A program made the position numbers and the translations under genes. A stretch of DNA of 64,000 nt from Symbiodinium natans (lineage: Eukaryota > Sar > Dinophyceae > Suessiales > Symbiodiniaceae), in NCBI GenBank assembly GCA_905221605.1, contig CAJNDS010002120.1:282501-346500 (forward strand), in the 5' to 3' direction. Each line of letters starts with the position of its first letter. Within the stretch, counting starts at the first letter, position 1. The notes under the pieces are model-generated. The model made no database searches. It had not been told where the DNA came from and saw only the letters and a list, made by a program, of their open reading frames with translations. This document shows, piece after piece, positions 1 to 64,000 of this stretch.

Positions 1-275
1 TCCAAAGCAACCATGTGGAAGCCAGGCAGCTTGAAGCGTGCCAAAACAACCAACGAAACGGCCAAAAAGAGGCACGGTCACCGGGGAACTTTAGATCAGC
101 ACCCCATCAAGCAAAACAAAAATCCAGAATGTAAGCAATCAGCGCCCCAGCAAGCCCCTCCTAGTCTTTCTCATCGTGAGTGGTTCGAGGGTGGAGTGGA
201 AAAGCCAAAAACAGAGGGTTTAACAAACAAAAACATAAGGATAATAAAATTAGAATTAGGTGTTTCTTTTTTGGT

Positions 276-1107
276 GCGACTGAAAGTTCCTCGGTGACCG
301 TGCCTCTCTTTGGGCTCCTGGACCCTGGACCGCTCCATGACAGAGTCCCCCATCCCCACTCCCTTCTGTCATGGTTTCTTCTTGTGTCTGTTTCAAGTCA
401 GTCTGTGTCTTTCTCCATCTTTCTTCTTGGCGGTCACGTTTTCTTCTTCTGTTTCGAGTCATTCTGCGGCGTTCCCCTATCCCCGCTCCCTTCTGTCATG
501 GAGTTGTCCAAGTGCCCAAGAAGAGACGCGGTCACCGGGGAACATCAAAAGAAGAAGCACCTAATTTTGTTAACCGTTTGTTAACCTCTGCTTGTGGCTT
601 TTCCCCACCCCACCCTCGAACCACTCAAGATGTGTCTTCCTCCATGTTTTCTCTTGGCGGTCACGTTTTCTTCTTTTGTTTGTTTCAAGTCATTCGATAT
701 GCATTTCTCCATTCTGGCGGTCACGAATTCTTGCTTTGTGTGTTTCAAGTGTCCTTCTATGTCGTTCTCCATGTTTCTTCTTCATTTGTCTGTTTCAAGT
801 AATTCTATGTGTTTTTCCATTTTTCCTCTTGGTGGTCACATTTTCTTCTTTTGTCTGTTTCAAGTCATTCTGTGTCTTTCTTCATTTTCCCTCTTGGCGG
901 TCACGTTCTATTCTTTTGTTTCAAAAACATGAGGTTAACAAAATTAGGTGCTTCTTTTTTCGGTGCGACTGAAAATGACTCGGCGACCGTGCCTGTCTTT
1001 GACCCTGGACCGCTCCATGACAGAGTCCCACATCCCCACTCCCTACTGTCATGGAGCGGTCCAAGAGCCCACAAAGAGACGCGGTCACCGGGGAACTTTC
1101 AGTCGCG
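276..1107. repeat. Foldback and irregular direct repeats
   Basis: Arms around 963-1025 and 1047-1107 are inverted copies (GGACCGCTCCATGACAG opposite CTGTCATGGAGCGGTCC, with GGTGACCG/CGGTCACC ends) and would fold into a long hairpin. Another pair lies at 276-342 and 494-548. Between them, irregular 60-110-bp units with GGCGGTCACG recur at about 429, 657, 716, 833 and 897. Confidence 0.75.
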
Positions 1108-1136
1108 GGAGCCGCAAAGCTCCAGAATGAATACGA

Positions 1137-1138
<2 letters not shown>

Positions 1139-1184
<46 letters not shown>

Positions 1185-1545
1185 TACGAGCAGAACGAAT
1201 ACGAGCAGAATGAATTCCGAGCAGAACGAGAACGAACACGAGACGAGCAGAAAAGAAAGAATACGAGCAGACTGAATACGAGCAGAAAGACAACGAAAAC
1301 GAGCAGACTGAAATCGAGCAGAAAGAGGAATACGAGCCGAAAGAGAACGAATACGCGCAAAATGAAGCAGAAAGAGAACGATAACGAGCAGAATGGGGGA
1401 ATACGAGCAAAGAGAGAACGAATACGAGCAGAATGAATACGAGCAGAGAGAGAACGAATACGAGCGGAATGAATACGAGCAGAAAGAAATGCATACGAGC
1501 AGAATGAAAACGAGCAGAATAAAAGCGAATACGAGTAAATGAGTA
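1139..1545 (+). repeat. GA microsatellite and derived GAACGAATACGAGCAGAAT minisatellite
   Basis: (GA) runs at 1139-1179, followed by irregular units of about 19-25 bp built from AATACGAGCAGA. Low-complexity Ser/Leu- or Glu/Arg-rich frames here are artefacts. Confidence 0.9.
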
Positions 1546-1689
1546 AAATGAGGTTGGGGGACAGGACTTACTAATGAAAAATGTGAACTTTAGATATCTT
1601 ATTGTTTTGGGATTCTCTGGGTGGATGTGTTTTTCTCTAGAATCGAAACAGCGGCTCTACTAGAGATTGCTCGACCCGGAGCTGCTGAA

Positions 1690-1760
1690 CCCTAAACCCT
1701 AAACCCTAAACCCTAAACCCCAAACCCCAAACCCTAAACCTAAACCCTAAACCCTGAACC
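1690..1760. repeat. Telomere-like array, CCCTAAA strand
   Basis: About ten CCCTAAA units with CCCCAAA variants. Confidence 0.95.
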
Positions 1761-1880
1761 CAAAACAGACAGCCCAGATCCATATCGAGCCATCAGAATC
1801 CATCAGAAGGAAGCCACCCCCGCCACCCTGCACTGATAACTAAGAGTTCCCATCACTCCTCTACAAAAACTTGGGACCTC

Positions 1881-2000
1881 AAATGGGGGGGCTTCCTATA
1901 ATCGGGTACCCCTTTGGTACCCCTTTTCACCCCCCAAATACAGCCGAATCCCTCTGAGAAGGACGCCTAGGAGGGTATCCCTATTATCGTAAACCCCCAA
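1881..2000. mobile_element. MITE-like element, family A
   Basis: About 120 bp with imperfect inverted ends (ATGGGGGGGCTTCCTATAAT opposite ATTATCGTAAACCCCCAAA). Followed directly by a telomere-like array. Confidence 0.6.
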
Positions 2001-2001
2001 A

Positions 2002-2042
2002 GCCCTAAACCCTAAACCCTTAAACCCGAAACCCGAAACCCC
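2002..2042. repeat. Telomere-like array, CCCTAAA strand
   Basis: Short, degenerate (CCCGAAA variants). It abuts the right end of the palindromic element at 1881-2000. Confidence 0.85.
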
Positions 2043-2205
2043 CACAAACGCCCCTCGGGTCCTTGGATCTGTGGCTTGGCCTATGTCCGGAGACCCGGGC
2101 ACCTCGGCAGAGGGAGCGGAGTGTTGAAAGACATGTGGGGGTTCACGAAGATAGAAAACTCCCAAGATAGGGTTTAGGGCCCAAGATAGGGCGCTAAAAG
2201 ATCCC

Positions 2206-2254
2206 CGTAAAATAGGGACCCCAACGAGGTATGCCCTATTTGCGGAAACCCCCA
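2206..2254. mobile_element. MITE-like fragment, family A
   Basis: Contains AAATAGGGACCCCAACGAGG and the end CTATTTGCGGAAACCCCCAG. Similar fragments occur at 16168-16220, 6290-6440 and 10285-10315. Confidence 0.45.
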
Positions 2255-2690
2255 GTTGGGATTTTTGTCGTAATGTCTTTCTAAGCCTGCAAACGCTTTT
2301 TCATCGCGACAGGCCCCAGAATCACGCCCAGAATCCCAGCATTTTGGGAGTGCCCTTTCCCCGACACCACGAGAATATGGCCCAGAGAATCCCGCCAAAC
2401 ATGGGCAGAGGGGCGACGTCCCCAACTCGAAAACCAAGAAGTCTGAGACTCCAAGTCACGTCAAGCTTTTTCGTCCCCTGAACCATGGTTTTGCTCGGAA
2501 TAAAGGAGTTAGTACAAAGAGTGCTCGTAGCAGACGAAACGCTCAACCCTAAAGCCCATACCGACAAATCTGGGACTGAGGCCTATGGCCTACATGGGTT
2601 CCTGGCTCGCTTGAGGGTTACATGCGTACTCGTCGGATGGATTGCATGTTTCGGGCCGTCGGCCGTCGATTTTTTGAGTTGGCCGGCTTC
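2255..2690. other. No recognisable feature
   Basis: Anonymous sequence. Short open frames on both strands lack domains. Confidence 0.5.
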
Positions 2691-2696
2691 GGGGTG

Positions 2697-3056
2697 TCAC
2701 ATCCTCGCTTGCTTCTTTGCAATCCTTGGGCTGCGGGCTGGGATGAACGATGAACGTCCTCGTTCTATCTTCGCGAACCCAGACGTCCAGAAGCTGACGA
2801 CAGTTACGAGGATGGCGACGTCCATGCACACGCCCAGCTGGAAGCGCGATTGCAAATCCCGGAGTCTGGACGCAGGCAGCGAACCCATCGAACGGCTCAC
2901 AACGTAGGATTCCACGTGCGTGCCAGTTTTTTGGGATACCAATGCAAGCCACGAGAGCACGACTTCCACCCAGAAACACCACGAAATGCACACGGGGGCC
3001 GAGGCGAGAGCGCAGTTCGACAACATCCACGAAGCCAAAAGTGCTCCCTTGGCCAT
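2697..3056 (-). CDS. Hypothetical hydrophobic protein
   Basis: 119-residue frame starting ATG at 3056 in a favourable context (AACATGGCC). Two hydrophobic stretches are visible: residues 1-40 (MAKGALLASWMLSN ... WVEVVLSWLALV) and about 80-93 (VCMDVAILVTVVSFW). It could be a small membrane protein or a signal-bearing exon. The start lies just inside a telomere-like array (3093-3155). No homologue is recognised, and hydrophobic frames can arise by chance. Confidence 0.25.
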   Translation of the reverse strand: MAKGALLASWMLSNCALASAPVCISWCFWVEVVLSWLALVSQKTGTHVESYVVSRSMGSLPASRLRDLQSRFQLGVCMDVAILVTVVSFWTSGFAKIERGRSSFIPARSPRIAKKQARM

Positions 3057-3092
3057 GTTTCGAGGCCGGCACGGTGAAAAAAAAAGAAAAAG

Positions 3093-3155
3093 TTTAAGGT
3101 TTAGGGTTTAGGGTTTAGGGTTCAGGGTATAGCGTTTAGGGTTTAGGGTTTAGGG
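3093..3155. repeat. Telomere-like array, TTTAGGG strand
   Basis: About eight units, preceded by an A-rich tract. Confidence 0.95.
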
Positions 3156-4889
3156 AAAAAAGTATGCACTGCGTCCAAAATGCGATCACCGCTCGGGGAA
3201 TAACGTCCGCGTATCTCGCATTTCGCAGCCGCCGCGCGAGCAACTCCATGAAACCCTCCTTTACTGTGAACGCCCCTGGAATATTCACACTGCTTGGGGA
3301 AAAGCACGTTTTACCTGTCAAGTTTATCCTGCCGCCGACTATTAACGGAGCCTGACAGCAACCAACACTCACACCTCGTGCAGATCAGGAGGCTGGCTTG
3401 GGTGCAACATTCAGCTCCAGCGAGTCCTGCACAGAGCTGAGAAACAAGGCCAACTCCTAGCTTTTTAAAACCCCCCACTGTCACATCTACCAAAGCTTCC
3501 CTACCCACACACAATGTGGGCTCGGTGTGGGCTTGGGCCTTGCCCGGCCCCGCCCTTCCCGCTTACGCCCTGCCCAACCACTGCCACGTCCGCATGCCTT
3601 CCCAGTACCTAGGCCCCTGGGATCAGAGGGTTTTCGGGCTTCTGTCCCAGCCACGGCCTCTGGTTTCGACTCGCACCCTACCATCCCTCCCTGCACCACA
3701 CGGAGTGCAGAGCATGTTCTTCTAAGGTCTGCTCATGTTTTGACAAAAGACACTCTCGCACGTTGGTGGAACATGCGCAGAAGGTCAGCTGCTTTGCTTT
3801 GAAGTGTTGGCTTTGTCCACCAACCGCATTGGAATTCTGCATGGCACCATCTTCCGGCCCTGATTTGCCAATCTACTGCTGCCCAGACTTGCAATTCATC
3901 CCCCACCCCAAACTCCTCTTGGAGGAAGCCGGTGCCGATGTGCGTGGGGTCGAAGACCTGAAGGGATCGGAAGGACAACTTTGCTCTACTTTCGTCTGGA
4001 CATGGCAAAGGCAAAGGCAAAGGCAAGCGCTTGAGACATCTTGAACCCTAAACCCTAAACCCTAAACCCCAAACCCTAAACCCAACGATATCTTCCAGGA
4101 TCGAGGATCTCGAGCCAGATCCAAGGTCTGGGCCGCAAGGAAAGTGTCGGAAGCCTCCAGGTTCGGAAGCGGCATAGGTGGACTCCGCATTGGACTCCTG
4201 CCAACATCAACCGACACATCGGTCAACAGCACAAGCCAGAGAAGCCAGCAAGCAATGGCGTTTCAGGGGCCATTCCGAAACCTCCGCCACCCCATATCTA
4301 CTTCCGAGCAGCTTCAACGACAACTTCTCAAAAGATTGTAACAATTACAAAAACAATGCATGCCTGAGGCTGCTCCTGGGGCCCGTGTCTGCGTCCACGG
4401 GGCTCTCGACGGGCCCGAACGACAACAAGTCCGCCATGACTGTCTCCTTGTGCTGGGAGATTGAAAGTCACAGAACCACTCTGAAAATACAAGACTCACT
4501 CCCCGCAAAAGCATGATACGCTTAGGTTTGCAGGTGCTGAAACATCCAAACCCGCCGACACTCTGCGTGAGTCAAGGCCTGCAGCCAAGTAGCGGGACTG
4601 GCATCGTCCATATCTGTACGTGGAGAGGTGCCGAGCCTCATGTCTCGGTTGCTCTGCAGTAGCTGCAAGCCACACAGCGAACTCAACCCGGCAAAGCTGC
4701 AGTCCACCCCACTACAGGCAATCTTAAGAGGCTATATGCTATACCCATAGCTGATCAGCCAAGCGACGTCCCACTGCCTGCTTTGGGCATCTCCGAAGCA
4801 TGGCTGTCATGCTTCGCCTTCGCATCCTCCGCCTGCGCGAGCGGATCCAACTCCTCCAACTTGGGCCTTGCTCAGAGGCGTTTCATGCT
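3156..4889. other. No recognisable gene
   Basis: Anonymous apart from the telomere-like array at 4044-4083 and a short AGGCAA repeat at 4006-4025. Open frames under 115 codons on both strands show no domains. Confidence 0.5.
4044..4083. repeat. Telomere-like array, CCCTAAA strand
   Basis: About five to six units. Confidence 0.95.
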
Positions 4890-4987
4890 GGGATGTTCTC
4901 CCTTATACTACCAGTCCTTAATAGGGACTCTAATAGGGGGTACGATGATCCCGATTAAGGAGCTGCTCGTATAAGGGGGAACATCCC
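4890..4987. mobile_element. MITE-like element, family B
   Basis: 98 bp. Ends GGGATGTTCTCCCTTATAC and GTATAAGGGGGAACATCCC are complementary with one mismatch. The interior has AGTCCTTAATAGGGA and GATTAAGGAGC. Confidence 0.75.
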
Positions 4988-5082
4988 AAGCTTGTAGGAT
5001 CGCGCAGGAGCACCCCACAGTCCCTCTGAAGGCATCCTGAGGATGCGGCAAGCTCTCGGCCAAAGTGAGAAGCACCTCTGGA

Positions 5083-5136
5083 GGTTTAGGGTCTCAGAGG
5101 GTTTAGGGCTTGGGGCTTAGGGTTTAGGGTTTAGGC
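5083..5136. repeat. Telomere-like array, TTTAGGG strand, degenerate
   Basis: Includes TTGGGGC and TCTCAGAGGG interruptions. Confidence 0.85.
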
Positions 5137-5277
5137 TTGTGGTTCTTCCATGGCAGCAACTCCACCACACGAAAGCTGCCCGTGACACTCGTGCGAAACT
5201 AGATTCGCTAGCACCCTTGGGCCTGGGGCCCAAAGAAAACTCAGAAAGGTCCAAGATGTGGGTGGTTGTCAACATGA

Positions 5278-5345
5278 TGGTCCCTTTTTGGACCCCTATT
5301 TTAATACGGCGCCTAATAATTAGGGTACCCAAAAATAAGGAACCA
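5278..5345. mobile_element. MITE-like element, family A, short
   Basis: 68 bp. TGGTCCCTTTTTGGACCCCT pairs imperfectly with AGGGTACCCAAAAATAAGGA then ACCA. Confidence 0.5.
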
Positions 5346-5615
5346 CCTATGTAGGTCTCCACTGAGTCTTCACTTGACGTTGCAGCCCCAAAACCCCAAA
5401 AGCCTCCCAAAAACCTCCCAAAAGTCTCCCAGAAAAGTCGAGTTGGCTGTGGATTGCGCCACTGTTCAACGTCCGATGCAGTTTTGAAGCCGGCTCTGCC
5501 CCGAGTCCGCCGCGCGCCTCATCGGAAGTCACATGGGCCTCCTCCTCTTCCTCCATCTCATAGGGTGCAAAGATGAGTTCGGCCTCCCACTCCCACCAAT
5601 GGACTGCTGACTTCA

Positions 5616-5680
5616 GGGTTTAGGGTTTAGGGTTTAGGGTTTAGGGTTTAGGGTTTAGGGCTTAGGGTTTAGGGTTTAGG
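5616..5680. repeat. Telomere-like array, TTTAGGG strand
   Basis: About nine units. Confidence 0.95.
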
Positions 5681-5875
5681 ATGACTGAATCACGCGGACT
5701 CACTGTATACACAGGACAGCAAGGGCGAGCTTGTCGAAGCACGAGAAAGCAAGAGGCTGGCTCACATCGCAGCCCGCATTCTGCCTGAATCTCGTCTGGC
5801 TGCTGATCCAGAAGCTGCTCAAAGCGCGGCATGTGCGAAAGAAGAGCCTTTCCATGAGACCAACAAGAGCCATGC

Positions 5876-5920
5876 CTAAGCCCTAAGCCCTAAGCCCTAA
5901 ACCCTAAACCCTAAACCCCT
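5876..5920. repeat. Telomere-like array, CCCTAAG/CCCTAAA
   Basis: Begins with CCCTAAG variants and ends with CCCTAAA. Confidence 0.9.
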
Positions 5921-6047
5921 TGAAGTCTTGCGGCCCACTGTGATGCTGCAACCTCGCTGAACTTCCCAAGCCTCACTTTCCGTGTCCCAGAAGGTAGAGC
6001 CACGCTTCTCCTGCACTCCGATCTTTGTACGTGCATCATCGCAAGGC

Positions 6048-6104
6048 TCTAAACCCCAAACCCCAAACCCCAAGCCCCAAACCCCAAACCCTAAACCCTA
6101 AACA
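6048..6104. repeat. Telomere-like array, CCCCAAA/CCCTAAA
   Basis: Mainly CCCCAAA variants. A short relic (6318-6344) lies further right. Confidence 0.9.
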
Positions 6105-6639
6105 TCTGCATCTTTCCTCCCGAATTGCAAGACGCGCCCCCAAAGAGTCCCGTCGATCCATCGCTTTAGAATGCTGACAACTTCCATCCCCAAATATTCC
6201 AAAAGGAAGATCCCACAATTTTGCTGGTCACTCTTGTGGCATATCACCCTACCCCGGACAATGCTCACGTGCGGCCTTACAAAGATAAGGGACCCCAAAT
6301 TTAAAAAAAAATAGATTCTAACCCTAAACCCTAAACACTAAACCACTATAATCAGGACCCCAACAAGGGTCCCCCTGCTGGAACCACACAAAACGAAACC
6401 GCCAAAAATAGATTCCCTTATTGATCAGGACCCCAACAAGCCTAAACCCTAAACTACCACTAGAAGAGGGATGGCCCGAAAGCATCGATTTGCCGTGCGT
6501 TGACTCCATGCACTTGACTCTTTGTAATCGAACTGTATGCACTTGGAGAAATGTATGCCCTTACATGGTTGCATAGTCACTTGTACACTGCACTTGTATG
6601 CACTGGAACTGCATGGCATTCAAGTGTGTGGGACCATGG

Positions 6640-8915
6640 TATTTGCGATGGTTTTGGAACCAGCGAATTCGGGGACCATGGTATTTGCGATGGTTTTGGA
6701 ACCGGCGAGTTCGGGGACCATGGTATTTGCGATGCTTTTGGAACCAGCGAATTCGGGGACCATGGTTGTCGCGATGGTTTTGGAACCAGCGAATTCGGGG
6801 ACCATGGTATTTGCGATGCTTTTGGAGACCATGGTATTTGCGATGGTTTTGGAACCAGCGAATTCGGAGACCATGGTATTTGCGATGCTTTTGGAAGCAG
6901 CGAATTCGGGGACCATGGTATTTGCGATGCTTTTGAAAACAGCGACTTCGGGGACTATGGTATTTGCCATGCTTTCGAAAACAGCGAATTCGAAAACATC
7001 ATCCCCAAGTTGTTTGCGAGGATTTCGAAGCTCCACAATTCCGCGCCCACGTTATTTACGAGGATTTCGAAGCCCCACAGTTCCGCGCCCACGTTATTTG
7101 CAAGGGTTTCGAAGCCCGAGAATTCCGCGCCCACGTTATTTGCTAGGTTTTCAAAGCCCCAGAATTCCGCGCCCATGTTATTTGCGAGGTTTTGAAAGCC
7201 CCGGCGTACTACGTCTGTACTACAAAAGTCGACTTTCCAGCCACGGAAGCTCCGGGTGTGGGGACCATGGTATTTGCGATGGTTTTGGAACCAGCGAATT
7301 CGGGGACCATGGTATTTGCGATGCTTTTGGAAGCAGCGAATTCGGGGACCATGGTATTTGCGATGCTTTTGAAAACAGCGACTTCGGGGACTATGGTATT
7401 TGCGATGCTTTCGAAAACAGCGAATTCGAAAACATCGTCCCCAAGTTGTTTGCGAGGATTTCGAAGCTCCACAATTCCGCGCCCACGTTATTTACGAGGA
7501 TTTCGAAGCCCCACAGTTCCGCGCCCACGTTATTTGCAAGGGTTTCGAAGCCCGAGAATTCCGCGCCCACGTTATTTGCTAGGTTTTCAAAGCCCCAGAA
7601 TTCCGCACCCATGTTATTTGCGAGGTTTTGAAAGCCCCGGCGTATTACGTCTGTACTACAAAAGTCGACTTTCCAGCCACGGAAGCTCCGGGTGTGGGGA
7701 CCATGGTATTTGCGATGGTTTTGGAACCAGCGAATTCGGGGACCATGGTATTCGCGATGGTTTTGGGGAACCAGCGAGGTCGGGGACCATGGTTGTCGCG
7801 CTGGTTTTGGAACCAGCGAATTCGGGGACCATGGTATTTGCGATGGTTTTGGAACCAGGACCATGGTATTTGCGATGGTTTTGGAAAAACCAGCAAAAGA
7901 CAAAAACATCCCCGTGTCTTCACGCGCGCGGAAGTCCGTTACCGTGCTATTTGCGGTGTTTTCAAGCGTGCAGATGTCCGTTACCGTGCTCTTTGCGGTG
8001 TTTTTCAAGCGCCCAGATGTCCGTTACCATGCTACTTGCGGTGTTTTTCAGGCGCCCAGATGTCCGTTACCATGCTATTTGCGGTGTTTTCCACCACCCA
8101 GATGTCCGTCACCATGCTATTTGCGGTGTTTTTCAGCACCCAGATGTCCGTCACCATGCTATTTGTGGTGTTTTCAAGCATGTCCGGAATTCCGCTTCCA
8201 TGCTATTTGCGAGGTTTTCGCATGTCCGGAATTCCACTTCCATGCTATTTGCGGTGTTTTCATGCGCCCAAATGTCCGTTACCATGCTACTTGCGGTGTT
8301 TTCAAGCGCCCAGATGTCCGTTACCATGCTCTTTGCGGTGTTTTCTAGCATGTCCGGAATTCCGCTTCCATGCTATTTGCGAGGTTTTCGCATGTCCGGA
8401 ATTCCGCTTCCATGCTATTTGCGAGGTTTTCAAGCATGTCCGGAATTCCGCTTCCATGCTATTTGCGAGGCTTTCGCATGTCCGGAATTCCGCTTCCATG
8501 CTATTTGCGGTGTTTTCATGCGCCCAGATGTCCGTTACCATGCTACTTGCGGTGTTTTCAAGCGCCCAGATGTCCGTTACCATGCTCTTTGCGGTGTTTT
8601 CAAGCATGTCCGGAATTCCGCTTCCATGCTATTTGCGAGGTTTTCGCATGTCCGGAATTCCGCTTCCATGCTATTTGCGAGGTTTTCAAGCATGTCCGGA
8701 ATTCCGCTTCCATGCTATTTGCGAGGTTTTCGCATGTCCGGAATTCCGCTGCCATGCTATTTGCGGTGTTTTCAAGCGCCCAGATGTCCGTTACCGTGCT
8801 ATTTGCGGTGTTTTCGCGCGCGCGGAATTCGGCTTCCATGCTATTTGCGGTGTTTTCAAGCGCCCAGATGTCCGTTACCATGCTATTTTGCGGTGTTTTC
8901 AGACGCCCGGGGCGT
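6640..8915 (+). repeat. 42-bp minisatellite with diverged sub-families
   Basis: About 54 units of 42 bp. Three sub-families occur in blocks: GAATTCGGGGACCATGGTAT type (6640-6990, 7262-7420, 7698-7890), GAGGATTTCGAAGCCCCACA type (6990-7200, 7425-7636) and CGGAATTCCGCTTCCATGCT or CAGATGTCCGTTACCATGCT type (7910-8915). All share a core near ATTTGCGAGGTTTTC. Because 42 is divisible by three, reading frames stay open across the array, but this is not evidence of a protein. Confidence 0.9.
6826..7697 (+). repeat. Higher-order 436-bp direct duplication within the 42-bp array
   Basis: 6826-7261 and 7262-7697 are near-identical, each ending in a CCGGCGTACTACGTCTGTAC segment related to the 61-bp repeat. 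The offset is 436 bp. Confidence 0.85.
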
Positions 8916-9250
8916 CCGCAGCGTACTACATCCGTACTACAAAAAGTCGACTTTCCAGCCACGGAAGCTCCGCGCGGAAGCTCCGGGCGTCCCCGACGTA
9001 CTACATTTGTACTACAAAAGTCGACTATCCAGCCACGGAAGCTCCGGGTGTCCGCGGCGTACTACATTTGTACTACAAAAGTCGACTTTCCTGCCACGGA
9101 AGCTCCGGGTGTCCGCGGCGTACTACGTTTGTACTACAAAAGTCTACTTTCCAGCCACGGAAGCTCCGGGTGTCCCCGGCGTACTACGTCTGTACTACAA
9201 AACTCGACTTTCCAGCCACGGAAGCTCCGCGTGTCCGTACTACAAAAGTC
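8916..9250 (+). repeat. 61-bp tandem repeat, about five units
   Basis: Units contain GTACTACAAAAGTCGACTTT then CCAGCCACGGAAGCTCCGGG. GTCGAC (or variants) recurs at 9020, 9081, 9142 and 9203, exactly 61 bp apart. Single copies also occur at the ends of the 436-bp duplications. Confidence 0.9.
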
Positions 9251-9815
9251 GACTTTGGCACCGTGACCACGCCGAAACCCGCAGAGGGGTTACGTTCGTA
9301 TGTCAAAAAAACGCAAAAACACGATGGTTTTGGCACCGCGCCAACGCCGAAACCCGCAGAGGGGTTACGTTCGTATGTCAAAAAACGCAAAAACACGATG
9401 GTTTTGGCACCGCGCCAACGCCGAAACCCGCAGAGGGGTTACGTTTGTATGTCAAAAAAGGCAAAAACACGATGGTTTTGGCACCGCGCCAACGCCGAAA
9501 CCCGCAGAGGGGTTACGTTTGTATGTCAAAAAAGGCAAAAACACGATGGTTTTGGCACCGCGCCAACGCCGAAACCCGCAGAGGGTTGTCTGCGCCCACG
9601 AAAAAAAGTTCCAAAAACGACGGTTTTAGCACCGCGACCCGGCGATTACCCGCAGAGGGTTGTCCGCGGTCAGAAAGAAACGTCAAAAAACGACGGTTTT
9701 GGCACTGCGACCACGCCGAAACCCGCAGAGGGTTGTCCGCGGACACAAAGAAACGTAAAAAAACGACGGTTTTAGCACCACGACCACGCCGAAACCCGCA
9801 GAGGGTTGCAATCCC
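9251..9815 (+). repeat. 73-75-bp tandem repeat, about eight units
   Basis: CCCGCAGAGG recurs at 9278, 9353, 9427, 9501, 9575, 9649, 9722 and 9795. Units include GATGGTTTTGGCACCGCG and an A-rich tract. Divergence increases towards the right end. Confidence 0.9.
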
Positions 9816-9906
9816 GATTGGCGATGTCAACCCAGCCCGCCGCCTTAGAAAGAGTAATTTTAATTTAGAAATCTAGGACTGGGTACGAAGGTCTAGGCAA
9901 TTCACT

Positions 9907-10233
9907 CATTGCAATTCACTCTATGCAATTCACTCTATGCACTTCACTCTATGCACTTCACTCTATGCACTTCACTCTATGCACTTCACTCTATGCACTT
10001 CACTCTATGCACTTGACTCTGTGCACTTCACTCTATGCACTTCACTCTATGCACTTCACTCTATGCACTTCACTCTATGCGCTTCACTCTATGCACTTCA
10101 CTCTGTGCACTTGACTCTATGCACTTCACTCTATGCACTTCACTCTGTGCGCTTCACTCTATGCACTTCACTCTATGCACTTCGCTCTATGCGCTTCACT
10201 CTATGCACTTCACTCTATGTACTTCACTCTATG
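9907..10233 (+). repeat. 14-bp tandem repeat
   Basis: About 23 copies of CACTCTATGCACTT with a few substitutions. Three units equal 42 bp, so all frames read as repeated 14-residue peptides. This is treated as non-coding. Confidence 0.95.
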
Positions 10234-12339
10234 TTGTTGGGTCAGAGGGCTCCGCACGGAAGAACCCTTCGCGATGCTTTCGGGAATAATACGGACCCCA
10301 ACAAGGTCTCCCTGCTGACTCATGGACAGCACGGCTCCCGCGAGGGCGGCGCTTCTGGGATGCCACTCTTGGCAGCCTCTCGGTCGGCGCCGGCAGTGAA
10401 CTCGCGGTGCGTCGGAGGGCTGGAGCCTGGAATTCAAGGTAGACTACTATTTGCTTAAGAACCCACAAAAGTACACAAAAAAATGATATATATATATATA
10501 TATATATATATTTTTTTTATCTATCTATCTATCTATCCCCCTATTACCCTCATAGGGAAGAATTTTGGGGTTCTTAAGCCAACAGTATTAGAGCCTTGGA
10601 CAAAGAGGGTTTGGATGCCTGGGAAGATGCTTAAAGATTCAGGCCGTTTAGGCAATTTCGGCTCAGGGTCGAAACGCACGTAAGCGCGCGACAGCATGGA
10701 ATGTGCCTTAACTCACCCCGACCCCTTCATCTTTGAAACACGTAAACTGCGTAACATAGTCCCAACTCTCCCTTCGCCCCAAAGAACGTGCCTGCGGCGG
10801 CCGACAGAACTTCCGCAAGGTCTGGAACGCGACTCCGCTGCGAACTGGGTGGCTCCTTTCAACCAAGGCCACTGATTTCAATTTTCACCTTCAGACTTGC
10901 ACGCAAGCTTAAGGGTACGCTCTGCGTTACACTGCATGTGCTAGTTGGTGGGGCCCTCAGGAGGGTGCGCAGCTCTTCTTTCTTTCGTCACTCACTGAGC
11001 AGCCGCAGCTTCAGCTCGGGTTGCTTCTCTGACAGTGCTGCGCAGGCTGCGATCAGCTAAAAGTGCAGCAAGCGACTGTATGCGCTAGAGAGCTCACTAG
11101 GTTGCACAGATGGTCATGCAGGGGTTGCAATAGGTCTGCAAATAAAGACACGCAAGCCAAGGCCAGTCATCCCTGATGTTGAAAAAGAGATGCTTCCACT
11201 CCTTTCTCGCCCCCTTCTCCAGCCTTCAGCTCCTCGCTTAGGTCGAGGAGATCCTCCATTGGCTGGGCCAGGGCAGTGCCGCCTCTGCAACTTAAAAGCA
11301 GGGCGTTTTTTTGCTTGATTGAACCGATTCTGAATCCGAATCCCAGGAAGCAAGCCCACCGGAGAAAGAACCGTTTCACACACCCAAAGCTGAGTGTGAG
11401 CTTGCACGACCACCCAAGCCTTGAGAATTTACAGACGAACCAAACATAAACTGAACAAAAAACCAAAGCCTGAGTGAAACTATGAGATAAAGTGTGAGGT
11501 AAAGCTGTTTCAGAACTAACGGTTTGCTCTGTACCCAGCTGGGGGCTACTTGCTTTACGCAAGCTTTCCGACACCATTTCTCGGGCTGTAAATTATACCG
11601 GCGAAGACCCCTTAGAAGTGGGATGGCGTTCACAGATGAAAGCACAAATTGGCTTTACCCCGCAAGAAAGAATAAGTCCTAGACTTCATAAGGTATCAAA
11701 TGTGCGGGAAGCTCTTGGCAAGGAGTTGGAAAACACATGTTCAACCATGCTAACAGATGGGAGTTGGAAGTCAGCCAGTATGTCACAGACATAAACGCGA
11801 CAGCAAGCTCATGACATCAAGAGATTTGCCGTTCTGGTCATGACTACTTAATGAATCGTCGGAGGTGGCGCGCCCGCGAGCATGGCGCGTCCTGTACACG
11901 CAGGACGCGCGAGGAGGAAGAAGAAGAAGAAGAAGTTAGGCTGAATCGGGTGTAGTGGGAGAACAAGCTGCTACGTTCTCTTGGCGCCTGCGGAACTGGA
12001 AGCAGCTGGCGTGCCATCTTTCCTCGCCATGCAGAGTGCGACAAGTTGTGACCAGCTAGACAAAAAACACACAAACATACATATTTATATACATATATAT
12101 ATATATATATACCTATTTAGTTCTCCATCTTTTCGCGGAATCGCGAACTGCAAACAATGGACGCCGCAGCTGATGCTTGCCACTACTCCTGCTTTGTGGA
12201 AAACGAGGATCTCAGGCACAGCTTTCGTTCGAAATCCAGTCCAACTGCATGCTGGCTCGAAGTTCCACTTGCAGCTTTTGTTCGAATAGCCTGTCAGTCT
12301 CCAACTCCATCAAACCCGCAAGTCATGAACACGAAGAAA
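10234..12339. other. No recognisable gene
   Basis: Contains microsatellites and a GAAGAAGAAG run near 11920. No open frame with a recognisable domain. Confidence 0.5.
10484..10538. repeat. TA and CTAT microsatellites
   Basis: (TA) run, T run, then (CTAT)n. Similar short TA runs lie at 12083-12112, 15176-15245 and 43228-43252. Confidence 0.9.
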
Positions 12340-12399
12340 CCCTAAACCCTAAACCCGAAACCCTAAACCCTAAACCCTAAACCCTAACCCTAAACCCTG
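12340..12399. repeat. Telomere-like array, CCCTAAA strand
   Basis: About eight units with one CCCGAAA. Confidence 0.95.
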
Positions 12400-12709
12400 A
12401 AGAGCCAAGGTGCTGGGCCATACTGCTCGGGGGCGACAGCCGAGGCACCGGCGGCGTGCGCTGTGGACTCAGGGCGCCCGGCGTGCCTGGCAGTATCGAT
12501 CTCAGTTGTGTCGCTGTTGAAATCTATAATTTGTCGTTTCTTATGCGGGGGTTTCGAAATCACCATGCTCATCATCTTCTCTTGCCATGAAGAACTCAAG
12601 TGGTCCACTTGGCTCCATCCGAATGTTTGGGCTGCCAGGCATCTCTGCAACCAACCTCATTTTGCAAAGGATAAGGCTGCCCCGTCGCCCCTGGCCTGAT
12701 GGCCGCCAC

Positions 12710-13183
12710 TCACTGATGGGAACTCTTCCGGCACTCTGCCGAAGGGTGTGGATTCTCCCCTGCACAGGCTTCGAGAATGGCCACGTCTGAGCCACTTAGG
12801 CACACATCACCAGGCTTCCTCATGGGAAAGAACCCTGCCTCTGGAGGGCCGGGGTCCACACGAAGCCTGGCATGTGAAGGCAGCAAAGAAAGGAAGCGCC
12901 GTGGGTTGAAAAGTATTCTCGCACAACTGCCCGCATGCTCCCAAGACGCCTGATCAAAGCTGCGATCACTGCAGGCTCTGCTGTCGATACGGCAACCTAC
13001 CTCCTGCACATGACTGCCTACTTGATTCGTTTGCAAAACTTTGTCAAGCTCGGGATCCCTGGCAAACCTACAGAGGCGACCTTGCCTTCGCCACTTCTGC
13101 TCGAACTCCTCGCGGAAGGAGGCTCGACCTCGGTCCTCCGCAAAACTTCGAAACATCTTCGAACGCTTCAAAATGTTGCCCAA
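12710..13183 (-). other. Possible minus-strand exon, unassigned
   Basis: The segment FAEDRGRASFREEFEQKWRR then FARDPELDKVLQTNQ (about 13030-13150) is charged and helix-like. The rest of the open frame is not convincing. No domain. Confidence 0.18.
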
Positions 13184-14686
13184 TCTCTCAAAGTGTCAAA
13201 GTATGATGTTCTTCTCCTACGAGGCCGTCTCACACCACACTGCGGTCCTAAGAACATCCCGGGAGAGGGCGAAAGAAAACGAGAACAAAAACAAAAGCAA
13301 AGCTCCCCCAACATGTCTTCAGAGTCTGAGCAGGGGAAGGGGCGGAGCATTTTGGGAAGCGATCTCGAAGTTTGGGATGTTTAGTTAGCCCCCGATCCCC
13401 GGGGGGGGGCGCAAGCACAAGCGTGGGAGCACAAACGCAGCAAGAGAGATGCAAATTCAGGTTTGGGGCTTCGGACACATTGAAGGCCCATGGACGTGAA
13501 TCCACCAGGGGCCTTGAAACTGTGCTGGACATCGCGGGAAACTTTGCGCGCGATGGGGACATCATCAGCCTGAGCTGCCAAGCATTGGGCATGTTGGAAC
13601 AAGCACATTTCCAGACAGGATACTGTAGCATCTCGCTAGAAGCTGTGCCTTTGGACTCCTTGGGGCCTGTGCCACAAGTTACTGAAAAATTCAAAAGGCG
13701 AAGTTTGGCTGACATGCTTCACTTTCTATCACTTGGATAAATCAAGTAGCAGTGTACAGCGAAATCCATCCAGTAAAGCCGTCCACGGTGCGAACCCGAG
13801 CCCGCCTCCCAACCTGACGGCAAAATCATTCCGTACCCATGGTACCAAGAGCACAGGGTAAAACAGACAGGAAGCATAAAAGAACAAAACAATTGAGAAA
13901 CAAGGCCATCGTGAACAATGATGCACAGGGAAGTCCTCTCACAAGACATCCACCGATGTGTATCGGGGAGCATAACGCAGGTACCCCGCCTCTAATCACT
14001 CTTCTCCCCCCTTCCCGCGGCTTGCGCCCTTTGTTTCGTATCAGGACCATGCGCACATTTGGGCCACCCTCCCACCCCCTACCCCTGCCCTGCTACCCCT
14101 CTTCCCTACCTCCTACCCACCCCTCGACCCCAATGCGCCCCCCTTGTTCATTCGGAACAGTCTACCCATCTGTAGCCCTCTTTCCCGTAAGCTCCAGACC
14201 TTGCCCCCTACACCTCAAACGTTAAAACTGTGCACCTGACCCCAAAACCGATAAGCCACCCCTCTGCAAAACGCTGCGAATCTAGATGCGACAAAAAAAC
14301 ACGCAGAAACAAACTCACAAGTAGAAGGATGACGCGAAACAATGGCTGTGCAAGGCGCGGCTTCCTGGTTAGGAGTTGCAGGGTTGAGAGATCCGAAAAG
14401 TTAAGAAACCATGAGACAAATCATCCGGAAATCGGCGAAATATGACGAATTTGCACGGGCTTCTCGATGTTCTCATCCGTCTCTTGCGTCCGGGGCAAAC
14501 CCAAAACCACGAGCAAACTGCTTGCCAAGTGTGCTTGACTGCTGATTTGTGAAGTCTTCGCACGTTGCCCCGCCTCCTGTATGAGGAGCACCCTCTCACC
14601 GCAGTGGACGACAGCCACTTCGGCCGAGTTTAGCTCGCAACTCTCGCGCAGCATGGCGCCCCCCACATACCTTGTGAACCATCACA
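13184..14686. other. No recognisable gene
   Basis: Mutually overlapping open frames on both strands; none carries a domain. 14060-14180 is a C-rich low-complexity tract. Confidence 0.5.
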
Positions 14687-14830
14687 ATATATAATATAAT
14701 ATAATATAATATAATATAATATAATATAATATAATATAATATAATATAATATAATATAATATAATATAATATAATATAATATAATATAACATAACATAAT
14801 ATAATATAATATAATATATATATATATATT
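14687..14830. repeat. TAATA microsatellite
   Basis: About 27 copies of the pentamer, ending in a TA run and poly-T. Confidence 0.95.
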
Positions 14831-14962
14831 TTTTTTCAGATGACGATGGGAGGAAAACTGGCAGTGTGATCCCAGTCACACAAGCTCCAAGACCTCGCCA
14901 GGAGGGCGCGAGTCCTGGCAACCAGGCGGAGCCCGTTTTTTCGGGGTGATCAGAAAATTGCA

Positions 14963-15030
14963 CCCCTAAACCCTTAAACCCTACACCCTAAACCCTGAAC
15001 CCTGAACCCTAAACCCTAAACCCTCAACCC
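14963..15030. repeat. Telomere-like array, CCCTAAA strand, degenerate
   Basis: CCCTGAA, CCCTCAA and CCCTACA variants. Confidence 0.9.
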
Positions 15031-15685
15031 AGAGAGGCCTGCCACCAGGCGACCCAGGCCTCCCATCGCTGGGAGAGCCAGGCTAAGGCCGCGAGGCCTC
15101 CAATCAGGACACAGCAGCGTTCCAGCTCCCCATGCCCTCTTGGGCCCCCTAGCACTTCTCACAGGGTATGTATCATGTATATATATATATATACAGATAC
15201 TTATATATATATATATATGTAGATATATATATATATATATATGTATCATGTCTCCTAAACCACCCTGCTCATCCTGCTTTCACTGCCTGTCCGCTTCCTT
15301 GACTTGTGCGCTGGAGTTTGAGCAGCAGGTCCGCCCAAGTTTGTGCTTCGCCAGCGATGGGGCTCTTAAAGTTGTGGTGTTAAAGCCGGAATAACCCTGC
15401 CCCGGAACTGAACCCAGCCTGCAGCCTATCCCTGACCGGCCGGCCCCTGAACCTGGAACTCTCCCCGGAATGCAAGCCGAGCGAGAACGCGGAACCCGCC
15501 CTGCGGAACCCGCTCCAAGTGCTTACGCTGGACCACAAACCCCTGTGAGCTCACGCTGCTGGGAGAACTGCAACACCAGAGGTCCCCAAACTCAAGACCC
15601 CAAACTCCAAGACAAAGCTAACATCCGAGCATTCTCTAAGCACCCCCCCACAGCACCCCCGAATCAACTTTCAGGATCCCAAAAA

Positions 15686-15800
15686 AACCCTAAAGCCTAA
15701 ACCCCTAGACCCTAAGCCCCTAAACCCCTCAACCCCTCAACCCCTGAACCCCTAAACCCCTAAACCCCTGAACCCCTGAACCCCTCAATCCCTACACCCC
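15686..15800. repeat. Telomere-like array of 8-bp CCCCTAAA/CCCCTGAA variants
   Basis: Mostly 8-bp units (ACCCCTAA, ACCCCTGA, ACCCCTCA). Confidence 0.9.
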
Positions 15801-15833
15801 AAAGCCACAAGCATGTCAAGACCCTTCCGGCAG

Positions 15834-15964
15834 CCCTAAACCCTAAACCCTAAACCCTAAACCCTAAACCCTAAACCCTAAACCCTAAACCCTAAACCCT
15901 AAACCCTAAACCCTAAACCCTAAACCCTAAACCCTAAACCCTAAACCCTAAACCCTAAACCCTA
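15834..15964. repeat. Telomere-like array, CCCTAAA strand, longest and purest
   Basis: About 18 perfect CCCTAAA units. Confidence 0.97.
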
Positions 15965-16079
15965 GGCAGCCTGCCCGGGATCCGCGGCTCTGGGAGCGTC
16001 GCTCCCGCGCGGGCATCACTGCATGCCATGGCCACCAGGCCAAGAGAGAGAACCCCCAATAAAGAGTAGGATCCCCCCT

Positions 16080-16172
16080 GGGGTTTAGGGTTTAGGGTTT
16101 AGGGTGTAGGGTTTAGGGTTTAGGGTTTAGGGTTTGGGGTTTAGGGCTTAGGGTTGAGGGTTTAAGGTTCTT
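16080..16172. repeat. Telomere-like array, TTTAGGG strand
   Basis: About 12 units, opposite in orientation to the array 115 bp to its left. Confidence 0.95.
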
Positions 16173-16220
16173 ATAAAAAGGACCCCAATACGGTACCCCC
16201 TAAGTTCGGAAACCCCCATT
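16173..16220. mobile_element. MITE-like fragment, family A
   Basis: One half of an element: AAAGGACCCCAATACGGTAC then CCCCTAAGTTCGGAAACCCC. It adjoins the telomere-like array at 16080-16172. Confidence 0.45.
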
Positions 16221-16809
16221 TAAAGGATGCAGAATTGAGGGAACAAAAAAGCGATCTGAAAGCCTGCAAGAACAGCCATGCAAGAGGCTGTAAGAGGTCT
16301 TGAAGGGGTGGAGAGAGAGGGGCTTTGACGGAGAGTTCTTGGGAGCTGCTTTTCTCGGAACTCAAGGGTTCTTTAGTTGGGGCTGAGTGGCGCATAAGCC
16401 TCGATGCGAGGGTCGCGTCACGTGTTTGAAGATCATGACACCTCTCGAAGTCCAGCTGGATGCTGCAGCGCACAGGAGAGAGCTTCGTTCAGCAAGGCTG
16501 ATGCGCCGACATGCCGGCGGACGACTCAGAACACCCAGAGGCCCGATTCAGGAGCACTTGACCCGGCGAGCTTGGGCAAAATCGAGATAAACACCCGACC
16601 CTCGTACCCTAGCTCCCGCAGGACTCCAGCATTGAGTCGTTTTGGGATGAGCAGCCCCAAGCAATCCCACAAGGCGGACTTCAACTCCAAGGACTTTGAG
16701 GCGCAGCGCATTCTCGGATCTCCGCACTACGCTATTTCTCCGCTAGTCTACCAGCTCAAACTCCAGGAGCTTGCGGTTTGCAGCCTCGCCAAACACGATA
16801 CGAGAGCCA

Positions 16810-16895
16810 GGGTTTAGGGTTTAGGGTTTAGGGTTCAGGGTTTAGGGTTTAGGGTTTAGGGTTTAGGGTTTAGGGTTTAGGGTTTAGGGTTTAGG
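16810..16895. repeat. Telomere-like array, TTTAGGG strand
   Basis: About 12 units. Confidence 0.95.
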
Positions 16896-18233
16896 AAACA
16901 GACCTCGGAAGATCTCGGAACCCACCGGCGCAGATGCAATATGCGAGGATCGGGCGCTCGATGAGTTCTCTTTCGCAGGGCTGCTGACTTTGGAAGAGCT
17001 CCCTGGCAGAAAATGGTGGCAGTTTGTGGGGATTCAGACCTTCTTGGCCCAAGTTTTCAGCTACCTTTGGAACCATCTAACAGATGTGCCCTACTGCTTC
17101 TTGACATGAGCCCCTCCCCCCCCCCCAGCGTCTTCTGAATGTGGCATGCATTGAAAGCTAGCGTGCTGGGGCACGACTGTGGCCACAATCGTCAGAATCT
17201 CATGTACAGTTCCGATCCGTTCCTATCCACCCGGAGCTTGAGAACTCGAGGAATCCAACTCTGACAGGTCCGAGAGCCTGCAACCCAGCCTGTGCTTGTT
17301 GGCCACGGCTTCGGGATGGAAGCTTCTTGCCTGAGCTTCGGCCCGTACTCTTTATGCCACGGCAGGGCTTTATGGGCTGATCACCTCGCCCTCCATGCCC
17401 CCCTCGCCTCTGTCGCGCCGTGAGCTGGTAGAAGGAGACAGCATGGGCCGCGCGGTCCGGCAGGGGCTTGTCCTTCGGCCTAAACAAGAACAAAGATCTC
17501 TTTCGAAGGGGCAAATAGATGCAGGCACGGCTTGCACGATTGATTCAGTGCATGGGCTGAACTTGATATTGTTTCTGCAAGCAATGCAGGGCTGCTGACA
17601 GCGGAATGCGGGCATTCCGAAAGGACCTGGGGAAGCGCTGAATGAAGCTTGCTGGACACGGTGTGAAGTTTGAGGCTTCCTCTCGGTGCTTCCGCGAAAC
17701 CGTGCCGCTGTTTCCTCCAAATTTGAGCCAGTACGAACCTCTATCTCCTGTGTATTCTCTTTAGAAATCTCCATTCGCTCTGTACTTTAATACGAGATTT
17801 CCTCTAGGTTTGAATTCGACGACCTCTACTCCTCCAAAAAAGGAACCAAAATATACTATCGCTCGCAATGCTTTTGGCTGCACTTACACTCCATGAAAGT
17901 TACCCCGAAACTTGTCAGCTTGACCCTCAAAGTCGCTCAACGGGTGCAGGGTGTGTGAATTCACGCGCGCGCATGGGCTTCGCATCGGGGGGCGGGGTAC
18001 GGGAAGGAAAGGGAAGGGTTCCCTCCCCAGAACCATGTATCATGCCACGTCAGCATCTACAATGGACATTTTTCATAAGCAACAGACAAGATTTTACAAT
18101 TTAAGTTTCATATGTTGATTGCTCTACTAGTGTGGATGTCACATGAACTACAATGAAAGTTCTGTTTGTACTGTACACAGGCGCCAAAACTACAAGACAT
18201 ATGGATGTTGTAGTAGAATTTTGAGGAACTAGC

Positions 18234-18296
18234 CCTAAACCCTAAACCCTAAACCCTAAACCCTAAACCCTAAACCCCAAACCCCAAACCCCAAAC
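18234..18296. repeat. Telomere-like array, CCCTAAA strand
   Basis: About nine units, ending in CCCCAAA variants. Confidence 0.95.
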
Positions 18297-19752
18297 TAGA
18301 GATGTTGACGTGGAAGGATGGAAGGAGTGACTTCGGTCGTGCGCGTCAACCTAGCGGATGACGACACAGCCCCAGCACCCGAATGGCTTGGGGAGCATTC
18401 GGAACAGGTCATTAAAGAAAGGCCGGGAAGTGGGCAGGCCTTGCCCTAGATTCTGTTGATACTGTTCTTAGTTGTGGCACTACACTGAAAAGTATCATGC
18501 AGTTATGTTTTAATGAAAATAGAGATGTAACTGTGCCAGATTTAGACCATGCTTGTATGACGGGATCGCGAGGATTTCATGTGGGTTTTGAAGCAACTCC
18601 TCTTCTGGACGGCAGCAAGTTCTTGAAAGCAAGCCAGCACGGCTTCAAAAATAGGTGCGGGGGTGGGGGAAGGGCACCCCCCGCCCCGGTACGGATCTTT
18701 GGAAGCAATTCCTCTTGATGTCATCCTTCCTTCATTCTTGCCTCCACTGCTTCCTTCCATCCTTCCTCCTGCATACTAAGAACTGATTAGAAACGATCAA
18801 CAAAACCAAGAACACCAAACATCCTCAACGAAAATCGTGTTCCCTGAAGAATCCACATGGCCTAGTCCACTCAGGGTCACTCCCTTCACAGGCGCATGAG
18901 GCGTTGGCTCACACTCGTTCTGGAAGCTCCAATCTTCCATGGCCTCAAGGACAGAAGCCGCCCGAGTATCGTGCACGTTGGGCATATGTGGGAAGACGTT
19001 TGAGTTTTGGGTTCCCATGTGTTCTCCCTCCATACACCTAGCATCTGCTGGCAAGTACGAGTCCCATTACAAAGTCGCAGTCTCTGTAGCCCTGAAACCG
19101 AGAACAAGGTTCCGACTTTGTCGTTGTGTATGGGCCACCACCTCAGCGGTACTCCGGAAGAGAAATGTGCGTTTCCACAGAACATGCTGCCGACGAAGTG
19201 GATGTGCTGCTCTGCCAGAGATGGGGTGAGTGACAAAAACTCTGGAACAAAACACAGCCAGCAAAGCTGCCCTCTGAGGGATCAACCAGAAGTTCACAGA
19301 CAGGGCCAGCGGACCCTCGTCCTCTTGCCCAAGGAAGAACATTGGGGCACTCCACCGCTTCGCATGATGCATCACTGGCACCGAGAAAAGTCTGAGACAT
19401 GCATTCTGAAGGCTTACCCTTGCATTCCTGGATGCCCATGGCAGGCGGCGTGGACGTCGCCACCCAGTGCCAATGGTAGGCTGGGATGTAAAGCCTGAGG
19501 CGTTGCAAGGGAAGCTCGGCGCCAAGGGTTGCTTGAAAAATCCTTCCGAAACCACAAAGTTCTCTCAAGCCCGTGCGAGTTGTCACGACCTGACGCATTT
19601 ACATGTGTTATTAGGTTGTTGCGCTGCTGTCGCGCTTGACAGTATTGCATCGAATTCGTTCGTTGTGCAGCCTTAGTTTCGTCAATGGGCGGATTGTACT
19701 TAGACTTGTCCAGTGGTTTACAAAAAGGCTGTTCTTGTGCCATTTGCGTCAT

Positions 19753-19856
19753 TTAGGGATTTACGAAAATAGGGGTACCATTTTGAGGGTTCCTATAATA
19801 GGGATTATACTATTTGTGGATATATTAAGGGTAACCCCATTTTGGGAAGTTCCCAT
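19753..19856. mobile_element. MITE-like element, family A
   Basis: About 104 bp. The left end TTTACGAAAATAGGGGTACC is complementary, with mismatches, to the right end GGTAACCCCATTTTGGGAAG. Confidence 0.6.
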
Positions 19857-20036
19857 GTGTGCCATTGTGCCATTGCACTCATGGCCACTGTCAGAGCAGC
19901 TTCTGCAAGCTTGGGTCAGCAGCAGCGCAGTCAACAGACTACAGCGAAGGCGTTCAAACATGTATCCTTAAAGTAACCCGTGGCTTCGTTTACGTCTACT
20001 GCTCTGATATCGCTTAATTTTTACTGCAGCACACTC

Positions 20037-20138
<102 letters not shown>

Positions 20139-20505
20139 GCAGGGAGACCTTTTCTCGAAGGTGGGGTGCACTGTCCTCCGTCCTCCGTCTGAGAGCACCG
20201 GCTGACCAAGTCTGTCTTGCGACCCGGCGCAATGCAACAGAACTCGGCTCTCTTAGACTGAGAGAGCCTGGGGCTGAAACCGACCGTTCAAGACAAGAAA
20301 GGGCAGAACGAAACTTACGCCTCGTCTGTACTGGCCCACTGTCCATCAATGAGGCCATCTGCAACAGACTGACATGTCAGGCATGCCTGAACTCTGGAAA
20401 AATCAACTGTCTGCGTGACCTTGAGGCCTGCAAAAACTGTGCGTCCGCAGAGCAAGCGATCATGGTTGACGCGACAGACATGAACAACGCCACTTTTGGC
20501 ATTGG

Positions 20506-21417
20506 TCAAAAACTCAAAGTCTTTGTTGCCTGCCACCAAAGCCAAGCTGTGGCTGACACTCTGCAAGAGCTGTACGTCATCTGCTGAAGACCCGTCCGAC
20601 TCAAGCTCAAAGGAGCTGCCTCGAAGGAGTGCCACCGTAAGCCATCCACTGACATGACAGGAAGCTGATACCTGCGCTCCACAGAGATGCACCCATTATA
20701 CCGCATCATGAAATCCGAGGACTGCTGAAAACGTTGAAGCGCAAAGCAAACATGTGTTTCATGCTGAGCAACGCAGGCAAACACTATTTGGTCTCCCCAG
20801 ATCTTCGAAGGCAGACGATGCCAAAAGTCGAGACACTGCTGTAGTGTGTAGCTCTCATCCGCGCCTGGAAGATGCAGCGGGATGAAACCCCAGCCAACAT
20901 CCTGCATCTCACATCGGTCAGCAATCCAGGTGCCACGGCTGCTGGTGCCACAAGGCGGTGCCAGATGCACAGCCGCAAGGCGCTGAGACTTGATCAAATC
21001 AAAAACGATCTTCTGGTTCGCTGGTCTGGAAAGGTCACGGGCTAGGGAGGGCACGGCTTGTGCCTGGACTGAGTCGACTGCAATAACCTGAAAGCCTACA
21101 CGAGCAAATGCCTTAGACATGCGCTCTGTGCCTGCAAACAGCTCTAGAAAAAGGGAGCCCAACTGTCTGTTTCCATAGGACCTGGCTTCGTGCTTAGGGC
21201 TGGGCTCTGTCAGAGACGGTGGCGGAGGCCCCCTGGTGCTGCCTAGCGCGGCACCAGACTGGTGTTGCAAGCCTGAGCTCGGGCCGGGAACCTCAGCGCA
21301 GTTGCCGCTAGGGCAGACTGCTGAGACCTCGCTGTCTGCACAGTCTGGCTGTGCAACCTCTGGCTGTTCCTTCAGTGGTTGACTGACTGCGTGAGCTGCC
21401 TGAGGCTGCTCTGACAC
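20506..21417 (-). pseudogene. Methyltransferase-like domain protein of the decayed retroelement
   Basis: 303-residue open frame. A Pro/Ser-rich N-terminus (about 80 residues) precedes SLFLELFAGTERMSKAFARVGFQVIAVD, a Rossmann-type motif I (F-A-G) ending in an acidic residue. About 40 residues later is AVHLAPPCGTSSR, a PPC motif whose Cys codon is about 20950-20952. Both resemble C5-cytosine methyltransferase motifs I and IV. Downstream, the expected catalytic-domain residues are not clear and the frame may already be shifted (QQSSDFMMRYNGCISVERRYQ still looks authentic). It differs in sequence from the methyltransferase-like domain in the copia element. Activity is doubtful. Confidence 0.55.
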
Positions 21418-21519
21418 TTCGGACGCAACAGGCCGTGGCTGAAGCTCAGAGCGGCCTGGAGCGTCTGGTTCTGCGACTGCAACCTGAGCAGTTGGGACTG
21501 CTGGTTCGGGGCTGCTGTG

Positions 21520-22047
21520 TCACTTGTCGCAGGCTGCATAGGAGTGGTCCCTGCGACACTTCACGCAGATGTGGAGACCACAACGACAGCTGAGGCCTAA
21601 GTCAGTCTGCCAGCTATGGTTAAAGCAAACTGGCTGGCCCTGAAGTTGGGGTCTAGGCCCTTGAGGCGGCTGGAACAGAGGTCTGAGCTGAAAGAGACTG
21701 AGAAGGCAGACTACAACCACCTTAGTCAGTCTGTGAGGGCCTGGCAGCAACAAGCGTTCGAACCATGACTGTAAGCGAGTGCTGAACAGCCCCCGGGCCC
21801 CGACTGCAGACCAGTGCGCGAAGTATATCCCTGAGTTAAAACCCACGAGGCTGTTGGGAAAGTGACTCAGAGCAACTATGTTTGGCTGAAAAGGTGGCTG
21901 AGCTTTCGGCTGTGCAAAACTGTCGGAGGACGCACAGCGGGCTCCTTTGCCGGCGGCTGTCCTGGGACACTGGGGCTGGGGGCCGTTATTGGCAACCTGG
22001 CAGCCCTTCACAGCCAGATCTGCTCGGAATAAGGAAGCTGAGGACAT
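21520..22047 (-). pseudogene. Uncertain ORF with Cys-rich end within the decayed retroelement
   Basis: A 175-residue frame whose last 25 residues (CRCGLHICVKCRRDHSYAAC) have a C-x-C...C-x-x-C arrangement that could bind zinc. The upstream part overlaps the internal duplicated block and has no recognised domain. It lies between the gag-like and methyltransferase-like regions on the same strand. It could be the remains of a nucleocapsid-like segment or simply chance. Confidence 0.25.
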
Positions 22048-22905
22048 CGCGACAGCGGCTGCTCTTTATCAAGCTCGGGCTCCTGTGGACAGATTGGGGC
22101 ATCGCGAGATCCCGACTCTCTGATACCTAGGCCTGCAGGATTGGAATCAAAAACGCGGTTAAGAGCAACACGCTTTGGCGCAAGCGGTACGACACGTGCC
22201 CCCATCATGAGAGTACGTGCTCACTAACGCAAGTGCATCAAACATGTTCTCCAGGAGATGGCAACAAGCCCTTACACGCCATCCCAAGCGATGCCTCCTG
22301 GAACAAACTCCGTGGCCACAAACGTCTTGCGCCCCTTGGCCAGGTCACTTTTCACATGTGTGGGGGGCGGGATGGGTGGGGGGTCTAGAATAGGCGGGGT
22401 CCAGAACCGACGAATCTTAAAACACTTGGAATCCTACTTGGAATCCTCGCAAGCTTCAAAACCGTCAAACCTGTTGAGTTATTGGCAACCTGGAAGCCCT
22501 TCACAGCTGCTCGGAATAAGGAAGCTGAGGACATCGCGACAGCGGCTGCTCTTCACCAGGCTCGGGCTCCTGTGGACAGATTGCGGCATCTTGAGACCCC
22601 GACTCTCTGATACCTAGGCCTGCGGGATGGATTCAAAAACGGGGCTTAGAGCAACACGCTTTGGTGCAAGCGGCACGACACGTGCCCCCCCGTCAGACAA
22701 TTTCAAATGTTCAGCTGCGACAATGTGGACTCAAAAGTCATGAGAGTACGTTCTCACTAACGCAAGTGCATCGGACATGTTCTCCAGGAGATGGCAACAA
22801 GCCCTTACACGCCATCCCAAGCGATGCCTCCTGGAACAAACTCCGTGGCCACAAACGTCTTGCGCCCCTTGGCCAGGTCACTTTTCACATGTGTGGGCCT
22901 GCGGA
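21986..22905. repeat. Imperfect tandem duplication (offset 493-533 bp)
   Basis: The block from about 21986 to 22370 recurs at 22479-22905. TTATTGGCAACCTGG is at 21986 and 22479, and TGAGAGTACG is at 22208 and 22741. The second copy has about 40 extra bases near 22690-22740. Copies differ by scattered substitutions. Confidence 0.8.
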
Positions 22906-23466
22906 GACTGGACCTGAGTGCTGGCTGCAGACGGCTGTGGTTGTGGCTGAGACGGCTTTGCCTTGACCGGCGGTGCCTTCGAAGGCACCTTACCCTCTGC
23001 CTTACTGACCGCCCCAAAAGGCCGACCTGCAGGACTGGGCATGGGCTGAGGCTTAAACTGTCCAGTGGCTCCGGGCTGTGGCGCGGCTGGTGTCCCTGAG
23101 GCGATCGCAGCCGGCTTGACCATCGGAACTTGAGACTGGCTGGCGTTGTCTGCGGCTGTGCCCGGACTGTCTGCCACGTCTCCCAGGCTGCGGGAGGCGC
23201 CTCGGACTGAGCATCGACTTCTTCATCCAAGAGGGCTTCAAACGCCATTCGGCAGTGCCAAGTCCGGTATCCACCACCAGCTGCGTGCCGTGGTCTAGAC
23301 TGTTCCTGACGCGGCTGGCATACTCTGACACCTGCTCCAGTCTGCCATGAAGGTCTGTCGGCAGATTGGCCAAGCTCTCCACCAACAGGTCTCCGTCAAG
23401 ACTCATCAGGTCTATCCACAGCTGCTCTGTTGCATGAACCTGGTCGACCCAGCTGGAGGCTGCCAT
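22878..23466 (-). pseudogene. Gag-like ORF, broken by two frameshifts
   Basis: It starts at ATG 23466 (MAASSWVDQVHATEQLWIDL), 51 nt after the spliced-leader relic. The first frame gives a helix-rich acidic segment (LANLPTDLHGRLEQVSEYAS, DHGTQLVVDTGLG). Near 23245 the sense continues in a second frame (FEALLDEEVDAQSEAPPAAW), and near 23175 in a third (ADSPGTAADNASQSQVPM), running through a Pro/Gln/Ala-rich tail to a stop at 22878. The reading-frame changes indicate a dead copy. It is called gag-like from position and composition only; no CCHC knuckle is seen in it. Confidence 0.45.
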
Positions 23467-23517
23467 GGCCTGTATCTGCTGCGAAGAGGATGAGACTGAA
23501 GCTGACAGATTGAGGCA

Positions 23518-23532
23518 CTTGAGCCAAAATGG
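23518..23532 (-). other. Relict dinoflagellate spliced leader (15 nt)
   Basis: On the minus strand CCATTTTGGCTCAAG matches the 3' 15 nt of the conserved 22-nt dinoflagellate spliced leader exactly; the upstream CCGTAG is not preserved. A chance 15-mer match in 64 kb on two strands is improbable. Relict leaders inside the genome are known marks of reverse-transcribed, reinserted mRNA. Confidence 0.75.
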
Positions 23533-23714
23533 ACCTGTAGAGGCAGTTGAAGTCTGATACGCGTATACATGCCTTATTCCTAGGAACATGCACATTTGCG
23601 CACGCATTGGGGGGGAAGATGGCCTCTCTTTGCTTCAAGACAATTTCGGGTTTTTGCAAAAGCTGCTGCATCGACGACTTCTGCTTCAAGCCGAAGCTCC
23701 TAATCCAGAAATCA

Positions 23715-23796
23715 AAACCCTCAGAAAACCCTCAGAAAACCCTAAGAAAACCCTCAGAAAACATTCAGAAAACCCTCAGAAAACCCTCAGGAAACC
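23715..23796 (+). repeat. AAAACCCTCAG tandem repeat
   Basis: About seven units of 11-12 bp. It may derive from a telomere-like array. Confidence 0.8.
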
Positions 23797-24007
23797 GGCT
23801 TCGGGTTTAGGACCGGTCGTTGAGCACCACTGAGCTTGCGGTGCAAGCTGAAATCCACTCGCTCTGGGGCTGCCCACGTGTCTCCCTTCCTCAGCGTGCC
23901 ACGGCGCACGGGGAAATCCACGTGGTCGGGCCACTGCCCTCGCGAGACCTGCCACAATTCCACCGTCTGACAAGCTCGTTGTTGCTGGTGTCCATGTGTT
24001 TCCTCCA

Positions 24008-24083
24008 AACCCTAAACCCTAAACCCTAAACCTTAAACCCTAAACCCTAAACCCTAAGCCCTAAACCCTAAACCCTGAACCCT
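24008..24083. repeat. Telomere-like array, CCCTAAA strand
   Basis: About ten units. Confidence 0.95.
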
Positions 24084-24197
24084 GGAGGCGACTTCGGTGC
24101 ATGATGGGAAGTGAGCATATCCGGTCTTGAAGGCCATCGTTCAAGATATCCCCCCAAGGTCACAAAGGACGTGAAACCTACAAAAAATATGTGGCTT

Positions 24198-24270
24198 GGG
24201 ATGTTACCCCCTATACCAGCAGTCCTTAATAATACCGATTAAGGAGTGCTAGTCTAAGGATGGACATCCC
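24198..24270. mobile_element. MITE-like element, family B
   Basis: 73 bp. GGGATGTTACCCCCTATACC at the left, AGGATGGACATCCC at the right. Shares AGTCCTTAAT and GATTAAGGAG with the copy at 4890. Confidence 0.7.
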
Positions 24271-24341
24271 TAAACCCTAAACCCTAAACCCTGAACTTCC
24301 CTGAACCCTAAACCCTGAACCCTAAACCCTAAACCCTAAAC
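24271..24341. repeat. Telomere-like array, CCCTAAA strand
   Basis: It abuts the terminal CATCCC of the palindromic element 24198-24270. Confidence 0.93.
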
Positions 24342-24458
24342 GTGAATTTTCCAGCCTTGCGGTTCGCCTCCGCCGAGCGGAAAGGGTGCACGGCACTCTG
24401 GTCACTGGTGCACTCCGTCTGCTTCGAGGTGAACCTGGTAGAACCCTGACATCGTGAC

Positions 24459-24562
24459 TTAGGGCTCAGGGTTTAGGGTTTAGGGTTTAGGGTTTAGGGT
24501 TTAGGGTTTAGGGTTTAGGGTTTAGGGTTTAGGGTTTAGGGTTTAGGGTTTAGGGTTTAGGT
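24459..24562. repeat. Telomere-like array, TTTAGGG strand
   Basis: About 14 units, nearly perfect. Confidence 0.96.
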
Positions 24563-24828
24563 AGTGCGCATTCTGCACAGCACTACTCAAACGGGAACGC
24601 AAAGCTCCAAGGCGACCGCAGCGTTGAGCCGAGGTAGCGTTGGGAACCAGACACGGGTGCTAACAACCACTGCCTTAAGTCAGCGTGCAAGGGAATGTCT
24701 CGAAAGAAAACATCCATCTAGGCGGTTGATACCTTTTCTGCTGTCAAGCTGCTTTTGTGTGGCATACCTTGTGGAGTTCAGAACATCATGTTGGCCCGGA
24801 GGAACCAAAACAACCTGGCTGCGAAAAG

Positions 24829-24907
24829 GTTTAGGGTTTAGGGTTTAGGGCTTAGGGTTTAGGGTTTAGGGTTTGGGGTTTAGGGTTTATAGAGTTTAGG
24901 GCTTAGG
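24829..24907. repeat. Telomere-like array, TTTAGGG strand
   Basis: About ten units, degenerate at the right. Confidence 0.93.
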
Positions 24908-25102
24908 CACACAGATGTGGCGTCCTGCTTCTCTCCCGCAAGCAGAGAATGAAAGTTCTCCTGCTGCAACTTCAAGGATTCAAGATGCCAACATAATGAT
25001 GCTGGTCGTGACAAGACCTCTCGCCAAACATCCGAAGATCCCTGTTGCAAGGAGGTCCATGCGGTCGCAGTGGAAGCAGCTGTATATCATGGTGTCCTGA
25101 TC

Positions 25103-25156
25103 TAAACCCTAAACCCTAAACCCTAACCCTAAACCCCAAACCCCAAACCCTAAACC
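25103..25156. repeat. Telomere-like array, CCCTAAA strand
   Basis: About seven units. Confidence 0.93.
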
Positions 25157-25258
25157 ACACACAAGTCCACGTACGGGAGAAGTTAATCAGGTTCAGGTCC
25201 TGACTCGGCTCAGGCACTGTTGTGTCGCTCCATGGAGGGTACGGGACCCGCCTCATGT

Positions 25259-25363
25259 AGGGCTTAGGGTTGCTGTTTAGGGTTCCTGTTTAGGGTTACT
25301 GTTTAGGGTTACTGTTTAGGGTTACTGTTTAGGGTTACTGTTTAGGGTTACTGTTTAGGGTTC
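25259..25363. repeat. 13-bp tandem repeat derived from TTTAGGG
   Basis: About seven copies of GTTTAGGGTTACT (first ones with GCT or CCT), each embedding one telomere-like unit. Confidence 0.9.
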
Positions 25364-25844
25364 AGGGCTTCCCCGATGAAATTCGGCAAGTTGCAGTCAA
25401 GCTTTGAGATATTGGACGCTCGCAGTAAGGCAGTGGCCATGGTGCCCCATTCGTCGCCCAAATGCGCGAGGAGTTTGGACCTTGCACTTCAGCAGAATAC
25501 ATCAACATGCAATGTAGAACGCGGTACAAGAAAAGAACTGTAAATGGAATGCAGGTTGAATCTGACATCTCCTGTCTCCTGAGATCTCTGGCTGGCCCAG
25601 CCGGCAATCAGCTTTGGGGCCTGCCATTGCAAGGACGCTAAACTAGGATGGCCCTTCAAACCCTCTGAAAAATATTCCTAAATATGGTCCTCTTAAACCC
25701 AATAAGGGAAAATATAAAATATCCCAAGGGCCTACCTAGTAAAAATCTGCAAACGCTCAGCTGCAAGGCCCCTGAAAAGCCCCCCTCTTCAAGACGGAAA
25801 CTTTGCAGACTTCTCGGGGCCTGCGGGCCCAAGTCCTGCAAGGA

Positions 25845-25965
25845 GGGTTTGGGGTTTAGGGTTCAGGGTTTAGGGTTTAGGGTTTAGGGTTTAGGGTTTT
25901 AGGGTTTTAGGGTTTTAGGGTTTTAGGGTTTTAGGGTTTTAGGGTTTTAGGGTTTTAGGGTTTTC
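25845..25965. repeat. Telomere-like array, TTTAGGG changing to TTTTAGGG
   Basis: The left part is 7-bp TTTAGGG. From about 25896 it becomes nine or so perfect 8-bp TTTTAGGG units. Confidence 0.95.
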
Positions 25966-27683
25966 AGGTCAACACTTGTCAAACTTTGTCGAACTGCGTT
26001 CTCTCACCTCGACCACTCGGATATTTCACGTTGCATGCTTGCAACTGTACTCCAGACGATCCTTCTGCATCTCCGTCGGTAGGGCAAAGGTGTCATGGGA
26101 TAAGTAAAACGACAATGGCCTTGCAAGCAGCCACTTTGGTGTGGAGCAGAAGCTTAAAAAAAAACGGAATCCGGTGAAAGCTGATACTGAGGCCATGGCA
26201 CTAAGTCTCGTATCCTACACTCCAGGGGAGCGAAGAAATGCAGCCTCAGCAGAAATGTTCGCCGCAAACTATGCTGTGAAAGCATTTGTAACCACTGGTC
26301 CCGGACCAAAGCCAGAATTGCTAAGGAAGGGGCGGGGAGTCTGCGTCCACAGCTAGGAAAGGAACATTTTGAACGGACACCTTGCCTCGCGCTGTGTTGT
26401 GGCAGCTGCATGACAGTGGGCAAATCAGCTTTCACATCCCACTTGAATCTATAAGAACCTTATCCTTGAAACGGTCATCTCCCGCATTTCACAGCTGCTC
26501 AGACACGTCGAGGATCTCGCGTGCCAGGCGCTGGCGAAGGTGCTCGTGCTTGGTCAAATCCACACGGCCTGGCAAGGGGGAGCGGGGATCTGCTGAATGC
26601 AGAGCTACGTAGCCCAAGGCCACACACAGCAAAGCGGCTACCCAACAACGATAGCTGGGCCACGCTCAGGCACCCGAGCAACGAGAATTCTGTGCACAGC
26701 CACAGCACTTCCCATTCCCAGAATCCACCCAGTACCCTTAGCGCTGGCAATACAAAGCACTCCTGCAATTTGCAGGAATTTTGTAATTGATAGAAGACAT
26801 CCGTCCATGCGAACTCTGTGCTTGACCTTCTGCTTCACGGAGACGAAGGATCTCTTGCCGAAGCATGGCGACCTGCTGCAAGTACGGGGGCTTGGAGCCA
26901 GACTTCAACTTGAGGGATGCTAGAGGGAACACCCCACACAGCGCCCACACAAACGCGCAACCCTGCTAATCGGCCAAACTCCCCTGAAAGGTAACGGCAC
27001 CACTAGTGGTGCCCGTAGCCTCTCTAATCAGCAACCCCTGTCATCCACGGCAACGTGTGCTTTCATGCACCAAAATTGAGCAGCGCAGGTCGGCGAAACG
27101 CGTACTCTGCTGCCGAACGCCTCCTCACGTGTGAAGCCCCTGCACTCCGTAACCAGGAAGCTCCGATGGAGGCTCCCTTAAGCAACCCAGAAACGTCTTC
27201 CAAGTGCTTCCTTTCAAGTCTGGTGACCTATGCCATAACCTGCCTTGAGCATGGAGAGGTGCTGTTTTGACACTTTCCAACTCAACACATCCCACGGTCC
27301 GTAGTGTCCATGTTCCCATCGCCACATGCGATTTCCAGATAAGGAGGCATCCATTCAACTCGCCTGCCACCCGATAGCTTCCTTCCCTTCATCGTAAGGC
27401 GATGGGTTCCTTCTCACTCTACACTTGCGGCGTCTGTCGCCTTTGTAATGGCTCTGCAAACTTGGACAGGCGCGACAACCCACAAGACCATCACCACGGA
27501 CATATGAGTGGCCCCTCCGAGTCGAAGTGCTGAGCTCACTTTGGGACGCCGGGCTTGGCATGCAACACAAGGACCGGGAGCTGAACTATGCGTGCTGTCA
27601 GGCATGTGGCCACCGGGGTGAACAGGCTGACGTCATCCGACATCTCTCAACACCCTGTGCAAAGACTAAACCATCCGAATCAA
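25966..27683. other. No recognisable gene
   Basis: Overlapping short frames on both strands without domains. Confidence 0.5.
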
Positions 27684-27771
27684 AACCCTACACCCTAAAC
27701 CCTGAACCCTAAACCCTTTGAACCCTAAACCCTAAACCCTAAACCCTAAACCCTAAACCCTAAACCCTAAA
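27684..27771. repeat. Telomere-like array, CCCTAAA strand
   Basis: About 11 units with one interruption. Confidence 0.95.
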
Positions 27772-27903
27772 GAATGTCCATCAGCATTCTCTTCCGTGGG
27801 GCGCCTCCCGGAATGCCCAGGCAGGGAGCCGTAGGCGGCCGGGGTTGAAGAGGACGCCGGGCTCTCCGGAGTCGTCTCCTCAAGAGGTGAAGCAAAAGCA
27901 AAT

Positions 27904-27975
27904 GGGGTTTAGGGTTTAGGGTTTAGGGTTTCGGGTTTAGGGTTTAGGGTTTAGGGTTTAGGGTTGAGGGTTTAA
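27904..27975. repeat. Telomere-like array, TTTAGGG strand
   Basis: About ten units; lies downstream of the JmjC-like exons. Confidence 0.95.
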
Positions 27976-28403
27976 ACGGAAAGCAACATACGCCAGGCAA
28001 GGTCTCCGAAGTGCATCATCCGGCTGTCTGCTGGGTCGAAGCCGACATCCAAGACCTGCCAGCAAGCAGGCACAAGGAGTGGGAGAAACAGAGAGAAGTG
28101 TGGAAGCTGGAAGAAAGCTCCCTCTTGATTGCAGGCTTTCGGCTATGCAGGGAGGCACCACCAGCTTCCCCAACCGCTATCCCTTCGGTGGGACAAAAAT
28201 GGTGAGCTTTGGTTCTCGTAAAGGCTGCTGAGGCACTTTCGAAGGGCACCCCAGACGCCCAATTTAAGGATCCCCCAAAGGGACCTCCCTAGAAACCCCC
28301 CCTGAGCGACATCGGCTGACCGGGAGGGGTGGCCAGCAACATTGCTGACTTTTGCACATCGATGCCAATTATGCCGCAATCATGCCATTGCTGTGTACGG
28401 CCC

Positions 28404-28488
28404 CTGGCCTCGTCTTCCAAGAGGTCCCAGCGGCTCTCCCGCCAGTTGCGCTCTGCATCGGCAAACGCTGGCCAGTCGGCGATCAAGC
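28404..28488 (-). CDS. JmjC/cupin-8-like gene, downstream exon
   Basis: After an AG acceptor (GAAG at 28489-28492) the frame reads LIADWPAFADAERNWRESRWDLLEDEARG. This matches the 'G-L-x-x-D-W-P-A ... W' segment that directly follows 'P-x-I-I-x-G' in cupin-8/JmjC proteins. The phase agrees with the upstream exon across a 411-nt intron. The 3' end (about 28404) is a guess. I could not find the next exons with the HxD/H iron ligands; a telomere-like array begins at 27904-27975, so the gene may be truncated there. Confidence 0.45.
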
Positions 28489-28899
28489 CTTCCGTTGTGG
28501 TCAAAAGCGCGACACATCTTGACACCAGCTGCCCATCTTGTCACCGCAGTCATACCCTCATTGACCCCAAACAGTCCGAGAGGTCGAAGAGTACGCCTCT
28601 GATTACAACGCCCTTGCCTGCCACTTGATATGCACGGGATGCATAGGACCCAGGCGAGAGCGCGATTCGGCACGCAGAACGACGCAAACATTTGTGCGCG
28701 ATGCAAACGAGGTGGCCGCGATTTCGACAAGTAAGTGCTGCGTGCTGTGCCGACGCGCGACGCACGCCGACCATGTGCACACTCTTGGATAAAGTTGCCA
28801 TGCAGAGTTCCTATGGGTCCGAGCCGCTGGCAACCAAATGAGATGCGCAGCTATCAAGAGTATCTTGCTGTGGCAGATCCAGGCATGGCCATGCACGGC

Positions 28900-29071
28900 C
28901 TTCAATGATCAACGGCTCGCTCTTCGCAGCAAACTCTTCGAAGAGCTCGGGGGTGATCTCTTCGGGATACTTCAGCCGCCGAATCTCCTTTCCGCAGTAG
29001 GCATAGCGACTTGGCTCATGCACGTTGTTCCTAAAGACAACCTGAAACCTAGCGTTCGAGACCGTGAGCAC
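28900..29071 (-). CDS. JmjC/cupin-8-like gene, upstream exon
   Basis: The frame encodes EIRRLKYPEEITPELFEEFAAKSEPLIIEG, with GC-rich third positions. This resembles the start of cupin-8/JmjC domains, where 'I-T-P-E-x-F ... P-x-I-I-x-G' precedes the jelly-roll core. The exon end is placed after GAAG at 28900, followed by a GC donor (GCCGTG). Joining to the downstream exon restores EG-LIADWPAF. The upstream boundary is uncertain: the frame is open to 29071 but only the last 35 residues look convincing. Family members are often 2-oxoglutarate/Fe(II) hydroxylases or demethylases; the metal-binding residues are not in this exon. Confidence 0.45.
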
Positions 29072-29655
29072 ACTCGCATCCTGTACAAGGCTCCTTCACC
29101 GGCACATGAAGCTGCGGATCACGCACTGCGCCATCCATTTCGGAACGCGTACCGGCCAGACTTGTTGTGCTAGCTTGGATTGGGCTTCTTGGACACCGTT
29201 ACAACCATACACTGACATTAGCACTGCAACGCAGTATCATCCACTGCAACATGCGAACCACGGCTACGCAAATTCATGTATGTATACAATGAAAAGAAAG
29301 ACAAATGCTTGTGCAAAAGTACAAGTATCCAGAAAGGTGGTAACCCCCAAACAATACAGAAATAAAAAAAAGCGTCGAAGACCTGACGACTGATTGAAAC
29401 GTCTCAAGATGCAGCGGCTGACTTACCCCTGTGAATTTTCGCAAGATTTTCATCAGTGTTCATGAACTTTCAAAGTTGTCGTCCTCAATTCTGCTAGCGT
29501 TCACAGTGCAGGCAGATAGGGAGCTTTGCATGGGTTGCAAACGCCTGCGCAACCGACAAAATCAAAGCAACAATGCAGTTGCCTGCAATAGCAACACAGT
29601 GTCCATTTCGAGCTTCATGGCGTTTATTGAGAAAACGGTCCCTAAACTTCCCGTT

Positions 29656-29689
29656 TCGGGTTTAGGGTTTAGGGTTTAGGGTTTAGGGT
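29656..29689. repeat. Telomere-like array, TTTAGGG strand
   Basis: About four units. Confidence 0.9.
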
Positions 29690-29950
29690 GAAATGGCACA
29701 CAGATGTTCCTTCGGTAGACGAAGAAAAAGCTGGAGAACTCACGATTTTGCCACGCAAGAGCTTGGGGATCCAAACCTTCCACGGGCTTGCAGATCACCA
29801 AAGTTTGTTGTGAGGGAAATGAAGGCTTGATATTGGACAATGCCCCGCAAAGGCCCTGCTTCGAATGTCAAGGAGGCCCCAAATGAGTTAAAGCGGCTTT
29901 AACTCCGACGGTGAGGAGCGGAGAGGATGCCAAGTGTGTAAACTTCAAGC

Positions 29951-30034
29951 CATGTGGGGTTTGCGAAATTAGGTAAGGGAATCTTACTATTTGGGGTCTA
30001 TATTAGGGGCTCCCTTATTTTCGTCAACCCCCAT
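29951..30034. mobile_element. MITE-like element, family A
   Basis: 84 bp. The ends CATGTGGGGTTTGCGAAA and TTTTCGTCAACCCCCATG are near-complements. Confidence 0.65.
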
Positions 30035-31701
30035 GATGAATGGCAAGGATGTCTTTAGTCTCTTTGATTTCCAAAGCCGGCAATACATTCTTTAAACAGT
30101 GATAAGGGGTTGAACCTTCTTCTTTGAGCACTAATCCAAATTATTCATCTTTAAGAGGCCTCTTGGTTCCTAAAGGTCCGGATTGTTATGAACTTGAAAT
30201 TGGACATTAAGGGATTCGCAGACAAAACCCGAAAAATCGTCAAACGAAAATTGCTCCTAGTTTGCATCTGATACTGTTGCTCTCAGGCTTCTGATCTAGT
30301 CACTACTCATTGCCTAAGACACTTTTCACTAGGCTGCGTCGTCAATCCTAGAAATCGAGTATGTCACTGACAGGACCGGCAGACACCACCTGAAATGAAC
30401 CATAGAACTGTCATGGGCAACATGATGAAGCTGGTATGGGTTATTTATGAGCCACCCCTGGCCACATTCACATGAAATCTTCGGCAGAGGTTGCCATATG
30501 CCTCTTGTCCTCTAGAGCAGCAATGGCTTCCGCAGAGCATATTTGGGAATGTCAGACTTATGACTCAATGGAACCCCTTTACTGCAAAGGTGCTGAATCT
30601 CAAGTCGCACTGCATGACGCCAGCAGTTTTCCACAGCTTCAGCCGGCTTCAACCTGGGGGAAGGGATGTCAGCAAGCTTGCTTCCATGTCGGCTTTGCAC
30701 TTCTCCCGATTCCTACGAGAACATGGGAAGCTCCCCTATAAGAGAACTCCATTGAGGGCCTCCCGGAATCTTCGAAGCTTCTGCAAGACTCTCTAAGACT
30801 TCCTACTTTGGGGTCCCCCTTTACATGGAGTCCCTTTGTTGTCCCTTCATGCATTGTTGTAACTGTGTGCCTTGCAATACAGCAGCTGTGTTTACAAAGA
30901 CAAACCTGAACCTGATAGAGTCCGGAAACCTGAAGCATGACACGAACTTCCACAGAAACGACGTAGTACTGACACAGACACACACCAAAAAAAATAGAAA
31001 AAACTCGCACCGACACTACTACCGGAACCCCGATGCGTTTCAAGGCATTAAGCAATGAAGCAATGAAGGGCCCACAGAGTGCAAGTCGCTTGGAAAGTCT
31101 CTTGGAACTGTGAGTTTTGAAGGTGCGTGAAAGAGTGGGCCAAGTGCAGATCGGTGGCAACAGGCCGAAAGTCACGAATCCGTGCGAAAGCCCGCGATCG
31201 TTTCAAAATACTAAAACACCGACTCAAAGCAAATATGAGAACCCTGCAGCTACGTATTCTAGAAGCACCCATCTTCATAGACAATGTTTGCAGATGCATT
31301 GAAGCCATGATCTGTAGCCTGAAGTGGTCTGCGCACAAGTACCCAGCACAAGCAGAATACCCAATGTCGGACACTGACCCGCTCGGAAAGCCCTTCACTA
31401 CTCATCGTGTTCAACACATTTTGGGGAAAGGCTTGGCCTCTCGAACACATTCGGCAGCCAGCTCATCCTCGTTGGGATCTGGCATGAGCCTGCGCATCTC
31501 TGTGTCCGTGGGAGGGCTCTTCGCAAGGGGTGGGGGCAATTGGGAAGAGCTTGAGAGAATCTGCAGGCAGCTTCCGTGGGTAAAGGGCTTTCGCTCTGCA
31601 GGTGTGTATCCCAAACATTTTGGTGGCATTGGTTTGCAAACTAGCCTCGAACGGCTAACATCATGAGGCATAGGCATCAAGATCTGATGTAGTCTCAAAG
31701 G

Positions 31702-31706
31702 CCAGT
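31702..31706. other. Target-site duplication, left copy (CCAGT)
   Basis: CCAGT lies immediately outside the 3' LTR. The same five bases follow the 5' LTR at 37931-37935. Five bases is the usual copia target duplication. Confidence 0.85.
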
Positions 31707-31818
31707 TGAAAATCTCTTTTCTACGCTCAACTGGGAATCTTGAGAGTTAGATGCATCGGCATATATACACTGTACACTATACAACTGCATGACCTAGATT
31801 AGGCGGTACAATTTTGCA
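31707..31818 (-). repeat. 3' LTR of the copia element
   Basis: 112 bp, identical to the 5' LTR at 37819-37930. Flanked outside by CCAGT (31702-31706) and inside by a short purine tract on the element strand. Confidence 0.93.
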
Positions 31819-31826
31819 CCCCTTCT
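31819..31826 (-). promoter_or_regulatory. Polypurine tract of the copia element
   Basis: AGAAGGGG on the element strand directly upstream of the 3' LTR, the expected position of the primer for plus-strand synthesis. It is short but well placed. Confidence 0.6.
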
Positions 31827-31942
31827 AGTGCGCAGAAATGCCTTCTAAGCACTATACTTTCTCTTCTGCTATGTGCGGAGTGAAACTTCTCTGGTATTGG
31901 GCTCATTCTCACGCCTAGGTAGCGGAGTCTGGCCAGGGACCT

Positions 31943-32470
31943 TTACAAGAGGAGTTCCTTGTGCCCGCGGCTCTTTTCAGAGCTCAGTTGAACACCGAGT
32001 GTCTTCAGATGCTTCCTCAGCGTTGGTCCTCCTACGCTCTTCGTGAGGATATCTGAACAGTTCTTCTCCCCAAGCACTTTATGGATCCTCAAGTGGTCTG
32101 CTGCCACGCGTTCTTGCAACCACAAGTACCTTGTTTGTACGTGGCGAGCTTTTCGCAGGCCTATCCGGCTCCCTTGGCCTTTGGCTGCGTTGGAGTCCGT
32201 CTCCAAGACAACCTCCAGCTCGCAGCTCCAATCTTCTAACAGGGACTGGATCCCAAGTCCAGTCGAACCTGCCTTCACTAGGGCGTAGTATTCTGACTCC
32301 CCTGTCGATAGGGCAATCGTCGACTGCACGTTTGACGAGTGCTTTATGGGATGCTGGCCATAGAACGCGATCATACCCGTGGTGCTCCGTCTCGTAACGG
32401 CGTCACCTGCATGGTCCGCATCTACTTGGATACGGAGCTTGGTTGGTTCTCGCTGTTGTTCATAAACCAC
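31943..32470 (-). CDS. Copia RNase H and Pol C-terminus
   Basis: About 160 residues of copia-type RNase H: RIQVDADHAGDAVTRRSTTG with the first Asp, LSTGESEYYAL with the Glu, VLETDSNAAKG with the next Asp, then the typical KARHVQTRYLWLQE and LTKSVGGPTL end. The frame is offset -1 from the RT frame. The junction lies within SENQP/TKLRIQ near 32440, consistent with a 1-base deletion in this copy. It degrades the RNA strand of the hybrid during reverse transcription. Confidence 0.9.
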   Translation of the reverse strand: MVYEQQREPTKLRIQVDADHAGDAVTRRSTTGMIAFYGQHPIKHSSNVQSTIALSTGESEYYALVKAGSTGLGIQSLLEDWSCELEVVLETDSNAAKGQGSRIGLRKARHVQTRYLWLQERVAADHLRIHKVLGEKNCSDILTKSVGGPTLRKHLKTLGVQLSSEKSRGHKELLL

Positions 32471-34710
32471 TTCGCATACGGGTACTGCTTGAGATAACGA
32501 GCCAACCGCTTCAGGTTGCCCCAGTCAGCGTCTGTCGGCATTACCATCTTTCTTGACAGTGTCTTGACCGCATGGCCTATGTCTGCACGATCTTGTGCCA
32601 AGTATGCTGCGCGCATCACCAAGGACCTATACTGCTTCACCATCTCTGGTGGAAGTGCAGCTGCCTTAGCTTCCAGCAATTGTTGATCCACAGACTTCTT
32701 AACATCCGCTGTCTCTACGCCCTTACCATTGTTCAGACCCAGCTCCTCGATGAGGAGTTCTGCATGCCGCGAGTCTGCTTCAATCACGGCGCAGGGTCTC
32801 CCACTGTGTTGCTCCAACCGTATCACCCGATTGAGGAAAGTGATCTGGTTGCTTCCTGCAACTCCGATTCCTACCTCTCCTGTGCGCTTCAGCTCGTAGG
32901 CTTCTCGGAGTGTCTTGTCTAGTGCTTCCTGCGCTGCTTCGTCACCCAAGCACAGAAAGTCGTCTCCGTGTACTAAGACACGGGCATCCAGCACTGGGTG
33001 ATAGAAGACTGCACCATTGCTTCTTCCTCTCTTCCATCCTGCTTGAATCAGAGTTTGAGTGTAGTGGTCCTGCCATATCGCTGGCGCGTCTTGCGTTCCG
33101 TACATTGACTTCAATAGCAGTCCACACTCTCCTTCTCCTGCTCCCTCTTCCTCTGGGAGCTTCACATAAATGTTTCTCTTTGGAGTCCCATAGAAATGGG
33201 CTCTTGAGATGTCCCAGCTCCCAAGTCGTAACGGCCTCCCGTGCTTCGAGCGTTGTTTGCTCATAAGCATGGACGTAAGAATGCGCACCGCTTCTAGCGG
33301 GGGCATAGCCGAAAACAACATCGCTGGGTCTAGCTGGTCCTCGGGGCCCTTCCTGGCCTTGATGTCTTTCACGACCAGTCTGGACCTCAAGTTGGGGTTC
33401 GTGTGATCCCCTTTGTTCGTGTCTACCCACTTCAGTGGGATTGGTTGCTTGCCTGTTTCTTGAATGCACTGGTCCAGAGGTACCCTCTTCCACACACCTT
33501 GCTTGTGGATGTACTCCATCTCCAGCTGTCTAGCTTTGAGGACTCCTTCGGAGTCCAGGTACCCTCCATTCACGTCGTCCCAGTATTGGTACCAGTTGCC
33601 AGCAGGCATGCTGGGCTCCTCGGGTACTGGTCCTGCCGCATACGCATCTACGGCGCTTAGGCTTCCATCTTCAACCATTTGTTCTTTCAAGCCTTTAAGT
33701 ACAGCATTTACCAGCTTTGGCGGGTAAACCGCAGCACCTCGGGCGATTCCACCTATAAGGCGGACATGCCTATGCCACAGTCCTCCCTGCTTGTTGCTGC
33801 ACTCTCCCTGAAGGATTTCGGCCAACACTGGACTGTTTGTCATCCAGCCGGTTTCCTTTCTCACATATCCTTTGTTTCCTGCCACGTCGTTGGCCTTCAT
33901 CTCCCATTTACACATGGGGCCTTTTACCACGTAAACTCTTTCATCCTCTGCGAGGGCTTTGACTTCCTCGTCGTACCATGAGTCCGCGCTCCACGGATGC
34001 TCGTGTAGGAAGTACCTTCCCTTTTCCATCTGCTTTCGGTACATCTTAATGCTCAAGTGCAGGTGTTGCTCTCCCTGCTCTCTTCTTTTCTTTCTCACCT
34101 CTGGTGACACCCGCTTCTGGTTGAGTGCTTGAAGCCTCGAGAAGGCTTCGCACGGCGGGCCTCCGGTCAACAGCCGGGGTTCTTCTGCATCAATCAGCTC
34201 CTCTAGTTCTTTCCTGTCTTCTTCTCTAGACAGGTCCCAATGCTCTTCACTGTTGGGCTTGGTCTCACACAAGTCTACCGCATATCCAGGCAAAAGGCCC
34301 AGTCGCGGCGCGTGTTCCGTAAACCGTTTTGGGCTGTAGATTTCCATCACATCCACGGCTCCCATGGCTGTGCACAAGGATGCGATATCCATCACCTCCT
34401 GTTCGGTGACGTCTACTTGCTCTGCCCTATACTTGTTCCGAACCATGCCTTGCACTAACAGTGCAGTTTCTCGTTTGAGAGAACTCAGCGCTTGCATGCT
34501 TTGCGGCGGCTGTTCTTCAGCCTGCTGCTGTACCACTGGCTGCGACACCAGTTCTTCTACATCTCCTGAGCTTGTTGCTCTAGGGTCTAAGCTTTCAGGC
34601 GGCTCCTCGGCCGTTCTTTTGATTCCACTTGCCGCGCTCGGTTCACTTTGCGCGGGCGGTGGTTCGTCAAGGTCGTAGTAGGCTCTTCGAGCCCTTTCAT
34701 CTGCTGACAT
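32422..34710 (-). CDS. Copia cytosine-methyltransferase-like domain plus reverse transcriptase
   Basis: 762 residues. Residues about 110-330 form a domain not found in classical copia Pol: DVMEIYSPKRFTEHAPRLG resembles the SAM-binding motif I region of C5 methyltransferases, and LLTGGPPCEAFSRL (Cys codon 34150-34152) resembles motif IV with its catalytic Cys. The usual ENV motif appears replaced by HEHPWSADSW. From about residue 390 a copia RT follows: WKRVPLDQC, KWVDTNKGD, SWDISRAHFYGTP (first catalytic Asp), LLKSMYGTQDAPAIWQ, and VLVHGDDFLCLG (the family YVDD replaced by VHGDD). The frame breaks near 32440, where RNase H continues at -1. The methyltransferase assignment is by motif only. 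Confidence 0.88.
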   Translation of the reverse strand: MSADERARRAYYDLDEPPPAQSEPSAASGIKRTAEEPPESLDPRATSSGDVEELVSQPVVQQQAEEQPPQSMQALSSLKRETALLVQGMVRNKYRAEQVDVTEQEVMDIASLCTAMGAVDVMEIYSPKRFTEHAPRLGLLPGYAVDLCETKPNSEEHWDLSREEDRKELEELIDAEEPRLLTGGPPCEAFSRLQALNQKRVSPEVRKKRREQGEQHLHLSIKMYRKQMEKGRYFLHEHPWSADSWYDEEVKALAEDERVYVVKGPMCKWEMKANDVAGNKGYVRKETGWMTNSPVLAEILQGECSNKQGGLWHRHVRLIGGIARGAAVYPPKLVNAVLKGLKEQMVEDGSLSAVDAYAAGPVPEEPSMPAGNWYQYWDDVNGGYLDSEGVLKARQLEMEYIHKQGVWKRVPLDQCIQETGKQPIPLKWVDTNKGDHTNPNLRSRLVVKDIKARKGPEDQLDPAMLFSAMPPLEAVRILTSMLMSKQRSKHGRPLRLGSWDISRAHFYGTPKRNIYVKLPEEEGAGEGECGLLLKSMYGTQDAPAIWQDHYTQTLIQAGWKRGRSNGAVFYHPVLDARVLVHGDDFLCLGDEAAQEALDKTLREAYELKRTGEVGIGVAGSNQITFLNRVIRLEQHSGRPCAVIEADSRHAELLIEELGLNNGKGVETADVKKSVDQQLLEAKAAALPPEMVKQYRSLVMRAAYLAQDRADIGHAVKTLSRKMVMPTDADWGNLKRLARYLKQYPYAKWFMNNSENQPSSVSK

Positions 34711-34782
34711 CGGCTTCGCCGTCTCTTTTTCTAACTCTCTTAATCTACTCTCACCTTCCTCCCTTCTGCGGCGTCTGCTTTC

Positions 34783-36219
34783 CTACCGGCAGAGTCCCGG
34801 GTGACCCCGGGCTACTCGTGCCCCTCTTTTTCTTTCTTCTTCTGCCTCAGGCACGCCTGAAGCCTCCGGTTCACCTACCGCATCAGCTACTCGGAGCTCT
34901 TCTTCCCTCTCTGGGGGCTCTGGCCTTCGTCTCTGGCGCAACTCGTGTGCCTCAATTCTGGCCTTTCCCCTCTCGTCTTGAGCTAGAAGCTCCATCATTC
35001 TGGCTCTGCAGGCCTCTGTGTGGTTGACCTGCGTCGACTCTCCCAGGAGTACGCATGTACACCCGGGGCAGCCTGGGGTTGGTCCCAGGCGCTCTACATC
35101 CGCTTTCAGAATGTACAGTCTCCTTTGGACTGGCGGCGCCAACACTGGTGCCGGGCCCTGCACTGGAAGCGGGCCTTCTCCGTTGAGCCTGTGGCTCCTA
35201 CCAGCTCTGTGGGCTACATCCCAAGGATAGCCTCTGAGGCTTGTCCATCCCTGAGCGTCCCATCTCTGCTCAGGCGGTAAACGTCTCACTCCTTGCGCCC
35301 TCTTCACACCATTGGGTGTGATGACCAGCAACGCTCCGGTCCCGCCATGGTGTCCTATGTACCTGCCCTCCAACATCTTCATGTGGAGATCATTCTTGTT
35401 GGATTCCGCGGCGACCGCTTCACGGTAGAAAAGCCTTTCACCCAGCTCTAAGGCTGGCCGTCTCCAGGCCTTCCCTGACCGGCGCTGCTCGGGCGTCCTG
35501 CCGTCTTCTCCCTTCCTATACCTCGTGAGCAAGTCTGCTCCGTGTCTCGGCAGCCATGCAAGGACTGGGTCCTCGTCACTTAGCGTGATCCCGAGCTTCT
35601 CCTCCAGAGAGCTCTTCATGACCCGTACTTGCCTTTTCACTTCTCTCACAGCTACCTCTGCCAGGCCGTTGGCCTGGTGGTCTCCCTCGGGAGTCTCTTG
35701 GGATATTGCTTCAATCCCCTTCAGGCCATCTATGGCCTTCGCCTTCATAGCCTTTATGGCTGGTTCTCCATCACTTTTCGCAATGAACTTCTTGTAACCA
35801 AGGTGCTTGACAAAGCCCTGCCAAAACTTGATGGCGTAGGGGTCTGTTCCCTTGGCTTCCACAAAAGTCGCAGCTATTGCTTGCGTCTTCGAATCTTTGA
35901 TGACCAGGATTGGTTTCACCTTGCCATCGTCTTGTCCCATAAAACAGTAGTCACACGCCACCGTTGGAAGTCCGTCGTTCTGACGCTCACGTTGCTCCCG
36001 GCTGCGGTGCTGCTGGCCAATGCCTCTCGCAGCCACGCAGTGGCGACACCACTCTCTGTATTGGACATGTCCAAGCACCTCGTGCTCAGCTATCTCTGCG
36101 GCGGTCGGTTCTATCGGAGACCGAACTTGCTTAGGAGCCGCCACCTCTACTTCGCCTTCTTCTTCCCCTTCCGGGCTTTGCGCCGGAGCTTCTGGTCCGG
36201 CCACCTCACCGGCGCACAA
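34783..36219 (-). CDS. Copia integrase
   Basis: 478 residues. An HHCC-type zinc region (HEVLGHVQYREWCRHC, about residues 45-60) is followed by an RNase-H-fold integrase core with the expected acidic triad: Asp in VACDYCFMGQDD, Asp in IAKSDGEPAI, and Glu in HQANGLAEVAVREVK. After the core comes the Cys-rich tail seen in dinoflagellate copia elements (GPTPGCPGCTCV ... HTEACRARM). Integrase inserts the cDNA, which agrees with the 5-bp target duplication. The frame ends with CGG-TAG-GAA at 34783-34785. The codons after TAG stay open in the same frame and run directly into the next ORF. Confidence 0.92.
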   Translation of the reverse strand: MCAGEVAGPEAPAQSPEGEEEGEVEVAAPKQVRSPIEPTAAEIAEHEVLGHVQYREWCRHCVAARGIGQQHRSREQRERQNDGLPTVACDYCFMGQDDGKVKPILVIKDSKTQAIAATFVEAKGTDPYAIKFWQGFVKHLGYKKFIAKSDGEPAIKAMKAKAIDGLKGIEAISQETPEGDHQANGLAEVAVREVKRQVRVMKSSLEEKLGITLSDEDPVLAWLPRHGADLLTRYRKGEDGRTPEQRRSGKAWRRPALELGERLFYREAVAAESNKNDLHMKMLEGRYIGHHGGTGALLVITPNGVKRAQGVRRLPPEQRWDAQGWTSLRGYPWDVAHRAGRSHRLNGEGPLPVQGPAPVLAPPVQRRLYILKADVERLGPTPGCPGCTCVLLGESTQVNHTEACRARMMELLAQDERGKARIEAHELRQRRRPEPPEREEELRVADAVGEPEASGVPEAEEERKRGARVARGHPGLCR

Positions 36220-36251
36220 AGGGTGCCCGGCTTCTGGCGTCCCAGTGGGAC

Positions 36252-37109
36252 TTACGCTTTCAGCTGCCCGCTGAAACCCGACGTTGCGGCCTTGGCCGCC
36301 TCGACTGCGTTTGCTTCCAAGTAGAAGTTGTAGACACCTCCCTCCTGGTAGAGGGGTATCGTACCCTTCTTTTCCTCGGCGCTCGCATGTTTTACCAGCT
36401 TTTCTATCTTTCGGCCTAACGGGCTTGCGCGGGGTATGAGGTGCCCTTCATCCTCTTGGATCACACCCACATACCCTTGTTTCGCACACTTGTAGGCTGA
36501 CACCAGCGGTTTGTGCACCGGGGCCAGGGACCCAGTGATCCCCTTCATCCGGCCATTCTCGTCTCTGCCGGAGATTTTGCATGCACCTTTGCTGGTGATC
36601 AGTTCTCCACTTGCGGTCTTGAAGGTCAGCTCTGGGCCTTCAGCAGGCGAACCCTTACTCTCCCAGTCCTGAGGGATTGCTGTCCGGGCCGCCCCTGTGT
36701 CGTAGTTAAACTTCATCCACCGCCCGCCTTGGGAGGCGGTTTCTACAGCGCAAAGTTCAACTGCACCCAGCTCATCTTCCTGAGCTGGTTCTTCTGCCTC
36801 TCCCTCTTCTAGGGATCCAGCGTGCTTTCCTTTGCCTTTGCCTTTGCCCTTGTCCTTGGGCTTGCCCTTGTTCTTTGAGTCCGTGTTTCCCAACTTGAGC
36901 TTTGACCAACAGTCGGCGGCTTTATGGCCAGGCTTGCCACAGTTGTGACAGTTGCCTTGGAACTTCTGTACAGAGCCATTCTTGGCTTGAGCCTTTCCGT
37001 TTGAGCCATCTTTGCCACCCTTACCTTTACCTTTACCTTTAGGGTCTTTACCTTTCCCCTTCCCCTTCATGAGGGAGCTTATGGCTTGGGTTAAGGCATC
37101 AACCTCCAT
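36252..37109 (-). CDS. Copia gag C-terminus with CCHC zinc knuckle, and aspartic protease
   Basis: 285 residues from MEVDALTQAISSLMKG. A very lysine/glycine-rich tract (repeated GKGKGKD, about residues 15-45) precedes a CCHC zinc knuckle, CHNCGKPGHKAADC (about 36908-36951), which binds nucleic acid. After a second lysine-rich stretch comes an aspartic protease: FNYDTGAARTAIP (about 36680-36720) with the catalytic D-T-G, and later VSAYKCAKQGYVGVIQEDEGHLIPR. The protease would cleave the polyprotein. The frame is +1 relative to the middle gag frame and closes at 36252, just before the integrase frame opens in a -1 relation. Confidence 0.85.
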   Translation of the reverse strand: MEVDALTQAISSLMKGKGKGKDPKGKGKGKGGKDGSNGKAQAKNGSVQKFQGNCHNCGKPGHKAADCWSKLKLGNTDSKNKGKPKDKGKGKGKGKHAGSLEEGEAEEPAQEDELGAVELCAVETASQGGRWMKFNYDTGAARTAIPQDWESKGSPAEGPELTFKTASGELITSKGACKISGRDENGRMKGITGSLAPVHKPLVSAYKCAKQGYVGVIQEDEGHLIPRASPLGRKIEKLVKHASAEEKKGTIPLYQEGGVYNFYLEANAVEAAKAATSGFSGQLKA

Positions 37110-37440
37110 TGGCTGGGATTTTCCCCGGTTGTTCTACCGTCCCTTTCGTCTTAACCTCAACCAACTGCTGTATCTCCCCCTTCATATCTTCGTAGGTGTT
37201 TAACCTAGCCTTGTTGAGGATAAGATGCTGCTCTAAGTCTGTAGGAACTAGCAACTCTAGGGCTGTACTCTTCAAGTCGTCACTCAACTTTTCTCTCACG
37301 CCTGCATCATTCTTTCGGGCTTCGTATCTTCTTATCAGGTCGTCTAGTTGGTCTATAGCTTGTCTAACATGCTCCCAACCCTTGACTCTCACTGGTGACA
37401 GAATGGCCCTCAAGAGGTTCCTCTTCAGGCGTAAGGACAA
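37099..37440 (-). CDS. Copia gag, middle part (capsid-like)
   Basis: An open frame of about 113 residues. The convincing part begins near KGWEHVRQAIDQLDDLIRRYE and runs through LLVPTDLEQHLILNKARLNTYEDMKGEI. This resembles the helical gag domain of copia elements, where a conserved L-x-P-x-x-L-x-x-H-L-x-x-N segment precedes a Tyr-Glu pair. The frame is +1 relative to the N-terminal gag frame and ends at a TGA overlapping the next frame's ATG (37109). It probably forms part of one gag protein in the intact parent element. Confidence 0.7.
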   Translation of the reverse strand: MSLRLKRNLLRAILSPVRVKGWEHVRQAIDQLDDLIRRYEARKNDAGVREKLSDDLKSTALELLVPTDLEQHLILNKARLNTYEDMKGEIQQLVEVKTKGTVEQPGKIPANGG

Positions 37441-37819
37441 TGCTTGGCGTCTTCGGCTGCTCCAACCCCTGATCCTTGAACGCTTCTTCCGGTGTTCCCG
37501 GAGAGGTCCCCTCTATAGTTCTACCCTCCGGGGGTGTTTGAGGGGGTTTCACGTAGTTCACGTCGAAGGCCTCAGGCGGTGTGCCTGGCACGCACTGCCG
37601 CTTCCACGGCGGCGGACCCTCAGGTTCAGCTGGTGTCTGGTCCAGCCTACGCGAACCTGGTAGCCCCTTGTCAGCAGCCCACACTTTGCGGCCCTTGCGC
37701 CGTTCCAGCGCCTCAGCGCTCCTGACGCCCTTCTTCCGGGGCTTTGTACTCCTGCCCTTTCCTCCTTTCCCAGTGACTTTCCTTGTGTGCCCCTTTTCGC
37801 TATGGCTCCACGCTACCAT
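37364..37819 (-). CDS. Copia gag, N-terminal part
   Basis: 151 residues beginning MVAWSHSEKGHTRK. The ATG sits across the junction of the 5' LTR and the internal region, with its A the last LTR base. The protein is basic then Pro/Glu-rich (EALERRKGRKVW, PEGPPPWKRQCVPG, PPEGRTIEG). No fold is recognisable here. It ends at a TAG near 37364, after the next gag frame has opened, so a +1 shift near 37400 would be needed to continue. Its position, strand and open frame make it the likely N-terminal gag region, but a start further inside cannot be excluded. Confidence 0.6.
   Translation of the reverse strand: MVAWSHSEKGHTRKVTGKGGKGRSTKPRKKGVRSAEALERRKGRKVWAADKGLPGSRRLDQTPAEPEGPPPWKRQCVPGTPPEAFDVNYVKPPQTPPEGRTIEGTSPGTPEEAFKDQGLEQPKTPSIVLTPEEEPLEGHSVTSESQGLGAC
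37804..37818 (-). promoter_or_regulatory. Putative primer-binding site of the copia element
   Basis: TGGTAGCGTGGAGCC begins directly after the 5' LTR. A TGG start (pairing with a tRNA CCA end) and this position fit a primer-binding site. The first five bases agree with the common copia initiator-tRNA site, but the rest differ, so the tRNA is not identified. The tract is also coding (gag codons 1-6). Confidence 0.45.
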
Positions 37820-37930
37820 GAAAATCTCTTTTCTACGCTCAACTGGGAATCTTGAGAGTTAGATGCATCGGCATATATACACTGTACACTATACAACTGC
37901 ATGACCTAGATTAGGCGGTACAATTTTGCA
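37819..37930 (-). repeat. 5' LTR of the copia element
   Basis: 112 bp, TG...CA, identical to 31707-31818. It contains a TATATA tract near its middle that could serve in promoter function. Its last base (A) together with the next TG of the internal region forms the first ATG of gag. Confidence 0.93.
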
Positions 37931-37935
37931 CCAGT
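37931..37935. other. Target-site duplication, right copy (CCAGT)
   Basis: Matches 31702-31706 exactly and lies immediately outside the 5' LTR. Confidence 0.85.
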
Positions 37936-38350
37936 CCAGCTGAGCCCAAATCAAGCCCATGCTGCAAGGCCCATGCAAGGCAACATACCCCCAAAAGTTA
38001 CAAGGATGCGCACAAGGCCTCCGATCGATTCGTTGGTGGCGGAACAAGCCCAACGACAGGCCGAGCTCCTCTCACTCTGGAAGTCTAAGTCTGTAGGCAT
38101 GGGAAGAAACAATAACACTGGCAGCACCGGCTCAGGCTAAGAAGCGGCTAAGAACACGGCGAAGGTCGGCTCAACCCTCCACCTCGGGAATCTGTATCAA
38201 AGATGAGCTTCCGAAAGGTCTACGATATGGGGGATGGCCCAGCTTCTGGCTTTTTTGACTTTGCGTGCGTTGGTGTGTCTGTGTATCTAGCGCATCCCTC
38301 TGCTGCATTTGGGCATATTTGGGCCCAACCAACCTTTACATTTTGCCTCC

Positions 38351-38674
38351 CTACATAGACACATCGGAAGGAAGCTGGCTCGTCGTTCCGAAATTGTGAA
38401 ACATGTGATGCACTTCTGCGCGACATTGTTCAGGAACACATTCTGATGCTGTTCCACAACGTTTCCTCCACAACGTGCTCTCCACAAGCGCTTTGTTCAA
38501 CCGCTCTTTGTTCCATCTAGAAAGCATGGCTTTGTAGCCGATGTGCACAAACTTGCTTTCATCCACCCAAACCATGTGTGGAAGGTGGGCACATAGGCTG
38601 GTAGCCTTGAAAGGTGGTGGAATGCCACCCCCGATTGCTTGCGAATTTTCGTTGGCCCGCCTTTTATGCGGCAC
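38351..38674 (-). other. Possible transposase-like fragment
   Basis: The open frame contains HMVWVDESKFVHIGYKAMLS followed by WNKERLNKALVESTLWRKRC. 'V-W-V-D-E-S-K-F' is reminiscent of the second catalytic Asp region of Tc1/mariner-type DDE transposases. No DNA-binding domain, other catalytic residues or terminal repeats were found, so this is only a suggestion. Confidence 0.2.
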
Positions 38675-38885
38675 ATATCAGAACTCTGCCGCTACAACCC
38701 TCAGCTGGTCAAAAGGGCACAACTGGTGATCTGCTCAGGCGATGGCGAATAGGAACTTGTGACGGTTTCCTCCACAGCACGCAAGTCCTGCATCTGGCTG
38801 CAAGATGCTGCAAACCAACCGGCAACTTGACGAAAGCGTGCAAGTCGCCACATCACACCCATCAAGGTGAGATCTTGGTATTCAC

Positions 38886-38953
38886 ACGCTCACACACACA
38901 GACCCACCCACCCACCCACCCACCCACCCACCCACCCACGCACCCACACACAC

Positions 38954-38993
<40 letters not shown>

Positions 38994-39020
38994 ACACACA
39001 TAAACACACACAGAGGGAGT
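38886..39020. repeat. CCCA and CA microsatellites
   Basis: (ACCC)n at 38903-38942, then (CA)n to about 39016. Confidence 0.93.
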
Positions 39021-39141
39021 TTAAGGTGAACTCCGTTCTTGTCGTGATGTGGAGACGAATCATAACCTAAGCCTGAGTCCTGACAAGGTACAGACAGCCA
39101 CAACCGGCCTGCGCGAACGACATGTCAAAATGCGCATCGAC

Positions 39142-39252
39142 ACATGTTACGACAATAGGGGACCCCCAATATAGAGCCCCAAATAGCAGCATTCCCTTGT
39201 TGTAGGGACTTCAATAAGGATCAATAAGGTACCCCTAACTTCGGAAACTCTC
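39142..39252. mobile_element. MITE-like element, family A, diverged
   Basis: Left ACATGTTACGACAATAGGGG, right TACCCCTAACTTCGGAAACT. Another copy lies about 240 bp to the right. Confidence 0.5.
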
Positions 39253-39489
39253 TCTCTCTCACGCTCAGAAGTGCGCAAACGCTCACTAGTTGCCCAAAAC
39301 CTGGTTTTCACAATGAAAAAGCTCGACGCTAGCAGATTCCGCATACTAGCTTTGCTGACTGGCACCTGTCACGATGCAGGTACGTTTGTGCGACGGCAGT
39401 GCTTGGTCTTCGTTGGCCGATGCCAAGCAAGGGGGGTCTCTGCCCCTTGCTTCGATGCTTCCAAGACCCTTAGCGTAGAATCAATGTTG

Positions 39490-39595
39490 ATATGGGTATT
39501 TCCCAAAACACTTGTATGCCCCAAACAGAATACATTCCCCTTAAAGGGATCCCAAAAAGGGTACCCCTATTTGCGGAAACCCCCACACACACACA
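39490..39595. mobile_element. MITE-like element, family A
   Basis: About 105 bp. Left TATGGGTATTTCCCAAA, right GGTACCCCTATTTGCGGAAA then CCCCCA. Confidence 0.55.
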
Positions 39596-40316
39596 GAGCA
39601 ACACCCACGCACGAATTCTTCAGATGAACACAAAAACATCATTGTAGCGGAAACAAGCTAGAAGAATGCGTAAACCAGCAACGCGCAGATCTTTTCAGCA
39701 GTGCTTTGTTTGCGGAGCCGCTTCTAGTTAGATAAACGACGTAATGCTAGACGAAGCGATTGTTTTGTGAATCGAGACTCGTCTCGAACGCACCAGCGTG
39801 TATGGGTGGACCTTGATTTGACAATGTCACATTTAGTGCGGAAAATATCCTCCAGCCATGTGATATATCTTGCCAAAGGCTCATCCTCCGAGACGGCGAT
39901 GTCATTTTCAATGATTTGTTCAACACGTCAACAGCTGGTTGAGTTGATGAAAGAACTGCAAAGCTATGTTTCGACCGAAGCATCTTGGCCAGGGAAACCG
40001 CAGAACAGCAAACCCTCATTGGCTGTTGGGAGCACAACTCCGACTTGCATGCCGAGGATAGCCCAGAGTTGCAACAGAACTTCTGCTTGTCACAGAACTG
40101 CATGTCACTCAGAGACTTCACGAACCACGAACATCAAGCCTGCAGAAGGGCCATGTAACTCATGATGTGGAGCCGCCACGTAGCCGTCCGGAAGAGCATC
40201 GGATTCGTACCTAAAGCAAAGCTGCAAGCAGATCCAGAGGAGAGGAGAGCACAATATTGACAGTTGATCAACCTTCAATGGAGCCCTGCACCTCCATTTC
40301 TCTGCAGGAAAAATGC

Positions 40317-40349
40317 CAACCCTAAACCCTTAACCCTAAACCCTAAACA
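40317..40349. repeat. Telomere-like array, CCCTAAA strand
   Basis: About four units. Confidence 0.9.
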
Positions 40350-40467
40350 TATCACAGCCTGGGCACTGTACATGAGGCTGCGGAAGGGGTCGCGGTGCGC
40401 TGCCGTGGAGGTGCAAAGTACTGAGGAGCCATCTGAACCTTTGCCACACCCCAACATCTGGCCACAG

Positions 40468-40508
40468 GGGTTGGGGTTCAGGGTTTAGGGTTTAGGGTTT
40501 AGGGTTTG
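40468..40508. repeat. Telomere-like array, TTTAGGG strand
   Basis: About five units; faces the array at 40317-40349. Confidence 0.9.
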
Positions 40509-41623
40509 GAGAGATTGAGGCTCAGGGCTCGATTGCTTTCATGTGTTGTTGCTTCCTTGCCCTTGCCGGCGGTTGGTACGACATCCTGGGTTTCCTGAAT
40601 ACATGACCCGACACTTATCTCAAAACCGAGGCTCCTCGAAACTCATGGGACATCATCGGCCGTGATATCTTCGCATTATCCAACCGGAATCCTGAGATTC
40701 GCTTCACTTTGTTGGGCAGCGTTTACGTTGTCCCCCCCCCATTTCCTCGAGATTTTGATCGGGAAGGCTTTGCGGAATCTGAGCCAAGTAAGGCTTGGCC
40801 AATGTGAGTTTTTAGGTGTCGGGCCCCGGGAGAGAAAAAAACAGAAAACTGAAAACATGCGATTTCCCAAAGGAATCCCATGAATGTTTGTCTATAGACA
40901 CGAGATCTTGCACGTCAGAATTTCTTCACATGTCTGTGAGAAAATCGCAATGTCTCCATGCGCGTTTAGTTGGCATGTCAAATTTACATTATCCTTCCAA
41001 CAAGAACCCAATATGTTGACAATATCCTCCTGGTCTAGATTTAGAAGGAAATACAGACTTCCTTCTATTTTCGCTCAACTCCTTTAGTCAACTCGTTTAG
41101 TTGTCCAAATGGCCTTCCTATGAGCCAATCCAAAACTTCTTCGCATTTCTAAGAGGATGTCATTATATTCTCCGACATTAGACATCCTTTTTGCCGGCGT
41201 GGACCAGAGACCATGTGAGCCCGGACGCCCAACAGCAATGTCCCTTTCGAGGACCGTATGCGCGGCCTGCTGGGCTTCACATTTCAAGCTGCCAACACCC
41301 CCCCCCCCCACCCCCACAAACAAAAAAGAGAAAGAGAGAGAGACAGAGAGAGAGAGAGAGAGGGAGAAAATGCCAATACAAAAACGCGTCCAACAGCTAA
41401 GAAGCAGAAAGCCAGAGAAGTCAAGGCTACGTCAAGGAAACGTAATAGACAAAACACCTAGGATTCCACAAAGTAGTGGAGCTGCGGGCTCATTGCAATG
41501 CACCAAGGGCCCTGCACCACCAAACGCGAGCCGCCAGCTCATCCGTGGGAGAAGCGTCACCGCCTCGGGACCTGAGTTGACTTATGGAGCAAGATGACAG
41601 TTGGCATATGGAAAACAAGAGCC

Positions 41624-42600
41624 TCACAAAAAGTCATGAACTTTGTTCGCAGATCGTGATGTGAAATTGTCCACACCCAAGAGCAAACTCTCCTTTTGCA
41701 AGGAGTCTTCAAGGGGTAACCTTGGGAAGAAACCGACAGATCCGTTGTGCTTAAACCCATGAAATGTCCACCGCAAGGCAAATCTTTCTGCACCTTCAGC
41801 CACCAGGTCAGCGTGAATACACCAGGGCAGCGTAGGGGGCAGCATAGAGGGCAGCATAGAGGGCAGCCAGGGCATCGGCTTCTCAGCGGCAAAGGCTGGC
41901 TCCCTCTGAAAATGCCTCGGTTCCATGGTCCGGAAAACGTCGGCGTTTTGCATCCCCAATAAGGGCAATTGCCAACTGAGCCTCAAGCAGGGTCTTGTAC
42001 CAAGATTTTCGATCCGAGTCACACCTCTGGGGCACTCCCAGCGGATCTGCAGTGTAAGGAGCTTCATCCAGAATTGCACAAGACTGAACTGTCACTCAGA
42101 GCTTAGAGACCACCGCCAAGGCGCAAACTCCTTGCCAGAGTCCCAGAAGGGCGGCTCCTCGACACTCAGCTGCGCTGCGCTGGACCTATCCCGACTTGAA
42201 AGACTCCCTGTCACCACCCAAGGCCGGGACCCAAAAGTTGTCAGGAAAGGCATGCCCAACGGGGTCCGAGCTGAAGTACCAGGCCTTGCAAATCTTTCCC
42301 TCTCATGGGATAACCAGCTGCTCTCATGATTCGGGACAAAGCGACGTGCAACAGCAGATACTGAAGCCGTACGCTGCCTTATCAGACATGCCTGGCTCAG
42401 GGCCCCGCTGCGTAGGGCGATGGGGGCTCGCCGTGCTGCAGTGCCGTCAGCATCTCCTCCACTCGACACTTTGGGGCTTGGGTGCAACCGGCATCCTCAA
42501 AGCTTGCCTGACAAGCGACTTTAAGTATGCCCCACTTCGGGCAAGTGGCATAAAAAGGCGGCCCGAAGAACAGCTTGTGTCGCAGATGCCTGGATCGAAT
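41624..42600 (-). other. Region with possible minus-strand exons, unassigned
   Basis: Three minus-strand stretches have protein-like composition: SFEDAGCTQAPKCRVEEMLT (about 42400-42530), RKSWYKTLLEAQLAIALIGD (about 41920-42020), and WTFHGFKHNGSVGFFPRL (about 41700-41770). They lie in different frames with no clear splice sites. A 15-bp GCAGCATAGAGG-type repeat sits at 41828-41872. I cannot assign a function. Confidence 0.2.
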
Positions 42601-42749
42601 TGTTGGGTTGACAAAATGCCAAGAAGTGATGCACACATCTTTGGCTCGACCGGCTACCTACCGAGACCCACACACTCCCAGCATGGCTGCACGGCCCGGT
42701 GCTTGTTTCTCCTGCGCGTGTCGAGGCTGCACAAGAGTAGATATGCAAC

Positions 42750-42880
42750 GGCTGGATTCCACCATTGTCTCCTCAGCGTTAAGCAACAGTGCTACAGCTA
42801 GATTCCGCCAGTGTCTCCTCAGCGTTAAGCAACAGTGCTACAGCTAGATTCCGCCAGTGTCTCCTCAGCGTTAAGCAATC
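42750..42880 (+). repeat. 46-bp tandem repeat
   Basis: CCTCAGCGTTAAGCAA recurs at 42771, 42817 and 42863. Confidence 0.85.
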
Positions 42881-43465
42881 GTGCTGGTATGTGCTGGTCG
42901 TAGTCGTAGAGTGATCGTATGAGTATCAATACCTGTATCAGTATTCATAGTCTTGGTATCAGACGTTGACTTAGTCTGAGCATCAGTAAGAGTATCAGTA
43001 TGGCAGTATTGCAGCAGTGCAGTGGAGTCCAGAACGCAACACAACACAGCACACACGGAACCCATCGAGCCTTCAAAAAACAGATTTGTCAGCTTCAGGA
43101 CTCGATTGGACCGCTTCCCCAACGAAAGTTCGTCCTCGCCGACTTTCAGGGCAAACATCGCGGCCTCTGCAAACGGCTTCAACCTATTAAACCCATATAT
43201 AACTCCTGTCCATCTATCTATCCATCTATCTACATATATATATATATATATCTATACCTTGCAGTCCCCATATGAAATGGAACAAAACAATGAACACTTC
43301 AGTATACTCCTTGGGGTCGGCTCTTTGGAGACTTCCGGGTTCGAGCTGACAGGAACTTGGAATTGCAAGTGATTCTCGAGGTTGTGCGAGATGAAAACTG
43401 GAGCAGTCGAAAACCGCAGAATGCTTTCCAGCAGGGACTCGTAGACCCTTTGGACCCGTCGAACC

Positions 43466-43565
43466 TCTTGGATTCTCTTGGGTTTTCTTGGTTTTCTTGG
43501 GTTCTCTTGAGTTCTCTTGGGGTCTCTTGGGTTCTCTTGGGTTCTCTTGGGTTCTCTCGGCTTTG
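43466..43565 (+). repeat. GGGTTCTCTT minisatellite
   Basis: About nine irregular 10-15-bp units (GGGTTCTCTTG, GGGTTTTCTTG). Confidence 0.8.
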
Positions 43566-44148
43566 GGACCTGTGGCTGATTCTCTGGGGTTTGATGGCTT
43601 TTGGGTTTCAAACTCATTACAAATACTTACAGAAGTAAGTGCAAAAATAAGTAAACACATGCATAAACACATAAATCATTACATGTCATTGAATTTTGAA
43701 CTGCTTCGTCCTGGTCTTTTAAGGGACTTTTACCAAATCGCATAAAACTGAGCGAGTGTGCGACCTTAGACATGATTCCGGGCTAAGGGTTGTGCGAGGA
43801 TATGGTTTTGCGTTCTGGGCTTTCGGCCATCTTGAGGCAGCGATGCAGTGAATTGATTCCATGAAGGCGCCTTGCTTCCCACTCCTAAGCTACGCAATAT
43901 GAAACTTTATATCACTTCTTCACTCCATCCAACTGCCACTCCAAGGAGTCCAATCAAGGAAAGGGCTCATGGTTCAAATCAACCACGTCCCAGCACTGGC
44001 CAAACGCCCGAGTTTGACAGCGATGACAGACGAAACATGTCGGGTCATACCGACTGTTTTTTGGTTCAAGGACGGGCGCCTCCAAGCGATGGCGAACGAG
44101 TTCAGCTGGCCTGGCAAAGCCACGCTGTACAGATCTTCGCAGTGTATA

Positions 44149-44263
44149 GGGTACTAGAGGATGGGATTAGGAGGACCCTTGGGGATATAGACCCTCTGAA
44201 TAAGATCCCTGTTTGAGAGAGGGTTCAGAAGGGTCCCCTCCCTAATACTACCTAAGAGGTACA
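44149..44263. repeat. Imperfect inverted repeat, possible MITE-like element
   Basis: GGATGGGATTAGGAGGACCC at the left pairs imperfectly with GGGTCCCCTCCCTAATACTA at the right; total about 115 bp. Confidence 0.45.
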
Positions 44264-44339
44264 CGCCATGGAACCCTGTAGAGGCCTTGATGGGCCTTGG
44301 GCATCGAACCCCTGGACTCAAACACCCGACAGCAGAATG

Positions 44340-44560
44340 GCGGAATTTCGACATGGCCTGGTGACAAGGTGAAAGTCATCCTCCAGGAAGAGCAGGTACT
44401 CCTGCTCTGACATGGCTCTAGAACAAGATTGAACCTGGGTCTGCAAGGCTAAGGGAGAAACGTCCGGCCATTTCGTAAGACAGGCAGACTCAAACCATTC
44501 GCATCTTTGCAAAACACTTTTGCAACACCGGCTGGGTATGATCGTTTGCGGCTTGTTTCT
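44340..44560 (-). CDS. Candidate exon with an EDD motif (glycosyltransferase-like?)
   Basis: The frame gives SVLQRCEWFESACLTKWPDV then SRAMSEQEYLLFLEDDFHLV. 'Y-L-L-F-L-E-D-D' resembles the metal-binding acidic motif of several GT-A glycosyltransferases. Only one short exon is visible, splice sites are not clear, and no partner exon was found. The family call is weak. Confidence 0.2.
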
Positions 44561-46034
44561 CGCTGAGTCACACCGGGAGCCGAGAATCCGAACATGCCTG
44601 GTCACATGCCACGGCGCAGGCTGCCATCGCAGCGCCTCTTTCAGAGCACGCCGAGCGTGCAACAGCTTTGCTTGGCTTATTGTCTAGGACTGCGCCGATT
44701 GCATCATGATCGGCAAGAAAAAACCCACCTGGATCTCCGAACTTTTGCCGCTTCCTGCGACTGGCCGAAAACTGAAGGCAAAACATTTATCTTGACAGAT
44801 GGGAAGCATGTTGCAGCATTTGACGCCCTTCATCGCCCTTCCCAAAGCGCAGCACATGCCTACTAGCCCTTTTGAAGAATGATGTCAATGTGCTCCCAAG
44901 TCCTGATGAAGGTCTCTGGCCAGGATGTCTCCGGCAGAAGCTCCAGGTCGAAAAGCTCCGCAAGCTGCGACACAGGGAATTCGGCGGCTTGAAACTTACG
45001 GCATTCCCTCAGTCACGCCAGTTGAAGGCGAGTTGTGCCTTGCGCCGCCAGCAAAGAACCTAAAAAGATCAGCCGCTGGGGAAGAAACAAATTCTCAGGA
45101 CCTCCTTACAAGGGATACTTCTGTCGCATCACCACGAAACATCACCTCCAACACTTCCTTATTCTCCGAATCTGCAGAATTTTTGACCAAAATTCTATGC
45201 AAATTTAGCCTGCTCATGCGATGCAGAGCAATGGACACGAAGTGAAATCAGCACGTCGGTCACATCAGAGTCACATCGGTTCCTTGGAGCCCGCGCTGTC
45301 TCCTCCAGGCCCGGAGGGCTCAAAAAGGCGATGAAGCGGCGCCGAGCCAGCTCGAGCCTCAAGAGATTCTCGAGAGGCTCGAGAGGGGAGAGGGGCCTTA
45401 AGAGAGCATGTCGTTCGACCAGAAGAAGTCCGCGGCGTTCACTGGGCTCTTAAGCATAGAAACCTAAAGCCTGAACTTGCAACTCTGGCGCCACAATGCC
45501 TCGCCAGGCACCTGCCCTCCGCTGATTTGATGGCACCGCTCTACTGTAGCGTACAGTCGCAAGGGTAGAGAGCGCATGAGCTTTGAGGACGTTGCAAACC
45601 ACCCTCATGGTACGACCTGGCAAGAAGCACGTGAGCGAGGTCACATCAGAGACCAAGAGGAAACGGGACTCAAGAACAAGAGCACGATTTGCTAGCTCAT
45701 CTCAGCGTCACCGGCTGGGCACCTCACTGCAGAGTGGACTGCAGGGTGCCTGCGCCCTCGCCATGCATCACACACAGGCAAAGGCCGACCGACCTCGATG
45801 TGACAGTTCGAGCAGAAAAGGTTTCACACAGGTCATCTTGCCAGGGTGGCGGTGGATGCTCTTGCCGCCTGCCAGGCTCCTGGCACAAGACAGACAGGTC
45901 TGGGGCAGTTGGGGTTATGCTCGTGGCGTCCGCTGCGCCTTCATCCAGATTCGATGCTCCGCTACCTGCCGGGCTCAAGTGTGAGTCGACAGCTTTGCGT
46001 GCATGCTCACCACAATGGGCTTCTCTGAAATCTT
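44561..46034. other. No recognisable gene
   Basis: Open frames on both strands around 45583-46066 overlap and have no domains. Confidence 0.45.
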
Positions 46035-46124
46035 GGGATGTTCCCCCCCTATACAAACAGTCCTAAATAGGGATTACAATAGTACTATAATCCCCTATTA
46101 TAGTATAAGGGGGGGGAACCTCCC
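46035..46124. mobile_element. MITE-like element, family B
   Basis: 90 bp. GGGATGTTCCCCCCCTATAC at the left, GTATAAGGGGGGGGAACCTC then CC at the right. The interior is palindromic (TAGTACTATAATCCCCTATTA). Confidence 0.72.
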
Positions 46125-46225
46125 AACTTAAGTCTGAGATCCTTCCTCGCGGTCATGCCACGGCTCCACACCAGTGTCGGCCTCAGAGAGGGCCCACAGA
46201 GCCATTTTTTTTTTTAAGAATCTCG

Positions 46226-46335
46226 ATATGGGGGTTTACGATGTTAGGGGGTACCTTATTGAGGTCCTGTAGGGGAAAATCCTACTAGTGGGGGTCTATT
46301 TTGGGGGTCCCCTCCTTTTTCGTAAACCCCCATAT
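46226..46335. mobile_element. MITE-like palindromic element, family A (best copy)
   Basis: 110 bp with perfect 16-bp terminal inverted repeats (ATATGGGGGTTTACGA at the left, its complement at the right) and a GC/T-rich interior without coding capacity. Confidence 0.8.
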
Positions 46336-46563
46336 TGCCTCATCCAGCTTTCATGGGCAAAACCCCAGGACAATGTATGCGAGTCTGTGTCAAGACACCT
46401 GAAGACAACTCTCCAATCCACAAGACAACAAGAAGTCCAACAAGAAGCCAGCCAGCGTCTGCCATGCCATCCGTTTCCTGGGCAGGGTCAATGAGTCGCT
46501 CTGTCCGGGGTACTGACACACAATGAGCTTACCAGCTGTTGTTGGCTCCATGCACGATGTATG

Positions 46564-46663
46564 NNNNNNNNNNNNNNNNNNNNNNNNNNNNNNNNNNNNN
46601 NNNNNNNNNNNNNNNNNNNNNNNNNNNNNNNNNNNNNNNNNNNNNNNNNNNNNNNNNNNNNNN
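46564..46663. other. Assembly gap (100 N)
   Basis: Exactly 100 N, a typical scaffold gap of unknown size, directly followed by a TG repeat. Confidence 1.
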
Positions 46664-46695
<32 letters not shown>

Positions 46696-46800
46696 CGTGT
46701 GCGTGTGCGTGTGCGCGGTGCGGGTGCGTGTGCTTGCGCGTGCGTGTGCGTGTGCGTGTGCGTGTGCGTGTGAGTTGTGTGTGTGTGTGGGTGGGGCTTG
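46664..46800. repeat. TG-rich microsatellite next to the gap
   Basis: (TG)n grading into (GTGTGC)n. Confidence 0.95.
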
Positions 46801-48289
46801 CACGTTTGCAAGCCCCCCCCCCTGGTTCGGCATCAACTCATCAAGGGTCACAGGGGATCGGGCGCGTCAGGGGCATGATCCTCACGACCGTCATTGCTCT
46901 TGGACTCTCGGGCCGCACCATCCCGATGATGACCACGTAACCAAGGACCCTGTTTGGGAGGGAAGCCTTTTCTCGTGCAACATCTGGCCCACCGTTGCCC
47001 CACTTGCTGCACCCGACCCTTTCAGGAATAAGGGATTTCGGCTGCTCACTGTTTCTGGATAGGGCCCCCTCTTTTCAGGCTGTACTCTTCCACCAAGTCT
47101 TTACTACCCTTGGGATGTGCTTGCCTTCTGTTTGTTCCCACCAAATGCCCCTTTCACTGGCCTCTCTACCTGCATGTGCCTCGTCTTGCACCCGCGTGCA
47201 CCCTCAGACTGTGCGTAGCATCTGCATACACTTGACCACGTCTCGCTGCCCAAAGCTTCCTTCATGCCGTGTCACATCCCACGAAGTCTGTCCTGCCCTC
47301 CCTCTGTCTCATTGGTCGTGTGTCGCGCGCGAAATGTCACGAATCTTGTCGCACCTCGTCGTTCAATTGCATCATGTGAAACGGCTCGTGGTTCGCGTAT
47401 GTTTTGAAAATTGTGTTTCGTATTGCTTCGCTACTGTAACCCCCTCCCCCTAATATTCACCTATTCCCTACCCCCAATATTCTTCCCATACACTCGAATA
47501 TAACTATAGTGGGAGAATTCGAAATTAGGTGCAAGGGGGGTTAATAGTCAGGGGAAGGGATTGTTCCCGCCACTCTGCACTCTGCTCAAACAACTCACTG
47601 GCCTGTCATTCATTTCAAGATAAGTTGCCGCGAGAGCCGGCCGGTCAAACGCCGAAGCCAGCGCAAATCCAGGACCTGAGGAATTTCACGCAGAGAGGCA
47701 AATGTAAGTGCAACTATAGTTTTCGGCCATAGCGATTCGACCCTCGACACCTGAACGGAGTGAGTATACAGTAGTATACAGTAGTTCAACACTGATCCAA
47801 CTGGGCTGCGGTGTTCATCCCTGGTCCCATGGGAGCCACGCGCCGGGCCACCAGCCTTCGCCTCGACCGTAGACGGAGCAGTCCTCATGGAGATGCGGAG
47901 CATTGTGCCTATATGGAGAGACCAGCTACAATTTTTAAACCAATCGGTTTGCAGGAAAGCACCGCGCATTCGAATCCTCTGTCTATCATCGACCCAAGCG
48001 CATTTAACTTCGATCGGTGCCCACTTTCGCATCCCGTCCAGCACGCCAGCAACTCCCAGTGCCCCCATCGCCGGGGCCACCATCGAGCTCTCGAGTGTGA
48101 GCAAGGTGTGCAAGGCCTTTCGACAGAGACCCTACTTGCCGGCCTGAAAACGAAACCCGTCTAGAAGCAATCCAAAAGTGCAAAACACAACGCATCGAAA
48201 GAAGACTTGAATCCGATGCGGGCACCGTGTCAAGCAGCGAGTCTGGAGCGTCGTGGGCTTCCCACCTGTGCTCAACATGAAATATCCCC
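46801..48289. other. No recognisable gene
   Basis: Anonymous. GTATACAGTA is duplicated near 47766-47785. Confidence 0.45.
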
Positions 48290-49255
48290 GACACACACAC
48301 ACACACACACCTCCCACCTGTGATGAACACAGAAGAAATCCCCGACACACACCTCACCCACGCACGCACGGAGGAACACACGCACTCTCGCGCGCGCGCA
48401 CACACACACACACGCTTACTTACTTGCATACTTGCTTAACTGCTTACTTATTTACTTGCTTGCTTACTTACTTACTTGCTTTGACACACACTTGGATTCC
48501 AATGCAACGACAAAGAGCTACGGATCATGGAAATGACCGGCGCCCTATTGCGCACAAAAACCCACCCCACCCACTTAGAGCCGAGAAGCAAGCTTAAAGC
48601 GAAGGCAACACAGTATGGTACCAGCACAGCTTCTACTGTCATGCTGTCACGAGTCACAAGGTAATTTTTGCAGGTACACACCAGTCTTCCACCATAGTGG
48701 AGGGATTCGTTGGCACAGGTACCATCATGGGCCTGTGCCTCTGAAATGTAACTATGATGTTTTTGATGCTTCTGAAGCCCATGGGAGTGGCGGCATTCGT
48801 ACATATGCTAGGATGTTCCCCACACACACACACACACACACAAACACCCGCCCGCCCGCGCGCACGTGCGAACGCGCACACGGACGCGCAATCTCGCACG
48901 CACACGCAAATGCCAAGGTGCAGACGCAGCACAATGCCCACACACAAGCATGCGCACACACGTGCAAACGTGCACACGTGCACACACGCACGCACGTGCG
49001 CCATGCGCATCCGTACACACCCGCACACATGCACTTACCCGCGCATGTGCCCGCTCACACCTGGATTTCTTGCGCACTCCTGTGCACACTCATGCGCAAC
49101 CGCGCACAACACGTATACCCACACGCACCCGTGTGGATGCACCTGAGCATACCCGCTCACACACACGTGCACACGCGAACACCCACACCCACACCCACAA
49201 CATCCACGTGCCCACACACCGATGCACATTGCACACACACACACACACACATCAG
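48290..49255. repeat. CA-rich alternating repeats
   Basis: (CA)n at 48294-48310, 48397-48412, 48822-48841 and 49234-49251. A CTTA/CTTG tetranucleotide run lies at 48413-48482, and a long irregular CACACGCA-type stretch at 48843-49233. 48483-48820 holds no recognisable gene. Confidence 0.85.
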
Positions 49256-49635
49256 TCTTTCTTGCTTTGCTCCGAGGCCAAGACAGCAGAAGTACCACCT
49301 GAGAGAGGCATGGGTTGCTTGAAAATCCGAGGATGCAAGAGGACTGTCTCGATGATGACAGGCTGTCTTAACAATGTACCCAAATGCTCTTTCTCAGTCT
49401 CCGGGCGGTAAGAGCAGTGAAGACTCCGGGGACACAGCTGGCAATGAGGTCCGAGTCCTGACGTACGGAAGGTTGGGAACCGAATTGGTGCATCGATATA
49501 ACTACTTGAAACTGACTGCATCAGAAGATGCAGAATGACCACTGAGGATTGTGTACTGTCCGTTGGCCTCTGTCTGCTCCTCCTGCAATCCCTGCAACGC
49601 ACACGAGCTCACGCAAACGAACATGTACAAACGAA

Positions 49636-49690
49636 CGCGCGCGCACACACACACACAACCACAAACACAAACACAAACACCAACACAAAT
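49636..49690. repeat. CA/ACAAAC microsatellite
   Basis: (CA)n followed by (ACAAAC)n. Confidence 0.9.
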
Positions 49691-49699
49691 TCAAACGAA

Positions 49700-51779
49700 A
49701 AATGTGTCAAGAGTCGATGGATGCCCTGCCTGATGGATCGTGAAGGCGGCGGCATACAAGTGCGGCCTCGTTGTTCTCTTCTCCAAACCATGCAGGAACC
49801 GGCCATGTCCACTTCACTCGCATTTTTCGCTAAATTGGCTCGGAGATCACGAGCCGACCCTAAACCTCTTCGGAATAGCTCTGGAAGCCGGTGTGGGCTG
49901 CCGACGGAATCTTGCGGGCAAAATCCCAGCAGCGGCCCGCAGACGCTAAACCTTGGGCAGGTGCGCAATCCACAGCTGGGACACGAAAGCCGGCAATCCA
50001 GGCGAGGGGATGTGCAGGTGAGAACGAACCCAGGCTTCCCTGGCTCCAGGAGCGAAATGTCGCTTCAGTCAGTATTTGGTAGCCTTGCCGGGGGACCACG
50101 TGAGACATTAGCACCAGGCACGTGCCAAAAGGCGAGAGATTGAAGTGGGCCAGGGCCACGTCTAGGGGCGAAATGAACACCGTTGAAGAATAGAAAATCG
50201 CCGCACTGTACCATATGATGCATTCTTCTATAACTCTATGAAAGTATATGAACCATAAGCATTGTAAGGTTCATTTTCGTCGACAATTCCAGCTGGAGAC
50301 CAATCCTGGATCCAATGAGTCTTCGAGGTGCGTCTGCCAACCCCCGACATGCAGGCGAAAGGTGGAAGGCGGACATTGCAGGACCAGAGCTCTAGCTCTA
50401 AGGCAGCTTTAAGACACGTCAGCACCATTCACTCACTGATTCATTCAAGTCATTCATTCGCTCTTTTGGTCACATTCACTCCTGACCGCTTGCGTGAGTC
50501 TTGCCTTGCAGATGCGTGCTGAGGCTCGCAACCCTATCAAGAAGGATGCCTCACTCTTGAGCTGGGCTCTCACAACACGCGGGCAGACGAGTCTAGGGCC
50601 TAACACCCCCGATGGGCCTAGCCAGGCTTGCCTCCCAGCGAACTGCCAAAAGCACGCGAAACATAGAGATTCACAACCACCCTAAACCCTAAACCCTAAA
50701 CCCTAAACCCTGCCTCACTCAACAAAGGGCATGATAGGTGTTGTGTGCGGGCCTCGCCGCCCGAAGGTTGTAATGTTCATACTGCCGGGGGTTCCCTTGT
50801 CTAGTCTCGGGAGTCCCATCTTAATCCGAGGGCGATTCATCTCAGGTGTTTTTTTCCTAGCCCGGGGCAGTGTCGGGCTGTTCTGCTCGGCTTTCGGTGC
50901 AGGGGGATTGCTGGGTAATGGCGAACAATGGTGGGCAACAGTGGGCCTGGGTGGGGTGTGGTGGTGTGAATGGTGGGAGTCGCGGGGCAATGGTGGCAAC
51001 GGAAGGTGGGTCACGATGGTCTGGAGGAAATGGTAGGTACTGAGTGTTGTTGGGAATGGTGGGTAGGAAGGGGGAATGGCGGTTGCATGGTGACCAACAT
51101 CCCTTCTCCACAGATCCCGACGACACCCCCAAAACTGCCAAACCCTCGCATGAAGTATGCCTCATGGTGAGTTGACTGCTCTCTTCTGAGTGCCCGCGCT
51201 GAGCCATGCACTGGCCCCGAGCTGGCTCGGCACCTGACATCTTCACGTTTCCCAAATGGTCTCCAAAAGGTTCGAGTTCGAGAAGGTCCACAAACGGGGC
51301 TAACCACGTGCCAGCCTTGCGCTAGCAATTTGCTATGCCCAACATCGCAAATCAGGACGGCATGACACTCCCATTCCAGTGACCCAGAGGGCCACAGCGA
51401 CACCTTGCATGCAAAAAAGGTGCTCCTCGAGATGTTGGACAGAAGCTCTGGCAACTTGCATCAACAGCCAAGCACGAGAACAAGTCAGAGCATTGCGTCT
51501 ACTGCTGTTTGCAACATGACAGCTTTGAGCTCGCGGCACTGGCTCCCATTGGCCAAGAGGCTGGGTAACCATTCGTCAGTACAACATGATGCGGTCATCG
51601 CGATCATCGCGATCCGTCTGCGGATCTTGCCGCTTGGAGTCGCAAGCTGACTCTGGAGCAAGTTGTGTGTTGTGCATCATGCCAGCAAGATGCTTCCATT
51701 CAACTTCAGTGGCCGACAGAAAGGAGGGGTGGTTTGTAGATCGTATGTGCTGTGTCCTTTGTTTCTTCCTACAAACAGC
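49700..51779. other. No recognisable gene
   Basis: Anonymous apart from one telomere-like array. 50920-51070 is a G-rich tract of GGTGGG-like runs. Confidence 0.45.
50681..50712. repeat. Telomere-like array, CCCTAAA strand
   Basis: Four units. Confidence 0.92.
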
Positions 51780-51990
51780 ACCCCTAAATGCGGCGCCAGA
51801 TATGCTAGTTTGCGAGCAAACTTGAAATCAAGCTGTGTCAGCAGGGAGCGCAGTGCGTCAACGAACTCGTCCAGGAGCGTGGACGGGTGATTCTTTTCAG
51901 CATATTCAGCATGACTCGCTCCGTGCTTGCCACATAGCCACTGGAACGCAAACCTGTCCCGATTCTCGACATCATGCCCCCAAACCGGAA
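51780..51990 (-). CDS. Candidate exon, unknown function
   Basis: Reads ENRDRFAFQWLCGKHGASHA then TLLDEFVDALRSLLTQLDFKFA. The amphipathic helical pattern looks like real coding sequence. There is no recognisable domain and the boundaries are undetermined. Confidence 0.22.
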
Positions 51991-52370
51991 GACCTGACAC
52001 GGATCTACTCTCAGAGGTGGCGATGCGCGAAGCTGGCTGTTCATCCTTTCTAGCTGAGCACAAACCCTGCTTCTACATAGGGAACGCCTTGAATCCACAT
52101 TGCAGAGCTTCTTCGAGTTACAATGAGAATGCTGCTGCTGCTGCAGGTAGGAAGCCATGCAGCATGGCTGAAGAACAGGACCTAACCGCTAACAGGGTCT
52201 GTGCCTGGCCTTGGGATCCAGAACAAGTATCACACCCCGCGCACTGGATGCAACTAAACGGAAATCTTCAAAATCCCACGTGCCTGCCAGGGGCTGCGAG
52301 CCAACAGAAGCAAGTCAGTACACAACATATCACAACATCAGACTAAACTCCGACTCAGCCACGCTGGCCC

Positions 52371-53220
52371 TCACGTGGGGCTCTCATCAGGTGGGGGCGG
52401 ATCCTGCTGAAGGGATGCCATTAAGTCGTTGCTCAGTTTCGGCGACTGGTCAGGTGGAGGCATATTGGGGCCATCTCCCTGGCCAGCGACTTTCTCCACC
52501 TTGATAGGTGTGATGGGCGCCACGAGGGGCTTTGTGGGTTTGTCGCTGGGCTTTTCGCTGGGCGAGTCGCTGGGCTTTCCAGGCTGCGGGGTCTGTGGGC
52601 CTGGGGCGGTCAGCAAGTCGAAGGGCCTTGGATCTTGGATGCCCTCCTCAATGGTGGCCAGCGGCCTGGGATCTTCAAGGGGCTGCGATGGTGGGGGGTA
52701 GGACATGATGTCGGGGCTCACCGCGCCATTGCTTGCTGCTGATGGGAATGGTGGGGGGTGCCAGGGCGCTGCAGCCGGGTCCAGGCCATGCACCGGTACC
52801 GGCAATGGGTGTGGGGCATGTGGATGCGCATGTGGAGGTGGCAGGGTGTGCGGGTGGTGTGCAGGGTGCGGGTGACGGTATGCTGGCCGGGCTGCTGGAA
52901 CGTCGTAGGGATGATAAGCGGGGCTGGTGCGGTCATAGGCATCATACTGGTTGGGGTTCGGTGGCGGATTTGTGGCGAGCGCAGGTCCTTCCCTATGAGG
53001 CGCCGTGGCTCTTTGCACCCTTTGGACTGCAACAGTCACCAGACGTTCATAGCCTGGGATGATTGGGGGCGGAGGGGTTTGCCCAACCGTGCCATCGGTC
53101 CACTGGTATGTCAGCGGTCCATCCACATACTCGGGATATTCAGGTGGCACGGCTTGCGGGTGCGGCAAGGGCAAGGGTGGCGCATGGTGTGCCGGTGCCG
53201 GCTGCCAACCAAGGTCAGGC
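52371..53220 (-). CDS. Proline/histidine-rich protein, probable terminal exon
   Basis: The frame is open over about 280 codons to a TGA at 52371-52373. A good acceptor (pyrimidine-rich tract then CCCAG) precedes it at 53221. The sequence is Pro-rich (QAVPPEYPEYVDGPLTYQW, PPPPIIPGYERL, a His/Pro block HPHPAHHPHTLPPPHAHPH, KPSDSPSEKPSDKPTKPL) and ends DLMASLQQDPPPPDESPT. It looks disordered, with no domain I can name. It may be the 3' exon of the gene whose CCCH exon lies at 53570-53666. A long C-rich open frame could be fortuitous, but the splice signal and the Tyr-containing segments support coding. Confidence 0.45.
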
Positions 53221-53569
53221 CTGGGCTTGGGGGCAGAAGCACACAGATGACAAGCACGAGCCCCAGAGAAGCAATGTGCGCTTAGGTCGTTCTGAGGATG
53301 CCACATGTGTGAAACAGCATCGGCCGAGTAGTAGTCCTCCGCATGTTCGCCAGCCTCCGGATGTCGGAACAGCTCAGACTAAGGCGAACTGCCTGTTGCA
53401 AGCCCTGTCACATGCTCCCAATGGGCTGCCAAACAGCAAACAATAAATCTATCTAGTCATATGATCATAGAATAACAACTATAACAACAGAATGTAGGCA
53501 ATCTAGTGATATGGTGATATCATGAATGTCTTGACACAATACCATCAGACTTGTAGGCATCCATCCGGC

Positions 53570-53666
53570 CTTTTTCTTCTTATTCTTCTTGTTTTTTCGC
53601 TTCCGCTTCTCGTGCTCGTAGTGGCAAAATTCACATTCGTACCCATTCAGACACCTGCATAGGCAA
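53570..53666 (-). CDS. CCCH zinc-finger exon (C-terminal half of a finger)
   Basis: After an acceptor TATGCAG at 53667 the frame reads CLNGYECEFCHYEH followed by a strongly basic run (EKRKRKNKKNKKKKAGW). C-x5-C-x2-C-H followed by a Lys/Arg tail is the second half of the C3H1 finger common in alveolate RNA-binding proteins. The first half of the finger should be in an upstream exon that I could not place. The downstream boundary is near 53570. The flanking Pro-rich exons on the same strand fit such proteins. Confidence 0.4.
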
Positions 53667-53829
53667 AACAGCACTACGCAACTGCGAGCAAAAAGGGCGT
53701 GAATGACAGCGCACAGTCAAGCCAAGGCCTGTTTCGCGGAAAGAAGCAGCATCTTTTGCAGCTCCCATTGTCGTGAAAAGCTGATCCCAGTGACCTTCAT
53801 GCAAAAAGCAGATGGGACGGCCACGGCCT

Positions 53830-54000
53830 GCTGTCCCCATGAAATCCATGAAACAATGAGATCATATCCTCAGATGCATTCAACCCGTCAGTACCAAAAG
53901 AGCGTTGAGCCGCGGGCGGGTGTTCCGCCCCAGGTGGCGGCTTGGGTGCATTCTCGACGGTCATGCCGGCAGCTGCCAGCAACGCCTGTGGCATGCGGCT
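53830..54000 (-). CDS. Candidate exon between the proline-rich and CCCH exons
   Basis: Reads RMPQALLAAAGMTVENAPKP then PPGAEHPPAAQRSFG. It is amphipathic then Pro/Ala-rich, on the same strand and between the better-supported exons. The boundaries are not determined. It may be chance. Confidence 0.2.
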
Positions 54001-54149
54001 TGAGCTTCGAGAGGTCAAACGCTCGCAAAACTCTCAGGGTCGGTGCAGAAGCCTCTGACCCCAATAGCCAATCTGTGCAGAGTGTAGTCTCGTGAAATTT
54101 CTACGTGTACTTTCGACAACCACCACAAGATACTACAAGCCCTGCATGG

Positions 54150-54421
54150 CCCATGCGCCTGTCGTCGCTCGGCCTCTGAGTCGTCGTCGTCATCACTGTC
54201 TTTTTCCAGCGAATTCCGGCGAGCAAAGTCTTGAACTCCAAAAGGCTCGGATATTCGTGCTCCTGCAGATTCAGGGGTGAACAGCCAGGGCCAGCTAGGG
54301 TAAGAGCCTACGGATTCTGTGCCTGGGGGTCCAAGGAAGTTGTAATCGTAATAGGGTGGGGCTCCGCCGAAACCTCCAGCATACAATGGCGGAAGATGAT
54401 GTTGCGGAGGAGGTGCCTGCA
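54150..54421 (-). CDS. Candidate upstream exon, proline- and acidic-rich
   Basis: After an acceptor CTTTCTGCAG the frame reads APPPQHHLPPLYAGGFGGAP, then YDYNFLGPPGTESVGSYPSWPWLF, and an acidic run EKDSDDDDDSEAERR. Composition (Pro, Tyr, Gly, acidic) fits the same kind of disordered protein as 52371-53220. The ends are approximate. No domain is recognised. Confidence 0.3.
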
Positions 54422-55021
54422 GAAAGATGCCGGGTACAGCAAGCATACATGACGAAACAATACACACATTTAATTAAACACCGTCAAAACTCTTGCAGCA
54501 GGGTTTGCTGGTGGTGCATTCCCTCCGGAGGGATTGGGAATGTTGTGAATGCTGTCGAAACACTGAGTCTCATATGCTAGACCCGCAATACCTTACAACG
54601 GTGACTCATGCAGAGAAACCGGCGCGAATTCATGTTTATGGTCAGACGCGCGATCCCACAGCTGCCAGGCCTGACTAGGCGGAGGCACTGATAGCAGCAG
54701 CCGATGCGGGTCCGAAGGGTCACCAAGGCCCGGGGTGGGAGCACCCTGCCGACAAGGCTGGCCTTGAGAAAGCTGCATGTGCCGACATGCATGGATGCAT
54801 GCAGTGGAACCTAAAGAGTTTAAGAATAGACTGCAACTTTCTCGATTTGGCCTAGAGTATGGGCGCGTCAGGTCCTCATGATATCGCATCTTGGGAGGGA
54901 AAGGGGGATTGGAAAACTCGGCTTCGGGTAAAGCAGTGGTGAGGCATGAAAGCTGCCTGGCCATGCGAGGTCTGCAAATGGAAGCTCAGCTAGCTACCCA
55001 GAGACTCCAAAACCCCTGAAC

Positions 55022-55180
55022 TCAGGAACATGCCTTAAAATGTGTCATCGGAACCCTAATTTATGACTTAAGGTACCCTTCATATATGCCTGAAAATGTA
55101 ATCGGAACCCTAAGATGATTTAAGGTATCTTCCATACATTCCTTGAAAAACAATAAGAGCCCTAATATGACTTAAGGCAT
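55022..55180. repeat. About 54-bp repeat, three diverged units
   Basis: ATCGGAACCCTAA...GACTTAAGGTA recurs at about 55047, 55101 and 55153. Confidence 0.6.
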
Positions 55181-55192
55181 GCAGTCTCCTGG

Positions 55193-55289
55193 CTGGTTCT
55201 TAGTAGGGAATGCGGGAATGAGGTACCCTATATCATGCCTTAAGGGGCATATGTAGGGCCTAATTCCCTCATTCCCTACTAAGAACCAG
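55193..55289. mobile_element. MITE-like element, family C
   Basis: 97 bp with perfect 20-bp inverted ends, CTGGTTCTTAGTAGGGAATG at the left and its complement at the right. The interior contains CATGCCTTAAGGGGCATATG, itself nearly palindromic. Confidence 0.8.
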
Positions 55290-55291
55290 GG

Positions 55292-55375
55292 GCCCTAAAC
55301 CCTAAACCCTAAACCCTAATCCCTAAACCCTAACCCTAAACCTTAAACCCTAAACCCTAAACCCTAAACCCTAAA
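55292..55375. repeat. Telomere-like array, CCCTAAA strand
   Basis: About 11 units, adjoining the palindromic element 55193-55289. Confidence 0.95.
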
Positions 55376-55511
55376 CGAACCAGGGGGTGTCTGGCCAACA
55401 CTTCGCAGTGTGAATGCTGAAGGCTGCACCCAGCTCAGGGCCCGGAGGTGGTCCAAGTGCCTCGGAGCAGTCCGCAAGCCCAACTCCGAAGCAAGCCAGA
55501 GCAGGCTAGAC

Positions 55512-55574
55512 CTAGGGTTTAGGGTTTAGGGTTTAGGGTTTAGCGCTTAGGGTTTAGGGTTTAGGGTTAGGGTG
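55512..55574. repeat. Telomere-like array, TTTAGGG strand
   Basis: About eight units. GCAAGCCCAACTCCGAAGCA before it recurs in near-identical form after it (about 55575). Confidence 0.93.
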
Positions 55575-55809
55575 CAAACCCAACTCCGAAGCAAGCCAGA
55601 GCAAGCTCGAGCCATCCTTGACCCCAGGTCAAGTAAGCCTCCGACTTCTTGGATAGGAGGCGGTGGCCCCCCAAAGAGCTGATACCTCAAAGCACCATCT
55701 GACCATTGAATTCAGCCCCTTTTTGCCACGACTATCTGGTTGTGCACTGTGCGCCCCCCCCCCCCTCCCCCATGGTACACGCGGCCCCATGGTATACGGT
55801 CTCCCCCTG

Positions 55810-55862
55810 CACCCTAAACCCTAAACCCTGAACACCCTCAAACCCCTAAAACCCTGTACAAT
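55810..55862. repeat. Telomere-like array, CCCTAAA strand, degenerate
   Basis: Two clean units, then diverged ones. Confidence 0.8.
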
Positions 55863-56191
55863 CCCTAATTCAACCAACCCACAACCACACCACAGGGGGG
55901 GACCTTCAGTGGGTGGGAGAGGACAGGGCCCTCGGGCGCAACCATATATCCCCAAGTTCCCCTAATTCTTGAGCACCCTGAAACCCTTTCCGACAAAGCA
56001 TAAGAAACTCGACCCACAGCCTGAGATAGTCTGAGCTCGAAGGATGGACAAGACAAAGGCGCTGCAGTTGCCCCAAACACAGCGCAAAACTGCCCGAGCG
56101 TTTCTCAGGTTTCTTTGAATGACATGGCTTTGGAGCTGCCTTGACGTGCTCTTCGTGCCCTTTCAACCTCTACTACAGCTACGTCTGACAT

Positions 56192-56218
56192 CCCTAAACC
56201 CTAAACCCTAAACCCCTG
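56192..56218. repeat. Telomere-like array, CCCTAAA strand
   Basis: Three units. Confidence 0.85.
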
Positions 56219-57025
56219 CTTGATCAGGCCTCAACAGTGCGAACCACCCGCCGTGCCTCGATTCCCCAAACATCGACTGGCCAGTCGGCGAAGGCGTCAT
56301 GAGTGGAGCACTCGCCTCAATACAGGTAAACAACAAACGTTATTTCAAAAAAATAGCGCGGCACTGGCACGTTGTTTCGCGCTGTTTGCTTCAACATCGG
56401 CCCGCTAAACCAACAATCTAAGTTTTTGTAACGAACAGACTTGTGTGTCACCATTTCGTGTCGTTAGAAACCTCAGGAGACACACATGCGATCTACCTTT
56501 CCCAGGCGATCGGTGAGGGAGTCAACAGAAGGAAACTTCAAACAAACAGAAGGTGGAAAATATCTCCGGGTGAGCAAAGTGGGGCGAAGTCCTAAACTCA
56601 GACGTTGTCTAAGACCAGATGGCATACGGGTAACATAGACGTGCGCGTAGAACCTGCATGCTCTACCCTTTGCAGCATCGGTGGCATTGAAGGCCGTTTC
56701 ATTCGACGGACCGATAGACCAACAGTGCAAGATGTGGAAGGTTCGTACCGAACCGACTGCTACCATTTGGGCCCATTCTCGTCAAAAGCGACCGCGACTC
56801 AGATGGACAGGACATCAAAACATGCTGTCGATTACATCGGCTGCGCGGACAATCCCACACGTCCGATGACTTCAGGTCAAAGATGGACCTGAGCCTGCCA
56901 TGTAAAGGCCGGAGTTGTGGCAAATGTTGGAAGCCGGTATGGGCTGCGAAAGTAGCGATGTCTCCCCAAATCTTGAGGCACCGGTTCGTCGATGGGAAGA
57001 TGGACACAGGGAGAGACAAACAGGC

Positions 57026-57054
57026 GCCTAAACCCTAAACCCTAAACCCTAAAC
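57026..57054. repeat. Telomere-like array, CCCTAAA strand
   Basis: Four units. Confidence 0.88.
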
Positions 57055-58004
57055 ACCCTGTCTCGCAGGGCGATTGCAAGTTATGGTTAGACTTGGTGTG
57101 GTTTGGGCTTTCAAGGTTTTTGGGCCTCTCGGGCGTTAGGACTGTCTACTTTATGGCAATCCTATTCGGAAGGGTTCGGTGTTGGCTACAGCTGAAACGC
57201 TGTCGGCAATGTTGGATCTAGTTTTCAGCCTGCTGTGCAACTTCACAAACTGCAGCCAGCACTGCAACACTTGCATGCGCAAGCTTCTTGCAAACCACGC
57301 GCGACTGGATGAGTTGGGAGATATTTGGGGATGGTTGCCAAGAGGCCAAGAAATTGTAGTATTGCCCTACTCGAACTCGAACTCGATTCCGCAGCGGTCT
57401 GGTCTGACCTACTAGCTAGCTGTTGTTCATGACATATGTCACGGCCGCTCTGTGGCGGCGGCTAACAGCTTCGGGTATGGACAGCAAGAGACGTCCCGCA
57501 GGAACCGGAGTTCAACTAGACTGCAGGCAAAACGGTCTCAAGCGCAACAGGGCCTACCTGGACCTACCGTGAACAAGAAAGAAGCGCGTGCTCACAAACT
57601 CAAACGGACGGTGTATGTACAAGGGATACTATTCTACGGCCGGTCTCACAGTTCGCTCACTCACAGGGCTAAACAGTGTGGGCACATTTGTGCCGCGAAT
57701 GTCCTGGGGCCGATGAGGGAGCGGCACCCCCGTGCTGATGGAGCAACGCATGACTGCATATGGTGGCATGGTTGAGAATAGGACTCGGTACACTAAAGAA
57801 GAAGAGCACAAAAACACTCGGGGAGAGTGTAGCTATCTCATTTTCGCATCGCTCAAGACTCCGTAGCAGGGCGACCCGGACATGAAATGCCGGTATCATG
57901 GTTCTGTGGCCGAAAGGTCGGCTTCACATGTGCCTTCCCTGTACATAGGAACAGAGACAAAGATTCAGACAGGGTTGCAAGCCTGTCCCCCCGTGCACCC
58001 TAGA

Positions 58005-58020
58005 TGGGGGTGCACCCCCA
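58005..58020. repeat. 16-bp perfect palindrome at the LINE 3' end
   Basis: TGGGGGTGCACCCCCA equals its own reverse complement. It lies about 30 bp beyond the stop of the USP-like region, and a related TAGGGTGCACGG lies beside it. It could form a hairpin in the element's 3' UTR, but no function is shown. Confidence 0.6.
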
Positions 58021-58048
58021 CTTTTGTGAGAAAAATAAGCTCTCATCG

Positions 58049-58420
58049 TCAGGCCGATCCGCCTTCCCCAGCAGGGGGCCTGCGGATGCAGCCAAGCACA
58101 TAACAGTTGGACTGGATTTCGGGGCTTAAGGTTTCAAGCCTTTCCGATGCGACACCGTCGTCCATGTACCAGGCATCTGTCCTGCCCGGTATCAAGCCAA
58201 CGGTTCTGTAGTGCCCTGTGAGAACTGTTTCACCCAGATGCACAATGATGGAAATGAGGTCATAGGCAAGCCAATCACACGCTATGCTGCTTTCATTTCT
58301 GAAGATCGGCAGGTGGACACAGCGATTGTGGAATGCAAGAGGCACACGGGTCTTCCTCGTGACACCATTGGTCGTGGTATATCTAGGTAGAAATGTGAGT
58401 CGGAGCTGTGCATAGCGCAT
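58049..58420 (-). CDS. Ubiquitin-specific-protease-like (C19) domain, C-terminal half with His box
   Basis: This continues the USP domain in the +1 frame relative to the N-terminal half; the two open frames overlap near 58390-58420. It contains VHLGETVLTGHYRTVGL followed by AWYMDDGV and NCYVLGCIRR. That is the USP His box pattern (H-x-G, then GHY, then W-Y-x-x-DD, then YxLxYxR). The catalytic His codon is at 58211-58213 and the DD gives the candidate Asp. It ends at the stop at 58049. The frame break relative to the N-terminal half suggests this copy is a broken gene, though a sequencing indel cannot be excluded. The order of Cys box, QxDxxEF and His box in adjacent frames on one strand makes the family call firm. 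Confidence 0.75.
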   Translation of the reverse strand: MRYAQLRLTFLPRYTTTNGVTRKTRVPLAFHNRCVHLPIFRNESSIACDWLAYDLISIIVHLGETVLTGHYRTVGLIPGRTDAWYMDDGVASERLETLSPEIQSNCYVLGCIRRPPAGEGGSA

Positions 58421-58883
58421 GCGGTTGGGCCTGCAGGCGCCAGCTAAGGATGAGGGTGTCCAGCTCCCCGTCTTGGATACCTCCAGGTGCTGCCAGAAGT
58501 AGCAATGGTGCAGCGGGCTCCCTGATTTCAGTAGTGCATCCCTCCTCAACTGCAACTCTCGCCTCCCAGTGAACGAGGCTATCAGTCCAAGCAAGCTTAG
58601 GGATGATGAACTGTATGAATTCACTCACGTCATGCTGTCTGGGCTGCGCCCAGCCTAGCATGTACATGCGGAGAAACATGGCTGCATCCCAGTGCGTTTT
58701 GGCAAGCGCCTTCTGCCAAGCATCAGGTATGCGGCTCCCCGGCCTGAGCTGTGCTTGCCACAGGGTGGCAGTAATGACGGAGTTGATGTAGCAAGTGTTG
58801 CCACTATTCTTAAGCTTGAGGCGAGAGACACTCGGCACACCAGCAGGTGGCCGTGCACTTCCTGCAGCGCTCAGATGTTTTCC
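58383..58883 (-). CDS. Ubiquitin-specific-protease-like (C19) domain, N-terminal half with catalytic Cys
   Basis: The frame is -1 relative to the preceding accessory ORF. It contains a USP Cys box, KNSGNTCYINSVI, with the candidate nucleophile Cys codon at 58791-58793. About 50 residues later is the second USP hallmark, QHDVSEFIQF (Q-x-D-x-x-EF, about 58617-58637). The segment then reaches a region resembling the USP finger/palm (LDTLILSWRLQAQPHALCTAP) and stops at 58383. USP enzymes remove ubiquitin from proteins. The same frame is open further upstream to 59768, but that stretch is Gly/Pro/Arg-rich low complexity antisense to nothing and overlaps the accessory ORF, so I treat it as a shadow. 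Separate translation or a -1 frameshift at GGAAAAC would be needed to express it. Confidence 0.75.
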   Translation of the reverse strand, partial: GKHLSAAGSARPPAGVPSVSRLKLKNSGNTCYINSVITATLWQAQLRPGSRIPDAWQKALAKTHWDAAMFLRMYMLGWAQPRQHDVSEFIQFIIPKLAWTDSLVHWEARVAVEEGCTTEIREPAAPLLLLAAPGGIQDGELDTLILSWRLQAQPHALCTAPTHIST

Positions 58884-59737
58884 AGGGCCTTTTGCAGTGC
58901 CATTGCCAGTCCGTGGCGTTGCTGGTTTGGCGGCTGCAGTTGCGCTCCCACCACATTCCACACCGCGCAGTTGGCCAACTGTCGCAGTTTCTGATGCAGG
59001 ATGTTTGCTCTCGGATCTCGCATGGCTACTTCGATGAGGAACACTGCTTTGTCGCCTTCCTGGGGCTCTTGCTTGGGACGCCTTTGGGCGCAGAACCTGG
59101 TGACCAGATCCGGAAGACACAGCTCGGCGACCTGGTTGATGAGCTCCGTCGCCTCTTCCACCTTCAGGCTCTTGGCTGTCGCCGACGGCTCCACCTGTTT
59201 GGTGGCCGAGTTCCACTCCTGATACACGAAGCGCTTCTGCTGGTCGAGCCACTGATGCTTCATCGCATTCTCCACGGCCGTGGGATCTCCCACCATCAGT
59301 TGGACTCTTGCCACGACCTCTTTCAGCAGGAGGCCCAGCGCAACGATTCTCATCGGGGGGACGTTCTCTCCTTTCTTCTGTTTTTGTTGCCATTCCTGCC
59401 CCGCCTTGAAAAGCGGCAGCAATATGGTTCCTGGGCCTTGTTGCTGGAGGTGGAAAGTGAAGGATGTGTCCAGGCGTAGACGGTTCAGGGCGTCCTCCTG
59501 CTGCAACGACAGATTTGCCAGGAGCGTCACCACCGAGTTCAGGTTCTCGTCTGCAATTTGCCGCCGGCCTCCCCGCTGTCCTCGCCGGGCCGCTTTGGGT
59601 CGCTTGTTCGGTGCGTTCTCGGTCTCCCGGTCCATTTCTCTCGGCTGCTTCGAGGTCTCTCTCATGTTCGTCGCTAGCCCTGGTAGTAGGTTGCCGAAGA
59701 CGCTCACCACTTCCGTCGTCATGTTCACAGTGTAGTC
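58871..59737 (-). CDS. Basic accessory protein of the LINE, function unknown
   Basis: An open frame of about 285 residues in the same frame as the endonuclease-RT ORF, directly after its TAG. The first ATG is at 59722 (MTTEVVSVFGN). The N-terminus carries a basic, Gly/Arg-rich patch (RPKAARRGQRGGRRQ), plausible for RNA binding. The rest is amphipathic and helix-rich, with conserved-looking Trp residues (HQWLDQQKRFVYQEWN, NCAVWNVVGAQL). Its composition is that of a folded protein. I know of no named domain that it matches; from general knowledge, similar ORFs follow RT genes in dinoflagellate LINEs. It ends at TGA 58871-58873, eleven bases before which lies GGAAAAC (58877-58883), where a -1 shift would enter the USP frame. 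It could be made by stop readthrough, by reinitiation, or not at all. Confidence 0.7.
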   Translation of the reverse strand, partial: DYTVNMTTEVVSVFGNLLPGLATNMRETSKQPREMDRETENAPNKRPKAARRGQRGGRRQIADENLNSVVTLLANLSLQQEDALNRLRLDTSFTFHLQQQGPGTILLPLFKAGQEWQQKQKKGENVPPMRIVALGLLLKEVVARVQLMVGDPTAVENAMKHQWLDQQKRFVYQEWNSATKQVEPSATAKSLKVEEATELINQVAELCLPDLVTRFCAQRRPKQEPQEGDKAVFLIEVAMRDPRANILHQKLRQLANCAVWNVVGAQLQPPNQQRHGLAMALQKALENI

Positions 59738-62700
59738 CTATCGGGCACATTGGAAGATCACATTGCATTGGAAGTAATGTCTGGAGGGGGAGGACCTGTC
59801 ACACCACGGGCAGATGCCATTTCGGAGGAGTCGGGGCTTGACCTGTGCACATCGCTCCTCAAGTTTGCCGTTGGCGGTGACTGCCCACACGTCCTTGTGG
59901 GCCCTAACTATGTGTCGCTTCAGAGCCGTGGGATCGGCGATCCATCGCTTGCAAACACAGCAGTGTTGCTTGAGGGACGACACAACATCGGCATCTAGCA
60001 GACTTTTCCAGCCTTGTTGCCGAGCTACATCAAGAACCAGCTTTTGGGCTATGGGAGGCGGCTCATTTGCAGTGGCCTCCTCTGGAGCTTTTGGATTGGC
60101 GCTAGTATCTGCTTCGGGGCCGACCGCGGCTCCCTGAGTACTGCATTCCGGATAAAGAACAGGGCAGTATCCTTTTTCAATATGTGCTTTAAGCCCAATC
60201 CATGCCCCGTATTTGAATTTACAGAAGGCACACTGGGGCAGACCATTCAGTGCGTGGTTTGCCGGATCAAAATTGAGCAGTTCTGGCTTATCTTCTGGGT
60301 GCTTCCATGCCTTATGCTGTCGGAGGCTAGTGATAGTGCGAAATTGCTGACTGCAACGCGGACAGGTATAAGGGTCTGACTCCTTATCTTCAGGAAGCTG
60401 CTCACCTGCATTCATCGAATGGAGTGAGTTGATAGCCAGCGCGAGCTGCGCCCGGACCTGTGGAAGGGCCCTAATGTCGCTGGGGCACTCTGCTGCAACT
60501 GTCTCAAGTGCGTCATGCATTCTCTGGCCTTGGTGAGCGAGCGCCTGTAGGGGGTCCTCAGCATTGAGATGCTTCTGGATCTGTTCATTGGTCACTAGGG
60601 TAAGATGCGCCGGCTTTTTGGCAATAGCCCGCATCTGTCTGGCAGCCATTGCACGAAGATGCTTGCGTCCTGTGGGTCTAACACCCACCGCCAGTAGCCC
60701 GTGCGCTGCTGAGCTCCACACCCCGGCTCTCCAGATTTGGTACCTGGGACGGTTGTGCGTTACGCGTCTAGAGTTGATGGCTTTGCGAAGCTGGCTATAT
60801 TGACCCCTCGCCTTACGCATACGTAGCTGGACAGTTTTCTCCTGGGCATCTCTATAGGAAATGACGGTACCAAGGTACTGATGTGTTTTCCTGAGGGGGA
60901 TCAGAATCTGCTCGCCGTGTTGCATGAAGGCAAGGTGTGGGAGTCTATCCTTGAAGACTTTAAGTTTCTGCAAAATCCTAATGGCATCTGCTCCCTTGGC
61001 GTGACACAGCACGACCGATTTGGTTGCGCTGAGAGTCATACCGTGGTCGTTAAAGGTTTGCACGACTTTTTGGATGCCGCTAATGGCACCCAGAAGGTCT
61101 TCGGCGCTTTTTAACGTCCATGCAGCTAAGGCGTCGTCGGCGTAAAAAGTGAACAGCTGCGTTACCCAGTCCCAGCCTAGGCGCTCCGCTGGTGTGTCGA
61201 TGATAGCAATTGTGTGTGCCACAAACAAATACGGCGCGACCGTACAGCCTTGTTTGATGCCTCGCGTGGTCGTGACGTGGTCTTCATGAACGCCCACTGA
61301 GCAGTGACACCTTGCCTCAAAATGGAACTGCATAAGAAGTTGCACCAGCGTTTCGGAGACCCCTAGGCGTCTCAGGCTAGTGGCAAGGGCAGTGCGAGGT
61401 ACATTGTCGAACGCCCCCTCAAGGTCAAGGGAGAAGCATATGCCTCCTGCGCATTTAACCTGGGTAGCTCCGGCATGAAGGTCATATATGCTTTGTTTGC
61501 TCAGGGTCGCATACGCACGTGCCTCTCTCAGGTGGTTATGCACTCTCAGTAAGGCGTCTAGAACCCCTCTGCCGGCAGTATATGCAAATTGCGGTCGAGT
61601 GACCAGCGCTTCCTCAAGAAGTGGTCGGATGTGTTCTCTCAGCAGAGCACATACCGATTTCGAGAGAGGGTGGGAGAGTCCTATGGGACGAAGCCCGGAC
61701 GGGCGGCTGGGGTCTTTCTGTGGTTTAGGCAACCATACGAGGTATGTGTCTTTCCACACGTGTGGGATGACGCAGAGGGAATCCTCCCCCCAGGATCGCA
61801 TCAGGATGGGTTCCAGTGTTTTGGCTACCTGGTCACGGCACAATCTCCAAACTGCTGCCGGGGCCGACATCTTCGGCACCCCTTTGCGAAATGGTAGTTT
61901 TCCTAGGGCCCAAACGAGGTCTTTGGCCTGAACAAGAATGGGTTCAGTGACTCGGTGATTGGGCAAATAGTCTTCTCCTTGACAAAACTTGTTTCTGCTG
62001 TGCTTAATGAGCTCAGCCAGTTGTTCTTTGGGAGTGAGGATTTCTCCCTTTTCGCTGCGAATGTGTGTGCGCGCGAAGGGTTTCCAGGGAGCTAATTTTC
62101 TAGCGCTCATCCACACTTTCCTTTGATCACCCTTAGCGGCAGCAACTTGTAGGTCCTCGGCGACAGCCTGCAGCTTTTCACGCTTAATTTTCTTGGCAGT
62201 TTGTTTCATCGCTTTAGAGGCCACGCGAAACTCAGTGTACTTTTTCCATTTCCGGAGAGTTTCGATTAAGCTGTTCGCTTTGGTGGATTTCCATTCCTTG
62301 TACTTAGCCCACATCTCTTTCGCGGTGTGCTTAAACTGCGGATTCTGCGAAACGCGGTTGTCAACTTCAGGTTCGGGAGGGTAGACGGTTTGCATGTGTT
62401 CTTTCATGATCTCATCCACCTGCCGCGTAAAGCTGTGAAGATGCAAGTCAGGGTCCAGCTTCTGAATATCCGCGTCGATGAGGTGCTTTAACTTCTTAGC
62501 CCGATCATCTGCCTGCGCAATGGAGTCTTGGATGCATTGCCTAGACGCCATCGAAGGTTTGACTGGGTTCGGGAGACGACATGGCGCGACTCTACGGATG
62601 TGAGCCTGCACTGGGATGTGGTGATTGGCCTTCCACTTTCCGAGGGCGACTTGATGCATGGGTCTGCTGTGTCTAGCAGTGCGAGTCGCGTGCTGAACCC

Positions 62701-64000
62701 TACACGCAACGAAATCCAATTGTGTTTTGGTGCCTTGGCGCACGCACGTATGTGCCGGAGTGCAGTTCCACGTATTGAGGAGAGTGAGGCCGAAGTCCTG
62801 GAGTATTCCCAGAAAGTCATCTTCGTCAGGCGATCCCTCTACTTTGGCTACAACGGCACTACCTATCAATCCCCTCGAGGTTTTGATGGAGCAGTTGAAG
62901 TCTCCCGCAATGATCAAGTCGTTCCGTTGTGGACTCTTCATGATGCTAGACCGTATCGCATCCCAGATTGAGGCCCGAGCTTTCAGGTTCTCGGCTTTGT
63001 CAATGTTTGTCCTCCACACATGCTGGTAGACATTCAGAAGATCGGAGCCGTTCTGTTGGTGATGCAGTCGAACCGAGAGTACTCTGCCTTGCCTAAGAAC
63101 CCTGTAACTAACATTATCTTGCTTGCAGACATTCTGATGAATCAGAGTGGCAACTCCTGAGCATTTGTCTTTGCCTGTAGCCCCTGAGGAGACGACGAAC
63201 CAGGGGCCGGACGAGAAAGTGCGGCACCCCTCCTGTTTCCAGTGTGTTTCTTGCACGAACACAATGTCAAAGTCATCTGGTTTCTCACTTAACCATGACA
63301 TGAGTTCTTGCCAGGCCGCCTGCGACCCCCCGCTCATGTTCCAGGTGAGACATCTAAGGTGAGATGCTTTGTCAGATTTGGGATGCTTTGTGGGTTTAGC
63401 CGGCCGGTCATTCGGCCCCAGCTGGTGTATGCCCCCTGTGGTTTTTGTCAGTGTTTCCCTAGTGTACCATCTGCCCTTATAGTGAGTGCCGCCTGTGGCA
63501 TAGGCTCGTGCGCGAGCTCGTCGCAGCGATCTCTTGGCGATCCACCCGATGCTGTTGTGGTGATTACGTATTGCCTGGCCAGTGTCTTCGCCCATTCTAT
63601 TGGACTGTTGGGGCCGATGTTGTGTGGCTCCCACCACGGTACTGGAACCCGTGGTAACCCTCACGTCTGCTCGACCCCCATTTGCTGTCACGAAGCTTCC
63701 ACAAAGGATAAGAATCCACATCCAGAAGAGACTTCGAAAGCTTGGGGCCCAGCCGCTGGACTTGGGACCAGCGCGGCTCGGTGATGTGCGTCTGGCGGGC
63801 TCACCCCTCTGTGTTGTAAGTATTTTAGTAGTGCACGTGGCATGTGTGCTGATGATGTAGGGTCTCCTTCTGTAGCAACCTCTGATTCTCCTGGTGCAGA
63901 GCCATTTAGTTAGTCTATCTCTTTGCAACGATAGAAGCCTGCCTGCATAACCATACCCACCGACCAAAAACACTCCCAGCAGAAGAATGTGTCCCCATCT
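59738..64000 (-). CDS. LINE ORF2-like protein: AP endonuclease, reverse transcriptase, C2H2 fingers (5' partial)
   Basis: At least 1411 residues; the frame stays open to the window edge, so the true start is probably outside. Numbering is from the GTG at 63973. There is a hydrophobic patch near residues 82-97, then an endonuclease/exonuclease/phosphatase domain from about 206 (CLTWNMSGG, the metal-binding FVQETHW, and GDFNCS near 356). The reverse transcriptase follows: RPIGLSHPLSKS, then SLDLEGAFDN near 853 with the first catalytic Asp, GIKQGCTVAP, and FYADDALAAW near 944 with the YADD active site. The C-terminus has several Cys/His fingers (CPRCSQQF..HKAWKH near 1204, CAFCKFKY near 1258, CCVCKRWI..H near 1338, CPWC near 1388), probably for RNA or DNA binding. 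All main catalytic motifs look intact. The ORF ends at TAG 59738-59740, and the next ORF continues in the same frame. Confidence 0.9.
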   Translation of the reverse strand, partial: RWGHILLLGVFLVGGYGYAGRLLSLQRDRLTKWLCTRRIRGCYRRRPYIISTHATCTTKILTTQRGEPARRTSPSRAGPKSSGWAPSFRSLFWMWILILCGSFVTANGGRADVRVTTGSSTVVGATQHRPQQSNRMGEDTGQAIRNHHNSIGWIAKRSLRRARARAYATGGTHYKGRWYTRETLTKTTGGIHQLGPNDRPAKPTKHPKSDKASHLRCLTWNMSGGSQAAWQELMSWLSEKPDDFDIVFVQETHWKQEGCRTFSSGPWFVVSSGATGKDKCSGVATLIHQNVCKQDNVSYRVLRQGRVLSVRLHHQQNGSDLLNVYQHVWRTNIDKAENLKARASIWDAIRSSIMKSPQRNDLIIAGDFNCSIKTSRGLIGSAVVAKVEGSPDEDDFLGILQDFGLTLLNTWNCTPAHTCVRQGTKTQLDFVACRVQHATRTARHSRPMHQVALGKWKANHHIPVQAHIRRVAPCRLPNPVKPSMASRQCIQDSIAQADDRAKKLKHLIDADIQKLDPDLHLHSFTRQVDEIMKEHMQTVYPPEPEVDNRVSQNPQFKHTAKEMWAKYKEWKSTKANSLIETLRKWKKYTEFRVASKAMKQTAKKIKREKLQAVAEDLQVAAAKGDQRKVWMSARKLAPWKPFARTHIRSEKGEILTPKEQLAELIKHSRNKFCQGEDYLPNHRVTEPILVQAKDLVWALGKLPFRKGVPKMSAPAAVWRLCRDQVAKTLEPILMRSWGEDSLCVIPHVWKDTYLVWLPKPQKDPSRPSGLRPIGLSHPLSKSVCALLREHIRPLLEEALVTRPQFAYTAGRGVLDALLRVHNHLREARAYATLSKQSIYDLHAGATQVKCAGGICFSLDLEGAFDNVPRTALATSLRRLGVSETLVQLLMQFHFEARCHCSVGVHEDHVTTTRGIKQGCTVAPYLFVAHTIAIIDTPAERLGWDWVTQLFTFYADDALAAWTLKSAEDLLGAISGIQKVVQTFNDHGMTLSATKSVVLCHAKGADAIRILQKLKVFKDRLPHLAFMQHGEQILIPLRKTHQYLGTVISYRDAQEKTVQLRMRKARGQYSQLRKAINSRRVTHNRPRYQIWRAGVWSSAAHGLLAVGVRPTGRKHLRAMAARQMRAIAKKPAHLTLVTNEQIQKHLNAEDPLQALAHQGQRMHDALETVAAECPSDIRALPQVRAQLALAINSLHSMNAGEQLPEDKESDPYTCPRCSQQFRTITSLRQHKAWKHPEDKPELLNFDPANHALNGLPQCAFCKFKYGAWIGLKAHIEKGYCPVLYPECSTQGAAVGPEADTSANPKAPEEATANEPPPIAQKLVLDVARQQGWKSLLDADVVSSLKQHCCVCKRWIADPTALKRHIVRAHKDVWAVTANGKLEERCAQVKPRLLRNGICPWCDRSSPSRHYFQCNVIFQCAR

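What the first reader, a model, noticed from the sequence alone, without database searches (positions are those of the whole stretch)
58049..64000. LINE retrotransposon carrying a ubiquitin-specific protease (C19-like) downstream of its reverse transcriptase
On one strand and in order: endonuclease, RT with YADD, Cys/His fingers, a basic ORF, then a USP Cys box (GNTCYINS, Cys codon 58791-58793), QHDVSEF and a His box (VHLGE..TGHYR..WYMDDG, His codon 58211-58213). OTU-type cysteine proteases are known in some LINEs, but a C19 deubiquitinase attached to a LINE is not something I recall being described. A mobile element with its own deubiquitinase could protect its proteins from host turnover or act on ubiquitinated chromatin. 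That role is inference.
Basis: partly seen in the sequence, partly recalled or inferred. Interest (0 to 1): 0.88.

Follow-up and report, generated by a model that had tools for sequence, protein, structure and literature searches.

The report
Giant LINE with built-in deubiquitinase

Summary
The window copy is a slightly broken 10.4-kb LINE flanked by a 13-base target-site duplication; it starts 3.7 kb beyond the window and ends at window 57370. Six copies elsewhere in the genome keep one open frame of 3,111-3,125 codons: Tpt1/KptA RNA 2'-phosphotransferase, EEP endonuclease, non-LTR RT, Cys/His fingers, linker, C-terminal USP (UCH E 1.2e-8). 27 of 28 polymerase loci are followed by the USP; 0 of the 150 best-scored RT loci are. 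USP dN/dS is 0.08 (RT 0.05, EEP 0.08). Twelve diverged families keep the USP Cys and His, and RT and USP distances correlate. The "basic ORF" is a separate gene nested in the polyprotein ORF, +1 frame: present in 14 of 14 polyproteins examined, dN/dS 0.06 against 1.57 in the polyprotein frame. The host is a dinoflagellate (205 spliced-leader copies, control 0), probably Symbiodinium natans. Most likely function, inferred: a cis-acting deubiquitinase protecting the element's own RNP. Ten open-access literature searches found no LINE with USP or Tpt1. New variant of a known kind.

The parts
57357..57369 (-). 3' copy of a 13-bp target-site duplication; its partner flanks the 5' end at contig C1808 350248-350260
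   Evidence: same 13 bases on both sides, read by eye from the printed flanks; 12-14-bp duplications at 5 of 6 copies read at both ends
57370..58048 (-). 3' UTR ending in a short GGAATCGAG(TTCGAG)n tail; no poly(A)
   Evidence: shared by 10 of 11 copies compared, flanks differ beyond it
58049..58432 (-). C-terminal half of the USP (UCH) domain with His box (His codon 58213-58211), in a shifted frame in this copy
   Evidence: UCH E 3.3e-4 alone; small deletion relative to L029 and L030
58386..58871 (-). N-terminal half of the USP domain: Cys box (Cys codon 58793-58791) and QHDVSEF
   Evidence: UCH E 7.1e-4 alone; Cys and His boxes kept in 12 of 12 families
58871..59722 (-).
   Evidence: dN/dS 0.06, homologues in 14 of 14 polyproteins examined, same frame offset in 95 of 110 loci
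59738..64000 (-). Polymerase part of the polyprotein ORF, open beyond the window; here ended early by a frame-breaking small deletion
   Evidence: 98% identical to copies with ORFs of 3113-3125 aa
60296..60373 (-). C2H2-type zinc finger (first of several Cys/His motifs)
   Evidence: PF23165 22.5 bits (cut-off 24), PF13894 20.1 bits (cut-off 27): both under cut-off
60992..61726 (-). Non-LTR reverse transcriptase with YADD
   Evidence: PF00078 E 9.7e-20; PDB relatives include LINE-1 ORF2p
62681..63349 (-). EEP (apurinic-type) endonuclease
   Evidence: PF03372 E 2.4e-6, over its cut-off

Best explanation
SHOWN: This is a degenerate full-length copy of a dinoflagellate LINE bounded by target-site duplications. 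Unbroken copies encode one giant polyprotein: N-terminal region, Tpt1/KptA RNA 2'-phosphotransferase, EEP endonuclease, RT, Cys/His fingers, linker, C-terminal USP-type ubiquitin protease. A second protein (283 aa here, 283-389 aa across families) is encoded in the +1 frame within the linker region. The USP, the nested gene and the Tpt1 domain are under purifying selection. INFERRED: The element inserts by target-primed reverse transcription. The USP is an active cis-acting deubiquitinase that removes ubiquitin from the element's own roughly 350-kDa polyprotein and RNP, delaying proteasomal disposal long enough for the RNP to reach its target. The Tpt1 domain removes 2'-phosphates left on element RNA after cleavage and ligation, so that the RT can read through. 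The nested protein is a gag-like RNA-binding partner, made from an internal ATG, possibly on a spliced-leader trans-spliced RNA. The first part is near certain (about 0.95); the confidence given is for the whole, with the cis-deubiquitinase role.
For: One ORF with PTS_2-RNA E 3.3e-33, RVT_1 E 9.8e-20, UCH E 1.2e-8, EEP E 9.6e-6; a second copy agrees, its EEP slightly under cut-off. RVT_1 and UCH in one ORF in 12 families, EEP seen in 9 of the 12 (L023 stands for L021). Element ends and TSDs. 27 of 28 polymerase loci followed by USP, 0 of the 150 best-scored RVT_1 loci. USP dN/dS 0.083 (L029 vs L030) and 0.098 in a second family (L021 vs L023); 0.07-0.24 over the USP pairs that have at least 20 changes. 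Catalytic Cys and His kept in 12 of 12 families and in 20 of 20 and 18 of 18 public proteins whose profile match covers them. RT-USP distance matrices correlate (Mantel r 0.55, p 4e-4, 12 families). Nested gene: dN/dS 0.060 vs 1.57 in the polyprotein frame, cross-family blastp down to 4e-68 while the polyprotein-frame linker shows no cross-family match, and the polyprotein frame stays open although synonymous shuffling nearly always closes it (0-168 of 5000 open).
Against: No activity, expression or localisation data. Purifying selection shows use, not substrate. At least one related locus (C491, L047) has a USP-like region in which neither Cys box nor GHY is recognisable. A 43%-identical relative (C1101, L031) has its USP-like match in a separate ORF that gives no Pfam hit at E 0.01. 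The zinc-knuckle CxxC pairs of many host USPs (recalled) are not seen by eye. 22 of 132 nested-gene loci have no USP found within 2.5 kb, and 45 of 134 USP loci have no nested-gene match at that search's sensitivity, although several of these (e.g. C190, C172, C1861, C2066) do hold the nested ORF. Near-identical USP pairs with few changes give dN/dS up to 0.65. The nested gene of C513, one of the six long-ORF copies, holds a TAG. No structure could be predicted.
Confidence: 0.6

Rival explanations
1. The USP-fold domain mainly processes the element's own polyprotein, as papain-like proteases of some RNA viruses do, releasing endonuclease-RT from the N-terminal and C-terminal parts; deubiquitination is secondary.
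For: The polyprotein is giant (3,111-3,125 codons in six copies) with a C-terminal protease; the linker before the USP is poorly conserved in its frame, free for cleavage sites. A weak CoV_peptidase match beside UCH (E 0.059).
Against: The CoV_peptidase match is far below its cut-off (13.2 vs 26 bits). No search for a conserved cleavage motif was made. USPs in general cut after ubiquitin (recalled).
Confidence: 0.15
2. The USP acts in trans on host targets, for example ubiquitinated silencing or repair factors or chromatin at the tandem-repeat target, easing integration.
For: 9 of 11 copies have a roughly 107-bp tandem repeat or a similar site on at least one side (partly by eye), so the element deals with a specific chromatin; the Ginger1 paper proposes such a role for OTU and Ulp1 domains of DNA transposons (passages of PMC2836005).
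Against: Dinoflagellates have little histone-based chromatin (recalled). No host target is known.
Confidence: 0.15
3. The USP domain is a ubiquitin-binding or structural module; catalysis is dispensable.
For: L047 region (C491): profile match (50.2 bits in total, two stretches) with Cys box and GHY not recognisable.
Against: Cys and His kept in 12 of 12 families compared and in all public proteins covering them; USP dN/dS 0.08.
Confidence: 0.08
4. Chance adjacency: a truncated host USP retrocopy lies next to a LINE.
For: In this copy the USP N-half is in another frame than the polymerase.
Against: 27 of 28 loci linked, one ORF in unbroken copies, inside the TSDs, LINE-type USPs on one side of a branch from 4 host USPs (84/96 support, midpoint root).
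Confidence: 0.005

Closest known systems
SymbioLINE-Dnmt (dinoflagellate LINE with a captured cytosine methyltransferase; PMC5890265, section 6 and passages seen)
   Same: Dinoflagellate EEP-RT LINE with TSDs, no poly(A), a captured enzyme under purifying selection
   Different: Its captured enzyme is a DNMT mostly in an ORF upstream of the RT ORF; the main text has no occurrence of ubiquitin, protease or phosphotransferase. Here one giant ORF with Tpt1 and USP, plus a nested gene
LINEs with OTU cysteine protease
   Same: Deubiquitinase-type cysteine protease in a LINE
   Different: OTU is a different cysteine protease family from C19/USP; element structure not compared here
Ginger1 DNA transposons with OTU or Ulp1, and a Trichomonas transposase_11 + Peptidase C19 protein (PMC2836005, passages)
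   Same: Ubiquitin- or SUMO-type proteases fused to mobile-element enzymes; a C19 case exists for a DNA transposase
   Different: Cut-and-paste DNA transposons, no RT
Host USPs (USP46, USP12, USP35, USP21)
   Same: Best PDB sequence relatives of the domain; Cys, QHD and His boxes
   Different: Only about 250-290 aa; weak sequence match, E 7e-5 to 9e-3
LINE-1 ORF2p and R2-type RT
   Same: Among the 7 PDB sequences matched by the RT region
   Different: No Tpt1, no USP, no nested gene (recalled)
Tpt1/KptA RNA 2'-phosphotransferase
   Same: Positions 3-177 of the 177-position profile, 115.7 bits
   Different: Embedded in a LINE polyprotein

Membership tests
Non-LTR retrotransposon (LINE), EEP type | Non-LTR-type RT | tested here: met
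   PF00078 E 9.7e-20; LINE-1 ORF2p among the PDB matches
Non-LTR retrotransposon (LINE), EEP type | EEP endonuclease N-terminal to the RT | tested here: met
   PF03372 over cut-off in the window and L029, 23.4 vs 24.5 bits in L030; in 9 of 12 families at E 0.01
Non-LTR retrotransposon (LINE), EEP type | No long terminal repeats | tested here: met
   first and last 1000 bases of the window element share no BLAST match longer than 19 bases
Non-LTR retrotransposon (LINE), EEP type | Target-site duplications | tested here: met
   12-14 bp at 5 of 6 copies read at both ends; the sixth, C1781, diverges just after the USP stop
Non-LTR retrotransposon (LINE), EEP type | 5'-truncated copies | tested here: inconclusive
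   USP-end loci without polymerase match exist (C225, C769, C366 and C1968:418960), junctions not read
Ubiquitin-specific protease (C19/USP) | UCH profile match over cut-off | tested here: met
   35.3 bits (L029) to 62.9 bits (L010), cut-off 23.9; the broken window halves are under it
Ubiquitin-specific protease (C19/USP) | Catalytic Cys and His boxes, acidic residue after the His box | tested here: met
   12 of 12 families; public proteins 20 of 20 Cys, 18 of 18 His; not recognisable in the L047 region
Ubiquitin-specific protease (C19/USP) | Deubiquitinase activity | not testable with these tools
   needs an assay
Tpt1/KptA family | PTS_2-RNA profile over nearly its whole length | tested here: met
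   3-177 of 177, 115.7 bits
Overlapping (dual-coding) gene | Selection on the protein of the second frame | tested here: met
   dN/dS 0.060 vs 1.57; 0.259 vs 1.453 in a second family
Overlapping (dual-coding) gene | First frame also kept open | tested here: met
   synonymous shuffling keeps it open in 0-168 of 5000 trials per sequence, 14 sequences
Overlapping (dual-coding) gene | Protein product detected | not testable with these tools
   needs ribosome profiling or mass spectrometry
SymbioLINE-Dnmt | DNMT domain (PF00145) in the upstream ORF | tested here: not met
   no DNMT at E 0.01 in the Pfam scans of 15 ORFs of 14 elements; many of those ORFs were cut at their 5' end by the fetched stretch

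The most novel reading that the evidence does not exclude
A large, old clade of dinoflagellate LINEs forms a virus-like replicon in one RNA: a giant polyprotein with its own RNA-repair enzyme (Tpt1) and a USP that both cuts the polyprotein and strips ubiquitin, plus a gag-like protein encoded entirely inside the polyprotein gene in another frame and made from a trans-spliced subgenomic RNA. It would be, as far as I recall, the first retrotransposon lineage with a fully nested conserved structural gene.
Probability: 0.15. Interest if true: 0.96.

Novelty: new variant of a known kind. Interest (0 to 1): 0.86.

Why it matters
In what I could read, ubiquitin- or SUMO-type proteases of mobile elements are OTU or Ulp1 domains, or a C19 domain beside a DNA transposase (PMC2836005, passages). 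Here a USP is an integral, selected part of a whole LINE clade, which makes the question whether retrotransposons resist host ubiquitin-dependent disposal directly testable. The Tpt1 domain suggests that template RNA is cut and re-ligated before copying. The nested gene is a clean, replicated case of a conserved, fully overlapping gene in a retrotransposon. It also explains public Symbiodinium gene models labelled TRPT1 / 2'-phosphotransferase or left unnamed that are really LINE polyproteins.

Tried and rejected
Chance adjacency, rejected. An independent host USP retrocopy, rejected (one ORF; tree). The 'basic ORF' as an in-frame segment of the polyprotein, rejected: in the window it shares the polymerase frame only because of a deletion. 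A frameshift-made polymerase-nested fusion is not excluded, but the nested frame opens only 6-72 bases before its Met in all 14 cases, with no obvious shared slippery site by eye. P0017, P0029 and P0010 show the nested protein in the protein's own frame, but these are database gene models, so I did not take them as evidence. The first test of a nested frame in P0002 by back-translation was weak (score 50.5; 25 shuffles reached up to 44.9). Viral contigs: no match. C525 (L046), a recurrent 2,937-aa ORF with a Tpt1 match, shows no RT motif in the 830 residues read; not followed. Nested protein: no solved relative at E 1; 7 Pfam families each match 1 of 12 members at E 0.038-0.095. Paper searches: ten; none of the listings shows a LINE with USP or Tpt1, but the library is open-access PMC only, asked for only 2 of 3 terms and one search listed 12 of 5,260 papers, and no search was made for nested genes in LINEs. 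Papers: part 1 of 4 of PMC6338049; section 6 and passages of PMC5890265; passages only of PMC8045281, PMC11453091 and PMC2836005.
Full report
1. The observation. The two USP halves lie in different frames and each hits Pfam UCH alone (E 7.1e-4 and 3.3e-4, both under the curated cut-off).

2. The genome. The window is C1808:282501-346500 of a 759-Mb assembly. It carries the dinoflagellate spliced leader (sequence recalled) 205 times exactly, against 0 for the reversed control. The size lies close to the 761.6-Mb assembly in the column that I take to be S. natans (table passage of PMC8045281 without column heads). A public S. natans gene model (P0029) matches L015 at 99% over 310 residues of its nested protein, and at 95% over 833 and 90% over 425 residues of its polyprotein. 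Species identity is thus probable, not shown.

3. Copies of the element. The read-through USP (273 aa) finds 142 matches in the genome (141 of 364 candidates scored). The polymerase finds 39, which I collapsed to 28 loci by dropping 11 rows that are further pieces of a listed locus. 27 of these 28 have a USP match on the same strand within 8 kb downstream; the exception is a fragment at C1968. By contrast, 0 of the 150 best-scored RVT_1 loci (of 2439 candidates) have one within 10 kb downstream on the same strand (using 134 USP loci after dropping 8 fragment rows); one lies within 10 kb on the other strand (C308). The USP-bearing LINEs are not among these 150, so the comparison is with other LINE types. 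In six copies (C513, C891, C1549, C1781, C223, C602) polymerase and USP lie in one open frame of 3111-3125 codons.

4. Element ends. Ten of eleven copies compared share the sequence after the USP stop for about 0.68 kb, up to GGAATCGAG(TTCGAG)n, and diverge there; the eleventh, C1781, diverges within the first bases after the stop. Six copies read at the 5' side start at AAGCGTCTCGGC. Five of six copies read at both ends have a 12-14-bp target-site duplication, the window copy included (13 bp, partly by eye). The window element spans C1808:339870-350247, about 10.4 kb, and the USP is internal to it. Its first and last kilobases share no long repeat.

5. Domains. A copy with an unbroken frame, cut by fetching at its 5' end (L029, 2854 aa), shows PTS_2-RNA (Tpt1/KptA, E 3.3e-33), EEP (9.6e-6), RVT_1 (9.8e-20) and UCH (1.2e-8), in that order; L030 agrees. 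In the window copy the Tpt1 domain begins 343 bases beyond the window end. The genome search scored 150 of 474 Tpt1 candidates. Three loci with open frames of 4767 aa hold both Tpt1 and UCH (C345, C521, C2296).

6. Other families. Of 19 UCH loci that I fetched because their frame was long (L010-L028), 18 hold an RT motif in the same ORF and one (L028) does not. After removing duplicates, and counting the window family, 12 families remain. All 12 have RVT_1 and UCH in one ORF and 9 of 12 show EEP at E 0.01 (L023 scanned for L021). L013 also has a weak Tpt1 match (E 5.4e-4). This choice by long ORF is biased toward unbroken elements. A further relative, C1101 (L031; polymerase 43% identical), has RT and EEP in one ORF and the USP-like match in another, which gives no Pfam hit at E 0.01. 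Across the 12 families RT identity goes down to 24% and USP identity to 22%. Distances correlate: RT-USP Mantel r 0.55 (p 4e-4), RT-nested 0.63 (p 2e-4), USP-nested 0.44 (p 1e-3), so the parts share a history. In a tree of 17 LINE-type USPs (three of them database proteins, of which P0002 is not shown to be a LINE) and four host USPs of the same genome, the two sets fall on either side of a branch (support 84/96; 86% of bootstrap trees); most inner branches of that tree are weak.

7. Selection. L029 vs L030: USP dN/dS 0.083, RT 0.047, EEP 0.081, Tpt1 0.176, N-terminal region 0.268. USP pairs with at least 20 changes give 0.07-0.24; near-identical pairs with few changes go up to 0.65. L021 vs L023: USP 0.098, RT 0.074. 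Catalytic Cys and His are kept in 12 of 12 families. In public proteins they are kept in 20 of 20 and 18 of 18 rows that cover them. Against this, the L047 region downstream of a nested gene at C491 matches the LINE-USP profile (50.2 bits in total) but has no recognisable Cys box or GHY.

8. The nested gene. In unbroken copies the polymerase frame runs on through the linker into the USP. L029 vs L030: dN/dS 0.060 in the nested frame and 1.57 in the polyprotein frame; 26 of 32 changes fall on the third position of nested codons. L021 vs L023: 0.259 vs 1.453. All 14 polyproteins examined (12 families, two of them twice) have such an ORF (283-389 aa), always +1. The products are homologous across families, with blastp E down to 4e-68; the same stretch in the polyprotein frame has no match between families. 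In L010 the nested ORF runs 25 codons past the USP Cys codon, in L013 and L015 it ends more than 100 codons before it. Genome-wide, 139 matches reduce to 132 loci (7 fragment rows dropped). 110 have a USP or UCH match within 2.5 kb downstream; for these I used 134 loci and 33 of the 149 rows. 95 of the 110 have the same frame offset. Of the 15 others several are broken, but C677 and C804 look unbroken with another offset. 22 nested loci have no USP found, and 45 of the 134 USP loci have no nested match at this sensitivity, though several of them hold the ORF. Shuffling synonymous codons of the nested gene leaves the polyprotein frame open in only 0-168 of 5000 trials per sequence, so both frames are kept. 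In C513 the nested gene holds a TAG. The nested protein has no consistent Pfam match and no PDB match. A basic N-terminus, GKGKG-like in several families, suggests RNA binding (inference).

9. Outside this genome. A database of 5.8 billion proteins gives P0001 and P0002 for the USP alone, and P0003 (2110 aa, 94% over the USP, RVT_1 + UCH) and P0004 for long proteins. Searching with an RT of another family gives 25 proteins: precomputed Pfam shows UCH in 6 of 25; my LINE-USP profile matches 17 of 25, and 8 do not match, some of them apparently frame-broken or mis-modelled. Three bear names: P0010 and P0017 (Symbiodinium sp. CCMP2592) and P0029 (S. natans, TRPT1). P0016 (3723 aa) holds Tpt1, EEP, RT and UCH.

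10. Reading. What it is: a LINE of the EEP type (tested defining features met, except 5' truncation, inconclusive) with three additions: Tpt1, USP and a nested gene. How it works is inferred: the USP as a cis-acting deubiquitinase for a very large, hence vulnerable, polyprotein; Tpt1 as template repair, since fungal/plant-type ligation leaves a 2'-phosphate (recalled); the nested product as the RNP partner. Internal initiation or SL trans-splicing is favoured over frameshifting because the nested frame opens only 6-72 bases before its Met in all 14 cases. That is suggestive, not proof.

11. Known or not. The closest published case that I saw is SymbioLINE-Dnmt (PMC5890265, section 6 and passages). 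A Peptidase C19 beside a DNA transposase was noted in 2010 (PMC2836005, passages). A 2024 review of dinoflagellate genomics has no occurrence of ubiquitin, peptidase or phosphotransferase (PMC11453091, passages). Ten searches of the open-access library listed no LINE with USP or Tpt1 (calls in Tried and rejected). Repbase and subscription journals were not searchable.

Noticed in passing
L047 (C491:316900-318700), third frame: USP-like region after a nested gene in which Cys and His boxes are not recognisable: possible pseudoenzyme family (nested-gene matches of the same score at C34, C1896, C1805)
   Followed up: partly
C1808:346843-347367 (just outside the window) and the 150 scored genome matches: Tpt1/KptA domains are greatly multiplied, in LINE polyproteins and also in recurrent ORFs of about 656 and 2937 aa that look like other repeated families
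   Followed up: partly
Flanks of C891, C513, C602, C1781, C225, C2144, C2478, C2150, C223: 9 of 11 copies have a roughly 107-bp tandem repeat or a GAAACCC-like site on at least one side: target preference
   Followed up: partly
C677 and C804: Nested gene and USP in long frames but with another frame offset than the 95 standard loci
   Followed up: no
window, e.g. 15834-15966, 16808-16895, 24459-24561: Many short interstitial arrays of the plant-type telomere repeat (TTTAGGG) on both strands
   Followed up: no
window 6588-9836 and 9808-10311: Dense nested tandem repeats with periods of 14, 42, 61 and 74 bases among others
   Followed up: no
L008 (C1423), L028 (C1578): UCH genes without RT, the first in two nearby copies, with a similar downstream region by eye: a repeated host-type family
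   Followed up: no
P0010, P0029 (public Symbiodinium gene models): LINE polyproteins annotated as unnamed protein or as TRPT1 / 2'-phosphotransferase
   Followed up: yes
C479:102078-129887: Six spliced-leader copies in two runs of three, about 3.8 kb apart within each run
   Followed up: no
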